DNA from: an uncultured Pelagibacteraceae bacterium
GTDB taxonomy: Bacteria; Pseudomonadota; Alphaproteobacteria; Pelagibacterales; Pelagibacteraceae
Direction of reading: 5' to 3'
NCBI GenBank assembly: GCA_902582345.1
Contig: CACHRU010000005.1
Coordinates: 1 to 64,000 of the forward strand
DNA length: 64,000 nucleotides
The stretch's first letter is position 1. The number at the start of each line of letters is the position of its first letter. The position numbers and the translations under genes are program-made. The notes below the pieces were generated by a model that worked only from the letters and a program-made list of their open reading frames with translations, had not been told where the DNA came from and made no database searches. This document shows positions 1 through 64,000 of the stretch, one piece after another.

Positions 1-160
1 TATAGTTTTTTATATTTCCAACTCTACTTGGTATGTTAGATTTATTATAAAGTAAAAATTTTGGATAGTTTTGGTCTATCTTCCCTTTATAAAGTTTTGC
101 AATTTTATTGCAAAAATCAAGGCCAGCTTGAGTTCCCATTCCCCCTAAAATTCCAATCAT
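1..160 (-). CDS. Aspartate/glutamate racemase family protein (N-terminal part only)
   Basis: The first 53 residues of a minus-strand protein are visible; the rest lies beyond the left edge. The N-terminus reads MIGILGGMGTQAGLDF, the glycine-rich opening of the Asp/Glu racemase superfamily (cofactor-independent, two catalytic cysteines further along, not visible here). The start ATG lies 7 bases beyond the ygfZ stop, so it is probably cotranscribed downstream of ygfZ. Substrate cannot be assigned: aspartate racemase, or another amino-acid or hydantoin racemase of this fold, would all fit. Family assignment is good from the motif; function is inferred. Confidence 0.7.
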   Translation of the reverse strand, partial: MIGILGGMGTQAGLDFCNKIAKLYKGKIDQNYPKFLLYNKSNIPSRVGNIKNY

Positions 161-167
161 AAATCCA

Positions 168-1040
168 TTAAATTATTTTTGCTTTTTTATTATCAACCAA
201 AACATCTTTGCCTTTTAATTCAGATAAATTTTTATCAAAGATATTTATTAATCCGAATGGATAAGATTTTCCGATTAAAAGTTTTCCTATTAACTTACCG
301 TCTAACTTAATTTCACTTCCAGTTTCCAAATTTTCGTCTGAAGCTAATGGTAATAATTTTTTTCTTAATTTATTTTTTAACTTCATTCTAGCTGTATTTT
401 CTTGACCAATGTAACATCCTTTTTTAAAATCTATAGCTGAAAGCTCTTCAAAATTAGCTTCAAGACCAAACAATTTATTTTGTAAATTTCTTAAGTTTTT
501 AATTGGAATGCCAGCTTTATGTGCATTATTGAAATAATTTGTATTATCGTCAATTGTTAGAGATAATCTTTTTATCGTTAAGTACAATTTCTCTAGATTT
601 GACAAAACCCTAGTGCCTAACATTTCTGATCTAGGATCTTTGAAAAAGGGACTGGTTCTGTAAATTATAGTTTGTGAAAACTTATTTTCATTTTTTTTAA
701 TCTCTTCGAATTTTTCATTTGAAATTATACCAACCACATATTCATCCGAAATATTTTTAACACTTACATCTGATTTGAACTTATATTTTTCCAAGAACTC
801 TAATAATTCATCAACAAAATCTTCAGAACATTCTATAAAATATCCTTCTTCTGATTTTATTACAAAAAACTCAAATAAATATTTACCTTGTGGAGAAAAG
901 ATTCCTGAGAAAATACTATTATACTTACTAACAGCATTTATGTCATTAGTTATTATATTTTGTAAAAATTCGCCAGCATCCTTACCTGAGATAGAGATCA
1001 CACCCCTATCTTTTAGAATATTTATTAAATTTTTTTTCAT
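168..1040 (-). CDS. ygfZ: YgfZ/GcvT-like folate-binding protein
   Basis: This 290-residue protein belongs to the YgfZ (IBA57/COG0354) family, folate-binding relatives of the glycine cleavage T protein that help assemble or repair Fe-S enzymes such as MiaB. The diagnostic motif KGCYIGQE is present at residues 207-214, with the family cysteine at 209 and a following basic stretch. The N-terminal part (SGKDAGEFLQNIITNDI, residues 18-34) matches the GcvT-like fold. No signal peptide or membrane segment is seen, so it should be cytoplasmic. It is transcribed away from pyrC, with 38 bases between the two start codons, and leads into the racemase gene. Length is near that of family members. Confidence 0.88.
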   Translation of the reverse strand: MKKNLINILKDRGVISISGKDAGEFLQNIITNDINAVSKYNSIFSGIFSPQGKYLFEFFVIKSEEGYFIECSEDFVDELLEFLEKYKFKSDVSVKNISDEYVVGIISNEKFEEIKKNENKFSQTIIYRTSPFFKDPRSEMLGTRVLSNLEKLYLTIKRLSLTIDDNTNYFNNAHKAGIPIKNLRNLQNKLFGLEANFEELSAIDFKKGCYIGQENTARMKLKNKLRKKLLPLASDENLETGSEIKLDGKLIGKLLIGKSYPFGLINIFDKNLSELKGKDVLVDNKKAKII

Positions 1041-1078
1041 TTTATTAATTTCTATATTGTATATTATATCCTTAGTTT

Positions 1079-2392
1079 ATGTCTGATAATAATAGTCTCA
1101 TTATTAAAAATGGTTCATGTTACATAGAAGGAAAACTTGAAAATACAGATATTACGGTATCGGGAGGGAAAATAGAGTCAATTGGTAAAGCTGATTTAAA
1201 TAATCATAAAGTTTATGATGCAAAAAATAAAATTGTTTTACCGGGTATCATAGATACTCAAGTTCACTTTAGAGAGCCAGGTTCAACTGACGCTGAAGAT
1301 TTAGAAAGCGGAAGCAGGGCGGCAGTATTAGGAGGTGTTACTTCATTATTTGAAATGCCTAACACTAACCCTCCCACAGATAATTTAATTGAATTTGAAA
1401 AAAAACTCAAAGCTGCTGAAAATAGAATGCACAGTAACTATGCATTTTACTTTGGAGCTACACCAAAAAATACTGAGCAACTGGCACAATTAAAAAATAT
1501 TGAAGGTTGTTGTGGAGTAAAACTTTTTGCTGGTTCATCAACAGGAAATTTACTGGTTGATAAAGAAGCGGATATTGAGAAAGTAATATCAAGTAGTGAC
1601 AGAATTGTTTCTATTCATTCTGAGGATGAAGAAATAATAAGATTAAGAAAAAAGTTTATCAGAGAGGGAGATGTACATTCTCATCCAGAGTGGAGGAATG
1701 AGGAATGTGCAATGTCTTCTACACGGAGAGTTGTAAAAATTGCAGAAAGATTCAATAAAAAAATTCATGTACTTCATGTCACAACAAAAGAAGAAGTTGA
1801 TTTTTTAGCAATGCATAAAAAAAATGTTACTTTTGAAACAACTCCTCAGCACTTAACATTGTATGCACCCGATTGTTACAACAAATTAGGAACCTACGCT
1901 CAAATGAATCCTCCTTTGCGAGGAAAGGAACATTACGATCATCTTTGGAATGCTATTAAAAATAATATCGTTGATGTTTTAGGTTCCGATCATGCACCTC
2001 ATTTAAAGAAAAACAAAGACAAAGAATACCCCAATACACCTTCAGGTATGCCTGGAGTTCAAACCATTTTTCCTGTGATGATTGATCACGTTAACAATGG
2101 AAAACTTACTTTAAAACAACTCATTAATTTAATGTGTGAAAATCCATGTAAAATATTTGGAATTAAAAATAAAGGATTTATTAAAGAAGGATACGATGCA
2201 GATTTTACTGTGGTTGATATGAATAAAGAAGTTATAATAAAAAATGAGATGATAGCTAGTAAGTGTGGTTGGACACCGTTCCATAATTATAAGGTGAAAG
2301 GGTTCCCGGTAGGAACAATTATTAACGGGATTTTAGTTATGTCTGAAGGAAAAATATTAATAGAGTCTAAGGGTAGACCTCTACATTTTTAA
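1079..2392 (+). CDS. pyrC: Dihydroorotase (class I-like)
   Basis: Dihydroorotase cyclises N-carbamoyl-aspartate to dihydroorotate, the third step of pyrimidine synthesis. The 437-residue protein shows the amidohydrolase fold: PGIIDTQVHFREPG at residues 55-68, the substrate loop MPNTNPPT at 93-100, a candidate carboxylated lysine K148, metal histidines H180 and H233, and the catalytic segment GSDHAPH at 302-308 with D304. The first ligand of the usual HxH metal motif is glutamine (Q61-V-H63). I recall similar QVH variants in other alphaproteobacterial dihydroorotases but could not check. Its last 12 bases overlap prpE on the other strand. A related hydantoinase-type amidohydrolase is less likely, given the REPG and MPNTNP motifs. 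Confidence 0.88.
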   Translation: MSDNNSLIIKNGSCYIEGKLENTDITVSGGKIESIGKADLNNHKVYDAKNKIVLPGIIDTQVHFREPGSTDAEDLESGSRAAVLGGVTSLFEMPNTNPPTDNLIEFEKKLKAAENRMHSNYAFYFGATPKNTEQLAQLKNIEGCCGVKLFAGSSTGNLLVDKEADIEKVISSSDRIVSIHSEDEEIIRLRKKFIREGDVHSHPEWRNEECAMSSTRRVVKIAERFNKKIHVLHVTTKEEVDFLAMHKKNVTFETTPQHLTLYAPDCYNKLGTYAQMNPPLRGKEHYDHLWNAIKNNIVDVLGSDHAPHLKKNKDKEYPNTPSGMPGVQTIFPVMIDHVNNGKLTLKQLINLMCENPCKIFGIKNKGFIKEGYDADFTVVDMNKEVIIKNEMIASKCGWTPFHNYKVKGFPVGTIINGILVMSEGKILIESKGRPLHF

Positions 2393-4279
2393 AATATTAT
2401 TATCTTTTAAATCTTGTTTAATTTCGTCTAAAATAGCAGGATCATCTATTGTTGCTGGCATTTTATACGGTTCATTATCTGCAATTTTTCTTACTGTGCC
2501 TCTTAAAACCTTTCCAGATCTTGTTTTTGGTAATCTTTTCACAACAATAGCAATTTTAAAGGCTGCAACTGGACCAACTTTATCTCTTACCATTGAAATA
2601 CACTCCTTGATAATTTCATCATTTTTTTGTTTTACCCCAGCTTTTAAAGCAAGTAATCCAATTGGTATCTGTCCTTTCAGTTTATCTGCAATACCAATTA
2701 CAGCACACTCTGCAACAGATTTGTGTTCTGCTAAAACTTCTTCAATTGCACCTGTGGAGAGTCTGTGGCCAGCAACATTTATGATATCGTCTGTCCTTGA
2801 CATAATCCAAACATAACCATCTTCGTCAATATGACCAGCGTCATAGGTTTGATAATAGCCTGGATAATTAGTCATGTAATTTTCCTTATATCTTTTATCA
2901 GCCCCCCATAAAGTTGGAAAGGTTCCAGGTGGCAATGGAAGTTTAACTACAATGTCTCCCATTTTTCCTGGTCCAACTTCTTTTCCTTCAGAGCTTAAAA
3001 CTTTCAAATCATAACCTGGAACAGGTTTAAACGCAGAACCGTACTTAACTGGAAACTTTTCTATTCCAGTACAACTTGATGTTATTGCCCAGCTGGTTTC
3101 AGTTTGCCACCAATGATCTATTACTGGTGAGTTCGATAAGTTTTCAAACCATTTTATAGTATCTGGATCAGCTCTTTCACCAGCCAGGAACAATGTATCA
3201 AATTTACTTAAATCATATTTTTTAAAAAATTTACCATCAGGATCTTCTTTTTTGATAGCTCTAATTGCTGTTGGAGCCGTGAATAAAGATTTTACTTTAT
3301 GTTCAGAAATTACTCTCCAGAAAACTCCAGCGTCAGGAGTTCCAACTGGTTTTCCCTCAAAAAGAATTGTAGTACATCCATAAAATAATGGGCCATACAC
3401 AATATATGAGTGCCCAACTATCCATCCAATGTCACTAGCAGACCACCACACATCATCTTGATCAATATTATAAATATTCTTCATACTCCATTTCAGAGCT
3501 ACTATGTGTCCTCCTATATCTCTTACTATCCCTTTAGGTAATCCTGTTGTACCCGATGTATAAAGTATGTAAGCATAATCATTAGCACTCATCTCTACAC
3601 AATCCACCGGTTTAGCATTTTTAAGAGCATCATCCCAAGAAATATCAATTTTTGAGTCTAAAACAGCTTTGTTTTTTTCCCTCTGAAAAATTATACACTT
3701 GTTTGGCTTGTGTTTTGATAGTTCTAAAGCTTTATTTAGTAACGGTTTGTACTCTACTACACGTCCAGGTTCATATCCGCAAGATGCTGATACAATAATC
3801 TTTGCTTTAGAGTCATCGATTCTACTCGCTAATTCATTTGCAGCAAAACCACCAAAGACTACAGAATGTATTGCTCCAATTCGACCACAAGCAAGCATAG
3901 CAATTACTGCCTCAGGTATCATTGGCATATAAATTATTACACGATCACCTTTATTAATGCCTTGATTTTTAAGGGCACCTGCAAATAAAGATGTTTTTTC
4001 CTTAAGCTTATTATAGGTGAAAGTTTTTTTTGAACCTGTTATTGGACTATCATAAATAATTGCTAGCTTTTCTCCTCTTCCATTTTCTATATGGTAATCT
4101 ATTGCATTGTAGCAAGTATTTGTTGTGCCATCTTCGTACCACTTGTAAAAAGGTGGGTTTTTTGAATTTAAAATTTTAGTTGGTTTCTTGTACCAAAAAA
4201 TATTATCAGCAATTTTTTTCCAAAAATTTTCTCTATCCTTTATTGAGGAATCGTAAATTTCCTTATATTTGCCTTGCAA
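2381..4279 (-). CDS. prpE: Propionyl-CoA synthetase / acetyl-CoA synthetase-like (AMP-forming)
   Basis: An acyl-adenylate-forming enzyme of about 632 residues that activates a short-chain acid (propionate or acetate) to its CoA ester using ATP. Visible motifs: NTCYNAIDYHIENGRG and YDSPITGSKKT near the N-terminus, typical of the PrpE branch; the P-loop YTSGTTGLPKG near residue 240; WWQTETSW; the hinge segment SRTDDIINVAGHRLSTGAIEE split over the domain boundary; and the catalytic lysine in KTRSGK near residue 590. No ATG is in frame. The TTG at 4279 has GGGAG five bases upstream, which favours it over the TTG at 4291. It converges on pyrC with a 12-base overlap. PrpE versus Acs specificity is inferred from N-terminal similarity. 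Confidence 0.88.
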   Translation of the reverse strand: MQGKYKEIYDSSIKDRENFWKKIADNIFWYKKPTKILNSKNPPFYKWYEDGTTNTCYNAIDYHIENGRGEKLAIIYDSPITGSKKTFTYNKLKEKTSLFAGALKNQGINKGDRVIIYMPMIPEAVIAMLACGRIGAIHSVVFGGFAANELASRIDDSKAKIIVSASCGYEPGRVVEYKPLLNKALELSKHKPNKCIIFQREKNKAVLDSKIDISWDDALKNAKPVDCVEMSANDYAYILYTSGTTGLPKGIVRDIGGHIVALKWSMKNIYNIDQDDVWWSASDIGWIVGHSYIVYGPLFYGCTTILFEGKPVGTPDAGVFWRVISEHKVKSLFTAPTAIRAIKKEDPDGKFFKKYDLSKFDTLFLAGERADPDTIKWFENLSNSPVIDHWWQTETSWAITSSCTGIEKFPVKYGSAFKPVPGYDLKVLSSEGKEVGPGKMGDIVVKLPLPPGTFPTLWGADKRYKENYMTNYPGYYQTYDAGHIDEDGYVWIMSRTDDIINVAGHRLSTGAIEEVLAEHKSVAECAVIGIADKLKGQIPIGLLALKAGVKQKNDEIIKECISMVRDKVGPVAAFKIAIVVKRLPKTRSGKVLRGTVRKIADNEPYKMPATIDDPAILDEIKQDLKDNNILKM

Positions 4280-4425
4280 ATCATCTCCCAAAAAATTAGT
4301 GTTTATTCTATATTAAACAGAAATATCCCCAAAAAAAACCAAAAAAACCAATAAAAATGGGCTTTTTTAGTAAAAAAAAGACTTCACTGTGACTTGGATT
4401 TTTATTAAGGTTCCGACCAACTTAT

Positions 4426-4455
4426 TCATTAAATGAAAAGTAAATCATTTAATGA
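4426..4455. promoter_or_regulatory. Perfect 11-bp inverted repeat upstream of proteorhodopsin
   Basis: Two 11-base arms (4426-4436 and 4445-4455; TCATTAAATGA and its exact complement) are separated by 8 bases, about 50 bases before the proteorhodopsin start codon. It could be an operator for a dimeric regulator or a hairpin in the mRNA leader. No regulator is identified, and no confident -35/-10 pair could be placed here. Confidence 0.5.
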
Positions 4456-4456
4456 G

Positions 4457-4474
4457 TAGTTTAATATTAAACTA
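4457..4474. promoter_or_regulatory. 18-bp perfect palindrome upstream of proteorhodopsin
   Basis: TAGTTTAATATTAAACTA at 4457-4474 equals its own reverse complement and follows the preceding inverted repeat by a single base. It ends 18 bases before the Shine-Dalgarno sequence. A loopless palindrome suits protein binding better than an RNA hairpin. In such AT-rich DNA part of this could be chance. Confidence 0.4.
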
Positions 4475-4492
4475 AATAGAAAACTAACTAAC

Positions 4493-4500
4493 GAGGGAGG
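4493..4500 (+). promoter_or_regulatory. Strong Shine-Dalgarno for proteorhodopsin
   Basis: GAGGGAGG ends 5 bases before the ATG at 4506. Together with the one before the aldehyde dehydrogenase, it is among the strongest ribosome binding sites in the window, where most genes have weak or no recognisable SD. This fits high expression of proteorhodopsin and fixes its start codon. Confidence 0.85.
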
Positions 4501-4505
4501 TTTTC

Positions 4506-5276
4506 ATGAGAAAATTAGGTCTTATAGCTTTAGCTGCCGTTGCCTTTTTAGGTATTACTGGTCCTGCTAACGCTGCGACTGCCTTGTTACAAACTGGAGA
4601 TTTCGTAGGAATATCTTTCTGGCTTGTTTCAATGGGTATGATTGCAACTACTGTATTCTTTTTCGCTGAAAGAGGTACTGTTGCTGCATCATGGAGAACA
4701 TCTATTTCAGTAGCTGGATTAGTTACTGGTGTTGCATTTGTTCATTACATGTATATGCGAGATGTTTGGGTGAGCACAGGAGAGACACCAACAGTATATA
4801 GATATATTGATTGGTTAATCACTGTTCCTCTTCAAATGATCGAGTTCTATCTAATCTTGGCTGCAGTAAGAAAAGTGCCAAGCTCTATATTCTGGAAACT
4901 ATTAATTGGTTCTTTAGTGATGTTAATCGGTGGTTACTTAGGTGAAGCTGGTTATATCCAACCATTTGTAGGTTTCATAATCGGAATGGCAGGATGGATC
5001 TACATATTATTCGAAATCTTCTCAGGTGAGGCAGGGATTGCTGCTGCAAAAAGTGGAAACAGATCTTTAAAGACTGCTTTCAGTGCAATGAGAATGATCG
5101 TAACAATCGGTTGGGCTATATATCCTTTGGGATACATATTAGGTTACCTAACTGGTAATGTAGACGCTGATGCATTGAACATTGTTTACAATTTAGCTGA
5201 CTTTATTAACAAGATCGCATTTGGTCTAGTTATTTGGGCGGCTGCAATGCAAAATACAAGATTAGCTTCTAGATAA
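4506..5276 (+). CDS. Proteorhodopsin, blue-light-tuned proton pump
   Basis: A 256-residue type I rhodopsin: a light-driven outward proton pump in the inner membrane. Residues 1-23 form a signal peptide (ANA-A), followed by seven hydrophobic helices. Relative to the classic green proteorhodopsin the numbering is shifted by 5: H80 (H75), proton acceptor D102 (D97), tuning residue Q110 (position 105), proton donor E113 (E108), D232 (D227) and retinal-binding K236 (K231). Acceptor and donor are both present, so it is a proton pump, not a sodium or chloride type. Glutamine at the tuning site indicates blue absorption, usual for open-ocean forms. No retinal synthesis genes are nearby. The gene has a strong SD and an intrinsic terminator of its own. 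Confidence 0.98.
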   Translation: MRKLGLIALAAVAFLGITGPANAATALLQTGDFVGISFWLVSMGMIATTVFFFAERGTVAASWRTSISVAGLVTGVAFVHYMYMRDVWVSTGETPTVYRYIDWLITVPLQMIEFYLILAAVRKVPSSIFWKLLIGSLVMLIGGYLGEAGYIQPFVGFIIGMAGWIYILFEIFSGEAGIAAAKSGNRSLKTAFSAMRMIVTIGWAIYPLGYILGYLTGNVDADALNIVYNLADFINKIAFGLVIWAAAMQNTRLASR

Positions 5277-5294
5277 TTAGAAACTAAATTGATT

Positions 5295-5329
5295 AAATAG
5301 GGCAAGTTAACTCTTGCCCTATTTTTTTT
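5295..5329 (+). terminator. Intrinsic terminator after proteorhodopsin
   Basis: A perfect 12-bp stem (AAATAGGGCAAG at 5295-5306 paired with 5313-5324) with a 6-base loop runs into an uninterrupted T tract to 5329. It is the clearest rho-independent terminator in the window. It lies between proteorhodopsin and the ferredoxin gene. Confidence 0.93.
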
Positions 5330-5347
5330 GGTAGCTATAAATATTAA

Positions 5348-5668
5348 ATGGCGAAAATAACTTACATAGATAAAGATAAAAATAAAAAAATTATTGAAGT
5401 TGCTGATGGATTAACAGTTATGGAGGGCGCCGTCCAAAATGATATTCCCGGCATAGATGCTGATTGCGGTGGTTCGATGGCTTGTGCTACTTGCCATGTT
5501 TATGTCCAAGATGAATGGTTTAATAAAATCGAAAAAGCGACAGATGCTGAACAAGATATGATTGATATGGCTTATGAACCAAAAAAAAATAGTCGATTGA
5601 GTTGTCAAATAATTGTTTCTGACAAATTAGACGGTTTAGTTGTAACAACCCCAGAAAAACAAAGCTAA
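5348..5668 (+). CDS. [2Fe-2S] ferredoxin (adrenodoxin type)
   Basis: A 106-residue soluble electron carrier. Cluster ligands are C40, C46 and C49 in [12 protein letters not shown], with C86 in RLSC, the spacing of adrenodoxin/ISC-type ferredoxins. The gene starts 19 bases after the proteorhodopsin terminator, and its stop overlaps the start of the reductase gene by one base (TAATG). Translational coupling to that reductase suggests the two proteins are redox partners. It is not next to isc genes, so a role separate from Fe-S cluster assembly is plausible. Expression must come from read-through or from a promoter inside the short gap or the rhodopsin gene. Confidence 0.93.
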
Positions 5669-6681
5669 TGAAAAAAACTGATGTAGTAATTATTGGAGCT
5701 GGCCCGGTAGGCCTCTTTGCTGTTCATCAATTAGGAATAAAAGGATTGAAAGCGGTTGTAATTGACAATTTAGACAAAGCCGGCGGTCAGTGTATAGAAC
5801 TTTATCCCGACAAACCAATTTATGATATACCTGCCGTTCCAGAATGTACTGGTGAAGAATTGACACAAAGATTAATTGAACAAATTAAACCTTTTAATAC
5901 TCAATTTTTTTTAAATGAGAGAGTTGACGAAGTACGGAAGGATAATGAAAATTGGATTGTGAAAACTAATAACGACCATCAGTTCATAGCTCCAAATATT
6001 ATTATTGCAGGTGGCGTTGGTTCTTTTGAACCTCGAAAACTCTCTCTCAAAGAAGCAGAGAAATTGGAGGGTAAATCAGTATTTTATGCTGTAAAAAATA
6101 AGGAGCAATTTAAAGATAAAAAAATTTCAATTTTTGGCGGGGGAGATTCAGCTTTAGATTGGACATTGGAATTATCGAAATTTTCAAAAATAACTTTAAT
6201 ACATAGAAGGAATGAATTTAGAGGAGCTCAACATACTTTGTCAGAATTAAGAAAATTAGAGAAAAGTGGCCGAGTTTCAATAAAAACTCCTTGCCAAATT
6301 GATAAAATCGAGAATGAAAAAAATCTTAAATCAATATCAATTAAATTTGATGATGGTAAAACAGAAAATATACCGACCGATATAATACTTGGTTTTTTTG
6401 GATTAATAATGAAACTAGGCCCAATAGCAGAATGGGGTCTGAATATGGATAAAAAAACTATAGAGGTAAATCCAGAAAATTTTGAAACGAATAAAAAAGG
6501 GATTTTTGCTGCCGGGGATATCTGTACTTACCCGGGAAAACTAAAACTAATTCTTTCTGGATTTCATGAGGTTGCTTTAGCATCAGTCGAATGTTTTAAA
6601 AGAGCAAGACCTAATGAAAAATACAGATTTGAATTTACCACTTCTTCAAAAACTATTCAGAATAGATTAGGAAAGAAATGA
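5668..6681 (+). CDS. Ferredoxin-NADP+ reductase, thioredoxin-reductase-like (YumC/FNR2 type)
   Basis: A 337-residue FAD/NAD(P)-binding oxidoreductase. The FAD fingerprint is GAGPVG at residues 10-15, AGGQC follows at 38-42, the NADP motif is GGGDSALDW at 157-165 with HRR at 179-181, and the C-terminal FAD motif is AAGD. It resembles thioredoxin reductase, but the redox CxxC in the NADPH domain is missing, which marks the ferredoxin-NADP reductase branch (YumC, chlorobial FNR). Such genes are often annotated as thioredoxin reductase in related genomes. The upstream ferredoxin gene overlaps it by one base and the following GST gene overlaps it by four, so the three form one transcription unit. 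Confidence 0.9.
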   Translation: MKKTDVVIIGAGPVGLFAVHQLGIKGLKAVVIDNLDKAGGQCIELYPDKPIYDIPAVPECTGEELTQRLIEQIKPFNTQFFLNERVDEVRKDNENWIVKTNNDHQFIAPNIIIAGGVGSFEPRKLSLKEAEKLEGKSVFYAVKNKEQFKDKKISIFGGGDSALDWTLELSKFSKITLIHRRNEFRGAQHTLSELRKLEKSGRVSIKTPCQIDKIENEKNLKSISIKFDDGKTENIPTDIILGFFGLIMKLGPIAEWGLNMDKKTIEVNPENFETNKKGIFAAGDICTYPGKLKLILSGFHEVALASVECFKRARPNEKYRFEFTTSSKTIQNRLGKK

Positions 6682-7301
6682 TTGAGTTACTCACCGCTAA
6701 CACACCGAACGGTAAGAAAATTTCAATTATGCTAGAGGAAATTAAGTTTGATTACAAAGTTACAAAAGTGAATATCAATCAAAACGAACAATTTAATGCA
6801 CAATTTAGAAGCTTAAGCCCTTTTAGTAAAATTCCAGTAATAATTGATCATAAAAATAAAATCTCACTTTTTGAATCAGGAGCTATCTTAATGTATCTAG
6901 GCGAAAAAAGTGGAAAATTTTATCGAGAAGAAAATAAATATTTAATTAACCAGTGGTTGATGGGTCAAATGGCTTATGTCGGTCCTATGTTGGGTCAACA
7001 CCATCAATTTCATCATTATAATTCTGGAAAAAGCGAATGGGGTGAAAAAAGATATTTTAAAATTGCAACCAGTATATACAAAGATTTAGATGACAGATTA
7101 AGTAATTCAGAGTATTTAGCTGGAGATTATTCAATTGCTGATATTGCAACCTTTCCTTGGATTGCAAGACACGAATGGCATGATATCGGACTTAAACAAT
7201 TTAAGAATCTTACCAGATGGTATTCAATAATTTCTAAAAGAGAAGCAGTAAAAAAAGGTTATGATTTATTAAAAAAAGGTGAGACAATTCCTTTGGTCTA
7301 G
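6678..7301 (+). CDS. yfcG: Glutathione S-transferase family protein, YfcG-like disulfide-bond reductase
   Basis: A 207-residue cytoplasmic protein with a thioredoxin-like N-terminal domain and a helical C-terminal domain. Matches to the YfcG/Ure2-like (nu class) group include NTPNGKK at residues 8-14, SPFSKIPVIIDH at 47-58, the glutathione-gating ES at 66-67, and GPMLGQHHQFHH in the C-terminal domain. E. coli YfcG reduces small disulfides with glutathione and lacks a catalytic cysteine; the same is inferred here. The start overlaps the reductase stop by 4 bases (ATGA), and the end overlaps dksA on the opposite strand by 4 bases. This placement links it to the ferredoxin/reductase pair. Confidence 0.9.
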   Translation: MIELLTANTPNGKKISIMLEEIKFDYKVTKVNINQNEQFNAQFRSLSPFSKIPVIIDHKNKISLFESGAILMYLGEKSGKFYREENKYLINQWLMGQMAYVGPMLGQHHQFHHYNSGKSEWGEKRYFKIATSIYKDLDDRLSNSEYLAGDYSIADIATFPWIARHEWHDIGLKQFKNLTRWYSIISKREAVKKGYDLLKKGETIPLV

Positions 7302-7717
7302 TCTATATAAATTTTTTCAAACCTCTCGTGCTTTTCTTGAGCTTCAATAGATAATGTTGCGACTGGACGAGCAATCAACCTTTTTAAACCTATCGGTTCA
7401 GAGGTTTCTTCACAATAACCGTACGTTCCATCTTTAATTCTTTTAAGCGCTGCGTCAATTTTTTCTATAAGTTTTCTACTTCTATTAAGTGCTTTCATTT
7501 CAACTGTTTTATCAGTATATGAAGATGCTTGATCAACAACGTCAGCTGACGAAACATTATCGTCGGATGAGTTTAAAATATTTCCCAAATTATTTGATCT
7601 AATAATGTCCTTTTTCCATTTTAAAAGTTCGTTTGTGAAATATTTTTTATGTTTGGCACACATATATTTTTCTTTAGAGTTGGGAACATATGCTTTTTTA
7701 GATGATTTTTTTGGCAT
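7298..7717 (-). CDS. dksA: DksA-like RNA polymerase-binding transcription factor
   Basis: A 139-residue DksA/TraR family protein that binds the RNA polymerase secondary channel and works with ppGpp. The coiled-coil tip motif DxxDxA is present as DVVDQA (residues 59-64). The globular end has GYCEETSEPIGLKRL. Of the four zinc cysteines of E. coli DksA only C102 remains; the other positions are T105, S123 and A126. Loss of zinc ligands is known in alphaproteobacterial DksA. The start chosen is the ATG at 7717 (MPKKSSKK); an upstream in-frame ATG at 7744 adds nine hydrophobic residues without family similarity. It is divergent from the glycosyltransferase gene. Confidence 0.9.
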   Translation of the reverse strand: MPKKSSKKAYVPNSKEKYMCAKHKKYFTNELLKWKKDIIRSNNLGNILNSSDDNVSSADVVDQASSYTDKTVEMKALNRSRKLIEKIDAALKRIKDGTYGYCEETSEPIGLKRLIARPVATLSIEAQEKHERFEKIYID

Positions 7718-7787
7718 AAACAAAAATGGGAGTATATGAATCATTTTAAGGGTGTCAATAGTCTTTAAATTGTATAATTATTACAAA

Positions 7788-9161
7788 ATGATTAACAAAA
7801 AAAATATAAACAATATATTCATTTTATTTTTAACGTCTCATTTTTTAATTTGGATATTTGTACCATCAATCACAAATCTGAATTTACCATTAGATACTAT
7901 TGAAGCTTTAGCATGGGGAAGCAATCTAGACTGGGGTTTTAATAAACATCCCCCAATGAGCGCGTTTGCAATTGAATTGTTTTATTTCATTTTTGGAAGT
8001 CAAGATTGGGCTTATTACTTATTAAGCCAAATTTTTGTAATATTTTCTTTTATAATTGTTTGGAATTTTTCTAATCTTTTAACTAATAACAATCTATTAT
8101 GTGGTTTTGTATCAGTTATACTATTAGAAACAATTTTTTTTTATAATTTTACAACTCCAGAGTTTAATGTAAATGTGTGCCAATTGCCTTTTTGGGCCCT
8201 TACTGTGCTTTACGGTTGGAAAAGTTTTCAAGAAAAAAGAATTAAAAATTATTTTTTACTAGGTATTTTTGCTGCTTGTGGTTTTTTATCGAAATACTTA
8301 TTTTTATATCTTATTTTTTCTATATTTTTATTTTTTATTTTGATGATGATTAGAAATAAAAAAAACTTTTTAGTTTTATTAACGGCGCTACCCTTTGTAA
8401 TAATTATATCACCTCATATTTTTTGGCTATTTGATAATGAATTTATTACAATAACTTATGGACTGCAAAGAGCAGAAGCTAATGACGATATAATAATGAG
8501 CCATATTTATCATCCTTTGATTTTTTTATTAAAACAAATTGGAATTCTTATACCATTTATATTTGTGTGCTTTTTTATGTTCAAAAAAACTAATTTTAGA
8601 ATCAATATAAAAGATCAAAAATTACTTTATTTATTTTTTATAAATATTTTACCGGTAATGCTTATTTTAATTACCTCTTTAATTATGGGAGTCAAAATAA
8701 GAACGATGTGGATGACGCCTTTTTATTTATTCTTTGGTGTATTTTTTGTTTACATTTTTCAAAAAAAAATAAATGCGAATAATGTCCAAAAATTTTTAAA
8801 AGTTTTTATAGTCATTTTCCTAATTACACCTGTTACTTATTTTTATATTTCTGTAACTGAAACAAATAAAAGGACAGATTACCCAGGTAAGGAGATATCA
8901 AGACTTGTTCAAAATAAATGGGATAAAAATTTTAAAAATGATATTGGATTTGTTATTGGAGATGAGTGGTCAGCGGGAAATCTTTCTTATCATTTAAGAA
9001 GTAGGCCAAAATGGTATATTACTTTACCAGAGCAAAATATCGAAATGATGAAAAGTAGCGGAGTAATTTATACTGGAAACCCATCAATTCTTAAAAAGGT
9101 TTGTCCCGGAGTTTTTGGAACAATAAAACCAACCGGATATTGTATGATAGGCGCTAAATGA
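7788..9161 (+). CDS. GT39-family membrane glycosyltransferase (ArnT/PMT-like)
   Basis: A polytopic membrane protein of about 457 residues. The first periplasmic loop carries LPLDTIEALAWG and FNKHPP (D36, E39, H54-P-P), the signature of dolichyl-/undecaprenyl-phosphate-dependent glycosyltransferases of family GT39 (PMT_2, ArnT-like). About ten hydrophobic helices follow, then a C-terminal soluble part. Such enzymes transfer a sugar from a polyprenyl-phosphate donor to lipid or protein on the periplasmic face. A GTG 36 bases upstream extends the frame without similarity; the ATG at 7788 is preferred, and a TATAAT at 7773-7778 could give a nearly leaderless mRNA. It overlaps the next gene, a GT2 enzyme, by 4 bases. 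Acceptor unknown. Confidence 0.85.
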   Translation: MINKKNINNIFILFLTSHFLIWIFVPSITNLNLPLDTIEALAWGSNLDWGFNKHPPMSAFAIELFYFIFGSQDWAYYLLSQIFVIFSFIIVWNFSNLLTNNNLLCGFVSVILLETIFFYNFTTPEFNVNVCQLPFWALTVLYGWKSFQEKRIKNYFLLGIFAACGFLSKYLFLYLIFSIFLFFILMMIRNKKNFLVLLTALPFVIIISPHIFWLFDNEFITITYGLQRAEANDDIIMSHIYHPLIFLLKQIGILIPFIFVCFFMFKKTNFRINIKDQKLLYLFFINILPVMLILITSLIMGVKIRTMWMTPFYLFFGVFFVYIFQKKINANNVQKFLKVFIVIFLITPVTYFYISVTETNKRTDYPGKEISRLVQNKWDKNFKNDIGFVIGDEWSAGNLSYHLRSRPKWYITLPEQNIEMMKSSGVIYTGNPSILKKVCPGVFGTIKPTGYCMIGAK

Positions 9162-10033
9162 AAAAGTTCAAAATTTTAATTCCTGTATACAATGATTGGG
9201 AGTCTCTAGAAAAATTATTGAATGAACTGGATAAAATTATTCAAAATCTAAAAGGGGTGGAGTTTAGTGTACTAATCATAGATGACGCATCAACCGTAGA
9301 AAATAATATTTTTAAAGTTCCACAAAATTTTAAGTCAATTAAGATAATTAAAATGAAATTAAACCAAGGACATGCGAGATGTATCGCCTTTGGAATCAAG
9401 TATTTATCGGTTAATGATGATTTTGATTATACTATTTTAATGGATGGTGATGGTGAAGATCGACCAGAGGAAATTACTTCTTTAGTTCAAATGGCTTTAA
9501 AGCATCAGATTAAATCAGTTGTTGCAAGACGAATTAAAAGATCTGAAGGCGTAATATTTAGATCCATGTATGAAATTCATAAACTAATTACTTTCATTTT
9601 CACAGGTAAGAAAATTAATTTTGGGAATTATTCCTGTCTCACAAAAAAAGATTTAAAATTATTGTCTAATAAAAAAAGTCTGTGGAGTAGTTTTTCAGGT
9701 TCAGTTTCTAAACATCTAAATGAAACGTCTTCTATAAATTCAATCCGTGGCATAAGATATTTTGGACCTTCTAAAATGTCGCTCTATAAATTAATAATTC
9801 ATTCATTTTCTATAATTGCAGTTTTCAAAGAAAAAGTTTTTTTGAGATCAGTCATGTTAATTATTTTCCTTTCGTTTTTGAATTTTGAATTTAACAATAT
9901 ATTATTTCCTATAATCCAAATTTTTTTTGTTATTTTTTGCTTGGTAATCTTTGTTGTTTCAAGAAGAGAAAATTTATCAGCCTTAAACAATTCACCTCAA
10001 AACCAGAAGCAAATTTCTATCCACACACCCTAA
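9158..10033 (+). CDS. GT2-family glycosyltransferase with C-terminal membrane helices
   Basis: A 291-residue enzyme with a GT-A fold. ILIPVYNDW opens the protein, LIIDDAS (D42-D43) binds the nucleotide, and MDGDGEDRPEE (96-105) takes the place of the usual DAD metal motif. The last 65 or so residues include two hydrophobic helices. This looks like a polyprenyl-phosphate sugar synthase (DPM1/ArnC-like) or a related membrane-anchored transferase. It follows the GT39 gene with a 4-base overlap. A two-gene module is plausible, in which this protein loads a lipid carrier and GT39 uses it. Sugar and acceptor cannot be read from sequence. Confidence 0.82.
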   Translation: MKKFKILIPVYNDWESLEKLLNELDKIIQNLKGVEFSVLIIDDASTVENNIFKVPQNFKSIKIIKMKLNQGHARCIAFGIKYLSVNDDFDYTILMDGDGEDRPEEITSLVQMALKHQIKSVVARRIKRSEGVIFRSMYEIHKLITFIFTGKKINFGNYSCLTKKDLKLLSNKKSLWSSFSGSVSKHLNETSSINSIRGIRYFGPSKMSLYKLIIHSFSIIAVFKEKVFLRSVMLIIFLSFLNFEFNNILFPIIQIFFVIFCLVIFVVSRRENLSALNNSPQNQKQISIHTP

Positions 10034-10117
10034 TAGGTTGAATTAAGAGTCTAAATTAGAGTCAAAAAGGAATCAAAACGTGAACATTAGAAAGATATTT
10101 TGATACCTTGTGGATAC
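10017..10117. promoter_or_regulatory. Cluster of GANTC sites flanked by inverted DnaA-box-like sequences
   Basis: CTATCCACA at 10017-10025 (inside the 3' end of the GT2 gene) and TGTGGATAC at 10109-10117 are an inverted pair, each one mismatch from the DnaA box TTATCCACA. Between them lie three GANTC sites at 10047-10051, 10059-10063 and 10070-10074, the target of the alphaproteobacterial methylase CcrM. A very AT-rich stretch follows up to the next gene. The 119-base gap from 10034 to 10152 holds no gene that I can see. A role in replication or cell-cycle control is inference only. Confidence 0.4.
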
Positions 10118-10152
10118 TCTTCAAACCTATATATTTTGATATATAAAAAATT

Positions 10153-10515
10153 ATGAAAAAATTATCATGTCACTGCGGTGAAGTAAAAGCCGAAATTTTA
10201 ACAAAAGACAAATTTCAAAAGCTTCTAAGATGTAATTGCTCGATTTGTAAAAGAAAAGGGGCTGTTATGTCTATGGTTAAAAATGAGGATTTTAAGATTA
10301 TTAGCGGAATAGAGAAACTTTCAATTTATCAATTTCATTCAAAGGTTGCTAAGCATTACTTTTGCTCTATATGTGGAATTTATACCCATCACAATCCTAG
10401 GTCCAACCCTTCAATGACAGGATTTAATGTTGGATGTATAGATGACATTGACAGTTTAGAATCTAAAGAAATAAGTCTTATTGATGGAAAAAATCATCCG
10501 TTAGATAAAAAATGA
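10153..10515 (+). CDS. GFA family (DUF636) zinc-binding protein
   Basis: A 120-residue protein with the complete cysteine pattern of the GFA / glutathione-dependent formaldehyde-activating enzyme family: CHC at residues 6-8, CNCSIC at 27-32 and CSIC at 71-74. These bind two zinc ions. Named for S-(hydroxymethyl)glutathione synthase, most members have no proven activity, so a formaldehyde role is possible but not shown. In favour, SAR11 cells oxidise many one-carbon compounds. It overlaps the following kinase gene by 4 bases and is probably cotranscribed with it. Confidence 0.85.
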   Translation: MKKLSCHCGEVKAEILTKDKFQKLLRCNCSICKRKGAVMSMVKNEDFKIISGIEKLSIYQFHSKVAKHYFCSICGIYTHHNPRSNPSMTGFNVGCIDDIDSLESKEISLIDGKNHPLDKK

Positions 10516-11423
10516 TTAAAAATAAGAATACTTTTCTTAAAATTAAAAAATCCTACCTTGCATTTATAGATAGACAAGAAAAAGGAAATAAATTTTTTTA
10601 CAATAAATTAGGTCAGTTAATGGATATTTATATTCCAATAAGTGAATTAATATTTGAAGAATTTAAAAAAAATAATCAAACAATCATAATAGGATTGTCC
10701 GGGGGGCAAGGTTCCGGAAAATCAACCTTTGCCCAAATACTAAAATTAATTTTAAAAAAAAAATATGGGTTTGAAACAGTTTGTTTCTCAATAGATGATT
10801 TTTACAAAAAGTTAAGTGAAAGAAAAAAGATGTCTAAACTAGTTCATAAGTTATTTTTGACAAGAGGTGTGCCAGGTACCCATGATATTAAAATGTTGAA
10901 TCATGTTATTTCTAATCTTAAAAGAAAAAAATTCAAAACGACATTAATACCAACTTTTGAAAAATCAAAGGACGATAGGAGAAAAAAAAAGAATTGGATC
11001 AAAGTCACCAAAAAACCTCAAATAATTATATTCGAAGGATGGTGTGTAGGTGCTCGCGATCAAAAATATGCAGATTTGGTAAAACCAATTAATACTTTAG
11101 AAAAAAAATATGATAAGGAAATGATTTGGAGAAAAAAAGTTAATAATGAATTAAAAAAAAATTATATGCCAATTTTCAAAAAAATAGATAAGTTAATTTA
11201 CCTAAAAGTTCCAAGTTTTAAGTATATATTAAAATGGAGAACACAACAGGAAAAAAAACTAGGTTTTTTTTCTTCAGGAAAAAAAATAATGTCCCCTCAT
11301 CAAATAAAAGACTTTATTATGTACTACGAGAGAATCTCAAAAAAGATGCTTTCTGAATATCATAAATTTTCAGATATTGTTGTTTCAATAGATAACAAAC
11401 ACCGATTCAAAAAAATTACTTAA
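10512..11423 (+). CDS. P-loop kinase, D-glycerate 3-kinase-like
   Basis: A 303-residue cytoplasmic P-loop kinase. The Walker A motif is GGQGSGKS (64-71); SIDDFYKK follows at the substrate site, then RGVPGTHD and EGWCVGARDQ, which are hallmarks of the D-glycerate 3-kinase / YGR205W family related to uridine kinase and phosphoribulokinase. In plants and cyanobacteria this enzyme phosphorylates glycerate in photorespiration; in SAR11 it may feed glycerate from glycolate or serine metabolism into 3-phosphoglycerate. Substrate is inferred from family only. It is coupled to the GFA gene upstream, and tolC starts 5 bases after its stop. Confidence 0.8.
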   Translation: MIKNKNTFLKIKKSYLAFIDRQEKGNKFFYNKLGQLMDIYIPISELIFEEFKKNNQTIIIGLSGGQGSGKSTFAQILKLILKKKYGFETVCFSIDDFYKKLSERKKMSKLVHKLFLTRGVPGTHDIKMLNHVISNLKRKKFKTTLIPTFEKSKDDRRKKKNWIKVTKKPQIIIFEGWCVGARDQKYADLVKPINTLEKKYDKEMIWRKKVNNELKKNYMPIFKKIDKLIYLKVPSFKYILKWRTQQEKKLGFFSSGKKIMSPHQIKDFIMYYERISKKMLSEYHKFSDIVVSIDNKHRFKKIT

Positions 11424-11428
11424 ACAAA

Positions 11429-12712
11429 ATGAAAAAATTAATTTTTATTTTAATTACATTATTTAATTTTAACTTTGCGCAAGCTCAAGATATAATATTT
11501 TATATAAAGTCAGCCTATGATAAAAACCCTAAATTAAATGCTGAGAGACAAAAATTAAAAGCTGTAAAAGAGAAAATCAATATATCGATGAGTGAATTTT
11601 TGCCATCTATTACTTTATCAGGAGATATAAGTTCAACACAATCAAAAAATAGAACTAATAAGCTGGGAGAAAGTTTGTCAGACTCGAGTATAAACACTGA
11701 AACCAAAACTTTCTCAGTAGACCAAAAAATTTTTCAAGGTTTTAGCGGGCTTAATTCAGTAAAAAAATCTAGATTAGAATTTGAAAAAACAAAATTTGAA
11801 TTAAAAAAAAAAGAGCAAGAAGTTATAATTGATGCAGCTAGAGCATACCTTGATTTGATCTATAACAATCAAAATACCAAATTTAATCTTTCTAACGTTG
11901 ATTTATTTGAGAGGCAGGTAGAGTCAGATAGTGCTAGAGTTCAAAAAGGAGAAATTACTCTTACAGATTTAGCACAGTCAGAATCCTCGCTCGCGGGTGC
12001 TAATGCAAAATTAATTGCTGCAGAAACTGAGCTTCTTACCGCTAATGCTGAATTTGAAAGAATAACAAAAGCTAAAATACCTAAAAGCCCGCCAAAGCCA
12101 AATGGATTTAAAATAGATTTACCTTTATCTTTAAGTGAAGCAGTAAGAATTTCTGAAAAAAATAACCCTGACCTCATTATTGCTAAAATCAATTATGAGA
12201 TATCAAAAAGAAATGTAAATATTGAAAAAGCAAAATTATCACCGAAAGCTTCTTTAAATTATTCAAGGTCTGAAAGTGATGATTTCAGCACATCCGTTGA
12301 CGAAATAGATGAAGAAAGTGTAAAGGCAACGATTACTTGGCCGCTAGTAAAAGGTGGAAAAAATTACTCAAATATTAAAAAATCTAGATTTGAGAAAAAG
12401 CAAAATAATCTAATTTTGCAAGACGTGGAGAATGAAGTTAAAACAAATACAGCTAATTTTTGGTCTAAATATCAGTCTTCAAAAAGTATATTAATATCCA
12501 CAGCAGCTCAACTTAAAGCTGCTGAAATAGCAAATGAAGGAATAACATTAGAGTATGACTCGGGGGACGCAAGAACCACACTAGAAGTAATTCAATCAAG
12601 AAGCTTACTTTTGGAGGCAAGAATCGCACATGCTAAATCCGAGAGGGATTATATAATATCTCAATTTGAACTTTTGGCTAATTTAGGCGGATTATCCATT
12701 AGTATTTTTTAA
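11429..12712 (+). CDS. tolC: TolC family outer membrane efflux protein
   Basis: A 427-residue protein with a signal peptide (cleavage after AQA, residue 19) and two repeats of the TolC/OEP fold: long helical stretches with the family motif 'A...NP.L' at AYDKNPKL near the N-terminus and again at SEKNNPDL near the middle. It forms the trimeric outer-membrane channel for type I secretion or RND efflux. No membrane-fusion or ABC partner is adjacent, so it probably serves pumps encoded elsewhere. Length is typical. A weak A/T hairpin follows the stop. Confidence 0.92.
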   Translation: MKKLIFILITLFNFNFAQAQDIIFYIKSAYDKNPKLNAERQKLKAVKEKINISMSEFLPSITLSGDISSTQSKNRTNKLGESLSDSSINTETKTFSVDQKIFQGFSGLNSVKKSRLEFEKTKFELKKKEQEVIIDAARAYLDLIYNNQNTKFNLSNVDLFERQVESDSARVQKGEITLTDLAQSESSLAGANAKLIAAETELLTANAEFERITKAKIPKSPPKPNGFKIDLPLSLSEAVRISEKNNPDLIIAKINYEISKRNVNIEKAKLSPKASLNYSRSESDDFSTSVDEIDEESVKATITWPLVKGGKNYSNIKKSRFEKKQNNLILQDVENEVKTNTANFWSKYQSSKSILISTAAQLKAAEIANEGITLEYDSGDARTTLEVIQSRSLLLEARIAHAKSERDYIISQFELLANLGGLSISIF

Positions 12713-12746
12713 GCTAGAAAAAGCTGGGTTTTTTCGATTATTTAAA

Positions 12747-12764
12747 GTTCTTGATAAAAAGAAC
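12747..12764. promoter_or_regulatory. Inverted repeat upstream of recA
   Basis: GTTCTT (12747-12752) and its complement AAGAAC (12759-12764) are separated by 6 bases, about 50 bases before the recA start. It could be an operator. The half-site spacing fits neither the alphaproteobacterial LexA box (GTTC-N7-GTTC) nor the E. coli or Bacillus type. A possible -10 (TATATT) lies at 12779-12784. Confidence 0.35.
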
Positions 12765-12813
12765 AAAATGTGTACATTTATATTATCGATTCGTAACAAA
12801 AAAAGGATAAAAA

Positions 12814-13914
12814 ATGACAAAAAATAATTTAAAAGTTGTTAAAACAGACAACAAAAAACAGCAAGAATTAAAGGAAAAAAACAAGTCTTTAGAAGCAGCA
12901 ATCAGCCAAATAGACCAAAATTTTGGTAAAGGTTCTGTAATGAGACTTGGTCAACAAGAAGCTCTAGACGTTGAGTCAATTTCAACAGGATCTTTGAGTT
13001 TAGATTTAGCTCTTGGAATTGGAGGACTACCTAAAGGAAGAATTATCGAAATTTATGGACCAGAGTCTTCGGGAAAAACTACATTAGCTTTACAGGTTGT
13101 TGCAGAGGCTCAAAAAGCTGGGGGCATTTGTGCGTTTGTAGATGCAGAGCACGCGATGGATCCAGCGTATGCAAAAAAATTAGGAGTAAAAACAGATGAA
13201 TTATTAATATCTCAGCCAGATACAGGTGAGCAGGCTTTAGAAATTACAGATACATTAATAAAATCAGGCTCAGTCTCTGTTTTAGTAGTAGACTCTGTTG
13301 CAGCATTAACACCAAAAGCAGAATTAGAAGGTGAAATGGGAGATCATCACGTTGGATTGCAATCTAGATTAATGAGTCAAGCTCTTCGAAAAATCACTGG
13401 CTCGGTGTCTAAGTCTAATACGATGGTAATCTTTATAAACCAAATTAGAATGAAAATAGGAGTAATGTTTGGTAATCCAGAAACAACTTCTGGAGGTAAC
13501 GCACTTAAGTTTTATTCTTCAGTGAGAATGGATATTAGGAGAATAGGAGCTATTAAAGACAAAGATCAAATAATTGGAAATACAACAAGGGTCAAGGTCA
13601 TCAAAAACAAAGTTGCACCACCATTCAAGGTTGTAGAATTTGACCTGATGTACGGAAAAGGTATCAGTAAAAATGGAGAATTGATTGATCTAGGTGCTAA
13701 AGCTGATATTATTGAAAAATCAGGTGCTTGGTACGCTTATAAAGGCGAAAAAATTGGTCAAGGAAAAGAAAACGCTAAGTTGTACCTAGAAAAAAATCCA
13801 AACGTAGCTAATGAGATTGAAAAAGCCATAAGAGAAAAGGCTGGTCCAATAGCCAAAGAGTTAGAGGGTAATCCCTCTCCTAAAGAAAAAATTAGCAAAG
13901 AAGAAGATAAGTAA
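12814..13914 (+). CDS. recA: Recombinase RecA
   Basis: A 366-residue RecA: DNA strand exchange in homologous recombination and activation of SOS-type responses. Walker A GPESSGKT is at residues 82-89; [20 protein letters not shown], which covers Walker B and loop 1, and the loop 2 region [14 protein letters not shown] are intact. The N-terminus has about 25 extra lysine-rich residues compared with E. coli RecA, and the C-terminus ends in an acidic/lysine tail. It stands alone between tolC and the aldehyde dehydrogenase, with its own upstream region carrying an inverted repeat and a GC-rich terminator-like hairpin downstream. Confidence 0.98.
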
Positions 13915-13931
13915 AAGCCATCTTAATTATT

Positions 13932-13954
13932 AAAAGGGGGTTAAAACCCCCTTT
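13932..13954 (+). terminator. Terminator-like hairpin after recA
   Basis: A run of A and five G (13932-13940) pairs with five C and TTT (13947-13954) across a short TTAAAA loop, 18 bases after the recA stop. The stem is strong, but the following T tract is interrupted by CCCG, so termination may be imperfect. Confidence 0.6.
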
Positions 13955-14074
13955 CCCGTTTCCCATGAAAAATTTAGCAACTTGAAATTGAATCAATTAT
14001 AAATTGTATTTGAAAATAATTATCAAATTACACTGTACAAAATAGTTTAAATTGGGTTTAATTAAATTATTAAC

Positions 14075-14082
14075 AAGGAGGG
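14075..14082 (+). promoter_or_regulatory. Strong Shine-Dalgarno for aldehyde dehydrogenase
   Basis: AAGGAGGG ends 3 bases before the ATG at 14086. It is a near-perfect anti-16S match, which is rare in this window, and suggests strong translation. Confidence 0.8.
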
Positions 14083-14085
14083 TAA

Positions 14086-15639
14086 ATGAGCACACAAAAA
14101 TCAATGAGCTCGAAACTATCTTCAAATCTAGATACCTCTCATTTAAAAGTAAAATTTCCTTTTAAATCGAAATATGGAAATTTCATTAATGGAAAGTTCG
14201 TAGAACCAAAATCTGGAAAATATTTTGATAATACGACACCAATTACAAATGAGGTTATCTGTTCAGTTCCACGATCTAATGAAAAGGATGTAGAAGCAGC
14301 ATTAGATGCTGCTCATGCAGCTTTTAAAGAGTGGGGAAAAACTGATATTACAACAAGATCAAACATCTTGATGAAAATTGCAGATAGAATAGAGCAAAAT
14401 CTAAATATGTTAGCTGTAGCAGAATGTTTAGACAATGGAAAACCAATAAGAGAATGTATGGCAGCGGATTTGCCATTGGTTATAGACCATTGGAGATATT
14501 TTGCTGGAGTAATAAGAGCTGAAGAGGGTTCAGTCGCTGAGATAAGTAACTCTCAATACTCTTACAATATCCCAGAGCCTTTAGGCGTAGTAGGTCAGAT
14601 AATTCCATGGAATTTTCCATTACTGATGGCGACTTGGAAATTAGCACCTGCTTTGGCAGCTGGAAACTGCGTTGTACTTAAACCTGCGGAACAAACACCA
14701 GCTTCTATCATGGTAATGATGGAATTAATTGGTGATTTACTTCCACCAGGTGTAGTTAATTTAGTAAGTGGTTATGGTTTAGAAGCTGGTAAGCCTTTAG
14801 CATCTTCAAAAAGAATTGCTAAAATGGCATTTACTGGAGAAACAACTACCGGCAGATTAATCATGCAGTATGCAGCACAAAACATAATTCCAATAACACT
14901 TGAGTTAGGGGGAAAATCACCTAATATTTTCTTTGAAGATATCATGTCTAGTGATGATGCATTCTTAGATAAGTGTGTTGAGGGATTTGTAATGTTCAAT
15001 CTTAATCAAGGTGAAGTATGTACTTGCCCTAGTAGAGCATTAGTCCAAGAATCGATTTACGATAAATTCATGGAAAAATGTATTAAGAGAACAAAAGCCG
15101 TAATCCAAGACAACCCATTAAAAATGGAGACTATGATCGGAGCACAAGCTTCTGTAGAGCAAATGGAAAAGATTAAATCTTATCTTGATCTAGGGAAGAA
15201 AGAGGGTGCGAAAGTGCTAACAGGAGGTACTGTAGCTAAATTAAATAGCGGTTTGGAAAAAGGAAATTATATTCAACCTACTATTTTTGAGGCGAAGAAT
15301 AATATGAGAATCTCCCAAGAAGAAATCTTTGGTCCGGTCGTATCTGTAATTAAATTTAAAGATGAGGCAGATGCATTAAAAATTGCAAATGATACGCTTT
15401 ATGGTTTAGGTGCGGGTGTTTGGACTAGAAATGGCAATATAGCCTATAGAATGGGAAGAGGTATCAAAGCAGGAATAGTGTGGACAAACTGTTATCACGC
15501 TTATCCAGCTCACTCACCATTTGGAGGTTATAAACAGTCTGGAGTTGGAAGAGAAACTCACAAAATGATGCTTAACCATTACAGACAAAATAAGAACTTA
15601 CATGTTTCTTATGCCGAAAATAAATTGGGCTTCTTTTAA
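14086..15639 (+). CDS. NAD+-dependent aldehyde dehydrogenase (AldB/ExaC-like)
   Basis: A 517-residue ALDH superfamily enzyme that oxidises an aldehyde to the acid. Key residues: the IPWNFP loop with N176, FTGETTTG for the cofactor (249-256), general base E273 in LELGGKSP, and catalytic C312 in NQGEVCTC. The glutamate loop and the C-terminal [14 protein letters not shown] are complete. The group in which the gene is followed by a DUF779 protein includes acetaldehyde/ethanol-linked dehydrogenases (ExaC, AldB), and the same pairing is seen here. A strong SD precedes the start. Substrate is likely acetaldehyde or another short aliphatic aldehyde; this rests on the DUF779 neighbour and family resemblance. 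Confidence 0.92.
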
Positions 15640-15654
15640 CCAATAATATATAAT

Positions 15655-15679
15655 GGCCCATGATTCTATATCATGGGCC
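15655..15679 (+). promoter_or_regulatory. Perfect hairpin enclosing the DUF779 start codon
   Basis: GGCCCATGAT (15655-15664) pairs exactly with 15670-15679 across a 5-base loop. The candidate start ATG at 15673-15675 lies inside the right arm. The stem is GC-rich for this genome. No T tract follows, so it is not a standard terminator. It may couple DUF779 translation to that of the dehydrogenase or limit it, or may mark the later ATG at 15691 as the true start. Confidence 0.6.
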
Positions 15680-16047
15680 GCAATAGAAAAATGAGAGTAT
15701 CAGCAACACATTCGGCTTTAAGCTTGTTATCAAAGCTTCAAGAAAAATATGGCAAAAAATTAATGTTTCATCAATCAGGGGGTTGTTGTGACGGTAGTGC
15801 GCCCATGTGTTTTAAAGAAGGTGAATTTCCATTAGGCGAAAATGATATAAAACTTGGAGAGATAGGAGGAGTTCCATTTTATATGAATGGTGATCAGTAT
15901 GAAAAATGGAAACATACCGATTTGACCATAGACGCAGTCGCAGGTATTGGAGGCATGTTTTCTTTGGACAATGGTACAGGTCAAAGATTTTTAACAAAAT
16001 CAGAAATTTGCTTAGTTGTTGATAACGATAACCAAAAAACTGGCTAA
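15673..16047 (+). CDS. DUF779 domain-containing protein, aldehyde dehydrogenase partner
   Basis: A 124-residue protein of the DUF779 family. The signature HQSGGCCDGSAPMC spans residues 33-46, with cysteines at 38, 39 and 46. Genes of this family usually sit directly beside AldB/ExaC-type aldehyde dehydrogenases, as here, 33 bases after the dehydrogenase stop. The biochemical role is not established; the cysteines suggest metal binding or a redox function. The ATG at 15673 lies in a hairpin arm; the in-frame ATG at 15691 (MRVSATHSAL) could be the true start, giving 118 residues. Neither has a good SD. Confidence 0.85.
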   Translation: MGRNRKMRVSATHSALSLLSKLQEKYGKKLMFHQSGGCCDGSAPMCFKEGEFPLGENDIKLGEIGGVPFYMNGDQYEKWKHTDLTIDAVAGIGGMFSLDNGTGQRFLTKSEICLVVDNDNQKTG

Positions 16048-16091
16048 TCTCTTTTATAGACAAGCTTATAAATATCTGTATTTAATTATAC

Positions 16092-18782
16092 ATGAGCCAA
16101 ATTTTACTTACAGATGTTAGAAAAAAATTCTTAGAGTTTTTTAAAAAAAACAATCATCAGATTGTTGACTCAAGTAATTTAGTTCCAAATAACGACCCTA
16201 CTCTTATGTTTACTAATTCAGGGATGGTCCAATTTAAAAATGTTTTTACGGGATTGGATAAAAGATCCTACAAAACAGCCACAACCTCTCAAAAATGTGT
16301 TAGAGCTGGGGGAAAGCATAATGACTTAGAAAATGTAGGTTACACTCCTAGGCATCATACTTTTTTTGAAATGCTAGGAAATTTTTCATTTGGTGATTAT
16401 TTTAAGGAGCAAGCAATCCACCATGCATGGAATTTATTGACTAAAGATTTCGAATTACCAAAAGAAAAATTATCAGTGACAGTTTTTCATGAAGATGATG
16501 ACACCTTCAATTTATGGAAAAAAATAGCCGGATTAAGTGAAAATAAAATAATAAGAATATCAACATCAGATAACTTTTGGTCAATGGGTGATACTGGACC
16601 ATGCGGTCCCTGTTCTGAAATTTTTTATGATCATGGTAGTAAATTAAAAGGCGGGCCACCAGGAAGTCCCGATGAAGATGGTGATAGATTTATTGAAATT
16701 TGGAATCTTGTATTTATGCAATATGAACAGATTTCAAAGCAAAAAAGAATTGATTTACCAAAACCATCAGTCGACACCGGGATGGGGCTAGAGAGAATGA
16801 CAGCAGTTCTTCAAGGAACACATGATAATTACAAAATCGATCACTTTCAAAAAATTATGTCTGCTTCATCTGATATCACAAGAACTTCGATAGATAAAAA
16901 AACAATAGCAAGTCATAGAGTAATCGCCGACCATTTGAGAGCAAGTAGTTTTTTAATAGCAGAAGGAATACTTCCTTCTAACGAAGGCCGAGGATATGTC
17001 CTAAGAAGAATTATGAGAAGAGGAATGAGACATGCACACTCTTTAGGAAGTAAGGATCCAGTTTTTTATAAACTTTTTGAAATTTTACTCAACGAAATGA
17101 AAGAAAGTTACCCTGAATTAATAAACGGTAAAGAATTAATAGTTGAAACTTTAAGAAATGAGGAGGAAAAGTTTTCCACCCTTTTAGAACGCGGGATGAA
17201 AATATTAAATGAAAATTTAAGTAAAGTACAAAATAAAACACTTCCAGGTTCGGTAGCATTTAAATTGTACGATACCTATGGTTTCCCTTTAGATCTCACT
17301 GCTGATATTTTAAAGAGTAAAGATATTAAAGTAGATAATATTGGTTTTGAAAAAGAAATGGAAAAAAGTAAAGCTTTAGCAAGAGCAAATTGGAAAGGAT
17401 CAGGGGATAAATCAGTAGAAGAAAGATGGTTTAAAATTAGAGGAGAATTAAATCCCACTGAATTTTTAGGTTATGAATTTGAAAAAGCCGAAGGTATAAT
17501 AATTAAAATTTCGAAAAATGGTAAACTTGTTAAGTCAGCGAGCACTGGAGATGAAATAGAAATTATCACAAATCAAACACCATTTTATGGAGAGTCGGGT
17601 GGTCAAGTTGGTGATCAAGGTTATATTTTAAATTCAGATTGTAAAATAAAAGTAAAAGATACCCAAAAAAAAATGGGAGATTTATTCGTCCATTACGGAA
17701 AAATTGAAAAAGGGTCAATATCTGTCGGTCAAACTGTAAATTTGGAAATTGATGTGGACAAAAGGAACAATTCTAAAGCAAATCATTCAGCGACTCACTT
17801 GTTACATGAGTCATTAAGAAGAACTTTAGGAAAACACGTAACACAAAAAGGATCATTAGTTTCACCTGAGAGGTTAAGATTTGACTTCAGTCATAACAAA
17901 CCTATCGAAAAAGACGAAATATCCAAAATAAACCAAATAGTTAATAAAGTTGTAGAGGGCTCATCTGAAGTTCAAACAAGAATAATGACTCCAAAAGAAG
18001 CGGTAAGTATGGGCGCTTTAGCTTTATTTGGGGAAAAATATGGAGACGAGGTAAGAGTAGTGTTCATGGGTAAAGAAAATAATGGTTTTTTCTCCACTGA
18101 ATTATGTGGAGGTACTCATGTTAAAAATACAAAAGAAATAGGAAAATTTAAGATAATAAAGCAATCATCTATAGCTGCAGGAGTAAGAAGAGTTGAAGCT
18201 TTAAGAGATAAACAATTAAAAGACTATGAAAATCTTGAACTAGTAGAAAAAAAAGAGAAATCAAAGGAAGCTTTAGAAACATTAAAATTATTAATGAAAA
18301 AACTAAAAGAACTAGGCGAAAAACCAAAACTGTCTGAAAAAGATATAAATATTTCAGAGCAATTATTTCCAAAAGTTAAAATTTTATCAGAACAGCTCAA
18401 TAAAGCAAAAATTAAATTTATTCTTAATGATGCCAAACAGAATAGAATTAAAGATATTAAAGTCAAAAATTTTATTTTACGTTATCAAGTATTGGATGGA
18501 TTAAACACCAAAGAACTTAGAAATGTTATAGATGCAGGTAAAAAAGAAATAAAAAAAGGAATAGTTTTAGCTTTTACAATTATTGAAAAAAAAGTAGGAG
18601 TAGCAGTAGGCGTAACCCAAGATTTAACTGAAAAATATGACTCTGTTTATTTAGTTAAAATTGCTTCAGAGATAATTGGTGGAAAAGGAGGCGGAGGAAG
18701 AAAAGATTTTGCCCAAGCAGGAGGAATAGATGAAGGTAAAATTAAAGAAGCTTTTAAAGCAGTAGAAGATAAAATTAGTTAA
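16092..18782 (+). CDS. alaS: Alanyl-tRNA synthetase
   Basis: An 896-residue class II synthetase charging tRNA-Ala. The aminoacylation domain is complete ([14 protein letters not shown]; motif 2 region [26 protein letters not shown] for motif 3). The editing domain has NHSATHLLH and ELCGGTHV, which carry its zinc ligands. The C-Ala domain ends in [18 protein letters not shown]. Length is usual for bacteria. The gene stands alone on the plus strand; its last 8 bases overlap icd on the opposite strand. Confidence 0.98.
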
Positions 18783-19989
18783 GTTTATTTTTAAGATTGG
18801 AATTTATAGCTTCTAAAAATTGATTTGTTGTTAAAAATTTTTGATCTTTACTAATCAATATTGCTAAATCTTTAGTCATTAATCCACTCTCAACAGTTTT
18901 AACACAGACCTTTTCAAGTGTTTCAGCAAATTTAATCAATTCATTATTTCCGTCTAAATTACCTCTATGAGACAATCCTCTAGTCCAAGCAAATATAGAA
19001 GCAATAGGGTTAGTAGAAGTCTCCTTACCAGCTTGATGTTGCCTATAATGTCTTGTTACAGTACCGTGAGCTGCCTCTGCCTCTGCAATCTTTCCATCTG
19101 GAGTTCGTAAAACACTTGTCATCAAACCTAAAGAGCCGTACCCTTGAGCTACTGTATCTGACTGAACATCCCCATCGTAGTTTTTGCACGCCCAAATGTA
19201 TTTTCCACTCCATTTCATTGCACATGCAACCATATCATCTATTAATCTATGCTCATAAGTAATACCTAATTTATCAAATTTTTCTTTGAATTCTTTTTCA
19301 AATACTTCCTCAAAAATATCTTTGAATCTTCCGTCATAAGCTTTTAAAATTGTATTTTTTGTTGAAAAATAAACGGGCCATTTCCTTAATAAACCGTAGT
19401 TCATACATGCTCTAGCAAAATCTTTAATAGAATTATCCAAATTATACATAGAAAGCGCAATACCTGGTCCATCAAAATCAAATACTTCATGTTCAATCTT
19501 TTCTTTTCCATCTTCCGACTCCCATTTGACTTTGAGTTTACCTTTTCCTGGAACTTTAAAATCTGTAGATTTATACTGATCTCCAAAAGCGTGTCTACCA
19601 ACTATAACAGTATCTGTCCAATGAGGCACTAATCTTGGAACGTTTTTACAAATTATTGGCTCTCTGAAAATTGTTCCTCCAACTATATTTCTTATTGTAC
19701 CGTTTGGAGATCTCCACATTTTTTTTAAATTAAACTCTTTAACGCGAGCCTCATCTGGAGTTATCGTTGCGCATTTTACACCTACCCCAAATTTTTGAAT
19801 TGCTTTGGCACAATCCACTGTAACTTGATCGTTTGTATTATCACGATTTTCCATACCTAAGTCATAATATTTTAAATCTATTTCTAGATATGGTTTTATT
19901 AGCTTTTTCTTAATAAAAGACCAAATTATTCTTGTCATTTCGTCTCCATCGAGCTCAACTATTGGGTTTTTTACCTTAATTTTGGCCAT
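18775..19989 (-). CDS. icd: NADP-dependent isocitrate dehydrogenase
   Basis: A 404-residue TCA cycle enzyme of the dimeric NADP-IDH type shared by alphaproteobacteria and eukaryotes. It converts isocitrate to 2-oxoglutarate and supplies NADPH. Diagnostic segments are the N-terminal [20 protein letters not shown] (start after Met-Ala-Lys), SPNGTIRN at the substrate site, [24 protein letters not shown] for metal binding, and [23 protein letters not shown] for NADP binding. The frame is open 40 codons further upstream, but that part is hydrophobic, lacks family similarity and overlaps psd, so the ATG at 19989 is chosen. It converges on alaS with an 8-base overlap and is divergent from psd. Confidence 0.96.
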
Positions 19990-20014
19990 AAAAATAAATT
20001 GATATTGTGAGATT

Positions 20015-20042
20015 TTTATACATATTAATAAAAAATTAGCAA
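20015..20042 (-). promoter_or_regulatory. Candidate sigma70 promoter of icd
   Basis: Reading the minus strand, TTGCTA (20042-20037) is followed after 16 bases by TATAAA (20020-20015), 25 bases before the icd start. The match is moderate. Confidence 0.45.
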
Positions 20043-20057
20043 ACTTTATAAATAAAC

Positions 20058-20702
20058 ATGAACAATATTTTTCCAAAAATTCACAAAGAGGGCTATAAGT
20101 TTTTAGCAATATCTATAATTGCAACCTTTATAATATGGTTTTTTTCAAATTTTTTTGCTTTTTTGGCAATTTTAATAACTATATGGGTTTACTTCTTTTT
20201 TAGAGATCCTGAGAGATTTTCAATAGAAAATAATAAATACTTAGTCAGTCCTGCTGATGGCTTAATTACACAAGTTTCAGAATGCTCGGGACCAGTTGAA
20301 TTAAATCTTGAAAATAAAAAATTTACTAAAGTGAGTATTTTTATGAATGTTTTTAATTGTCACGTAAACAGATCACCTTTAGCCTCAACAGTAAAAGAGA
20401 TAATTTATAAACCAGGAAAATTTCTTAATGCCTCTCTCGATAAAGCTAGCGAAGATAATGAGAGAAACTATTATTTACTAAAAACAAAAGAAGGGGAAGA
20501 AATAGTCGTAGTTCAAATTGCTGGCTTGATTGCAAGAAGAATTATAACTGACGTTCACAAAGATCAATCTCTTATACAAGGTGAAAGAATAGGCATGATA
20601 AGATTTGGAAGTAGAGTTGATGTTTTTTTTAATAAAAAAAATATTTTAGCTAAAATAGGACAGAATGTAGTAGCTGGAGAAAGTTTAATCGCAGAGGATT
20701 AA
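20058..20702 (+). CDS. psd: Phosphatidylserine decarboxylase
   Basis: A 214-residue membrane-associated proenzyme that makes phosphatidylethanolamine. Two hydrophobic helices occupy about residues 14-48. Then come [16 protein letters not shown] and [13 protein letters not shown], the family hallmarks. Autocatalytic cleavage should occur at G184-S185 in RFGSRVDVF, giving the pyruvoyl group. This short form is usual in alphaproteobacteria. The stop overlaps the pssA start by one base, so the two steps of PE synthesis are encoded together. Confidence 0.96.
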
Positions 20703-21493
20703 TGCAGGAAAAGGAAAAATTTAAAATTGTATCCTCAAAGCGCACAAGATATATTTTACCAAATATTTTAACTGTAACGGGCGTTTGTTTAGGTATAAGT
20801 TCTATAAAATTCTCGTTGGATCAAAATTTTAGTTTGGCTGTGATATTTGTTTTGTTTGCATCTCTATTAGATGCTTTGGATGGAAGAATAGCCAGATTAA
20901 TAAAGGGCACTTCAGAATTTGGAAAAGAATTAGACTCACTTACTGATTTTGTAAGTTTTGGAATAGCTCCTGCTTTTATTGTTTTTCTATGGGATTTAAA
21001 CAATTACGGAAAAATTGGGTGGGCCATAACCTTAATTTTTTCTGTTTGTTGTGTTCTAAGATTAGCACGATTTAATCTTACAAAATATGAAACAGATCAA
21101 GAATGGAAAAAAAATTTTTTTGAAGGTGTTCCATCTCCAGCAGGTGGTTTGTTAATTTTAATACCTTTAATTTATGAGCTATCAAATTTTCAAATAAATT
21201 TTGAAATAAAAAAAATTGTTCCTTACCTAAATATTGTAGTTGCTTTTCTTCTTATAAGCAAAATACCAACTTTTGCTTTAAAAAAAATATTTATTCCACC
21301 AAGATTTACAATATTCATTTTGCTTTTAATAGGCGTAATAATAGTTTCTTTAATTTTTTTTACTTTTGAAACCTTATTAATTCTAATACTTGGTTATTTG
21401 CTATCAATTCCAATAAGCATTTTTACTTTTTATAATTTAACTAAGAAATTTAAAAATGAAAACTCTCAGGACGATCATGAAGATATTTTATAA
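20702..21493 (+). CDS. pssA: CDP-diacylglycerol-serine O-phosphatidyltransferase
   Basis: A 263-residue integral membrane enzyme forming phosphatidylserine, the substrate of the upstream Psd. The CDP-alcohol phosphotransferase motif D-G-x2-A-R-x8-G-x3-D-x3-D is complete at D60, G61, A64, R65, G74, D78 and D82. About eight hydrophobic helices follow. The start overlaps the psd stop and its own stop overlaps rlmE, each by one base, so the three genes form a tightly coupled operon. Confidence 0.95.
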   Translation: MQEKEKFKIVSSKRTRYILPNILTVTGVCLGISSIKFSLDQNFSLAVIFVLFASLLDALDGRIARLIKGTSEFGKELDSLTDFVSFGIAPAFIVFLWDLNNYGKIGWAITLIFSVCCVLRLARFNLTKYETDQEWKKNFFEGVPSPAGGLLILIPLIYELSNFQINFEIKKIVPYLNIVVAFLLISKIPTFALKKIFIPPRFTIFILLLIGVIIVSLIFFTFETLLILILGYLLSIPISIFTFYNLTKKFKNENSQDDHEDIL

Positions 21494-22113
21494 TGAAAAA
21501 AAACAAATCGTCAAAAAACTGGATTATAAAACAACATAGAGATCAATATTTTAAAAGATCAAAAATTTTGGGCTACAGGTCTAGATCTGCATTTAAATTA
21601 ATTGAATTGGATAAAAAATTTAAATTTTTCAAAAAGAAAATAAACTTATTAGATATAGGATCTAGTCCAGGTGGCTGGTCTCAAGTAGCTCAAGAAAAAA
21701 TTCAATCTACAGGAAAGATTATTTCAGTTGATATAAAAGATATGGAAGCAATTGATAATGTACATTTTATAAATGCAGACTTTTCAAAAAAAGAAACTAT
21801 TCAAAAAATTTCATCACTTTTTGAAGGAAAAATAGATGTAATAATTTCTGATATGGCAGCAAACACAACGGGAAATAAAAATTTAGATTGTATCAGAACG
21901 AATCAATTGAGTTTAGATGTAATTAAATTTTCCTTAAAAAACCTAAAAAATAAAGGAGTTTTAATTGTTAAGCTTTTTATGGGAGAAGATTTTGTCGAAG
22001 TTAAAAACTTTGCTAAAAAAAAATTCAAAAAAGTAGACTTTTTTAAACCTAAATCCAGTAGGGATAATTCAAAAGAAACTTATATACATTGTTCTACAAT
22101 TAATTCTTTATAA
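21493..22113 (+). CDS. rlmE: 23S rRNA (uridine-2'-O)-methyltransferase RlmE (RrmJ/FtsJ)
   Basis: A 206-residue SAM-dependent methyltransferase for the conserved U2552 of 23S rRNA. Landmarks are RSRSAFKLIELDKKF with catalytic K35, the SAM loop LLDIGSSPGGWSQVA, ISDMAANTTGN with the catalytic aspartate, and VKLFMGED with the second lysine. The heat-shock protease ftsH, its partner in E. coli, is not adjacent; here it is coupled to phospholipid genes. Length is typical. Confidence 0.95.
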   Translation: MKKNKSSKNWIIKQHRDQYFKRSKILGYRSRSAFKLIELDKKFKFFKKKINLLDIGSSPGGWSQVAQEKIQSTGKIISVDIKDMEAIDNVHFINADFSKKETIQKISSLFEGKIDVIISDMAANTTGNKNLDCIRTNQLSLDVIKFSLKNLKNKGVLIVKLFMGEDFVEVKNFAKKKFKKVDFFKPKSSRDNSKETYIHCSTINSL

Positions 22114-22139
22114 TATTTTAAAATTGTATATAAGTTTAT

Positions 22140-23219
22140 ATGGAACCAATTAATGAAGCTTTAACCTTTGACGACGTATTGCTTGTTCCAAAATATTCAT
22201 CCGTACTACCATCTCAAACTTCTTTAAATACAAGCTTAAGTAACAAAATTCAACTTAAAGTTCCTTTTTTGTCTTCAGCTATGGATACAGTAACAGAGTC
22301 TAGAATGTCTATCGCTATCGCAAAATCAGGCGGCATGGGAGTAATTCACAGAAATTTAAATTACAAAAAACAAGTTAAAGAGGTACTCAAAGTTAAAAAG
22401 AAAAAACTTTTAGTCGGAGCAGCTATCGGAACTTCCAATGATGATATTACCAGAGCAAAAAATCTTATTGATAGTGGAGTTGATCTTATTGTGATTGATA
22501 CGGCCCATGGGCATAGTAAAAAAGTAATTAAAACATTAAATGTTATAAAAAAAATTAAATATGTGCCAACAATTTGTGTTGGAAATATCGCTTCAGGTGA
22601 AGCCGCAAAAAAACTTTATAACGAAGGGGCGGATATAATCAAAGTTGGTATAGGTCCTGGCTCAATATGTACTACTAGAATGGTTGCAGGAGTCGGTGTA
22701 CCACAAATAAGTGCAATTTTAGATGTAAAGAAATCATTATATAAAAAGAAAATTAAAATTATCTCAGATGGAGGTATAAAATTTTCAGGAGATTTAGCCA
22801 AAGCATTGGCAGCAGGTGCAGATGCTATAATGATGGGTTCAATTTTCGCTGGAACTGAGGAAAGTCCAGGAACAAAATTTAAATATAAAAACAAATGGTA
22901 CAAAGCTTACAGGGGTATGGGTTCGATAGGCGCAATGTCTGCAGGCTCAGCAGAAAGATATTTCCAAAAAAAACAAAAAGATAAATCAAAATTTGTCGCT
23001 GAAGGTGTAGAGGGAAGAGTAGTTTATAAAGGTTTTGTTAAAAATATTATATATCAATTACAAGGTGGATTGAGATCATCAATGGGGTATATTGGATCAA
23101 AAAATATAGTAGACATTTATAAAAAAGCAAAATTTGTTAAAATTACAAAGGCAGGTTTTTATGAAAGCATGGTACATAGTGTAGAGCAAACTGACAAAGT
23201 ACTTAACTTCAAATTATGA
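22140..23219 (+). CDS. guaB: IMP dehydrogenase lacking CBS domains
   Basis: IMP dehydrogenase oxidises IMP to XMP, the first step toward GMP. The catalytic barrel is complete: FDDVLLVP at residues 10-17, MDTVTESRMSIA, GIGPGSICTTR with catalytic C177, SDGGIKFSGD and the flap AYRGMGSIGAM. The protein has only 359 residues against about 485-490 usually. The missing part is the pair of CBS domains normally inserted near residue 85: KEVLKVKKKKLLVGAAIG runs straight across the junction with no frameshift. Since CBS domains regulate rather than catalyse, it should be active. guaA lies downstream, separated only by a small TPR gene, so this is a GMP operon. Confidence 0.96.
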   Translation: MEPINEALTFDDVLLVPKYSSVLPSQTSLNTSLSNKIQLKVPFLSSAMDTVTESRMSIAIAKSGGMGVIHRNLNYKKQVKEVLKVKKKKLLVGAAIGTSNDDITRAKNLIDSGVDLIVIDTAHGHSKKVIKTLNVIKKIKYVPTICVGNIASGEAAKKLYNEGADIIKVGIGPGSICTTRMVAGVGVPQISAILDVKKSLYKKKIKIISDGGIKFSGDLAKALAAGADAIMMGSIFAGTEESPGTKFKYKNKWYKAYRGMGSIGAMSAGSAERYFQKKQKDKSKFVAEGVEGRVVYKGFVKNIIYQLQGGLRSSMGYIGSKNIVDIYKKAKFVKITKAGFYESMVHSVEQTDKVLNFKL

Positions 23220-23635
23220 AAAAAAAATTTTTACTTATATCGTTATTAATTATTTATTTTTCAAATTTGTTTGCAAATGAAAAAGTATTTTTCGAAGAAG
23301 GAAAAAAACTTTTTCTAGAAAAAAAGTATGACGATGCAAAATTCAAATTTGAAAAAGATATTGTTTTCAATCCTAAAAATGAAAAATCTTATTTATATTT
23401 AGCGAAAATATATAACAAAAAAAAATTAACTGATTTAGAGGAAAATAATCTAAATACGGTAATTTTATTAAACCCAAAAAATGAAGAAGCTGTATACGAC
23501 CTAGCACTTCTTAATATAAAAAAATCAAATTTTAAAAAAGCCAAAAAATTAATAGATAGACTAAGTTTGGTCTGCAAAGATTTATGTAAAGAAAAAAAAT
23601 CTTTAACAAATAAACTGAATATTTCCTCTAACTAG
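23216..23635 (+). CDS. Small secreted TPR-like protein
   Basis: A 139-residue protein with a signal peptide (about residues 1-20, ending FANE) and a helical part that looks like three tetratricopeptide repeats: EEGKKLFLEKKYDDAKFKF, then YLYLAKIYNKKK, then AVYDLALLNIKKSNFKKAKK. It is predicted to be periplasmic. It is wedged between guaB (4-base overlap) and guaA (no gap), so it is cotranscribed with GMP synthesis, yet nothing in it suggests a purine role. I do not recognise a named family. Confidence 0.7.
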   Translation: MKKKFLLISLLIIYFSNLFANEKVFFEEGKKLFLEKKYDDAKFKFEKDIVFNPKNEKSYLYLAKIYNKKKLTDLEENNLNTVILLNPKNEEAVYDLALLNIKKSNFKKAKKLIDRLSLVCKDLCKEKKSLTNKLNISSN

Positions 23636-25198
23636 ATGATTCAAGAGTTTAACAAAGATAAAATCATTGTAATTGATTTTGGATCTCAAGTAACAAAGCT
23701 TATAGCAAGAAGAATTAGAGAAGAAGAAATTTTTTGCCAAATTCTAAAAGTAAAAGACTTAAAAAAAAAAGAAATTTTAAAAAATACCAGAGGAATAATT
23801 TTATCTGGTGGACCAGCAACTGTAACCAAAAAAAATTTTCCAAAAATACCAAATCATATTTTTAATAGCAAAATTCCAATATTAGGTATTTGTTATGGCT
23901 TACAATTAATCGCCAAACATTTTAAAGGAAAAATAAAACTTGGAAAAAATAAGAGAGAATTTGGAAAAATGATAATTAATAAAAATCTTAATTCAGATCT
24001 CACAAAAAATTTTTATAAAAATAATAAATCTATAGTTTGGATGAGTCATCAAGATATAGTTTATAAAATTCCAATAGGTTTTAAAAAAATAGCTTCAACT
24101 TCAAGTTCTCCGCTTACAATTATTGAAAATAAAAAAAAAAAGATTTTTGGTGTTCAGTTTCATCCCGAAGTAACCCACACCATTAATGGAAAGAAGCTTA
24201 TTAAAAACTTTATTTTTTCTATTTGTAAAATTAAAAAAAATTGGAAAATGGGTATTGAAAAAAAAGCAATAATAAAAAATATTAAGAAAATTGTAGGAAA
24301 TCAAAAAGTTATATGCGCACTTTCAGGAGGTGTTGATAGTAGTGTGACTGCTTTACTTATTCAAAAAGCTATTAAGAATAATTTAAAATGTATTATGGTT
24401 GATACAGGACTGATGAGAAAAAATGAATTTAAAGACACTTATCGTATATTTAAGAGCACTTATAAAATGAATGTGAAATTGATAAATTCATCTGCTATCT
24501 TTTTAAAAAGACTAAAAAATGTATCTAATCCAGAAAAAAAGAGAAAAATAATTGGAAATTTATTTATTAAGATTTTTGAAAAAGAAGCAAGAAAGATAAA
24601 AAATGTTAAATTTTTAGCTCAAGGTACCTTGTATCCTGATATTATAGAAAGTAAGTCCGCAACAGGCAGTAAAACATCTAAAATAAAATCACATCACAAT
24701 GTTGGAGGATTACCTAAAAGAATGAAGTTGAAATTAATAGAGCCTTTAAAAGATTTATTTAAAGATGAAGTGAGGAATTTAGGAAAATCAATAGGATTAA
24801 CAAAAAAAATTTTACATAGACATCCTTTTCCGGGTCCAGGATTAGCAATTAGAATCATAGGAAAAATTAATTTTGAAAAAGTTAAAATTCTACAGGAAGC
24901 CGACCATATCTTTATAAACGAACTTATTAATTTGAATATCTATGATAAAATTTGGCAGGCTTATGCAGCACTTCTTCCAGTAAAAACTGTAGGAGTAATG
25001 GGTGATAGCAGAACATATGAAAATTTGTGTTTAATTCGAGCTGTTAAGTCGGAGGATGGTATGACCGCAGATTTTTACAGTTTTAAAAAAGGAGTTTTAG
25101 AGGAAATATCAAATAAAATTATTAATAGAGTAAAAGGAATTAATAGAGTAGTTTATGATATAACTTCAAAACCACCAGGTACTATTGAATTAGAATGA
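23636..25198 (+). CDS. guaA: GMP synthase (glutamine-hydrolysing)
   Basis: A 520-residue enzyme converting XMP to GMP. The N-terminal class I amidotransferase has catalytic C86 in GICYGLQ and the histidine in [11 protein letters not shown]. The ATP pyrophosphatase domain has the loop [10 protein letters not shown], and the dimerisation domain has HHNVGGLP and [13 protein letters not shown]. The C-terminus [13 protein letters not shown] is the usual ending. It starts directly after the TPR gene stop and overlaps panB by 4 bases. Confidence 0.97.
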
Positions 25199-25971
25199 AA
25201 AAAAAGAAAATCATAAAAATCATAAAAAAAAAAAACAAAGTCAAGATAGTTTGTTTGACTGCATATTCTAAATCTATGGCTAAGATCATCGATGAGTATT
25301 GTGATATAATTTTGGTTGGAGACTCTCTTGGAAATGTATTATACGGATTTAACAATACTCATACGGTATCACTCCAAATGATGATAAATCATGCAAAAAG
25401 TGTCAGTAAAGGTATTAAAAAATCAGTATTTGTAGTGGATATGCCTAAAAATTCTTATAACAATATTAAAAATGCAAAAAAGAACGCTAAAAAAATTATT
25501 AATGAAACTAATTGTGATGCAGTAAAAATTGAGAGTAACAATAAGAACTACTCAATAATTAACAGTTTAGTAAAGTCAAATATTAATGTTATGGGTCATA
25601 TCGGATTTACCCCACAGCATAAAAAGAAATTTAAAGCAGAGGGATTTTCTACAAAGGAAGAAAAAAAATTAATGGTTGAAGCTGAAAAAATCGAAAAAGC
25701 AGGAGCATTTTCTATTGTTTTAGAATGTGTGTCCTCAAAAGTGTCTAACAAAATAACTAGGAATTTGAAAATTCCTACTATTGGAATAGGATCTTCTAAA
25801 AATTGTGATGGTCAAATATTAGTTACTGATGATATGTTAGGCTTGAGTGGATTTTACCCTAAATTTGTAAAGAAATATGTTAATTTGAAGAAAATTATTA
25901 AAAAGGGTGTCAAAAATTACAGAAAAGATATAATAAGTGGTAATTTTCCAGGAAAAAGTAATAGTTATTAA
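25195..25971 (+). CDS. panB: 3-methyl-2-oxobutanoate hydroxymethyltransferase
   Basis: A 258-residue enzyme that makes ketopantoate from 2-oxoisovalerate and methylene-tetrahydrofolate, the first committed step of pantothenate synthesis. Motifs are [12 protein letters not shown] near the N-terminus, [12 protein letters not shown] at the metal/substrate site, [10 protein letters not shown], and [14 protein letters not shown] around the catalytic glutamate. [15 protein letters not shown] completes the family pattern. panC is not in the window, so completeness of the pathway cannot be judged here. It overlaps guaA by 4 bases. Confidence 0.94.
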
Positions 25972-25973
25972 AA

Positions 25974-26555
25974 ATGAGTGACCAAGATATAATTGATAAT
26001 TCAAAAGCACAAATATTTGTAAATTTTCTTAAAAATAATTTAAAAAAGATAATTATTCTATTAACTTTAATTATTATCTTTATTTCAAGTTATTATATAT
26101 TTAAAAATTATAAAAATAAGTTAGATTTAAAGATCTCAGAAAATTTTATTGAGGCTCAAAATTTAATTAATAAAGGAAATAAAATTGAAGCAAAGAAAAT
26201 TTTACTAGAAATTATTAACAAAAAACACAAGTTCTATTCTCCTTCAGCTTTAAATTTGATCCAAGAAAATAGCTTAGTAAATAACGATAATTTAACAAAA
26301 GAGTTATTTGATAAAGTGATTGAGATTAGAGGACATGACTCTGAAAATAAAAATCTGATAATAATCAAAAAAGCTTTGTTCCTTTTTGAAAAAGGAACAG
26401 AAAAGCAAATGTTAGAAACTTTAAATCCAATAATAAACTCTAATTCTGTTTGGAGGGTTCAAGCTATTCAAATATTAGCAAATTACTTTAAAAGTAGAGG
26501 AGAAAATAAAAAATCTAAAGAATATTTAGAACTTCTTAAAGCCCCTAAAAATTAA
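25974..26555 (+). CDS. YfgM-like inner-membrane TPR protein
   Basis: A 193-residue protein with a short cytoplasmic N-terminus, one membrane helix at about residues 24-44, and a periplasmic helical part with TPR-like repeats (FIEAQNLINKGNKIEAKKIL). It lies immediately upstream of bamB, as yfgM does in E. coli, where YfgM is an ancillary subunit of the SecYEG translocon with PpiD. The N-terminal layout agrees with the YfgM/TPR_21 family. Function is inferred from position and topology; sequence identity is too low to judge by eye. Confidence 0.65.
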   Translation: MSDQDIIDNSKAQIFVNFLKNNLKKIIILLTLIIIFISSYYIFKNYKNKLDLKISENFIEAQNLINKGNKIEAKKILLEIINKKHKFYSPSALNLIQENSLVNNDNLTKELFDKVIEIRGHDSENKNLIIIKKALFLFEKGTEKQMLETLNPIINSNSVWRVQAIQILANYFKSRGENKKSKEYLELLKAPKN

Positions 26556-26559
26556 TAAA

Positions 26560-27867
26560 ATGAAAACTTTTAAAAGTTTCTTGATATTAACTGTTATTTT
26601 CTTATACGCTTGTTCTTTTGATAACAAAACAGGAATTTGGAGAGATTTAGCTGAAGAGGAGGTGCAATCTCTTACAAAAAAAAGTAAAACAAAAATATTT
26701 GATAAAGAAATAAAAAATAACAATAAATCAGTCCAAATTGATAATAAAAAAAAGATTATAAATTGGAAAGTTGATAATTATAATAATTCAAATAATATTC
26801 CAAATGTTACCTTTAATGATGAAAAAGTCCTAACAAAACTGAGTACAAAATTATCAAAATCAAGAAATAAAAATGATATTTTTTTCTTTGATGAAAAAAT
26901 AATATCTTATGATCATAACGGAACTATATTTGTATATTCAATTGACGAAAATAAAAAAGTATTTGAATATAATTTTTACAAAAAAGCATTTAAGAGCAGT
27001 AAAAAGAATATATCTTTGGCAGTAGATAATAATACCATTTTTGCTTCAGATAATTTTGGATACTTATACGCTTTGGACATTAAAAATCAAAAAATAAAAT
27101 GGGCTAAAAATTTTGGTATCCCTTTCAGATCAAATTTAAAAGTAAAAAATGATATTTTATTTTTGGCTAATCAGGAAAATGTTTTATATGCGATAGATAT
27201 AAATAATGGTGATAAACTCTGGGAATTATCAACAAATTTTAAACTTCTTAAATCAAAATTTAAAAATAATATTGCCACAAGTGAAACAAACGTTATATTT
27301 TTGAACACGAGTGGAGAGCTTTATTCAATTAATATAATTTCAAATAAAATTGAATGGGTTCAAAATTTTTCAAACTCAACTTCTGGCGGCTCTAATCTTT
27401 TTTTAAGTAGCCCTGTTATAATCTCAAATAAAAACATTATTATTACCACTAATGATCAATTATACCAATTGGATATTAATACAGGAAATATAATTTTAAA
27501 ATTAAATATTATTTTAGATACGAAACCGCTTATTACAAATAATAATATTATTGTATTAACACCTAATAAATTTTTAATTTGTATAAATAGATCAAACGGG
27601 GAAATTATTTGGTCAAAAAACTTTTTAAAAGAATTAGTAAGCATGGAGAAAAGATTTAAAATTGGAAAAATAAATGGATTGTATGCAGTGAACAGCAATA
27701 TAGTTCTAATTTCAAAAACAGGTTATCTTATAAAGCTAAATTTTAATAATGGGGAAATTATAGAAATTGTTAAATTTTTACAAAAAAGCTTAGGAAGTAA
27801 TGTTTTATTTGCAAACAACAAGATTTTTGCTTTAGACTCCCAAAAAAAACTTTTTGAGTATAAATAA
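26560..27867 (+). CDS. bamB: Outer membrane assembly lipoprotein BamB (PQQ-like beta-propeller)
   Basis: A 435-residue lipoprotein: the lipobox LYAC gives lipid attachment at C18. After a spacer rich in K and N there are successive beta-propeller blades with the PQQ-like signature (YALDIKNQKIKWAKNFG; YAIDINNGDKLWELS; YSINIISNKIEWVQNF; ICINRSNGEIIWSKNF). BamB is the scaffold lipoprotein of the BAM complex that inserts outer-membrane barrels. In many proteobacteria der (engA) follows bamB; here the gene abuts purF on the other strand with no gap. Confidence 0.88.
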   Translation: MKTFKSFLILTVIFLYACSFDNKTGIWRDLAEEEVQSLTKKSKTKIFDKEIKNNNKSVQIDNKKKIINWKVDNYNNSNNIPNVTFNDEKVLTKLSTKLSKSRNKNDIFFFDEKIISYDHNGTIFVYSIDENKKVFEYNFYKKAFKSSKKNISLAVDNNTIFASDNFGYLYALDIKNQKIKWAKNFGIPFRSNLKVKNDILFLANQENVLYAIDINNGDKLWELSTNFKLLKSKFKNNIATSETNVIFLNTSGELYSINIISNKIEWVQNFSNSTSGGSNLFLSSPVIISNKNIIITTNDQLYQLDINTGNIILKLNIILDTKPLITNNNIIVLTPNKFLICINRSNGEIIWSKNFLKELVSMEKRFKIGKINGLYAVNSNIVLISKTGYLIKLNFNNGEIIEIVKFLQKSLGSNVLFANNKIFALDSQKKLFEYK

Positions 27868-29319
27868 TTAATTATTTGACTTGCTACTTAGTAGGGATAA
27901 TTGAGTAACTTTACCTTCACCAAGTTGATCAGATGGTTTAATTGGATAATCTCCGGTGAAATAATGATCACTGAATTGTGGATACGCATTATTTCTCTTT
28001 TCATATCCCAATGCTTTATAAAGACCATTTAAACTTAAAAATTTAAGTGTTTTTGCCCCGATGTGTTTACACATTTCGTCGTTATTTTTTCCATTAGCCA
28101 AAAGCTCTTCTTTGGTTGGCATATCAACTCCGTAGAAGTCTGGAAAAATTATTTCAGGACATGATATTCTAACATGGACCTCTTTAGCTCCAGCGAGGTA
28201 GAGCATTTTTACAATTTTATTACAAGTTGTTCCTCTTACAAGAGAGTCGTCTATTAAAATTATTTTCTTGTTTTTTATTACAGAGCTTGTTGAGCTTAAT
28301 TTGAGTTTTACTCCTAGACTTCTTATGTTCTGAGCTGGCTCAATGAAAGTTCTTCCAACATAATGATTACGAATAAGACCTAATTCAAATTTTTTTTTGG
28401 TATACTGAGAATATCCTATTGCTGAGGGAACTCCAGAGTCAGGAACAGGAACCACCACATCTGCACTTATATCCGACTCTTTTGCTAGTTCAATACCAAG
28501 GTTTTTTCTATATTCGTAGGCGGACTTATTATTAATTAAACTATCTGGTCTAGTAAAGTAAATGTATTCAAAAACACACGGTCTTGGTTTTTGTTTAGGA
28601 AAAGGTTTAAGACTTTTCAAATTTTTGTTTTCTATCACGACTATTTCTCCGTTATCAACTTCTCTAATAAATTTTGCTCCAACTATATCTAAAGCACAGG
28701 TTTCTGAAGCAAAAATGTAAGAGTCATTTAGCTTTCCTATAACTAAAGGCCTTATACCAAAGGGATCTCGTATCCCGATCAACTTTTTATTTGTCATGAT
28801 TATTAGAGAATAACCTCCTTGAATTTGAAAAAGTGCATCAATAATTTTTTCAACCATTTTATTTCTTTTTGATTTTGCAATTAATTGAACAATTGTTTCA
28901 GTATCGCTTGTTGTTCTAAAAATTGCTCCATCTTTTACAAGAGAATTTCTTAAAGAGAGGGCGTTCGTTAAATTTCCGTTGTGGGAAATGCTGATACCTC
29001 CACCATGAAGATCTGCAAAAAAAGGCTGAATATTTCTAAGGGATGTTTCCCCGGTCGTTGAATATCTATTATGTCCGATAGCAAAATCACCTGGCAATCT
29101 TTTAATAATATCTGTTTTAGTAAAATGATCGCCAACTAAACCTTGTCTTTTTTCAGAATGATAATTTTTTCCATCGTAAGAAACAATACCACAGCCTTCC
29201 TGACCTCTATGCTGCAAGGCATGAAGACCTAAAGCTACTAGCGGAGCCGCATCTTCGTAATTTGAAATTCCAAATATACCACACTCTTCTCTTAATTTAT
29301 CAAAATTAAATTTTTTCAA
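27868..29319 (-). CDS. purF: Amidophosphoribosyltransferase
   Basis: A 483-residue enzyme that starts purine synthesis by making phosphoribosylamine from PRPP and glutamine. A short propeptide precedes the catalytic cysteine C13 in EECGIFGI; the glutaminase part has GHNRYSTTG and SHNGNLTNA. The PRPP loop is IILIDDSLVRGTT. The C-terminal CxxC that binds a 4Fe-4S cluster in the Bacillus enzyme appears absent (QFSDHYFTGDYP at the equivalent place; alignment by eye). It is downstream of cvpA with a 14-base overlap, the same cvpA-purF order as in E. coli. Confidence 0.96.
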   Translation of the reverse strand: MKKFNFDKLREECGIFGISNYEDAAPLVALGLHALQHRGQEGCGIVSYDGKNYHSEKRQGLVGDHFTKTDIIKRLPGDFAIGHNRYSTTGETSLRNIQPFFADLHGGGISISHNGNLTNALSLRNSLVKDGAIFRTTSDTETIVQLIAKSKRNKMVEKIIDALFQIQGGYSLIIMTNKKLIGIRDPFGIRPLVIGKLNDSYIFASETCALDIVGAKFIREVDNGEIVVIENKNLKSLKPFPKQKPRPCVFEYIYFTRPDSLINNKSAYEYRKNLGIELAKESDISADVVVPVPDSGVPSAIGYSQYTKKKFELGLIRNHYVGRTFIEPAQNIRSLGVKLKLSSTSSVIKNKKIILIDDSLVRGTTCNKIVKMLYLAGAKEVHVRISCPEIIFPDFYGVDMPTKEELLANGKNNDEMCKHIGAKTLKFLSLNGLYKALGYEKRNNAYPQFSDHYFTGDYPIKPSDQLGEGKVTQLSLLSSKSNN

Positions 29320-29854
29320 TTTCTTCCTTTGTGTCTAAAAAATCATCACTATTTGGAAATTCTTTGATTAAAATTTCACTTCCACTTTTGACTATATTAA
29401 ATGAAATTGCATTTTCAATAGAATTATACCAATTTTGATATGGATAAAACCAATTTAAAATTGTGAATAAACAAACTGAAACTAGGTAACCCTTAAAAAC
29501 TCCGAATAAAAAACCAAATGATCTGTCAATTGAACCTAATCCAGTCCATGTTACTGCTCTACTTAAAGCTCTACCGATAAGAATGATTGTAAATAAAGAC
29601 AAGATGAAAATAAAGATTCCTAACCCGATACTGTTTATAAAATCAGACTCGATATATTCTTTTACCCATGGCTGCAATTTAGGCAAAATAATAATTGTGA
29701 CGACAAAAGACAAAACCCACTTCAAAAAAGAAATAAAGCTAAGAGAAAAACCTTTAAAAGTACATTGAATGGTATTGTAGATCATTAATAATAAAAATGC
29801 AGCATCAAACAAATTAAATTTTTCTATAAAAACATCCGAAATAAATTCAAACAT
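29306..29854 (-). CDS. cvpA: CvpA family membrane protein
   Basis: A 182-residue inner-membrane protein with four hydrophobic segments, beginning FNLFDAAFLLLMIYNTIQCTF, the CvpA-type opening. The family is named for colicin V production and later linked to envelope integrity; a direct biochemical activity is not known. It is placed directly upstream of purF (overlap 14 bases), the conserved proteobacterial pairing, and overlaps the exporter gene upstream by 8 bases. Confidence 0.85.
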   Translation of the reverse strand: MFEFISDVFIEKFNLFDAAFLLLMIYNTIQCTFKGFSLSFISFLKWVLSFVVTIIILPKLQPWVKEYIESDFINSIGLGIFIFILSLFTIILIGRALSRAVTWTGLGSIDRSFGFLFGVFKGYLVSVCLFTILNWFYPYQNWYNSIENAISFNIVKSGSEILIKEFPNSDDFLDTKEEIEKI

Positions 29855-32324
29855 TTACTTCATTTTCTTTTCCAAAAGGTTTTAGAATAATTATTAATTT
29901 TGGAAGCAAAGTTAGAACAGATAATAATGCAAGCATCATCGCAATTCCTGTGAATATACCAAAATAAATTGTTGGAATAAAATTAGACAAAATAAGAATT
30001 GAAAATCCAAAAACAATTGTAACCGAAGTATTTAGTATTGCAACCCCAACAGTTTCATGACATCTATCCAAAGTTAGATTATAGTTTTTAATTTTATAAA
30101 ACTCTTCTTTAAACCTATAAATATAATGAATACTGTTATCTACAGCTATTCCGATAGTTATAGCAGCTATAGTAATGGTCATCATATCTAAAGGAATATT
30201 TAACATACCTATAATTCCCAAAATAAATAAAGCGGCCATGAAATTTGGAACTACACCTATTAAAGCTAACATGAAATTTCTAAATAAAACAAAAAACATC
30301 AATGAAATTCCTATCATCACTATTCCCAATGTTAATATTTGTGATTTGAACAAACTTTGTAGCAAATTATTGAACAATATTAAAACTCCAGATAATCGAA
30401 ATTCATCATTTTTTAAACCTAATTTATTTTCAATGTCATAATTAATTTTTTTAATTAGTTCGTTTCTTCTTAAGTCTTTTAGTGAATCTTTTATTCTTAC
30501 ACTTATTCTTGCCTCATCATTCTCAACAGATATATAAGGAGATACAATTTCTTTTTTTATACTATCTGGAATTTTACTATATAGCACTGCAATTTCTAAG
30601 CTTTGTAATTTTTTCTTATTAAGATCATCTGCCACTCTAATTATCGAGCCAAATGATAAAACTTTTCCTATCTCCGGCAACGAGTCTAAATAGTCATGTA
30701 CTTTATTAATTTTATCAATTTTATCTCTAGTGAACCAATAAGTTGATTTTTCAACATTATCCTCTTCTTCCCATTCAGAAAATTCATCATCTGTGTCGTC
30801 AGAGGATTTTTTTTCTAAAGCTGGAAATTTAATTATTACTTCTAGTGGAGTTGTTCCGCCTAACTCATCATCAATTTTTTTCATTCCCTTGTAAATTTCA
30901 GTTTCTTTATCAAAATAATTTATAAAACTATTTTCCACCTCTAACTTAGATATCCCAAAAACACTTAAAAAAATAACAATAATTGTTGAACCGAATATAA
31001 CTTTAGTACCTCTTTTAGAAAAATTTGCTAAAACTGAAGTTATTTTCGAATTTTGTGTCTCTTTAATAGTTATTTCAGCATCTGTTGCAAATATGTTCAA
31101 TAAAGAAGGTATCAATAAAAAAGTTACTAAAATTGAAACACTTAAACCAAGAGTCATCATCCATCCAAAATCAATTATTGGTTTTATTCCACTAAAAATT
31201 AAGGATAAAAAAGCACAAATAGTTGTAAGAACAGTGTAAAGAATTGGTAAAATCATTTTTCTACATGCTTCAAAAATTACATTTTCACTTTTAAGATTTG
31301 GTAATTCTTTTTTTAACTGTATGTATCTAACTGTTAGATGAATATTCATTGCCATATTTAGAATCAACATCAAAGCTATAAAGTTTGACGATATCACGGT
31401 TACTTTCCAACCAATTAACCCTAAAAGCCCTATCATTATAATTACGGAAACAGAGCATCCTAATAAAGGCATTAATACCCATTTTAAATTTCGGAAAATG
31501 AACCACAAAGTTATAATAATAAATATAAATACTCCTAAACCAAAAACCATTATATCATTTTTTATAAAAGTCATCATGTCATCAGATATCATTGGAATTC
31601 CCCCTAAATGAACTTTTGCATTAACAGAGTATTTTTTTATCACCTCTCTGATCTCAGTTATATTTTGATGATTTTTTTCATTATATAAATTTTTATAATT
31701 TTCATAATCCTTTAAAAATATTTTATACTTTTCTTTATCCTGTTTAGTAAAATTATCATTTAAGGATTGATCATAATATTGATCTTTTAGTTTAATAAGT
31801 TGGTGTAATTTTTTATCTTTTTTAAGGTAAACTACTATTCCAGAAGTTTTTCCGTCTTCACTAATGACGTAATCTCTATAAATTGGACTATTTAGAATCT
31901 CCTCAAACCCTCTTTGCTTATTAATATCTGGATAAGAAAGCGTTTTAAAATTTTTTAATCTTTCCATCAATGGTTCATCTGTACTTTTAAGTAATGGTAC
32001 GTCTATAATAGTAATTACGCTTTCTACCCATGATAGTTTTTCAATCTTAGATTTGAGAAATTGAAGATTGATAATAGTTTCCTCATCATAGAATGAAGAT
32101 ATAGGACTGTAGGTTAGTACCAAAAATTCTTTCGATCCGTATCTTTCGTTAATTTCTCTCAAAAACTTAAGGTCCTGATCTCCTTCGATTAATAAAGCAT
32201 CTGAAGAAGCATCAAGATTAAAATTTTTAGCTTGATAGAGAAAAAAGCATAAAAAAATAAAAATTAAGCTTAAGATAAATTTAGGGAAATCTAATACAAG
32301 TTTTTTATAAATATTAGGCAACAT
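29847..32324 (-). CDS. RND superfamily exporter (MMPL family)
   Basis: An 825-residue membrane protein with the duplicated RND layout: helix 1 near the N-terminus, a large periplasmic domain, five helices, then a second copy of the same. The cores read GVFIFIIITLWFIFRNLKWVLMPLLG in two parts and the matching FFVLFRNFMLALIGVVPNFMAALFILG region, with a sterol-sensing-like segment. It belongs to the MMPL/SSD branch (YdfJ or HpnN-like) rather than AcrB, and no membrane-fusion protein is adjacent. Lipid or hydrophobic export is the usual role; substrate unknown. The frame is open to 32423 inside dnaB; the ATG at 32324 (MLPNIYKK) is preferred. Confidence 0.82.
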   Translation of the reverse strand: MLPNIYKKLVLDFPKFILSLIFIFLCFFLYQAKNFNLDASSDALLIEGDQDLKFLREINERYGSKEFLVLTYSPISSFYDEETIINLQFLKSKIEKLSWVESVITIIDVPLLKSTDEPLMERLKNFKTLSYPDINKQRGFEEILNSPIYRDYVISEDGKTSGIVVYLKKDKKLHQLIKLKDQYYDQSLNDNFTKQDKEKYKIFLKDYENYKNLYNEKNHQNITEIREVIKKYSVNAKVHLGGIPMISDDMMTFIKNDIMVFGLGVFIFIIITLWFIFRNLKWVLMPLLGCSVSVIIMIGLLGLIGWKVTVISSNFIALMLILNMAMNIHLTVRYIQLKKELPNLKSENVIFEACRKMILPILYTVLTTICAFLSLIFSGIKPIIDFGWMMTLGLSVSILVTFLLIPSLLNIFATDAEITIKETQNSKITSVLANFSKRGTKVIFGSTIIVIFLSVFGISKLEVENSFINYFDKETEIYKGMKKIDDELGGTTPLEVIIKFPALEKKSSDDTDDEFSEWEEEDNVEKSTYWFTRDKIDKINKVHDYLDSLPEIGKVLSFGSIIRVADDLNKKKLQSLEIAVLYSKIPDSIKKEIVSPYISVENDEARISVRIKDSLKDLRRNELIKKINYDIENKLGLKNDEFRLSGVLILFNNLLQSLFKSQILTLGIVMIGISLMFFVLFRNFMLALIGVVPNFMAALFILGIIGMLNIPLDMMTITIAAITIGIAVDNSIHYIYRFKEEFYKIKNYNLTLDRCHETVGVAILNTSVTIVFGFSILILSNFIPTIYFGIFTGIAMMLALLSVLTLLPKLIIILKPFGKENEVNV

Positions 32325-32373
32325 TGAATATTTTAGATATACCTTAAATAATAAATAAAAAAAGAAAATTAAG

Positions 32374-33798
32374 TTAATTTTTAGATAAATCCTTAAACCT
32401 TGTGTACATACCTTCAAACTCAACTTGAATATTACCAGTAGGTCCGTGTCTTTGTTTGCCGATAATTATATCTGCTAATCCGTTTATATCATTCATTTTG
32501 GACTGCCACTCTGCATGTTCAATCGAGCCTAATTTTGGTTGTTTTTTTTCTAGATAATATTCTTCCCTATATACAAACATAACTACATCAGCATCTTGCT
32601 CAATAGAACCGGACTCTCTTAAATCAGAGAGTTGAGGTATTTTATCATCTCTTTGCTCAACAGCTCTGGAAAGTTGAGATAATGCTAAAACAGGAACACT
32701 TAATTCTTTAGCAAGAGCTTTTAAACCTTGTGTAATCTCAGAAATTTCTTGAACTCTACCTTCATTCTTTTTTGAATTCGTTCTCATTAATTGAATATAA
32801 TCAACGACAATTAAATTTAAACCAAACAATCTCTTTAACCTTCTTGCTCGATTACTTAAAGCAGATATTGTTATTGCAGGAGTTTCGTCGATGTACAAAG
32901 GTAAATCATAAATATTTCTTGAGACCTCAATATATTTGTTTAGCTGCTCCTCTGATGCCTTTCCTCTTCTAATATCATTTGATTTAATCCTTGATTGTTC
33001 AGATAAAATTCTAGTTGATAATTGTTCAGATGACATTTCAAGTGAAAAAAAAGCAACTGATGATTTTTCAGAATTTTTTTGAATTTGTTTTGCAGCATTA
33101 TAAGCAATATTAGTTGCAAGTGCAGTTTTTCCCATCGAAGGTCTTCCTGCTATTATAACTAAATCAGATTTATGCAATCCACCTAGTTTTTCGTCTAGAT
33201 CGGTTAAACCAGTAGGTACACCCACAATACCTTGATCACTCTGCATTGCCTGAGTGGCCATCTCTATTGTTTGATCGATGGCTTGATTAAATTTCATATA
33301 TGATTGAGAAAAATTTCCTCTTTCAGCCAACTGATACAAAAATTGCTCCGCTTCCTCAATAATATTTTCTCCAGTTTTATCATTTTTATCATCATGAGAA
33401 TCTTCAGAAATTTTTTCTGAAATAGAAATTAATTCTCTTTTTATATGAGACTCATGAATAACTTTAGCATAATCAATAGCTTGTTTTATTGAAGATGAAA
33501 ACCTAGTCAACTTAACAAGGTAATCAACACCACCCACCTCATTTAACCCGTTATCATTCTCAAAGTAATTTTTGAGAGTAATGGGATTTGCAATCATACC
33601 TTTATTATTTAAATTTTCGATTACTTCATAAATTTTTTTATGGATAGGATCAAAAAATTTTGCTGAATTAATAATATTAGAAATTTCATCAATTATGTCA
33701 TTATTTACTAATACCGAACCAATTAATGCTTGCTCTGCTTCAATATTTGAAGGCAGCTTTTTTTCAAGATTATTAATATTAATTTTAATATTTTCCAT
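32374..33798 (-). CDS. dnaB: Replicative DNA helicase DnaB
   Basis: A 474-residue hexameric replication fork helicase. The N-terminal domain begins PSNIEAEQALIGSVL; the RecA-like domain has Walker A GRPSMGKTALA and AFFSLEMSSEQL; Walker B lies in LIVVDYIQLM, followed by LSQLSRAVEQR and the arginine-finger region. The C-terminus KQRHGPTGNIQVEFEGMYTRF is typical. It follows rplI on the same strand but has a good promoter of its own in the 73-base gap, with a DnaA-box-like site next to it. Confidence 0.98.
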   Translation of the reverse strand: MENIKININNLEKKLPSNIEAEQALIGSVLVNNDIIDEISNIINSAKFFDPIHKKIYEVIENLNNKGMIANPITLKNYFENDNGLNEVGGVDYLVKLTRFSSSIKQAIDYAKVIHESHIKRELISISEKISEDSHDDKNDKTGENIIEEAEQFLYQLAERGNFSQSYMKFNQAIDQTIEMATQAMQSDQGIVGVPTGLTDLDEKLGGLHKSDLVIIAGRPSMGKTALATNIAYNAAKQIQKNSEKSSVAFFSLEMSSEQLSTRILSEQSRIKSNDIRRGKASEEQLNKYIEVSRNIYDLPLYIDETPAITISALSNRARRLKRLFGLNLIVVDYIQLMRTNSKKNEGRVQEISEITQGLKALAKELSVPVLALSQLSRAVEQRDDKIPQLSDLRESGSIEQDADVVMFVYREEYYLEKKQPKLGSIEHAEWQSKMNDINGLADIIIGKQRHGPTGNIQVEFEGMYTRFKDLSKN

Positions 33799-33829
33799 TA
33801 TGCTATTTTAATACTAATCCATTTGAAAA

Positions 33830-33858
33830 GTATTAAAACTTACACACTCATTTTTCAA
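33830..33858 (-). promoter_or_regulatory. Sigma70 promoter of dnaB
   Basis: On the minus strand TTGAAA (33858-33853), a 17-base spacer and TAATAC (33835-33830) lie 32 bases before the dnaB start. Immediately upstream, TTTTCCACA (33869-33861) matches the relaxed DnaA box TTWTNCACA, so control by DnaA is conceivable. Confidence 0.65.
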
Positions 33859-33871
33859 CCTGTGGAAAAAG

Positions 33872-34333
33872 TTATTTACTTGCTGATTTGGTTTTCTCAA
33901 CTAATACAGTAACTTTAGCTGTGACCTCATCAAATAAATTGATAAGTATTTTATATGTTCCAATTTTATCTATTTCTTTTTTAAGATCGATTTGAGAGGG
34001 GTTAATTTCAACATTTAATTCAGATTTAAATAAATTAGATACTTCTTTTGGCTTAACTGATCCATAAAGATCTCCATTTTCTTTTGCCTCTTTAGAAAAT
34101 TTGATTGTTTTGTTATTTATTTTACTAGCAATATCCTTAAATTGTTTTTTTATCTCGTTGTTTTTTTTATTTAAACTTTCTTTCTTTTTATTTACAAAAT
34201 CTATATTTTCTTTATTAGCTCTTAAAGCTTTACCAGTTTTTAAAAGATAATTTCTGCCATAACCATCTTTAACATTTACTTGGTCACCAATTTTTCCCAG
34301 TTTAAGAATATTTTCTAAAAGTATAACGTGCAT
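33872..34333 (-). CDS. rplI: 50S ribosomal protein L9
   Basis: A 153-residue ribosomal protein with the L9 N-terminal signature MHVILLENILKLGKIGDQVNVKDGYGRNYLLKTGKA (seen across residues 1-36), a long central helix rich in K and N, and a C-terminal domain. It is the last of the rpsF-rpsR-rplI set, with one base between rpsR and rplI. The same order is conserved across bacteria. Confidence 0.97.
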   Translation of the reverse strand: MHVILLENILKLGKIGDQVNVKDGYGRNYLLKTGKALRANKENIDFVNKKKESLNKKNNEIKKQFKDIASKINNKTIKFSKEAKENGDLYGSVKPKEVSNLFKSELNVEINPSQIDLKKEIDKIGTYKILINLFDEVTAKVTVLVEKTKSASK

Positions 34334-34334
34334 A

Positions 34335-34607
34335 TTATATCAATGCTAAAATTTTAGCCTTTTTAATTTCATTTGTTAATTTTTTTTGCTTTCCTTGAGA
34401 AACTGACGTTATTCGTGAAGGAAGTATTTTTGAGTTTTCAGAAACATATTTTCTTAAAAGTTTAATATTCTTGTAATCAATTGATGGCACATTTTTTCCT
34501 GAAAGTGGACATTTTTTAGAAAACCTATTCTCACTTTTTTGAAATAAACTTAGCTTATTCAGTGGATTTTGAGATTTTTTCTGGAATTTTCTATTTTTTC
34601 TCTTCAT
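34335..34607 (-). CDS. rpsR: 30S ribosomal protein S18
   Basis: A 90-residue basic protein carrying the S18 core: CPLSGKNVPSIDYKNIKLL followed by KYVSENSKILPSRITSVS and KQKKLTNEIKKAKILALI. It forms a platform dimer with S6, whose gene lies directly upstream and overlaps this start by 17 bases, so translation of the two is coupled. Confidence 0.97.
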   Translation of the reverse strand: MKRKNRKFQKKSQNPLNKLSLFQKSENRFSKKCPLSGKNVPSIDYKNIKLLRKYVSENSKILPSRITSVSQGKQKKLTNEIKKAKILALI

Positions 34608-34941
34608 GATATTTAATTTTATCTTCTTTACTGAAGTACTCCTTATTAGTATCTAATTTTTTATATTTGATAGTGAGACATCTTAATATTGAATTATCAA
34701 GACTAGTGTTACGTTTTATCTCTTCTAAAGTTTTTGTATTTCCTTGAAATTTATAATGAATGTAAAAACCCTTATTATAATTTTTTATTCTTCTTGCAAA
34801 ATTCATCAAGCCCCAATTTTCAACTTTTACGACTTTTCCTGAAGTATTATTTATTAAATCGTTATATTTATTCTCTATTTTTTTAAGCTCACCATTGGAT
34901 AAGTCTTGTTTAGCTATCAATGTATGTTCATAAAAACTCAT
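34591..34941 (-). CDS. rpsF: 30S ribosomal protein S6
   Basis: A 116-residue protein with the S6 fold: YEHTLIAKQDLS at the N-terminus, NWGLMNFARRIKNYNKGFYIHYKF in the middle of the chain and a lysine-rich tail. First gene of the rpsF-rpsR-rplI operon, preceded by a near-consensus promoter. Partner of S18 on the 30S platform. Confidence 0.97.
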   Translation of the reverse strand: MSFYEHTLIAKQDLSNGELKKIENKYNDLINNTSGKVVKVENWGLMNFARRIKNYNKGFYIHYKFQGNTKTLEEIKRNTSLDNSILRCLTIKYKKLDTNKEYFSKEDKIKYHEEKK

Positions 34942-34983
34942 TTTAAACCTACTAAATTCTGTTTTTTTTTAATAAAGACAGGT

Positions 34984-35012
34984 TTTATACTATTATAAAC
35001 TTTCCATTTCAA
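34984..35012 (-). promoter_or_regulatory. Sigma70 promoter of the rpsF-rpsR-rplI operon
   Basis: On the minus strand TTGAAA (35012-35007), exactly 17 bases, then TATAAA (34989-34984), with a predicted start near 34977 and a leader of about 36 bases. It is one of the best promoter matches in the window and suits ribosomal protein genes. Confidence 0.75.
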
Positions 35013-35044
35013 TAGTAATATAATAAAGAATTACTAATATTTAG

Positions 35045-35983
35045 ATGAAAGCATTGTTATTTCCAGGTCAAGGATCTCAAAGTGTAGGAATGGGATCTGA
35101 ATTTTATAAAAATTTTGATATAGTTAAAAAAATTTTCAAAGAAGCTGATGAAAAACTTGGTTTTAAAATTTCGAAAATTATCCTTGATGGTCCAGATACA
35201 GATTTAAAGCTTACTAAAAACACTCAGCCAGCAATTTTGATTATAAGTTATTCGATATTCAAAGTGCTTCAAAACGAATTAAATTTAGATTTAAAAAAAA
35301 TTAAATATTTTATCGGACATTCTTTAGGTGAATACAGCGCTCTGGTTTGTGCAAATTCATTAAAATTTGAAGATGCTCTGTATTTACTTCATGAAAGAGG
35401 AAAGGCAATGCAAGAAGCTGTACCTGTTGGTGAGGGGTCTATGCTTGCTGTTTTGGGCATTAAAATAGATGATGTACAAAATTATTTATCTAAATTATCT
35501 AAAAATAAGATTTGTGAAATAGCAAATGATAATGCAGATGGTCAAATAATCTTAAGTGGAAAAAAAGATGCAGTAGACGAATTAAAAGATATTTTAAAGA
35601 TTAATAAAGTAAAAAATATTACCTTACCTGTAAGCGCACCTTTTCATTGTTCACTAATGAAAAGTGCTGCAGATAAAATGGAAAAAAAAATAAACCCTGT
35701 AATTTTTAAAGTCCCTAGTTTAGAAATTATAAGTAATGTCACAGCTTCTCCAGAAAACGACCCAAACAAAATAAAAAAATTACTTGTTGATCAAATTTAT
35801 ACAAAAGTAAGATGGAGAGAGAGCATAATTAATGTGTCAAAAGACGGAATATTTGATTTTATTGAAATAGGACCAGGAAAAGTCTTGTCAGGTTTAGTTA
35901 AAAGAATTATAAAAGATTCTAACGTTAAAAGCGTAAATTCTATAAATGAAGCAAAAGATACTTTAAATGAATTTCAAAAATAA
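35045..35983 (+). CDS. fabD: Malonyl-CoA:ACP transacylase
   Basis: A 312-residue enzyme that loads malonyl groups onto acyl carrier protein for fatty acid synthesis. FPGQGSQ lies at residues 6-12, the nucleophile S93 in GHSLGEYSAL, and the catalytic histidine in SAPFHCSLM. The C-terminal GPGKVLSGLVKRI is typical. It begins a fabD-fabG-acpP cluster; its last 17 bases overlap fabG. It is divergent from rpsF. Confidence 0.97.
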   Translation: MKALLFPGQGSQSVGMGSEFYKNFDIVKKIFKEADEKLGFKISKIILDGPDTDLKLTKNTQPAILIISYSIFKVLQNELNLDLKKIKYFIGHSLGEYSALVCANSLKFEDALYLLHERGKAMQEAVPVGEGSMLAVLGIKIDDVQNYLSKLSKNKICEIANDNADGQIILSGKKDAVDELKDILKINKVKNITLPVSAPFHCSLMKSAADKMEKKINPVIFKVPSLEIISNVTASPENDPNKIKKLLVDQIYTKVRWRESIINVSKDGIFDFIEIGPGKVLSGLVKRIIKDSNVKSVNSINEAKDTLNEFQK

Positions 35984-36698
35984 AAAAATATTAATTACTG
36001 GTGGAACCGGAGGAATAGGAAACGCACTAGTAAAAAAATTCATTGAACTCGGTGGCAGTGTATTAGCAACTGGTACAAAAATAGATAAATTAGATGAATT
36101 AAAAAAAAATTTTAACGGAGTTCTTACAAAAAAATTTGACATATCTGAACATTCAAATATTGAAAATTTTATCGAAAATATCAACCAGGAACTCGGTGGA
36201 ATAGATATTTTGATTAATAATGCAGGTCTTAATAAAGATAATCTTTCTTTGAGAATGAAAGAAGATGAATGGAAAAAAGTTATAGACATAAATTTAACAT
36301 CAACTTTTTTACTTACAAAATATTCAATAAAAAAAATGTTAAAAAATAAATTCGGTAGGGTGATTAACATCACGTCAATAGTTGGTCATTCGGGTAATTT
36401 GGGACAATCAAACTACTCTGCCTCAAAAGCAGGTATAATTGGGATGTCAAAAAGCCTGGCGATAGAATATGCAAAAAAAAATATTACAATAAACTGTGTA
36501 TCCCCAGGATTTATAGAAACTAAAATGACTGAGGGTATTGCTGAAAAAGTAAGATTGACTTTAACTTCAAGAATTCCAATGGCTAGACTAGGAACTGGAG
36601 AGGATGTTTCTAACTGCGTTGCATTTTTAGCCTCAGATTTGTCATCGTACATTACAGGAGAAACAATACATGTTAATGGTGGAATGTATATGGCTTGA
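35967..36698 (+). CDS. fabG: 3-oxoacyl-ACP reductase
   Basis: A 243-residue short-chain dehydrogenase that reduces 3-oxoacyl-ACP with NADPH. Cofactor loop TGGTGGIG at 11-18, NNAG at 84-87, catalytic triad S137, Y150 and K154 (YSASK). The C-terminus YITGETIHVNGGMYMA is characteristic of FabG. Translation is coupled to fabD by a 17-base overlap. Its stop codon lies inside the -35 of the acpP promoter. Confidence 0.97.
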   Translation: MNFKNKKILITGGTGGIGNALVKKFIELGGSVLATGTKIDKLDELKKNFNGVLTKKFDISEHSNIENFIENINQELGGIDILINNAGLNKDNLSLRMKEDEWKKVIDINLTSTFLLTKYSIKKMLKNKFGRVINITSIVGHSGNLGQSNYSASKAGIIGMSKSLAIEYAKKNITINCVSPGFIETKMTEGIAEKVRLTLTSRIPMARLGTGEDVSNCVAFLASDLSSYITGETIHVNGGMYMA

Positions 36699-36722
36699 CA
36701 AACCGTATGAATAATTTAATAA
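36695..36722 (+). promoter_or_regulatory. Candidate promoter of acpP
   Basis: A perfect TTGACA at 36695-36700 overlaps the fabG stop codon; TAATAA follows after 16 bases at 36717-36722. The predicted leader is about 28 bases. A separate promoter would allow the high acyl carrier protein level that cells need relative to FabD and FabG. Confidence 0.6.
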
Positions 36723-36756
36723 GATTTTTATATTAAAATCAAAAATAAGGATTTAA

Positions 36757-36999
36757 ATGTCAAAAGATATAAATTCAAAAGTAAAAAAAATAGTTGCGGA
36801 CCATCTAGGCGTTGAAGAAGAAAAGGTTACAGACGAAGCAAGCTTTATCGATGATCTTGGTGCTGATAGTTTAGATACTGTAGAATTAGTAATGGCTTTC
36901 GAAGAAGAATTTGGTTCAGAAATTTCTGATAGTGAAGCTGAAAAAATACTTACAGTTGGGGATGCAATTAAATTTATTGAGAGTAAATCAGCTCAATAA
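36757..36999 (+). CDS. acpP: Acyl carrier protein
   Basis: An acidic 80-residue carrier of growing acyl chains. Phosphopantetheine attaches at S38 in GADSLD. Helix II reads [13 protein letters not shown], the surface recognised by Fab enzymes. In many alphaproteobacteria fabF follows directly; here gmk follows after 13 bases. Confidence 0.98.
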
Positions 37000-37012
37000 T
37001 TTTAAGTTCTAA

Positions 37013-37609
37013 ATGAAACCTAAACAAGACAGCGTCATGCTTGTCCTCTCCTCTCCTTCAGGAGCGGGGAAAACTACCATTTCAAAAAAAATTCAGCAAA
37101 AATACCCTGACTTTAAAATTTCGGTTTCTCACACAACTAGAAAACCAAGACCTAACGAAATTGACGGGGTAGATTATCATTTTGTTGATGAAAAAAAATT
37201 TAAAGAGTTAATTAATGAAAATCAATTTTATGAATATGCAAAAATATTTGACAATTATTATGGAACTTCAAGAAAATCAATTAAAGTTCTTCAAGAAAAA
37301 AATTATAATATTTTGTTTGATATTGATTGGCAGGGCACTCAACAATTAGCAAAATTTAAAGATTTAGACTTATTAAAAATATTTATATTGCCTCCTGATA
37401 AAGATGAACTCAAAAATAGATTGGCTCAAAGAAATCAAGATAAAGAAGAGGTAATAGAACAAAGACTCCAACATTATTCAAAGGACATAATGCATTGGGC
37501 TGATTATGATTATGTTGTAACAAATGATAATCTGGAAAATTGTTTTAAGCAGATTGAAAAAATAATTGCTGAAAAAAGCTCATCACCGATCACTAATCTT
37601 TTCAAATAA
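37013..37609 (+). CDS. gmk: Guanylate kinase
   Basis: A 198-residue enzyme phosphorylating GMP to GDP. P-loop SSPSGAGKTT at residues 13-22, GMP-binding SHTTRKPRPNEIDGVDYHF, and LFDIDWQGTQQL. It ends the fabD-fabG-acpP-gmk run. Its last 27 bases overlap rsmA on the opposite strand, the longest convergent overlap in the window, so the C-termini of both proteins are encoded by the same DNA. Confidence 0.97.
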   Translation: MKPKQDSVMLVLSSPSGAGKTTISKKIQQKYPDFKISVSHTTRKPRPNEIDGVDYHFVDEKKFKELINENQFYEYAKIFDNYYGTSRKSIKVLQEKNYNILFDIDWQGTQQLAKFKDLDLLKIFILPPDKDELKNRLAQRNQDKEEVIEQRLQHYSKDIMHWADYDYVVTNDNLENCFKQIEKIIAEKSSSPITNLFK

Positions 37610-38380
37610 GTATACAATTTTATAATAGTCATTTTCACTAACGTCCCCAGGTCTCATTGAAAGGTTTAAATTTAGTTTTGAAATTATTTCAACAGAATCC
37701 CCAAAAATATTTTTTAGAGGTTTATTTATCATTTTTCTCTTACCTGAGAAAAAGATTTGAGTTATTTTTTCTAAATTTTTGATATTTTTGATTTTAAAAT
37801 TTAATTTTTTTTTTGGTTTAAAAAGCAAAACTGTTGAATTCACTTTTGGCCTCGGAAAAAAACAATTATTTGAAACATCAAAACATTTTGTTACATTAAG
37901 TTTAAATTTCGTAATTATTGATAATCTACCATAATCTTTTTCACCAACTTTTGCTTTTATTTTATTTCCAACTTCTTTTTGAAACATAAAGATTAGTTTA
38001 GAAAAAATGATTGGGTAATTTTTTAATCTTAAAAATTTTATTAAAATTTGAGAGGAAACATTGTATGGTAGGTTTCCAAATACTAAAGTATTTCTTTTTA
38101 ATAACCTTTCTAATTCTAATTTTAAAAAATCTTTATTTATAATAGATATATTATCGTAATTTTTAAATTTTGATTTTAAAAGATTTGCTAATTTTTGATC
38201 CTTTTCTATTAAAATCATACTTTTTGGTTTTTGCTTAATTATTTGCTCAGTCAAGTTTCCACTTCCTGGACCTATTTCTAATATATTTTTTCCTGCAATT
38301 TTTGTTATTGAAGTAATCTTTTTTATAATATTTGAATCAATTAAAAAATTTTGCCCTAAAGACTTTTTATAATACGACAT
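37583..38380 (-). CDS. rsmA: 16S rRNA (adenine1518/1519-N6)-dimethyltransferase
   Basis: A 265-residue KsgA family enzyme dimethylating the two adjacent adenines in helix 45 of 16S rRNA. The N-terminus KSLGQNFLIDSNIIKKI, the SAM motif EIGPGSGNLT and the catalytic NLPYNVSSQIL are all present. Last gene of the lptF-to-rsmA operon, overlapping pdxA by 14 bases at its start. Overlaps gmk at the 3' end. Confidence 0.96.
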   Translation of the reverse strand: MSYYKKSLGQNFLIDSNIIKKITSITKIAGKNILEIGPGSGNLTEQIIKQKPKSMILIEKDQKLANLLKSKFKNYDNISIINKDFLKLELERLLKRNTLVFGNLPYNVSSQILIKFLRLKNYPIIFSKLIFMFQKEVGNKIKAKVGEKDYGRLSIITKFKLNVTKCFDVSNNCFFPRPKVNSTVLLFKPKKKLNFKIKNIKNLEKITQIFFSGKRKMINKPLKNIFGDSVEIISKLNLNLSMRPGDVSENDYYKIVYLFEKISDR

Positions 38381-39332
38381 TTATTTTTTTTAAGATAAAT
38401 TTTATACATTTTTCTAAACTTTTTGAGTCTGCTTTGTTTTTCTTAATAATATTTTCAGCTGTTCCATGATCTGGAGATCCACGCAAATATTTTAAACCAA
38501 ATGTTAGATTAATGGCGTCAAAATTATACAATGCCTTAAATTGAGGTAAAATTTGATCATGATACATTCCAACTATAACATCAAATTTTTTTTTGTTTAA
38601 AAATATTGTGTCAGCTGAATAGGGACCTGAAATATTAGTTGTTTTTTTTAAAAATTTTATAGCAGGAATAATAATTTTTTTTTCTTCAGAATTAGATCGT
38701 AATTCACTATTATGTGGATTTAAACCCAAAATAGCTATTTTAGGTTTTTTTTTAAAAATTTTTTTATAGTAGACATTTAATATTTTAATCTTAGTTACAA
38801 TTAATCTTTTTGATATTTTTTTTGAGACTTCTTTTAGTTCAATATGTGTAGTTATAGGTACAACCGAGATATCCTTGTTGTATAAAAACATTACTTCACT
38901 ATTGGTTAATGAACTTTTTTTTGCTAAATATTCAGTAACTCCAATACTCATTTTGTCGAAAGTTTTTTTTTTGTTTATCGGGCAGTTTATAATGCCGTGA
39001 ATTTTCTTTTTTGTCGCTAAGTTATGAGCTAAGTTTAAACATTTTAAAACATATTTTTTAGCGTCATTGTCTCTTACAGAAAAAGCATTATTAAAATTTA
39101 AAGGAATATCAATAATTTGAAGTTTTTTACTATTTGAAAGTGAGTTAAATTTTTCTACTCTTTCTATAGGTATACTTTTCTTTAATATTTTTAATTGGTT
39201 TTTAATCAATTTAAAACTACCTATTAAAAAAATCTTTTTTTTCGATAAATTATTTAACTTTGACCATGCTTTCGCAATTATTTCTGAATTGATACTTCTT
39301 GGCTCCCCAAGAATGACTGCAATTTTTTTCAT
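38367..39332 (-). CDS. pdxA: 4-hydroxythreonine-4-phosphate dehydrogenase PdxA
   Basis: A 321-residue NAD-dependent dehydrogenase of the PdxA family, which acts in pyridoxal phosphate synthesis. Visible are AVILGEPRSIN at the N-terminus, NCPINKKKTFD, the metal ligands in LGLNPHNSE and GMYHDQILPQFKAL, and LRGSPDHGTAENI. It sits between surA and rsmA as in many proteobacteria (surA-pdxA-rsmA). pdxJ is not in the window. The GEP start differs a little from the usual GDPAGI, but the metal-binding histidines are intact. Confidence 0.93.
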   Translation of the reverse strand: MKKIAVILGEPRSINSEIIAKAWSKLNNLSKKKIFLIGSFKLIKNQLKILKKSIPIERVEKFNSLSNSKKLQIIDIPLNFNNAFSVRDNDAKKYVLKCLNLAHNLATKKKIHGIINCPINKKKTFDKMSIGVTEYLAKKSSLTNSEVMFLYNKDISVVPITTHIELKEVSKKISKRLIVTKIKILNVYYKKIFKKKPKIAILGLNPHNSELRSNSEEKKIIIPAIKFLKKTTNISGPYSADTIFLNKKKFDVIVGMYHDQILPQFKALYNFDAINLTFGLKYLRGSPDHGTAENIIKKNKADSKSLEKCIKFILKKINVVL

Positions 39333-40270
39333 TTTTTCATTTCAATGAAAGTATTATTTTCAACATTTACAAGATGTGTTCTTGAAAATAGATTTAACTT
39401 TTCATTTTTTTTCTTATTAACAATATTTTCTTTAATTTTTTTTGCATCAGTATTTATATTTTTATTATATCTTAAATCATTTACCTTTAAAAAAATAATG
39501 GAGTTACCATCCACTATTGGATCAGAAATTTCTCCTTTTTTTAAATTTTTAAGTTTTTGCAGATAATTAACAGATAAACTTTTTTCAGATATCCAACCTA
39601 AATTACCTTTGTTATCTTTTGTGGGTGACTTACTAAATTTAGATACAGCTACACTGAAACTCTCTTTCAAAATTGTTTCTTTGATTTGTTTTATAAAACT
39701 ATCTTGATTTTCTGATATAACATTAAGCTGTATCTCAGAAAGATTGAATTCTTTTAAATTTCTCTCTGAACTAATTATTTTTTCTAATTCATTATCTATT
39801 TCAATCATGTTTAAATCAATTTGATTTTTATATAGTGAAAATATTAGAGTATTCCAAATTAAATTTGTCTTATATTTATCTTCAAAAAGCTCGTAATTTA
39901 AATTATTATTATTAAAAAATTTTTTTAAATCAGACCTTGAAATACCTAAACTATTTGAAACTTTATTTAAATAATTATCTAAATCACTTCTATTGAATCT
40001 TTCAATCTTATATTTTTCAATTTCATTTTTTTTAAGATAATAATTTTTAAGCGAGTTCAACGCGGAATTTTTACTAATATTTATATTTTCTTGATTTATT
40101 TCTTTTTTATTTAAAATAAGATTCGTTAAAATTTCATTTCTTAAATCACCTTCAGTTACTATTTGATTTCCTACTTTTAAAATTATTGAATTTGAAACTT
40201 TACCAGATACTTCTACTGCAAAAGAAAAAAAAATTATTACTAAAGAAAAAAATTTTTTATAGGATCTCAT
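39329..40270 (-). CDS. surA: SurA-like periplasmic peptidyl-prolyl isomerase/chaperone
   Basis: A 313-residue protein with a signal peptide (about residues 1-23), a SurA N-terminal domain (ILKVGNQIVTEGDLRNEI) and a single parvulin domain near residues 170-255 (FSKSPTKDNKGNLGWISEKSL, then KKGEISDPIVDGNSIIFLKV). E. coli SurA has two parvulin domains, so this is a short form. It escorts outer-membrane proteins including LptD, whose gene overlaps it by 4 bases. Confidence 0.9.
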   Translation of the reverse strand: MRSYKKFFSLVIIFFSFAVEVSGKVSNSIILKVGNQIVTEGDLRNEILTNLILNKKEINQENINISKNSALNSLKNYYLKKNEIEKYKIERFNRSDLDNYLNKVSNSLGISRSDLKKFFNNNNLNYELFEDKYKTNLIWNTLIFSLYKNQIDLNMIEIDNELEKIISSERNLKEFNLSEIQLNVISENQDSFIKQIKETILKESFSVAVSKFSKSPTKDNKGNLGWISEKSLSVNYLQKLKNLKKGEISDPIVDGNSIIFLKVNDLRYNKNINTDAKKIKENIVNKKKNEKLNLFSRTHLVNVENNTFIEMKK

Positions 40271-42609
40271 CTATCAAATTTAGGACTGTTAATATCACCA
40301 ATTGGGACAATTGAAATTGTAAACATTAGAGAATTTTCAGGCTCAATATCTCTGTCAGTATAAAATTCTCGTCTATAAAGTATACCAGCTTTAAGACAAT
40401 CGTTGATATAGTTATAACTTAAATTATAAAATTCAGCTGAATTTGTTAAAAGATTTCTTTTTGTAGAAAAATCAATACTTCCTGTATCATTTAAATTAAC
40501 CTCAAACTTAGTTTTGATATATTCTTGATTTCCTATATGATTTTTTTCTTCTAAATATCCAATATTAAATTTAGTATTATTAGATATAAAATCAGAGGAT
40601 ATTTCGTTGTAATTAAAATCGTTATAATTTTGGTCTAAAGAGAAGTTGTAATTTAATTTCAAGTTTTTACTTATTAAATAATTTGACTCGCCTACAACGT
40701 CTGAAAATCTTTGATTTAACGAGGTTTTAGGATTTATTTTTTCGTTTTCTTCTGAATTTATAACTTGACCGATTGCTAATGCAAATTTTTCTTCACCAAT
40801 AACCCCATCTTCAAATAAAGTATTGTTTTTGTATTCAACTCCTAAAGCTGCACTTAACCCAGTTTCTATAACATCTATGTCTTGAGTTTTGTTAAAATTA
40901 AATAAATTTGAGTATTTTAATGGATTTCCAGTATCTAATCTTCTCATATGACCAGGGGCATATCTTAACAATAACTTTGGTTTTATAAGATGATTACTAT
41001 TTGTTTTTAAGTTATTTTTATAAAAAGATAAATCTGCAAGGTAACCAAATGCTGCCGATAACTCAGAATTTAATTTATCTGTTTTATAGTTACTTGCATT
41101 TTTTGCTTCATAATTCACAGTTTTTAATAAAGTTTTAAACTGATTTTGTACTCCAAAAGAATTACTCCATTTATTTGATTGCCATTCGAAATCATTAACA
41201 AATAACTCAGTTTGTTTATTTACATCATAATTCCTTACTCTAAAATTTGAAGTAAAATCCATTATTCCATAATTCTCATCCACAAAAAGATTTTTATTGA
41301 TAGTCAAATAAGGAAATAGATATTCATATTTTGAATTATTTTCTACTGTCATGTCTTCAAATGCACTTATCGATGCCCCAAAATATAAATCTTCTTTTTG
41401 ATAATCAAATTCAATATTATTTTCTAAAACGTCTATTTCGCTTTTAGCTAGCAGCGTGTCAATATCATGAGCCTTCAAATACGTGTCATTAGAAGTCGTT
41501 TGTATATCCAAATTGAAATTGCTGATAGACTCATTTTGGCCAATCAAAGATCTACTATATTTTGAAAAAAAATGTGAACGAGATCCTTTAGTTTTTACAG
41601 CGGTATTATCTTTATAACCTTCGGTATAACCACTATCAATGATTAAATATGAATTCTCAAATGCTTGTCTATATTCAGCTAGCACTAAAGGGTTTTCTCT
41701 GCCGTAAAGTTTCGGCGTAAAAGTCAGATCTTTATCGTTTGATATATTTAAGTAATATGGAACTGTAACACTTGCCCCTAAACTTGTACTATCATTTAAA
41801 GAAGGTATCAAAAACCCTGACCTTCTTTTAACAGTTGGATCTGGGTGTGATAAATAAGGAAAAAAGAAAATTGGAAAATCATAAACTTTTAATGTTGCAT
41901 TATCGTAGTAAATTGTCTTATTTGCATTATTATGTTTAATTTTATTTGATCTAATCTCCCATGGCGGACATTTTTCTTTGTCTCTTTTTTTACAATAAGT
42001 AAACACACCTTTTTGAAACTCGCTTTCATTTTTTGAAATTATAGCGCTATTAGAAAAAAATCTGGGTTCATTTCTGCTATCTATTTTTAAATCTTTCTGA
42101 TTTAAAAAAGCTTTGACATCAGTTCCAACTATTTTATTTTTTTTTTCATCAATATAAATTTCAGAAAAAAAATAATTATTTTTATTTATGTCATTAACTT
42201 CTATCTTTCCTTTAGAAACAAAAATATTATTTTTTACAGAGTACTGGAAATTTTCAACATTAATGGTGTTCCCATCTATATCATATACTTTTGCAGACTT
42301 TTCAGAGAATATTTTCTTATTTATATTATCAAAAAATATAAGTGAACCTTCTACCCTATAATTGTTTGATGTAATAATCTCTGTTGGTCCTAACGCTTGT
42401 AATAACTGTTTTTTTTTATCATAAATTGCTTCTTCTGTTTTAAGATTATTATTACTCACGTCTTTTGCATTAACATTACCTGATAACCGAACTTCCTGAC
42501 TATCTTTTAAAACTTTGATTTTATTTGAACTTATGTCCAACTCGTTTGCAAAAAGGTTTTTTTGAAGAAACAAACACACTATTAAAAATATTTTAAATTT
42601 ATTTTTCAT
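40267..42609 (-). CDS. lptD: LPS assembly protein LptD
   Basis: A 780-residue outer-membrane barrel that inserts lipopolysaccharide into the outer leaflet. Signal peptide about residues 1-21 (FANE), then an LptA-like jellyroll (residues about 25-200), a plug/linker with two cysteines (TYCKKRDKEKCPPWEIRS), and the barrel beginning at the family motif FPYLSHPDPTVKRRSGFLIP. A third cysteine lies near the C-terminus (NDCLKAG), compatible with a disulfide to the N-terminal domain. Operon position between lptG and surA is the expected one. Confidence 0.94.
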   Translation of the reverse strand: MKNKFKIFLIVCLFLQKNLFANELDISSNKIKVLKDSQEVRLSGNVNAKDVSNNNLKTEEAIYDKKKQLLQALGPTEIITSNNYRVEGSLIFFDNINKKIFSEKSAKVYDIDGNTINVENFQYSVKNNIFVSKGKIEVNDINKNNYFFSEIYIDEKKNKIVGTDVKAFLNQKDLKIDSRNEPRFFSNSAIISKNESEFQKGVFTYCKKRDKEKCPPWEIRSNKIKHNNANKTIYYDNATLKVYDFPIFFFPYLSHPDPTVKRRSGFLIPSLNDSTSLGASVTVPYYLNISNDKDLTFTPKLYGRENPLVLAEYRQAFENSYLIIDSGYTEGYKDNTAVKTKGSRSHFFSKYSRSLIGQNESISNFNLDIQTTSNDTYLKAHDIDTLLAKSEIDVLENNIEFDYQKEDLYFGASISAFEDMTVENNSKYEYLFPYLTINKNLFVDENYGIMDFTSNFRVRNYDVNKQTELFVNDFEWQSNKWSNSFGVQNQFKTLLKTVNYEAKNASNYKTDKLNSELSAAFGYLADLSFYKNNLKTNSNHLIKPKLLLRYAPGHMRRLDTGNPLKYSNLFNFNKTQDIDVIETGLSAALGVEYKNNTLFEDGVIGEEKFALAIGQVINSEENEKINPKTSLNQRFSDVVGESNYLISKNLKLNYNFSLDQNYNDFNYNEISSDFISNNTKFNIGYLEEKNHIGNQEYIKTKFEVNLNDTGSIDFSTKRNLLTNSAEFYNLSYNYINDCLKAGILYRREFYTDRDIEPENSLMFTISIVPIGDINSPKFDR

Positions 42610-43687
42610 TGATTTGAATCACTCCAATTGAACAAAATAACCCAATCGCTATTATTGGCATCCATATAGACAGTATGAGAGAAATTCTGTTGGTTTCTGC
42701 TAGTGCAATTGAAAGGTCTTTGAAAAAGTATATAACAACAACTGAAATAATTGCTATAAAAATATAATAAGTATTCTGAGTTTTTCTAATAGCGCCAACA
42801 GTGAAAATTGATGCAAGAACTACCATCAAAAACAAAAAAATTGGCAAAGAAAGAGAATCATTTAACTTTTTATTAAGTAATTTATTAGTATAACCTTTTT
42901 TAATATATTCATCATATTCTGCAACTAAACTCACAAAAGATATTGTATCTAAATTTTTATAAAGTGAGTTGATTTTACTTTCATCGAAGTTTGAGTCGAT
43001 TTTATATTCTGATAATTCTTCTAGATTATATAAATCGTTTTTAAAGTTATAAATTTTCACCTCTTTTAACATCCATAATTTATTTGAAATATCTGCAGTT
43101 TTTGACTCTATTCTTTTTTGCACTTTATTATTTTTATTAAATTCATATATTGTAAGATCATTTAAAAAGTTACCCTCCAAACTTTTTGCCTTTGTAATTC
43201 TAAAGTTTTTACTATTTATTTCTTTTATCCAAACCCCATTTTTGTTTATCGAAACTAAATGATCAATATCTTTAGAATAAGTAGCTTTTGTTTTTTCATA
43301 AAATTTTATCATTGCTGATGTAATTGGTGTAGCTGCAAATAATATAAAGAGGCCAAAAATAAGTGCAGTGGTTGAAATTATTAAAACTATTTTCCAGTTT
43401 GAAAAACCAAATACTTTCAACGAGAGAAGATCGTTATTTGATTGGAGAGAGAGAAAATAATACATAGAAGCTAAAAAAATTGCAAAAGGGAGTAATTGAA
43501 CTAATAGATTAGGAATGTACATCAACGTTAGTAACAATGGTAAACCAATGCCAACGTTTATATCTTTAAAAAAATTGATTTCCTCAAATAAATTGAGAAT
43601 AAACACAAAACAGAAAATAATTAATAACGAATTCAAAACAATTTTTAAAAAACCTAAAGTTAAATATTTATAAAGAATTTTATTCAT
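42599..43687 (-). CDS. lptG: LPS export permease LptG
   Basis: A 362-residue YjgP/YjgQ family permease with three N-terminal helices, a periplasmic jellyroll and three C-terminal helices. ATP-driven LPS extraction from the inner membrane with LptF and LptB. It overlaps lptF by one base and lptD by 11. The segment NDLLSLKVFGFSNWKIV is the coupling-helix region that contacts LptB. Confidence 0.92.
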   Translation of the reverse strand: MNKILYKYLTLGFLKIVLNSLLIIFCFVFILNLFEEINFFKDINVGIGLPLLLTLMYIPNLLVQLLPFAIFLASMYYFLSLQSNNDLLSLKVFGFSNWKIVLIISTTALIFGLFILFAATPITSAMIKFYEKTKATYSKDIDHLVSINKNGVWIKEINSKNFRITKAKSLEGNFLNDLTIYEFNKNNKVQKRIESKTADISNKLWMLKEVKIYNFKNDLYNLEELSEYKIDSNFDESKINSLYKNLDTISFVSLVAEYDEYIKKGYTNKLLNKKLNDSLSLPIFLFLMVVLASIFTVGAIRKTQNTYYIFIAIISVVVIYFFKDLSIALAETNRISLILSIWMPIIAIGLFCSIGVIQINEK

Positions 43688-44820
43688 TATTTAATTTTCT
43701 CTCTTTTCATTAATCTCAATAGAAAAATATAAGTAATTGGCAAAAGGAAAATTGGTGTTACAAAAAAAGTCATAAAACTTAAAAATGAAAATCCAGAGTA
43801 TCTGACGAAAATTTCTGCCCATACCAGAATTAAAAAACTAATGAAAAAGTATAAATAAGATTTAGAAGATTTTTTTTTATTTTGTCTATTGGCTATAAGT
43901 AGGAAAGAACTTATTAATGCTATAACTGGAATATAGAGCGGCATTCCCAATCTTCTAGAAATAGTTTCAACAACATCTTTTTTTACGTCTTTTGGACAAT
44001 TTAAAAGTTTTTCAGAATTATTATTTTTCAAAACACAATTTATCAAAGTGACCGTGGAAGTCTCTTGCAATTTTGGAAGAATTATTGATCTTGATGATAG
44101 TCTATCAAGTAATAAAGTCGTTTTTTCAAAATTTATATTATTTATTTCTCCATCGAGTTTTTGGGTTTGAATTAAACCATTGAACATTATTAACTTACCA
44201 TCTTTGAAGTATCCATTTTCTGAAATTATTGTCGTGTTACGTGAATTTTCTTGTTCAGATATAATACTTTTAAAAACTTGGCTTTCGTCTCTAATAAAAA
44301 TATTTTTCATCATATTGTTTTGTATACTATCAACATAAAATGTGACTCCTTTAAGTGAGTCACTAAAATCGTTTGTTTTCACGACGGAAGAAATAGACTC
44401 TAAACCCGATGTTTTTATAATTTTCCTAGACTTATTTAATGCAGAAGGTGTTATGAAAGTTGCAAATAACAATTGAAGTATTAAAACTGCAACAGAAACA
44501 TAAAGCAACAAATTTACAAGCTTTATTTTATTTAATCCTGTTGTCCATAAAATTATCAATTCATTTTGTCTTTCAAATTTAATTAAAGACAGTACTAGTG
44601 ATAAGAGAAAAGCCAAAGGAATGAACTTTGTTATAATATTAGTTATATTAAAAAAAGAAAAAGACAAATAGGTAATTACTGAATGTCCATCCTCTACTAT
44701 TAAATCAAGAAAGTTCACCGCCCTAATAGTCCAAGCTATTGTCGTAAAAGCGAATAAAATAGTCAAAAATGATTTAAATATTTCTGCGGTAAAGTATCTA
44801 TAAATTTTGTTTTTTAGCAT
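43687..44820 (-). CDS. lptF: LPS export permease LptF
   Basis: A 377-residue permease of the same family as LptG, with the coupling region KFERQNELIILWTTGLNKIKLV, a periplasmic domain and C-terminal helices. It is the first gene of a six-gene minus-strand operon, lptF-lptG-lptD-surA-pdxA-rsmA, with every junction overlapping. Assignment as LptF rather than LptG follows from gene order. Confidence 0.9.
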   Translation of the reverse strand: MLKNKIYRYFTAEIFKSFLTILFAFTTIAWTIRAVNFLDLIVEDGHSVITYLSFSFFNITNIITKFIPLAFLLSLVLSLIKFERQNELIILWTTGLNKIKLVNLLLYVSVAVLILQLLFATFITPSALNKSRKIIKTSGLESISSVVKTNDFSDSLKGVTFYVDSIQNNMMKNIFIRDESQVFKSIISEQENSRNTTIISENGYFKDGKLIMFNGLIQTQKLDGEINNINFEKTTLLLDRLSSRSIILPKLQETSTVTLINCVLKNNNSEKLLNCPKDVKKDVVETISRRLGMPLYIPVIALISSFLLIANRQNKKKSSKSYLYFFISFLILVWAEIFVRYSGFSFLSFMTFFVTPIFLLPITYIFLLRLMKREKIK

Positions 44821-44836
44821 AACAAATTGATATATA

Positions 44837-44865
44837 TAAATAATGCAACTTTAATAAAAACTCAA
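44837..44865 (-). promoter_or_regulatory. Candidate promoter of the lptF operon
   Basis: On the minus strand TTGAGT (44865-44860), 17 bases, TATTTA (44842-44837), 17 bases before the lptF start. The match is moderate and the leader would be very short. Confidence 0.45.
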
Positions 44866-44896
44866 CCTATGATAGTACAACATTAAGAATATTCCA

Positions 44897-44925
44897 TTGA
44901 AATATGATATATTCGCCCATATATA
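44897..44925 (+). promoter_or_regulatory. Sigma70 promoter of pepA-ndk
   Basis: TTGAAA (44897-44902), a 17-base spacer, TATATA (44920-44925), 27 bases before the pepA start. The element repeats the TTGAAA-N17-TATAWA pattern found before rpsF. Confidence 0.7.
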
Positions 44926-44952
44926 GCAACAAGACCAATAGATTTTAAAATT

Positions 44953-46410
44953 ATGTCAATAAAAATAAATTATTTAAAAAAAACTTATAACAAAACTTCA
45001 GCTAATCTTGTTTTATTCACTGACGAAAAATATAAAATTAACGGATTAAAAAAGTATCTCTCAAACTCGGAGTTTTCTTACATAAACGATTTATTAAAAA
45101 CTAACGATTTGAAGAAAAATTTACTTATTTTTGAAGTAAATTCAAAAAAGAAAATAGTTTTACTATCCATAAAAAATAATTTTAAGACTTCTGATATAGA
45201 AAATTTGGGGGCGGAGTTTCATGGACGTATAAACTATGGAAAGAATTGCGATTATTTTTTAAATGCTGATAGTATTATAGCTAAACATGTAAATTTTTTA
45301 GGTCATTTTTTGCATGGATTAAAATTAAAATCTTATGAATTCACTAAATACAAATCTAAAAAGGAAAAAAGAATTATAAATATTAATGTAGTTGGAAATA
45401 AAAATAAACCTTCAAATCAACATCAACTAAAGTTTAAGGCTTTGGAGGAAGGTACTTTTTACACTAGAGATTTAGTTTCTGAGCCGGGAAACATTTTACA
45501 TCCAGATGAGTATGCAAAAAGACTAAACTCTCTAAAAAAACATGGTTTGAAAATAACTATATATGATGAGAAAAAACTGAAAAAACTTGGCATGAATGCT
45601 TTGCTTGGAGTAGGTCAAGGAAGTATAAGAGGTTCATATCTAGTTACTATGGAGTGGAATGGTGCTAGAAATAATTCTAAACCTTTAGCTTTTGTTGGTA
45701 AAGGAGTTTGCTTTGATACAGGTGGTTATTCACTGAAACCGGCAAGGTTTATGGAAGACATGACTTATGATATGGCTGGTTCAGCTACTGTCGTTGGCTT
45801 AATGAAAAACTTAGCATTAAGAAAAGCAAAAGTAAATGTTGTGGGTGTAGTAGGGTTAGTAGAAAATATGGTGAGTGGAAACGCTCAGAGACCAGGGGAC
45901 ATAGTAAAGTCATACAGCGGAAAAACTATTGAAGTATTAAATACTGACGCAGAAGGACGCTTAGTTTTAGCAGATGCATTAACGTTTACAGAGAAAAGAT
46001 TCAAACCAAAATTTATTGTTGATTTAGCTACCTTAACTGGTGCTATTATAGTTTGTTTAGGATCAGAATATGCTGGACTGTTTTCGAATGATGATAAGTT
46101 ATCAAAACAAATATTTCTAGCCGGTGAAGAAGTAGAAGAAAAAGTATGGCGAATGCCTCTTCATAAAAATTATGATAAACTCATGAATTCCAAAAATGCT
46201 GATATGCAAAACATAAATTATATAGGTGGAGCTGGATCAACTACAGCAGCCCAATTTTTGCAAAGATTTATTTTGAACAAAACTCCTTGGGCGCATTTAG
46301 ACATTGCTGGTATGGCCTTCTCCAAATATGGAGGTGCTTTAAATTCAAGCGGAGCAACTGGATTTGGAGTTAGACTGTTAAATAGATTAATCGAAAAAAA
46401 CTATGAGTAA
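44953..46410 (+). CDS. pepA: Leucyl aminopeptidase (M17)
   Basis: A 485-residue cytosolic zinc/manganese exopeptidase. The C-terminal catalytic domain has VGKGVCFDTGGYSLKPA with the metal-binding lysine and aspartate, MTYDMAGSATVVG, and the family signature NTDAEGRLVLADAL. N-terminal domain is as usual. In other bacteria PepA also binds DNA for Xer recombination; nothing here tests that. It overlaps ndk by 8 bases. Confidence 0.95.
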   Translation: MSIKINYLKKTYNKTSANLVLFTDEKYKINGLKKYLSNSEFSYINDLLKTNDLKKNLLIFEVNSKKKIVLLSIKNNFKTSDIENLGAEFHGRINYGKNCDYFLNADSIIAKHVNFLGHFLHGLKLKSYEFTKYKSKKEKRIININVVGNKNKPSNQHQLKFKALEEGTFYTRDLVSEPGNILHPDEYAKRLNSLKKHGLKITIYDEKKLKKLGMNALLGVGQGSIRGSYLVTMEWNGARNNSKPLAFVGKGVCFDTGGYSLKPARFMEDMTYDMAGSATVVGLMKNLALRKAKVNVVGVVGLVENMVSGNAQRPGDIVKSYSGKTIEVLNTDAEGRLVLADALTFTEKRFKPKFIVDLATLTGAIIVCLGSEYAGLFSNDDKLSKQIFLAGEEVEEKVWRMPLHKNYDKLMNSKNADMQNINYIGGAGSTTAAQFLQRFILNKTPWAHLDIAGMAFSKYGGALNSSGATGFGVRLLNRLIEKNYE

Positions 46411-46813
46411 TTTAGAACAGACTCTGTCAATAATTAAACCAGATGCTGTTGAAAGAAACTTAGGTGAAGAAATAAAAAAAATTTTTTTAAATAATAATCT
46501 TAAAATTTTACAATCAAAAAAAATACAGATTACCAAAGATGAGGCTGCAGAATTTTATAAAGTTCATCAATCTAAACCTTTTTACAATGCTTTGTGTTCT
46601 TATCTATCATCAGGCCCTATAATTGTAATGATTTTAGAGGGTAAAAATGCAGTATTATTAAATAGACAAATAATGGGTTCAACTGACCCTAAATTGGCTG
46701 AAGAAAATACAATTAGAAAAAAATTTGGTATTTCGATTGATAAAAACTCAGTTCATGGGTCAGACTCTCTTGAAAACGCTCAAGCAGAAATTAAATTTTT
46801 CTTTAAAAATTAA
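46403..46813 (+). CDS. ndk: Nucleoside diphosphate kinase
   Basis: A 136-residue enzyme balancing nucleoside triphosphates. QTLSIIKPDAVERNLG opens the protein, and the phosphohistidine is in NSVHGSDS, the family signature. Coupled to pepA by an 8-base overlap; the last 11 bases overlap purN on the other strand. Confidence 0.97.
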   Translation: MSNLEQTLSIIKPDAVERNLGEEIKKIFLNNNLKILQSKKIQITKDEAAEFYKVHQSKPFYNALCSYLSSGPIIVMILEGKNAVLLNRQIMGSTDPKLAEENTIRKKFGISIDKNSVHGSDSLENAQAEIKFFFKN

Positions 46814-47372
46814 TATTTTTAAATAATCTAATAATAGCCTCTGGATAAGATTTGTGTTCCATAATTTGCGTTTTAATTTTCAAACTTCTTTCATTATCAG
46901 AATCTTTAATTTCAAAGCTTTTTTTCAATATTATTTTTCCAGAGTCTAAATATTCGTTTACAAAATGAACCGTGCAGCCAGTAATTCTCTCTTTTTTTTC
47001 AATTATCCTTTTGTAAGTATTAATTCCTTTAAACTTAGGCAGTAAAGATGGATGAATATTTAAAATAGGTCTTTTAAATTGTCTTATAAATCTTTTTGAT
47101 AGAATTTTCATATAACCAGCTAGACATATTATCGAAATATTTCTTTTTGAAATCTCATTTAAAATTTTAATTTCGTAATTTTTTTTTGATGTATCTATTA
47201 TTATAAAAGGAATTGAGAATTTTTTTGCGTAATTTAACCCCTCAGCATTTACTTTATTTGAAATTATTAAATTTATCTTAATTGGGAAACTATTATCTCT
47301 AGATCTTTTAATAAGACTATTTAAATTTGAACCTTTTCCAGAAATAAATATACAAGCTCTTTTTTTTACCAT
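46803..47372 (-). CDS. purN: Phosphoribosylglycinamide formyltransferase
   Basis: A 189-residue formyltetrahydrofolate-dependent enzyme of purine synthesis (GAR to FGAR). Phosphate loop FISGKGSNLNSLI at the N-terminus, AGYMKIL, catalytic histidine and neighbours in NIHPSLLPKFKG, and TGCTVHFVNEYLDSGKII. It overlaps purM by 7 bases; PurM acts two steps later. Confidence 0.96.
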   Translation of the reverse strand: MVKKRACIFISGKGSNLNSLIKRSRDNSFPIKINLIISNKVNAEGLNYAKKFSIPFIIIDTSKKNYEIKILNEISKRNISIICLAGYMKILSKRFIRQFKRPILNIHPSLLPKFKGINTYKRIIEKKERITGCTVHFVNEYLDSGKIILKKSFEIKDSDNERSLKIKTQIMEHKSYPEAIIRLFKNINF

Positions 47373-48394
47373 TGTATTTTATTAAATAAATTTACTTTAG
47401 ACTTTGAATTTGAAATATATCCGATTTCATAAGGCTTAAATTCTTTAGTAAAAAATTTTTTTATTTTATTTACATTTTTTCTTTTAAGAATTACACAAAA
47501 ACCTATACCACAATTAAAAGTCCTAAGCATTTCGCTATCAGAAACATTATTTTTTTTTAGCCATTTAAAGATTTCTAAAGTCTTTATTTTTTTTAAATCT
47601 ATATTTATTGATAGACCATTTGGCACCGATCTAGAAATATTTTCAATAAGACCTCCACCGGTGATATGCGCCGCAGAACTGATAAGTCTTCTATTTACAA
47701 GATTTAGAATTTCTTTAACATAAATTTTAGTGGGTTTAAGAATTTGTTTTTCTAATTTTTTATTTATTTTTCTTTTTTTTAAAATATTTCTTAAAAGAGA
47801 AAAGCCATTTGAGTGTAATCCGTTTGAAGGTATTCCCAAAATAACGTCATGATTTTTCACATTTGATTGCGTCAGCAATTTCCTTTTAGATGCTATTCCA
47901 ACAGAAAATCCTGCAAGATCAAATTTATTTTTCTCATAGACCCCGGGCATTTCAGCTGTCTCACCACCAGCTAGTTGACATTCGGATATATTACATCCTT
48001 TCATAATTCCCTTTATAATTAACTTCATCTTCTTTAAATTAATTTTTCCTATAGCCATGTAATCTAAAAAAAATAAAGGTTTTGCTCCTTGAACAATTAA
48101 ATCATTTACACACATTGCCACCAAATCAATTCCTATTGTGTCAAATTTTTTAAACTTATTCGCTAATTCAAGTTTCGTTCCAACACCGTCTGTAGATGAA
48201 ACAATAACGGGATCCTTAATCTTACTTTTACTTAAGTCATATAATGAACCAAACGCCCCAATATTATTTATTTGTTGTGGAGCTTTCTTTTTTTTGACAT
48301 TTTTTTTTGATATTTTTGATATGTGTTTAACAAATTCATTAGCCAAATCTATGTTTACACCACTTTTTTTGTAACTATTTTTTGTTTTTTGCAT
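47366..48394 (-). CDS. purM: Phosphoribosylformylglycinamidine cyclo-ligase
   Basis: A 342-residue AIR synthetase. SYKKSGVNIDLANEFVKHI, the ATP-grasp-like PurM motifs VSSTDGVGTKLELA and GIDLVAMCVNDLIVQGA, QLAGGETAEMPGVY and HITGGGLIENISR are in order. An in-frame TTG at 48397 precedes the ATG at 48394; the ATG is chosen. The start of the divergent DUF2066 gene is only 26 bases away, leaving little room for two promoters. Confidence 0.97.
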   Translation of the reverse strand: MQKTKNSYKKSGVNIDLANEFVKHISKISKKNVKKKKAPQQINNIGAFGSLYDLSKSKIKDPVIVSSTDGVGTKLELANKFKKFDTIGIDLVAMCVNDLIVQGAKPLFFLDYMAIGKINLKKMKLIIKGIMKGCNISECQLAGGETAEMPGVYEKNKFDLAGFSVGIASKRKLLTQSNVKNHDVILGIPSNGLHSNGFSLLRNILKKRKINKKLEKQILKPTKIYVKEILNLVNRRLISSAAHITGGGLIENISRSVPNGLSINIDLKKIKTLEIFKWLKKNNVSDSEMLRTFNCGIGFCVILKRKNVNKIKKFFTKEFKPYEIGYISNSKSKVNLFNKIQW

Positions 48395-48420
48395 CAATTA
48401 AATGATATTTATTTTAATAT

Positions 48421-49458
48421 ATGAACAAGTTTTTATTTATACTCATAATAGTCTTTTTGCTAAAAACAGAAAATGTTTTTTCCAAAAATAGTATTTTTGA
48501 TGTTGATAATATTATCATAGACCAAAAAAGCAAAATAAGTAATAACCAGATATTAGACACAGCTTTTCAAAGAGGATTCGTAAAACTTTCACAAAAAATA
48601 TTATTAAATAAAGATCAGAAAAAAATGAATGATGTTGGGTTAAATCAAATTAAGCAGTTAGTCTCAAGATACCAAATTATAAATAAAGAGGATTTAAAAA
48701 AAAATGATCAAGTTCAGGTGAATATGACTTTTGATAAAGACATAGTGAATAAATTCTTTAGCGAACTTAATATTTCATATGCTGATATATCTCAATCTAA
48801 TATAATACTTTTTCCAATACTTTTGGACGAGGATAATATTTTTTTATTTAATAACAATTATTTTTTTAATAATTGGAATGAAAACTCTGACAAAGATCAA
48901 TTTATTGATTATATTTTACCAGTTGAAAGTTTAGAATATATTCAAAAAATTAATAAAAATAAAAATAACTTGGAGTCAATTAGTTTTAAAGAACTTCTTT
49001 TAAGTTATGATGTGAAAAATTTTATTTTTTTGATTATTGAACCAAAAATAAAATCAAAAGTATTTTTAAAAGGTGAAATTTACGGCAACGAAATAATTAA
49101 ACGATATAATTACGATTTAATTGATATACCAGGAGATAAAAGAAATACACATCTCATTAATTTGATAAAAGGAGAGATCAATGAGCTTTGGAAATTACAA
49201 AATTTGATTGATTTAAGGACACCATCTTTTTTAAATGTTAAATTAGAACTTAATAAAACTGATGATTTATTAAAATTACAAAAAATACTAATGCAAATTG
49301 ATCTAATTGAAAATTTTAATGTTTCAGAATTAAATAAAGATTACGTAAAAATTAAAATAAAATATTATGGTAAAATTGATAAAATCATTAAAAAATTTAG
49401 TGAAAATAATTTAAAAACTTCGATTAAAAATAATCAATGGATTTTTAAAATTATATAA
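48421..49458 (+). CDS. DUF2066 domain-containing exported protein
   Basis: A 345-residue protein with a signal peptide (about residues 1-21, VFSKN). The region around residues 45-105 (AFQRGFVKLSQKILL ... VSRYQIINKEDLKKNDQVQVNMTFD) matches the start of the DUF2066 family, and ILFPILLDEDNIFLF continues it. The order purM (divergent), DUF2066, hdaA is kept in alphaproteobacteria. No biochemical function is known. The hdaA start codon directly follows its stop. Confidence 0.72.
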   Translation: MNKFLFILIIVFLLKTENVFSKNSIFDVDNIIIDQKSKISNNQILDTAFQRGFVKLSQKILLNKDQKKMNDVGLNQIKQLVSRYQIINKEDLKKNDQVQVNMTFDKDIVNKFFSELNISYADISQSNIILFPILLDEDNIFLFNNNYFFNNWNENSDKDQFIDYILPVESLEYIQKINKNKNNLESISFKELLLSYDVKNFIFLIIEPKIKSKVFLKGEIYGNEIIKRYNYDLIDIPGDKRNTHLINLIKGEINELWKLQNLIDLRTPSFLNVKLELNKTDDLLKLQKILMQIDLIENFNVSELNKDYVKIKIKYYGKIDKIIKKFSENNLKTSIKNNQWIFKII

Positions 49459-50112
49459 ATGAAACAATTAGTATTTCAATTTCCTTTCAAAACATCTTAT
49501 AACGAAAATGATTTTTATGTATCTTCAAATAATTTTGAGGTATATAAACTGGTTGAGACATTTCCAAAATGGCTTTCAAAAAAAGTAAATATCTTTGGTC
49601 CAAATGGAAGTGGAAAAACTCATTTGGCTAATATTTTAAAAAAAAAATATAATTTTTCAATTATTGATGCAAACTATTTAAATGAAAAAATTTTCGACAA
49701 AATTAAAGATAATAAATTTTTAATTATAGACAATTTTAATAATAATATTGATGAAAAAATATTATATTCATTGATAAATATTTTTAATCAGTCGAATAGT
49801 TTTTTAGTTTTAAACTCAAATTCTCCAATTAAATCTGATGATATTAAATTATTAGATCTTAAATCTAGGTTTAATAGTTTTCTATTTGTAGGTATTGATT
49901 TGCCCACTGATGATTTACTTAGAGTTATTATAAGCAAACATTTTTCTGATAAACAAGTTGAAATAAATACTAAAACTCTCGAATTTATTATAAAGAATAT
50001 TGATAGGTCATATGAAAAAGTATTAAAATTTACAAAAGATATTGATAAAGTATCTTTATCTACTGGCAAATCGATAAATATTAATTTAATAAAAAGTGTA
50101 TTAAAAGAATAA
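49459..50112 (+). CDS. hdaA: DnaA-related regulator HdaA (Hda family)
   Basis: A 217-residue AAA+ protein homologous to the ATPase domain of DnaA. N-terminal QLVFQFPF is a clamp-binding motif of Hda proteins. Walker A is [18 protein letters not shown] replaces the Walker B box; [20 protein letters not shown] is the sensor 1/arginine finger region. With the sliding clamp it stimulates ATP hydrolysis by DnaA to prevent re-initiation. Four bases separate it from aspS. Confidence 0.85.
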
Positions 50113-50116
50113 ATTT

Positions 50117-51916
50117 ATGAATAAATATAGATCACATAATTGTTCTGAACTTTCCAAAAACGAGATAGGAAAAAAGGTAAGACTGTCAGGGTGGGTTCAT
50201 AGAAAAAGAGATCACGGAAATTTACTTTTTTTAGATTTAAGAGATCATTTTGGAATAACTCAGTGCGTTATAGAAAATAAAGATAAAAATTTCGAAGTTT
50301 TAGAAAAACTAAAACCTGAGTCAGTTTTACTTATTGATGGAGAAGTTATTAAAAGATCTGAAGAGACTGAAAACAAAGATCTAAAAACAGGACTAATTGA
50401 GGTGCAGATAGAAAATTTTGAAATTTTATCTAATGCTGAAGAACTTCCAATGCCAGTTTTTGGAGAGCAGGATTATCCTGAGGAAATAAGATTAAAATAT
50501 AGATTTATAGATTTAAGAAGAAATGAAATGCATAAAAATATTGAACTTAGATCCAAAGTAATTTCTTTTTTGAGAAATAAAATGTTAGAAAATAATTTCT
50601 TAGAATTTCAAACGCCAATTTTGACAGCTTCAAGCCCGGAAGGAGCCAGGGATTTCTTAGTTCCTAGCAGGACTCACCAGGGAAAATTTTACGCTTTACC
50701 GCAAGCACCACAACAATTCAAACAAATGATAATGATAGCAGGTTTTGATAGATATTTTCAAATTGCGCCATGTTTTAGAGATGAAGATGGAAGAGCCGAC
50801 AGAAGTCCAGGGGAACATTATCAATTAGACTTGGAAATGTCATTTGTAGAACAAGAAGATATTTTTAAAACTCTGGAACCTATTTTTTATAACTTATTTT
50901 CTGAATTCGGAAAAGGAAAGACAGTGAATAAAAATCCATTTCCAAAAATAACATTTAAGGACTCAATGGAAAAATATGGAACTGACAAACCAGACTTAAG
51001 AATACCAATAGAAATAGTAGATGTCACTGATATATTTAAATCAGACGATACTAATTTTAAAATTTTTAAAGAAAAAGTTATGAAGGGTAATGTCGTTAAA
51101 GCTATTCCAGTGCCAAATACTATTACCCAACCAAGAAGTTTTTTTGATAATCTTAATAACTGGGCAATTTCTGAGGGGGCAAGCGGAATGGCTTATATGA
51201 CATTTGAAAAAAAAGATAATAAAATCATAGGAAAAGGTCCAATAGCTAAGTTTTTCAAAGAGGAAGCAATATTTAAAATTATAAAAGATTGTAAAATTAC
51301 CGAAAATGACTCTTTGTTTTTTGTTTGCAATAAACTTTCAGAAGCCCAAAAATTCTCTGGATTAGCTAGGCAAAAAATTGGGCATACATTAAAATTAATA
51401 GATACAAAAAAATTTATTTTTTGTTGGATAACTGATTTTCCAATGTATCATTATGATGAAAAAGAAAAAAAAATTGATTTTAGTCACAATCCATTTTCAA
51501 TGCCTCAAGAAAATATTGAGGAATTCGACAATAAAGATCCTTTAAAAATTTTAGCATATCAGTATGACCTGGTATGTAATGGTTATGAACTCTCATCTGG
51601 GGCAATAAGAAATCATTTGCCAGAATATTTATTTAAAGTTTTTAAAAAAGTCGGATACTCAAAAGAAATGGTAAAAAAGAATTTTTCAGGAATGATAAAT
51701 GCTTTGTCATATGGTGCTCCTCCTCATGGAGGAATGGCTCCTGGTATAGATAGAATAGTTATGCTATTGGCAAATGAAAAAAATATTAGAGAGGTAACAT
51801 TATTTCCACTAAATCAAAATGCTCAAGATTTATTAATGGGTGCCCCATCTGATGTATCGGAAAAGCAATTGAAAGAACTTGGTATCAAAATTGTTTCAAA
51901 AAAATCTAGTTCTTAG
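50117..51916 (+). CDS. aspS: Aspartyl-tRNA synthetase
   Basis: A 599-residue class IIb synthetase. The anticodon-binding OB fold is at the N-terminus ([22 protein letters not shown] region), motif 2 in [20 protein letters not shown], the bacterial insertion domain in the middle, and motif 3 in [14 protein letters not shown]. The length is that of the bacterial type with a GAD domain; alphaproteobacterial forms are usually non-discriminating (Asp/Asn), which I cannot confirm. It converges with the TSCPD gene, overlap 11 bases. Confidence 0.96.
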
Positions 51917-52727
51917 ATTTAAGATTAATTCTTATATCACTGAGATCGACAAGTTTTTCTTCATAGTTACTTCTAACAAATCCTTTTGAAGCGATATTTT
52001 TCACTATTTTCAAAAATTTATCGTCTGTCTGATCATTGCTTATGGAAACGTTACTTGCGATTGAAGGTGTATGTGCAAGTTCTTCTTTTCCAAGATAAGA
52101 AATTGCTAATTCTCTAAAGACATAATCTAATATTGATGTTGCACTAAGTATTCTGTCATTACCATCGACTTTACCAGACGGCTCGAATTTAGTATCTATG
52201 AATGCATCAACAAATTCATCTAGAGGCACCCCATATTGAAGTCCTAAAGAAATTGCTATGGCAAAATTATTCATTAGCGATTTAACCAATTCTCCCTCTT
52301 TATTGGTATCTATAAATATCTCACCAATTCTTCCATCATTATATTCTCCTGTGTGAAGATATACTTTGTGTTCTCCTATTGAAACTTTTTGAATATAACC
52401 TTTTCTTCTATCCGGCATCTTAAACCTAGTTTTTATGTAAGTTTTATTTTTGATATTAGGTTCTGTGTTAACCTTTGGTTTATTTGATATTGTATTAGAA
52501 ATGTTTTGAATAATAGGTTTAATTTTACTCTCCTTATTCAAAATTTCTTTTTTAGATTTTTCACCAGTCTTTTTAGTTTTTCGATTATTTAATTTTACCT
52601 CAATGACTTCTACCTCGCCGTCAGTTCTACTATCTATTTTTGATAGCTCAGAGTCATTAAGCTCATCTAAAGCATGAACTGTTTTGAACGTACATGTATA
52701 ATAAGTTTCAACAACAAATTTTTTCAT
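51906..52727 (-). CDS. Stand-alone NrdJ-like TSCPD domain protein
   Basis: A 273-residue protein whose second half (about residues 148-242) closely resembles the C-terminal TSCPD region of vitamin B12-dependent ribonucleotide reductase Nrd[62 protein letters not shown] and [15 protein letters not shown]. The catalytic barrel of the reductase and the terminal redox cysteine motif are absent; the only cysteine is C12. The first 50 residues ([19 protein letters not shown]) form a separate conserved-looking piece, followed by a lysine-rich linker. Genes of this kind tend to be labelled ribonucleotide reductase, but it cannot act alone as one. Function unknown; a regulatory or accessory role is conjecture. 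Confidence 0.75.
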
Positions 52728-52823
52728 AATTAATAAGGAATCTTGATATTGAAGGTATATAACATATGTAGTAAGTGTCTATAATATAATGATACAATTT
52801 AAAATTGTGTGGATTTTACGTAC

Positions 52824-53180
52824 ATGAAAAACTTTAAACTTATTTTTACTTGGTGGAACAAACAAACCTTTGGAACGCTACTTAAAACATTATTTTTTGG
52901 AAAGTTAATTGGGAAAGATGATCAAGGAAATAAGTACTATAAAAGCAAAAAAGATGAAAGATGGGTTGTCTACTCAAGTTCAGTAGAAGCCTCAAAGATT
53001 CCAGGTGAATGGTATTTATGGATTCATCATACAGTTGACGAAACACCAAAAAAAGAGAGTCAAAATTTTAACTGGCAAAAAAAACGTAAAGAAAATCTTA
53101 CAGGAACAGATAAAAGTTATAGTCCCAGTAAGATACTTAACAATAAAATAAAAAAAAAATATGAGTCTTGGAAAAATTAA
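52824..53180 (+). CDS. NDUFA12-like complex I accessory subunit
   Basis: A 118-residue protein of the NDUFA12/B17.2 family, an accessory subunit of alphaproteobacterial and mitochondrial NADH:ubiquinone oxidoreductase. Typical segments are FFGKLIGKDDQGNKYYKSK, DERWVVYS and SKIPGEWYLWIHH. The ATG at 52824 is preferred over a GTG 15 bases upstream. It overlaps the DUF2155 gene by 20 bases; this gene pair next to accC/accB is usual in alphaproteobacteria. Confidence 0.9.
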   Translation: MKNFKLIFTWWNKQTFGTLLKTLFFGKLIGKDDQGNKYYKSKKDERWVVYSSSVEASKIPGEWYLWIHHTVDETPKKESQNFNWQKKRKENLTGTDKSYSPSKILNNKIKKKYESWKN

Positions 53181-53673
53181 ATTTTTTTTTGTTGTATTAT
53201 CTCTTTTATTTTCGATAAAACTATATGCTAACGAAAAAATATCAACTGTTCCGCTTATAAATTTAGAGAATTTAAAACCTAGTTTTGAAGAGGAGGAAAT
53301 TTCTTCTGAAAAAGACAATTTGAATAATCGGTCTATTTTGAAAGACAAAAAAAGCCAAAGCAACAAAGAGAAAATGACGAAGGTAAATTTGATTGGTCTT
53401 GATAAAATTACAGCCAAGACATCCAACCTAAGCCTCAAATTAGGAGAAATTAAAAGATTCGGACTTCTTGAGATTAAGGTAATTAAATGTGGAAAAGTTG
53501 AGTCAGACGATAGAAAAGACGAAGCGGCGTATATTCAAGTAAAAGATGTATCCGATACAAACAATGAGAAAATATTTGTTTTTAATGGTTGGACTTTTTC
53601 CTCAACACCCTACCTTCAACCTTTAGATCATCCAGTTTATGATATTTGGCTTGTGAGTTGTGAGAATGTTTAA
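53161..53673 (+). CDS. DUF2155 domain-containing exported protein
   Basis: A 170-residue protein with a signal peptide (about residues 1-21). The DUF2155 domain fills the C-terminal half: LIGLDKITAKTSNLSLKLGE, FGLLEIKVIKC, then DEAAYIQVKD and FNGWTFSSTPYLQPLDHPVYDIWLVSC. Two cysteines (in VIKCGK and WLVSCEN) are conserved-looking and may form a disulfide. Function is not established; by its neighbour it is sometimes linked to complex I, without proof. It overlaps accC by 4 bases. Confidence 0.85.
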   Translation: MSLGKIKFFFVVLSLLFSIKLYANEKISTVPLINLENLKPSFEEEEISSEKDNLNNRSILKDKKSQSNKEKMTKVNLIGLDKITAKTSNLSLKLGEIKRFGLLEIKVIKCGKVESDDRKDEAAYIQVKDVSDTNNEKIFVFNGWTFSSTPYLQPLDHPVYDIWLVSCENV

Positions 53674-55007
53674 AAAAATTTTTCTTTGCTAAGCCAATTA
53701 GTATCAAAATCAGAATCAATAAATTTTTTATGATTTAAAATTTTTTTATGTAAATCGATTGTAGTTGTTATTCCCTCTAAAACGAATTCATCTAAAGATC
53801 TAAGAGTTCTTTGAATAGCCTCAGTTCTATTTCTCCCCTTACATATGACTTTTGCAATTAAACTGTCATAATACGGGGTAATTTTACACCCTTGAAAAAT
53901 AGATCCATCTACTCTTGTTCTAAATCCAGATGGTTGATGACATACTTTAATTGTTCCAGGGCTAGGCTGAAAGTTTTTAGCTGGATCCTCAGCATTAATT
54001 CTGCATTCTATTGAATGTCCTCTTGGATCAATATCACTTTGCTTTAGCGCAGTATTACCTGAAAAAGCTACCCACATTTGCTCTTTGACAATATCAATTC
54101 CAGTTTGAACTTCGGTTACAGGATGTTCAACTTGAACCCTTGTATTCATTTCTAAGAAATAAAATTTTCCATTTTCGTAGATAAATTCTACTGTACCAGC
54201 ACCTTCATAACCAATTTGTTCTACCATTTTTACTGTCTTTGTTAAAAGATCAACTCTTTCATTTTCTTTGAGAACTGGACTAGGTGTTTCCTCGATTAGC
54301 TTTTGATGTCTTCTCTGAACAGAACAATCTCTCTCACCCAAATGAACGGTTCGGTTTTTACCTGACATTATTTGTACTTCTATATGTCTTGGATTTTTAA
54401 AATATTTTTCAATGTATAATTCATCATTTCCAAAATATTTTTGAGCTTCAGATTTTGCAGTCAAAAATAGATTTTCCAAGTCATTTTCCTTTTCAACAAT
54501 TTTCATTCCTTTTCCACCACCGCCACCAGCGGCTTTTATTAGTACTGGATACCCTATATTTTCACATATTTTTTTCGCTTCTTTAATATTTTTTACCGAC
54601 CCATCTGATCCTGAAATAATTGGTAAACCTTTATCTTTCGCTATTTTTTTTGCTTCAATTTTATCTCCCATTTTTTTTATTATTTCAGCACTAGGGCCTA
54701 TAAATTTTATTCCATGTTTTTCTACAACTTCAGCAAACTTAAAGTTTTCTGATAAAAATCCGTAACCTGGGTGTATTGCTTCGGCTCCAGTCAAATCAAC
54801 TGCAGACATCAAAGATGATATGTTAAGATAGCTATTTTGAGGTTGATGTGAACCGATACAGACGCTTTCATCAGCTAATCTTACATGCATAGAGTCTGCA
54901 TCAACATCTGAGTGCACTGCTACAGTTGATATGCCCCATTCTTTACATGCTCTGATAATTCTTACAGCGATTTCTCCTCTATTAGCTATTAATACTTTTT
55001 TAAACAT
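53670..55007 (-). CDS. accC: Biotin carboxylase subunit of acetyl-CoA carboxylase
   Basis: A 445-residue ATP-grasp enzyme that carboxylates biotin on AccB for malonyl-CoA formation. FKKVLIANRGEIAVRIIRA at the N-terminus, the glycine-rich KAAGGGGGKGMK, ERDCSVQRRHQKLIEE, and FLEMNTRVQVEHPVTE are intact. Follows accB after two bases in the same operon, with aroQ first. Confidence 0.97.
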   Translation of the reverse strand: MFKKVLIANRGEIAVRIIRACKEWGISTVAVHSDVDADSMHVRLADESVCIGSHQPQNSYLNISSLMSAVDLTGAEAIHPGYGFLSENFKFAEVVEKHGIKFIGPSAEIIKKMGDKIEAKKIAKDKGLPIISGSDGSVKNIKEAKKICENIGYPVLIKAAGGGGGKGMKIVEKENDLENLFLTAKSEAQKYFGNDELYIEKYFKNPRHIEVQIMSGKNRTVHLGERDCSVQRRHQKLIEETPSPVLKENERVDLLTKTVKMVEQIGYEGAGTVEFIYENGKFYFLEMNTRVQVEHPVTEVQTGIDIVKEQMWVAFSGNTALKQSDIDPRGHSIECRINAEDPAKNFQPSPGTIKVCHQPSGFRTRVDGSIFQGCKITPYYDSLIAKVICKGRNRTEAIQRTLRSLDEFVLEGITTTIDLHKKILNHKKFIDSDFDTNWLSKEKFF

Positions 55008-55009
55008 TT

Positions 55010-55435
55010 TTATTTAAGGAGAACTAATGTTTGACCAAACTCTACAGGCTGACCGTCATTGACTAAAACTTTTTTTACTACTCCATCACTTGTTGATGCA
55101 ACATGATTCATAGTTTTCATAGCTTCAACAATCATAATAGTTTGTCCCTTTTTAACCTTATCACCAACTTCAACAAATTTTTTACCTCCAGGCTCAGAGG
55201 CTAGATACGCAGTGCCAATAATTGGCGACTTAATTCTAATACCTTCTTCTTCATTATTACTTAAAACAGCTTTATTACTTGGCATAACAGTACTTGGCTT
55301 GGCTAATTCCACATTTGATTTAGAAGCCTTTGATACTTTTATTTTTGTTGTGCCATCTTGATATTCTAACTCTGTTAAGTTGAATTCATCTAAATTATTG
55401 ACTAATTCTTTAATTAATTTTTTATCTATTTTCAT
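55010..55435 (-). CDS. accB: Biotin carboxyl carrier protein
   Basis: A 141-residue carrier with the biotinylation site EAMKTM (K107) and the GTAYLASEPGGKKFVEVGDKV 'thumb' region that marks AccB. The N-terminal helix (KLIKELVNNLDEFNLTELEY) is followed by a short flexible linker. It overlaps aroQ by 14 bases and leads into accC. Confidence 0.97.
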   Translation of the reverse strand: MKIDKKLIKELVNNLDEFNLTELEYQDGTTKIKVSKASKSNVELAKPSTVMPSNKAVLSNNEEEGIRIKSPIIGTAYLASEPGGKKFVEVGDKVKKGQTIMIVEAMKTMNHVASTSDGVVKKVLVNDGQPVEFGQTLVLLK

Positions 55436-55871
55436 TCTCTAAATTACTTTTTATTGCTTCAAGAGCCATAATATATCCCTTAATTCCAAATCCACAAATT
55501 ATTCCTGTAGCTAATTTACTAATTAGGGATTTATGCCTAAAATCTTCTCTATTATATATATTTGTTATATGCAATTCAATGATAGGTATTTTTAAAAGCT
55601 TTAAAGCATCGTGTATTGCTACTGAGGTATGAGTATATCCACCAGCATTAATAATTAATCCATCCATATTTTTTCTTGATTCTTGTATTGCGTTAATAAT
55701 CTCACCCTCAACATTTGATTGAAAAAAAGAGAGTGTCAAATTATTTTTTTTTGAAAAATTCAAACACTGGCCCTCTATCTCCTTTAAAGACGTGCTACCA
55801 TATTTATCCTTTTCTCTTTCTCCCAAAAGGTTTAAATTTGGTCCGTTAATGACTAGAATTTTCTTTTTCAT
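55422..55871 (-). CDS. aroQ: Type II 3-dehydroquinate dehydratase
   Basis: A 149-residue dodecameric shikimate-pathway enzyme. NGPNLNLLGERE opens it, the catalytic tyrosine is Y24, NAGGYTHTSVAIHDAL and ELHITNIYNREDFRHKS complete the active site. First gene of aroQ-accB-accC; this order is common in bacteria. Its start is 33 bases from the divergent thiS. Confidence 0.97.
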   Translation of the reverse strand: MKKKILVINGPNLNLLGEREKDKYGSTSLKEIEGQCLNFSKKNNLTLSFFQSNVEGEIINAIQESRKNMDGLIINAGGYTHTSVAIHDALKLLKIPIIELHITNIYNREDFRHKSLISKLATGIICGFGIKGYIMALEAIKSNLENENR

Positions 55872-55904
55872 AAATTTGATATAAGATATTTAAATAACTT
55901 AATT

Positions 55905-56108
55905 ATGGCAAAAATACAAATAAACGGTAGAAAGATCAATATTAAGCAAAAAATTAATGTCTCTGACCTGTTAAAAAAATATAAATTAGACAAAAAAAAA
56001 ATAGCTTTAGAGTTAAATGGTGAAATTATTCCAAAGCAAATGTATAAAAAAAAATTTGTAAAAAATGAAGATATAATTGAAATAGTGCATTTTATTGGTG
56101 GAGGATAA
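55905..56108 (+). CDS. thiS: Thiamine sulfur carrier protein ThiS
   Basis: A 67-residue ubiquitin-fold protein ending in GGG, whose C-terminal glycine is converted to thiocarboxylate to supply sulfur for the thiazole of thiamine. [21 protein letters not shown] and [11 protein letters not shown] fit the family. It is 2 bases upstream of thiG, its client. The opposite-strand frame here has no support. Confidence 0.92.
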
Positions 56109-56110
56109 AG

Positions 56111-56884
56111 TTGACAAGAGATCATTTAATAATAGACAAAAAAAAATTTAAATCTAGATTAATTGTAGGTACAGGAAAATATAAAAGTTTTAAGGAAACA
56201 GCATTAGCTGTAAAAGCATCAGGAGCTGAAATAGTTACTGTTGCGGTGAGAAGAGTTAATATTGTTGATAAAAAAAAACCATTATTGATGGATTATCTTG
56301 ATCCCAAAAAGATCGTTTATCTCCCAAACACTGCAGGTTGTTTTAATTCAATAGAGGCGTTGAGAACATTAAGATTGGCTAGAGAAATGGGTGGTTGGAA
56401 ACTTGTTAAGTTAGAGGTTCTCGCGGATAAAAAAACTTTATTTCCAAATATGATTGAAACAATTAAATCAACTAAAACTTTAGTTAAAGAGGGTTTTAAG
56501 GTAATGGTTTATTGTACTGACGATCCAATTATAGCAAAACAGTTAGAAGATGTCGGGGCTTCCGCGATAATGCCTTTAGCGTCACCAATAGGATCAGGTT
56601 TGGGAATTCAAAATAAATTAAATATTTCCTTAATAATTAAACAATCTAAAGTGCCGGTTTTAATTGATGCCGGTATCGGAACTGCTTCAGATGCAACTAT
56701 CGCAATGGAGATGGGTTGTGATGGGGTTTTAATTAATAGTGCAATTGCAAATGCAAAAAAACCAATTTTGATGGCTAAATCTTTTAAAGACGCCGTTATT
56801 TCGGGTAGAAATTCTTTTTTAGCTGGAAGAATGAAGAAAAGTTTTTTTGCTAAAGCCAGCTCTCCTTCAAAAGGAATTATTTAG
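56111..56884 (+). CDS. thiG: Thiazole synthase ThiG
   Basis: A 257-residue TIM-barrel enzyme that forms the thiazole phosphate of thiamine. [43 protein letters not shown] with the Schiff-base lysine, and [14 protein letters not shown] are present. The start codon is TTG (56111). With thiS it shows that the thiazole branch exists; thiC for the pyrimidine branch is not in the window. SAR11 is known for needing the pyrimidine precursor HMP. It overlaps rne by 4 bases. Confidence 0.96.
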
Positions 56885-58722
56885 CTCACCTTTTTTTTTC
56901 TAACCCACAAAGTTCTGACTGTATTTTTCTTACCTTTAAAATTATTTTTTTTCGATTTTTCGTTTTTTTTATTAGAAATTTTTACTACTTTTTCAGATTT
57001 TGGATCATTTTTGTTTGAAAGTTTATTTTTATTAATCAATTCTGGAGTTTTAATTTTACTTATATTTTCTACTTTATTTAATACTTTCTTATTTTTATTT
57101 AGTAATAAAATTTTATACTCAGGTATGATTAAATCCTTTTCACTTAAAAAATTGATCTTATAGCTATATTTTTTTTGGAAATATTGAATTTCTTTTTTAA
57201 AAGCTTTGTCGATATAGAGTTGAACTTTGTCAGCAATTGATACATTAATTGTTTTAATTTTACTGTTAGTAAAAGCAAGAGTTTCAATTTTTTTTATTAT
57301 TTTTTGGGAAAAAGATTCTAAAGACAAATTAGTTTCCCATTTAATCGAACCTTCTCTTAATCTTTGTCTTGTCATCTCAAGTAAACCGAATGAGCTTATC
57401 TTTCCAACTTGAATTCTTGCTCGATCTTTTCTTATGCTTTCTCGCATCTTTTTTTCAACTAGTCTTCTGTTATAAAAATTCATCATATCAATAAAATCTA
57501 TGACTATGAGACCAGATAAATCCCTGATTTTAATTTGTTTTGCTATTTCTTCTGCGGCTTCTAAGTTTGTATTTAAAGCGGTCTTTTCAATGTTGATTTG
57601 TTTTGTCGATTGACCTGAATTTATATCTATAGCCACCAATGCCTCTGTGGGGTTTATTACCAAATAACCCCCAGACCTTAATTTTACTGTTGGTTCGAAA
57701 ATTTTATTAAGTTGCTCTTCTATACCTACATCGTGAAACAAAGGTATTTTACCTCTATATTTTTTTATAAATTTTACATTCTTGGGAACAAGTTCTTTCA
57801 TAAATAATTTTGCTTTCTGGTAACCTTCATTGCCATCAACGAAAACACTTTTGGTGTCATTATCATAAATATCTCTGAGTGCTCTTTTAATAATATCTCC
57901 TTCTTCATAAATAAGCGAAGGAGCATTAGACTCAACAGCCTTATCTTTAATTTGACCCCATGTATTTAAAGTATTCTGAAAATCTTTTTCTATTTCATTT
58001 CTTGTTTTATTTGCTCCAGCAGTTCTGACTATCACACCCATTGTTTTAGGAATTTGTATTTCGTTTAATATCGATCTAATTTTGTTTCTATCAGATGAAT
58101 TAAAAATTTTTCTTGATATTCCACCACCTTTAGGAGTATTAGGCATCAAAACCATATACTTACCCGCAAGGGAAATAAAAGTAGTTAAAGCAGCTCCTTT
58201 TTGTCCTCTCTCTTCTTTAATGACCTGTATCAGAATTACTTGACCAGGTTTTATAACTTCTTGTATTTTATATTTTTTTAAACCGTAAGTATTTTTAAGC
58301 TTTTCCCTATAATTTTTATTACTTTTTTCCTCACTTGCTTTTTGATTTTCATTATTTTCAGAAGCATTTTCGATTTCGACCTTATCATTATCAGACGATT
58401 TTTCGTCATTTTTAATATTTTTAAGTTCTTCTCTTATTTTTTCTTCAGCTTCCTGAAGTCTTTCTTTATCCTCCGTGGGAATTTGGTAATAATCTGATTG
58501 AATATCGTTAAAAGCAAGAAAGCCGTGTCTTACTCTTCCAAAATTTACAAAGGCTGCTTGAAGGGAAGGTTCAACTCTACTTACTGTTCCAAGATAAATG
58601 TTATTTTTAAAATTTATCTTATTCTTATCTTCGTATTCATATTCTTCAATAAGTGAACCTGATTTAAGAACAACTCTAGTCTCGTCTGGATGCGAAGCAT
58701 CAATATATAAATTCTTTTCCAT
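56881..58722 (-). CDS. rne: Ribonuclease E/G, compact and cysteine-free
   Basis: A 613-residue endoribonuclease for mRNA decay and rRNA processing. An S1-like domain begins near residue 35 and carries a charged, low-complexity insertion (about 85-150). Catalytic residues are in VAIDINSG and in VIDFIDM (metal-binding aspartates and asparagine). After [13 protein letters not shown] the family normally shows the CPxC 'zinc link' that joins subunits; here it is absent, and the whole protein has no cysteine. The C-terminal tail is short (about 90 residues, lysine-rich, ending in RTLWVRKKK). The order in the protein otherwise follows RNase E. Catalysis looks intact, but assembly must differ from E. 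coli. Confidence 0.93.
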
Positions 58723-58871
58723 GTAAAATGATTCCTTTGGGTAATTTTCATTAAAATTTGATTAGTTTTTTTCATAATTAATTATACAAAATTATATTTA
58801 ATAAAGATATATTTAAAAAGTAAATAATGCCATAAGAAAGCCAAATTTAATGTGATACTTATTGGTATAAA

Positions 58872-61217
58872 ATGAAAAAATTTGTAGATATCTCAATAAA
58901 AATAACAATAGTTTTTTTTGTTTTATTTAGTCTAATTATATTTTCAGCATTTTGGTATTTTTCAGCTGGTCTTCCTGATTATAAAAAATTAGCAAAATAT
59001 CAACCTCCAGTTTCAAGTAGAGTTTACGCCAAAAATGGGGTTCTTATTGCAGAGTATGCAGTAGAAAAGAGAATCTTTATTCCCTATGACGCAATCCCAA
59101 AAAAAATAATTAATTCATTTTTATCCGCCGAGGATAAAAATTTTTTTAGTCATCCAGGTATCGATGCTAAAGGTATTGTACGAGCTACAGTGAATAATGT
59201 AAGAAATATAATCAATGATAAAAGATTAGAGGGTGCATCAACAATCACTCAACAAGTAGCAAAAAACTTTCTTCTTACAAATGAAGTATCACTTAGAAGA
59301 AAAATAAAAGAGGCAATCTTGGCTTTTAGAATTGAAAAGGCTTATACAAAAGAAAGAATTTTAGAACTTTATTTAAATCAAATTTATCTTGGCGAAGGGA
59401 CTTACGGAATAGCAGCGGCCAGTTTAGAATATTTTGACAAGTCGGTAAAAGAACTTAATTATTCCGAGTCAGCTTTATTAGCTGCACTACCTAAAGCTCC
59501 AAGTAAATATAATCCATTTAAATACAAAGAAGAGGCAAAAAAAAGAAGAAATTTTGTTTTAAAAAATTTAAAAGAAAATAAATTTATATCTGAAGATGAG
59601 TTTAAAATGTTTAAAAATACAAATATTAAATTAAAAAAAAGAAAAATTAAGCTTTTAAATGAAGCTAATTCTTATTCTGAAGAAGTGCGAAGGATAATTA
59701 AAGAAAATTATGGATTTAAAAAACTTTACGAAGAAGGGCTATCAATAAATACCCCTTTAGACGTTAATTACCAAATTCAAGCTTTAAATTCTTTACGAGA
59801 AGGTATTGAGAAATATGACAGAAGGCACGGTTATAGAGGACCAATTACTAATACAAAAAAATTTAATTGGGAAAAAAAGGTAGGAAATTTAAAAATCGAT
59901 CCAACGCTAAACTGGAAACTTGTTCAAATAACAGAAGTTTCAGACAACAAGATCATTTTTAAAGATTTAAAAAACGAATTTGATGGGCAGCTTTTAAAAG
60001 ATCAATTTAAATGGGCAATTAAAAAAAAAGTTCAAGATAGATTTAAAATTGGAGATGTAATTTTTGTAAAAAAAAATAGCAATAACTCTTGGAGTTTAAA
60101 ACAATATCCTAAAGTAAATGGGGCAATAGTAGTTTTAGAACCTTTTACTGGTCAAGTAAAAGCTTTAGTCGGAGGGTTTAGTTTTAAATCAAGTGAATTT
60201 AATAGAGCAACTCAGGCAAAGCGTCAGCCTGGATCCGCATTTAAACCTTTTGTATACGCTGCTGCTTTGGAAAACAATTATTCTCCTAATACTATTATTT
60301 TAGACGCTCCTTTCATCGCAGAACAAGGATATGGTTTAAAAAATTGGAAACCTGAAAATTACGGAAAACAATTTTATGGGCCAACAACGCTTAGGAAAGG
60401 CATAGAATATTCAAGAAACTTAATGACAGTTAGAATAGCTGAAAATTTAGGTATAGATAAAATTTTAAAACTTTCGAAAGATTTAGAAATTTATGAAGAT
60501 ATTCCTGAATTACTGTCTGTTTCGCTTGGTTCAGCTGAGACTACTCTATTAAAGTTAACATCTGCTTATGCTGCATTTGTAAATGGGGGAAATAAAGTAA
60601 ACCCAAAATTAATTAATAGAATTCAGGATCGAAGAGGAAAAACAATATTCAACTCTGAAAAAAGACAGTGTGTTGGTTGCGATAGATTAGTAAACAATTC
60701 AAAAAATTTTCCTAAAATAAAAGAAAATAATAGCAAAGTTTTCAGTGAAGAAACGGCATATCAAATGACCTCTATTCTGGAAGGGGTTGTTAAAAGAGGA
60801 ACAGGAAAAAAGTTAAGAGATCTTAAAGTGCCAATAGCAGGAAAAACTGGGACAACAAATAATAACTTTGATGCTTGGTTTATTGGATACAATTCAAATT
60901 TAGTAATCGGGGTTTATATAGGTTTTGATAACCCTGAGTCATTGGGAAAATATGAAACTGGGTCTAAAGCTGCTTTGCCAGTCTTTAAAAGTTTTGTTGA
61001 AGGCGCAATGTTCAAACAGGATTTCAAGAATTTCAAAATTCCAAATGGAGTTTATTTTGCACCAATTAATTATGATAATGGCAAGAAAGAAAATTTTGGT
61101 AAAAAAAAATCAATTATTGAAGCTTTCAAAGCAGAAGATATAAACAATTCTTCAAATAAAAATTTAGATAATATAAATAATTATGATAAATTAATAAAAT
61201 TTAGACAATTCTATTAA
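58872..61217 (+). CDS. mrcA: Penicillin-binding protein 1A
   Basis: A 781-residue bifunctional peptidoglycan synthase anchored by an N-terminal helix (about 8-30). The glycosyltransferase domain has AEDKNFFSHPGID with the catalytic glutamate, GASTITQQVAKN, and RKIKEAILAFRIEKAYTKERI in the middle. The transpeptidase has the SxxK nucleophile in PGSAFKPF, SRN (SxN) and KTGTTNNN. An OB-like domain lies between them. Its stop overlaps the prfB start by one base. The 149-base gap to rne holds no gene that I can see. Confidence 0.96.
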   Translation: MKKFVDISIKITIVFFVLFSLIIFSAFWYFSAGLPDYKKLAKYQPPVSSRVYAKNGVLIAEYAVEKRIFIPYDAIPKKIINSFLSAEDKNFFSHPGIDAKGIVRATVNNVRNIINDKRLEGASTITQQVAKNFLLTNEVSLRRKIKEAILAFRIEKAYTKERILELYLNQIYLGEGTYGIAAASLEYFDKSVKELNYSESALLAALPKAPSKYNPFKYKEEAKKRRNFVLKNLKENKFISEDEFKMFKNTNIKLKKRKIKLLNEANSYSEEVRRIIKENYGFKKLYEEGLSINTPLDVNYQIQALNSLREGIEKYDRRHGYRGPITNTKKFNWEKKVGNLKIDPTLNWKLVQITEVSDNKIIFKDLKNEFDGQLLKDQFKWAIKKKVQDRFKIGDVIFVKKNSNNSWSLKQYPKVNGAIVVLEPFTGQVKALVGGFSFKSSEFNRATQAKRQPGSAFKPFVYAAALENNYSPNTIILDAPFIAEQGYGLKNWKPENYGKQFYGPTTLRKGIEYSRNLMTVRIAENLGIDKILKLSKDLEIYEDIPELLSVSLGSAETTLLKLTSAYAAFVNGGNKVNPKLINRIQDRRGKTIFNSEKRQCVGCDRLVNNSKNFPKIKENNSKVFSEETAYQMTSILEGVVKRGTGKKLRDLKVPIAGKTGTTNNNFDAWFIGYNSNLVIGVYIGFDNPESLGKYETGSKAALPVFKSFVEGAMFKQDFKNFKIPNGVYFAPINYDNGKKENFGKKKSIIEAFKAEDINNSSNKNLDNINNYDKLIKFRQFY

Positions 61218-62306
61218 TGGAAAATTTTGAAAATAAAATATCTCTAATTCAAAAATCCCTAGAAAATATCAGGGGGTATCTTTGAAAAAAATAAAATTGA
61301 AGAAAAAATTAATATTCTTGAAAAAGAAAGTTTGAGTGAAAACTTTTGGAAAGATCAGTCTAAAGTTAAAAAAAATGTAAAAGAAAAAAACCTTTTTACA
61401 AAAATGGTCTCATCTTTTAAAAACTCTCTTAATGAGATTAAAAACTTAAAAGAAATTTACTCATTGGGGCTTGAGGAAAATAATCAAGAGATACTAAAAG
61501 ATTGTGAAAAAAAATTAATTGAAATAGGAAAAGAAGTCAAAAAAAACGAAATAAGCTGTTTTTTATCAAAACAGGACGATCATTTGGATATTTATCTTGA
61601 AATTCATGCTGGAGCAGGAGGTACTGAAAGTCAGGACTGGGCCTCAATGCTGCGAAGAATGTACATTAAGTGGTTTGATAAGAAACTCTTTAAATACGAG
61701 ATTATAAGTGAGCATAAAGGTGATGAGGCTGGAATAAAATCAACAACTTTAAAAGTATCTGGTGATTATCTTTATGGCCTAATGCGCAATGAGTCTGGAG
61801 TACATAGATTGGTGAGAATTTCCCCTTTTGATAGCGGTGCAAGAAGACATACAAGTTTTGCAAGTATTTGGGTTTACCCTGCAGTCGATGACTCAATTAA
61901 TATCGAAATTAATGAAAAGGATTTACGTATTGATACTTATAGATCTAGCGGTGCAGGCGGTCAGCATGTCAACACAACTGATAGTGCTGTAAGAATTACA
62001 CATATACCATCAAAAATTGTTGTTCAATGTCAGAATGAAAGATCTCAACATAAAAATAAGGAGACCTGTTTCAAAATGCTTAAAGCTAGATTATACGAGT
62101 TTGAAATACAAAAAAGGGAACTAGAAAGTCAAAAAAATTTAAAATCTAAAACAGATATAGGTTGGGGTCATCAAATTAGATCATACGTTTTGCAACCATA
62201 CAGAATGGTGAAAGATCTCAGAAATAGAGTTGAAAGTACTAATCCCGAACATATTTTAAATGGAAATATAGATGAATTTATTGAAGCAGGTTTAATAAAA
62301 AATTAA
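61217..62306 (+). CDS. prfB: Peptide chain release factor 2 (programmed +1 frameshift)
   Basis: RF2 terminates translation at UGA and UAA. The first 22 codons from ATG 61217 end in an in-frame TGA at 61283-61285; a +1 shift at CTT-T joins them to the long frame from 61284, giving 362 residues. The second part has the RF2 codon-recognition and catalytic motifs: SPFDSGARRHTSFAS, and the GGQ motif in SSGAGGQHVNTTDSAVRITH. The N-terminal sequence after the shift (EEKINILEKESLSENFW) matches RF2 helices. Annotating only the second frame (from a TTG at 61332) would miss the N-terminus. It overlaps the PBP1A stop by one base. Confidence 0.96.
61271..61285 (+). promoter_or_regulatory. prfB: RF2 autoregulatory frameshift signal
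   Basis: AGGGGG (61271-61276), acting as an internal Shine-Dalgarno, is followed by TAT and the slippery CTT-TGA (61280-61285), identical in layout to the E. coli prfB site. Low RF2 lets the ribosome slip +1 and make more RF2. Confidence 0.95.
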
Positions 62307-64000
62307 ATGAAAAAAACATTTTTTTCAATATTTATACTACTATTCTTAATTTTAGTTACTGTTATATTTTTTTTGTCAACTAAAGGGTATGAGACAGATA
62401 AATTTAATATTGTTATTTCAAATAAAATTGAAAACTTTAATAAAGATTTAAAAGTTAATTTAGATAAAATTAGAATTAAAATAAATGTACAGGACTTAAG
62501 TTTATTCTTAAGTACAAAAAAACCAGCAGTGGAATATCAAAATATTCAAGTTCCAATAAATGAATTTAAAATTTTTGTAGATTTTTTTTCATTATTTACT
62601 AATCAAGTAAAGATTGAAAAAATAAATGTTAAAGTTGACGAAATTGAAATCAAAGACTTGAAACAAATGATTTTAAAAACAAAACCGTCAAATTTTAAAA
62701 GTTTTATTATTAAAAATTTTCAAAATGGTTCTGTCGAAGGAGATTTAAGTTTAGACTACCTTAAAGAAAATAAGTTTGATTATCAATTAAAAGGTGTTTT
62801 AAATAATGCGGAAATTAATGTTTTTAAGAATAAGTTTAAAAATATTAATTTAAATTTTATTGCTGATAACAAAAATATTTTTTTTAATGGCATTTCATTT
62901 AACTACAAGGAAATATTTATTGATAATGGATCATTGAACATAGATATGGATAAAAGCTACTTTATCGATGGCACTCTGGCATCCAAAATAGATTTAAATC
63001 GGGATCAAATTAAAAATTTAAGTAATGATTTATCAAATTTAAAAATAACCTCTGAAATCAAAGATTTTAATTTGAAGGCCTCAGTTATCAAAAAATTTAA
63101 AGTAGAACTTGATAAAACCTTGAAAGTTAATAATTATCAATTTGATATTAAGTCAGATATTCTTAATTCATCTCTTGTTTTTAAAAAACCTAAAAAAATT
63201 TTTTTTCTTGAAAATGAGTTAGATAAAATCTCTTTTGGTAAAGGTATTATCAATATTGATAAGACTTTTGGCTCCCCTTTAAATATCTTTTCTGAAGGTA
63301 TTTATAAAATAAACGATGTCTCATCATTTGAAAAATATAAAGTTAAAAATAGTTTTTATAAATCAAAAAAAGAGTTTGAGTTTAATATCGATTTAAAAGA
63401 AAATTTTTTGATTGACATTATCAATTACAATAAAGAAAAAGACAAAACTGCAAATATACAACTTAATTTCATACTTAAACAAAATGAAATACAATTAAGA
63501 AAGATTCAATTCAAGGAGGATAAAAATTTAATCTCAATTAATAATTTAATATTAGATCAAAATAATAAATTTAAAAAACTGGACCTGATAAGAGTTAAAA
63601 CTTTTCAAAATGATGAAGAAAATAATGATTTTACAATAAAAATCTCAAAAAAAATATCCATTTCAGGTAAAAAATTCGATGCTACAAATCTTATCAAAAA
63701 TTTAAGTGAGGATAAAAATAAAGATAATACGTTTGGAAAAGTTTCTAAAGATATAAATATAAGTTTTAAAAAAATTCTTACAAAAAAACTAAATGTTCCT
63801 CTAAATGATTTTAATTTAATTGGAAAAATAGAAAAAGGAAAGTTTGTAAAAATTTCTTCAAAAAGTGAATTTAGTAAAAGTCAATTCCTAGATATTTCTT
63901 TAGCATATAATAAAAAAGAAAAAAAGAAAGTTCTTGAAATTTATTCTGACTTACCAAAATTTTTACTTTCTGATTTAAAATTTTTTAACGGTATTGAAGG
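62307..64000 (+). CDS. AsmA-like (DUF3971/YhdP-TamB type) membrane-anchored protein, 3' truncated
   Basis: An open frame of at least 564 codons running off the right edge. It begins with ATG immediately after the prfB stop. An N-terminal hydrophobic helix (residues about 5-25, FSIFILLFLILVTVIFF) is followed by a long lysine- and asparagine-rich chain with alternating beta-strand-like segments (NGSVEGDLSLDY, GKGIINIDKTFG, FNIDLKE), the pattern of AsmA/TamB/YhdP proteins that bridge the envelope for lipid transport. No catalytic motif is visible. Direct adjacency to prfB suggests cotranscription. Family assignment is by topology and repeat style, not by a decisive motif. Confidence 0.6.
   Translation, partial: MKKTFFSIFILLFLILVTVIFFLSTKGYETDKFNIVISNKIENFNKDLKVNLDKIRIKINVQDLSLFLSTKKPAVEYQNIQVPINEFKIFVDFFSLFTNQVKIEKINVKVDEIEIKDLKQMILKTKPSNFKSFIIKNFQNGSVEGDLSLDYLKENKFDYQLKGVLNNAEINVFKNKFKNINLNFIADNKNIFFNGISFNYKEIFIDNGSLNIDMDKSYFIDGTLASKIDLNRDQIKNLSNDLSNLKITSEIKDFNLKASVIKKFKVELDKTLKVNNYQFDIKSDILNSSLVFKKPKKIFFLENELDKISFGKGIINIDKTFGSPLNIFSEGIYKINDVSSFEKYKVKNSFYKSKKEFEFNIDLKENFLIDIINYNKEKDKTANIQLNFILKQNEIQLRKIQFKEDKNLISINNLILDQNNKFKKLDLIRVKTFQNDEENNDFTIKISKKISISGKKFDATNLIKNLSEDKNKDNTFGKVSKDINISFKKILTKKLNVPLNDFNLIGKIEKGKFVKISSKSEFSKSQFLDISLAYNKKEKKKVLEIYSDLPKFLLSDLKFFNGIE

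Follow-up and report, generated by a model that had tools for sequence, protein, structure and literature searches.

The DNA analysed here, hereafter the window, is a SAR11-like stretch of 64,000 nucleotides in which a rhodopsin gene (PF01036) lies amid AT-rich, densely packed genes. Between the genes for a family 2 glycosyltransferase and a GFA-family protein it carries a short element (Table 1) described in a first-pass annotation as three GANTC sites flanked by inverted DnaA-box-like sequences. The three sites are present, as are the flanking CTATCCACA and TGTGGATAC with their shared core TATCCACA. The left box shares bases with the final codons of the glycosyltransferase reading frame, and the remainder of the element is intergenic, as far as the GFA-family reading frame.

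Table 1. Features of the element and its neighbours (positions in the window)
Feature	Position	Strand	Remark
Upstream neighbour, glycosyltransferase family 2 protein	9158..10033	+	PF00535, E 3.8e-14
Left DnaA-like box CTATCCACA	10017..10025	+	mostly not conserved
Whole element, sequence-only model R1	10035..10121	+	E 1.5e-20; the window copy is itself among the model's 48 sequences
Rfam RF01827 match	10036-10126		46.4 bits, E 6e-7; gathering score 67
GTTGAA, conserved GTTGNA unit	10037..10042	+	offset -33 from the third GANTC
GANTC site 1, GAGTC	10047..10051	.	upstream GANTC at -23 or -22 in 75/77 copies
GANTC site 2, GAGTC here, usually GAATC	10059..10063	.	GA and TC in 48/48 copies
GANTC site 3, GAATC, element anchor	10070..10074	.	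core used for choosing copies
GAACAT, last array unit	10082..10087	+	12 bp after GANTC 3; within the core used for choosing copies
Right DnaA box TGTGGATAC	10109..10117	-	matches the reverse of TTATCCACA at 8/9; some 39 bp past GANTC 3
Downstream neighbour, GFA-family protein	10153..10515	+	PF04828, E 2.6e-14

Local and genome-wide site statistics

GANTC is depleted in the window (120 occurrences versus 179.6 expected from dinucleotide shuffles), and such depletion has been reported for CcrM-bearing Alphaproteobacteria (PMC3973325). When 120 sites are placed at random, a triple as tight as the observed one arises somewhere in 64 kb with P = 0.089, so the GANTC cluster by itself constitutes weak evidence. 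The core TATCCACA occurs four times in the window versus 1.4 expected, a count reached by 4 of 100 shuffles, and 18 times in the 978-kb assembly versus 26 for a reversed control pattern; it is therefore not enriched genome-wide. Only two of these 18 sites, at 10018 and 10109, lie within 100 bp of each other. Scanning 2.46 Mb of SAR11 DNA yielded nine tight GANTC triples, with about two expected by chance. Seven of them belong to the element, one being the window's own and four lying in stretches deliberately placed over it; since this placement biases the count, the fair statement is that only two other triples were seen.

Anatomy of the element

Copies of the element were compared in two sets. 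The first comprises 48 copies chosen by their match to the core, with neither the box nor the GTTG unit entering the choice; its percentages for the core are biased upward for this reason. The second comprises 77 copies selected with a pattern that excludes the box, after 3 of 80 had been dropped for having too little flank. All copies are related by descent, so that the counts below are not independent.

The element extends over about 84 bp and is made up of GTTG, GANTC, GANTC and GAATCAAAACGWGAACAT units at steps of 10-12 bp, followed by a DnaA box. Anchoring the 48 copies on the third GANTC, GTTG is found at offset -33 (G 96%, T 98%, T 92%, G 96%) and the first GANTC at -23 (88-92% per base). 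The second GANTC, at -11, keeps GA and TC in all 48 copies while its N is A in 41, G in 5 and T in 2; GAATC follows at offset 0 and GAACAT at +12. Near +39 stands a TGTGGATAA-type box, with a match of at least 8/9 in 38 of the 48 copies. In the larger set, 72 of 77 copies have a right box of this quality between +38 and +42, and in 64 it is perfect, where the background is 1.85e-4 per position; a good right box is absent from 10/48 and 5/77 copies of the two sets. A left box of at least 8/9 was detected in 10 of 77 copies (8 at -53 and 2 at -55). The inverted pair of the first-pass annotation is hence not a general feature, the left box being specific to the window copy and a minority of others; what relatives retain is the GANTC array and the right box.

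Perfect right boxes occur in five kinds of gene neighbourhood among the 48 copies. Next to the glycosyltransferase gene, 16 of 23 copies have a right box of at least 8/9 and 5 a perfect one; the corresponding figures are 14/14 and 13/14 for the umuD neighbourhood, and 6/6 and 5/6 for the neighbourhood with MFS and TENA-family genes. The one copy beside SDR and rhomboid-like genes and the one upstream of mraZ both have a perfect box; the right box is missing from the lone copies at typA, at dxs and at a GMC-type oxidoreductase gene. The strongest point in the analysis is this recurrence of a predicted DnaA box at the same spacing across differing gene neighbourhoods. Its relatives thus establish that the element is real, though the cluster alone is only mildly unusual.

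The N position is nearly fixed at GANTC sites 1 and 3 (site 3 falls within the selection pattern), so the whole sequence may be what is read and GANTC could be incidental. On that account the element would be a site for some nucleoid or segregation protein reading direct repeats of 11-12 bp, with GANTC incidental to the motif GAATCAAAA. The spacing of the units (10-12 bp), the almost invariant N at sites 1 and 3 and the conserved flanking A's all suit this explanation, which we nevertheless consider improbable: such a protein leaves the TTATCCACA box at its fixed spacing unexplained, and site 2 keeps GA and TC while N changes.

Several known motifs were also compared with the element and rejected. 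The SOS motif of alphaproteobacterial LexA is GAAC-N7-GAAC, and the last unit of the array resembles GAAC, but the full motif is absent from the element. Tandem weak DnaA boxes within the array fit HTCC1062-type copies in part and fail in the window's genus, and the likeness to parS goes no further than a half-site. A sequence of the form GWAC-N7-GWAC, GAACAAAATGTGTAC, was observed elsewhere in the window (12761-12775), upstream of recA; we take it to be a possible SOS box.

Taxonomic distribution

A sequence-only model built from the 48 copies (E <= 0.01) matches 148 of 198 genomes of the order, covering 6 of 9 genera. Among the matches listed, all fall in the window's family, with 1-3 copies per genome, and a second copy is present in 15 of the 20 listed from the window's genus. 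The genomes with no model match include 13 listed members of the family and 7 of a second family, together with 30 further misses. Searched at the DNA level, 52 of the genus's 61 genomes (counting the window's own) gave some match; the core is covered in about 50, and 2 match in the AT-rich tail only. The other two genomes of the genus that are at least 97% complete have two matches each.

A pattern scan of GTDB representatives identified at least 119 stretches, and the 80 record titles among the matches listed name Pelagibacter, Pelagibacteraceae, Pelagibacterales, Fonsibacter and, once, 'Alpha proteobacterium SCGC'; the distribution may reach beyond SAR11. Viral contigs gave no exact pattern match, and a phage origin was rejected on these grounds.

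DnaA, CcrM, GcrA and GANTC methylation

The proteins expected to act on such sites are encoded in the genomes concerned. DnaA is found in 12 of 12 genomes tested. The RAMA domain typical of CcrM is found in 13 of 13, the match in genome G066 being a 66-aa open frame with a stop, and among 14 controls only Caulobacter matches. GcrA is likewise present in 13 of 13 genomes, the matching controls being Caulobacter and, oddly, Sulfolobus, so that both genes needed for GcrA/CcrM control of promoters occur together. The search for ccrM that the first-pass annotation had put forward was thus positive, and the link it drew to DnaA and CcrM is made plausible by the conserved array, the predicted right box and these genes; the replication-origin part of the same claim finds no support, as detailed below.

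Published data concur on several of these points. In the accessible text of PMC3973325, SAR11 is stated to have a CcrM homologue and Rickettsiales to have none. Pelagibacter GANTC sites have been reported to be methylated at 71-95%, depending on the sample, and 42 sites, intergenic in two thirds of cases, lacked methylation in every sample (PMC9516812). For CtrA, the accessible part of PMC2877005 gives no orthologue in Pelagibacter.

Position relative to the replication origin

A DnaA box accompanied by GANTC sites could mark oriC, the origin of chromosome replication, or a portion of it, and the Caulobacter origin does contain GANTC motifs (PMC3973325). We estimated origins from GC skew sampled in 20 stretches of 20 kb in G089 and G063 and in 10 stretches in six other genomes, using two-state fits; skew follows gene strand strongly, so fitted origins are rough, within tens of kilobases. 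Fits were weak for G066 (r 0.67), G068 (0.58), G069 (0.65) and G064 (0.65), and G070 and G088 fell outside the sample.

In the four well-fitting genomes (r 0.78-0.88) over 100 kb separates the element from the fitted origin, with no skew switch at the element. The fitted origin and the copies fall, respectively, at 280-330 kb and at 39 and 622 kb in G089, at 1040-1090 kb and at 312 and 737 kb in G063, at 1070-1190 kb and at 94 and 136 kb in G073, and at 140-250 kb and at 382 kb in G071. Wherever the fit is good, the sampled skew sets the element away from both origin and terminus. The weak fits of G064 and G066 lean the other way, with one copy roughly 65-180 kb from the fitted origin. An oriC would be a single site, and complete genomes hold up to three copies, a second copy being common. 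Sampled skew and copy number both disfavour an origin of replication, and we regard the element as very unlikely to be oriC.

A rule relating the element to fork direction and terminus symmetry, whereby copies would point from origin to terminus at equal distance, was also discarded: it fitted G020 and G063 and failed for G089 (39 kb) and G073 (94 kb), as well as in the weakly fitted G064 (676 and 1194 kb). Neither position nor orientation relative to the forks is constant between copies. Separately, perfect TTATMCACA boxes number 11-28 per genome in the 10 complete genomes G063-G089, below the reversed control in 10/10, and their positions form no obvious origin-like cluster among the matches listed, which come from nine of these genomes, for G088 in part.

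RNA gene or DNA site

The sequence is already known: since 2009 it has carried the label of a candidate small RNA, as Rfam family RF01827, proposed by Meyer et al. (PMC2704228). The window stretch is homologous to this family at a score below its gathering threshold (Table 1), which relatives at loci L064 (111 bits) and L071 (91.3) exceed. The copy in the 1,308,759-bp genome G089 scores 111 bits and lies at 622433-622525, inside the intergenic region 622388-622552 of Meyer et al., who likewise noted a glycosyltransferase neighbour for their homologous SAR11_0636 sRNA (PMC2704228). They remarked on its variable neighbours, suggested a separately transcribed RNA and, in the accessible text, described the motif as less well supported, with a conserved stem lacking covariation (PMC2704228).

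Our own evaluation of RNA structure yielded conflicting statistics. RNAalifold, applied to the 48 copies, returned four never-varying pairs only (energy -0.46, covariation 0), which join GA/TC of the second GANTC with GA/TC of the third; GANTC is its own reverse complement, and any two copies can therefore pair. Imposing the Rfam structure pairs 71.4% of cells, versus 70.3% for shuffled data; of the inner hairpin's pairs, the two that vary are disrupted in 31/48 and 26/48 copies. Other counts on that structure favour an RNA: double-sided changes (42 versus 26.5) surpass all 500 shuffles, the covariation score is reached by 23/500 shuffles and the percentage paired by 21/500, and sliding the partners cuts pairing from 71.4% to 26.7-46.4%; kinship among copies, or a structure derived from one aligned sequence, can each produce such pairing statistics. 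Fold z-scores for seven sequences range from -1.92 to +1.02, the upper value belonging to the HTCC1062-type copy on the proposed strand, and the window copy has no terminator.

An RNA structure is therefore poorly supported, though some counts lean the opposite way, and a small RNA gene in the sense of RF01827 and Meyer et al. appears to us quite improbable. Rfam files the family as RNA, but its second copies, its DnaA box and GANTC array, and its weak covariation speak for DNA; the element is probably not an RNA gene and is better read as a DNA site.

Gene neighbourhoods and local regulation

A DNA site could also serve its neighbours, as a promoter or operator under DnaA and GcrA/CcrM control for the gene to its right (mostly of the GFA family) or for umuD to its left. 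The main rival to an output in replication or timing is that the element controls the genes beside it. The left gene in 80 scanned loci belongs to the umuD family in 52, where it is divergent from the element, and encodes an MFS transporter in 10 and a glycosyltransferase in 8; the umuD family corresponds to Peptidase_S24 and is found beside an impB/mucB/samB-type polymerase gene in L064. In 68 copies both neighbours are close and could be classified (12 of the 80 were unclassifiable for both), giving 49 divergent, 16 tandem and 3 convergent arrangements, and the right gene is transcribed away from the element in 65 of the 68. Beyond the box, 71 of 78 copies have the start codon of a reading frame of 80 aa or more, the median distance being 44 nt, and 31 of 48 copies have a GFA relative no further than 900 bp away. 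The proximity of start codon and GFA gene, and the outward direction of the right gene, keep neighbour regulation a serious rival. In Caulobacter, moreover, promoter GANTC sites recruit GcrA when methylated (PMC3973325).

Other features of the neighbourhoods fit such control less well. The adjacent right gene varies, comprising GFA-like groups of 23 and 12, cupin-like (9), TENA-family (9), SOUL (8) and glyoxalase-like (7) genes and singletons, with GFA, TENA and SOUL names resting on Pfam matches of single members and the other names assigned by eye. Convergent genes flank some copies, namely the 3 of 68 above and also L074, L080 and L081, so the element need not be a promoter. The window copy has no good promoter or terminator (one weak site versus 2.2 expected), and the conserved letters of a reverse-strand hexamer, T(A/T/G)CAAC, are not those that a -10 box would keep. 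Weighing both sides, we deem it unlikely, if still a live alternative, that regulation of adjacent genes is what the element is for. As an observation in its own right, loci L241-L320, where the left gene is mostly umuD (52/80) and the right gene variable, may mark a point of gene turnover beside the element.

A role as MraZ operator was rejected, since mraZ promoters carry a distinct set of 10-bp CCCA repeats outside the element, and among the mraZ regions inspected only those of G089, G069 and G073 contain the element. These repeats, of MraZ type, recur about every 10 bp just before mraZ in L154-L165, apart from the element. Six of these loci (L162, L163, L164, L159, L161 and L165) also contain a GWAC-N7-GWAC-like repeat in the interval from RNase P RNA to mraZ, some 100-180 bases ahead of the mraZ start, in the form GAAC-N7-GAAC in three genera and GTTC-N7-GTAC in the window's genus. 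The repeat lies ahead of the division genes (ftsZ, named by eye, comes after mraZ in L082) and resembles an alphaproteobacterial LexA (SOS) box.

Proposed function

The reading we put forward, tentatively and at somewhat less than even confidence, is that of a cis-acting site outside the origin at which DnaA and proteins sensitive to GANTC methylation would couple DnaA to local replication. Its direct supports are the conservation, anatomy and copy number of the element, its off-origin position in four genomes, the presence of the genes and the little or no RNA covariation. DnaA would bind the conserved TTATCCACA-type box, and a second protein, for which GcrA is the obvious candidate, would read the helically phased GTTG-GANTC-GANTC-GANTC-GAAC array. 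The adenines of the array would be open to methylation by CcrM, with methylation acting as the switch: passage of the fork would leave the three GANTC sites hemimethylated together until CcrM acts, and the element could in this way tie DnaA activity or binding to the replication of that part of the chromosome. Binding by DnaA and GcrA, an effect of methylation state and an output in replication or cell-cycle timing are what we infer from these features.

Few bacterial groups in the sea are as abundant as the SAR11 bacteria. Their cell-cycle wiring is little known: CtrA has not been found, yet genes for a CcrM-type methylase, GcrA and DnaA are present. If the proposal is true, a site joining DnaA and GANTC would provide a concrete, testable node of this wiring, and reading it as a DNA site would correct a curated RNA family, RF01827. 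A literature search, covering mostly sources other than subscription papers and preprints, found no publication proposing a DnaA/GANTC site reading in the text accessible to it.

Comparison with known systems

In its boldest form, the proposal makes the element a candidate site of DnaA control that lies away from oriC and is timed by methylation. Its three phased GANTC sites and single DnaA box would turn the passage of a fork into a signal carried by DnaA or GcrA, which would give SAR11, where CtrA has not been found, a counterpart of crtS or DARS based on CcrM; we hold this version to be doubtful. Like the SAR11 element, crtS of Vibrionaceae is a non-origin, family-conserved sequence in which a single putative DnaA box accompanies several GATC methylase sites, as described in the accessible part of PMC6090056. 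crtS triggers the second chromosome via RctB, and the SAR11 element differs from it in sequence, in methylase (CcrM, not Dam) and in hosts. Eight complete SAR11 genomes are single contigs of 1.16-1.46 Mb, and there is therefore no second chromosome to trigger.

DARS1, DARS2 and datA of E. coli possess several DnaA boxes and IHF/Fis sites, and stimulate ADP-ATP exchange or ATP hydrolysis on DnaA. They are intergenic sites outside the origin that act through DnaA (PMC6090056), to which the SAR11 element bears a likeness, but where these have multiple boxes it has one conserved box. The promoters controlled by GcrA and CcrM in Caulobacter have GANTC in the promoter region, as may the SAR11 element, and members of the GcrA and DnaA regulons are overrepresented among the genes that CcrM affects (PMC3973325). 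Unlike those promoters, the SAR11 element has no constant target gene, and it combines three phased sites with a DnaA box at a fixed distance.
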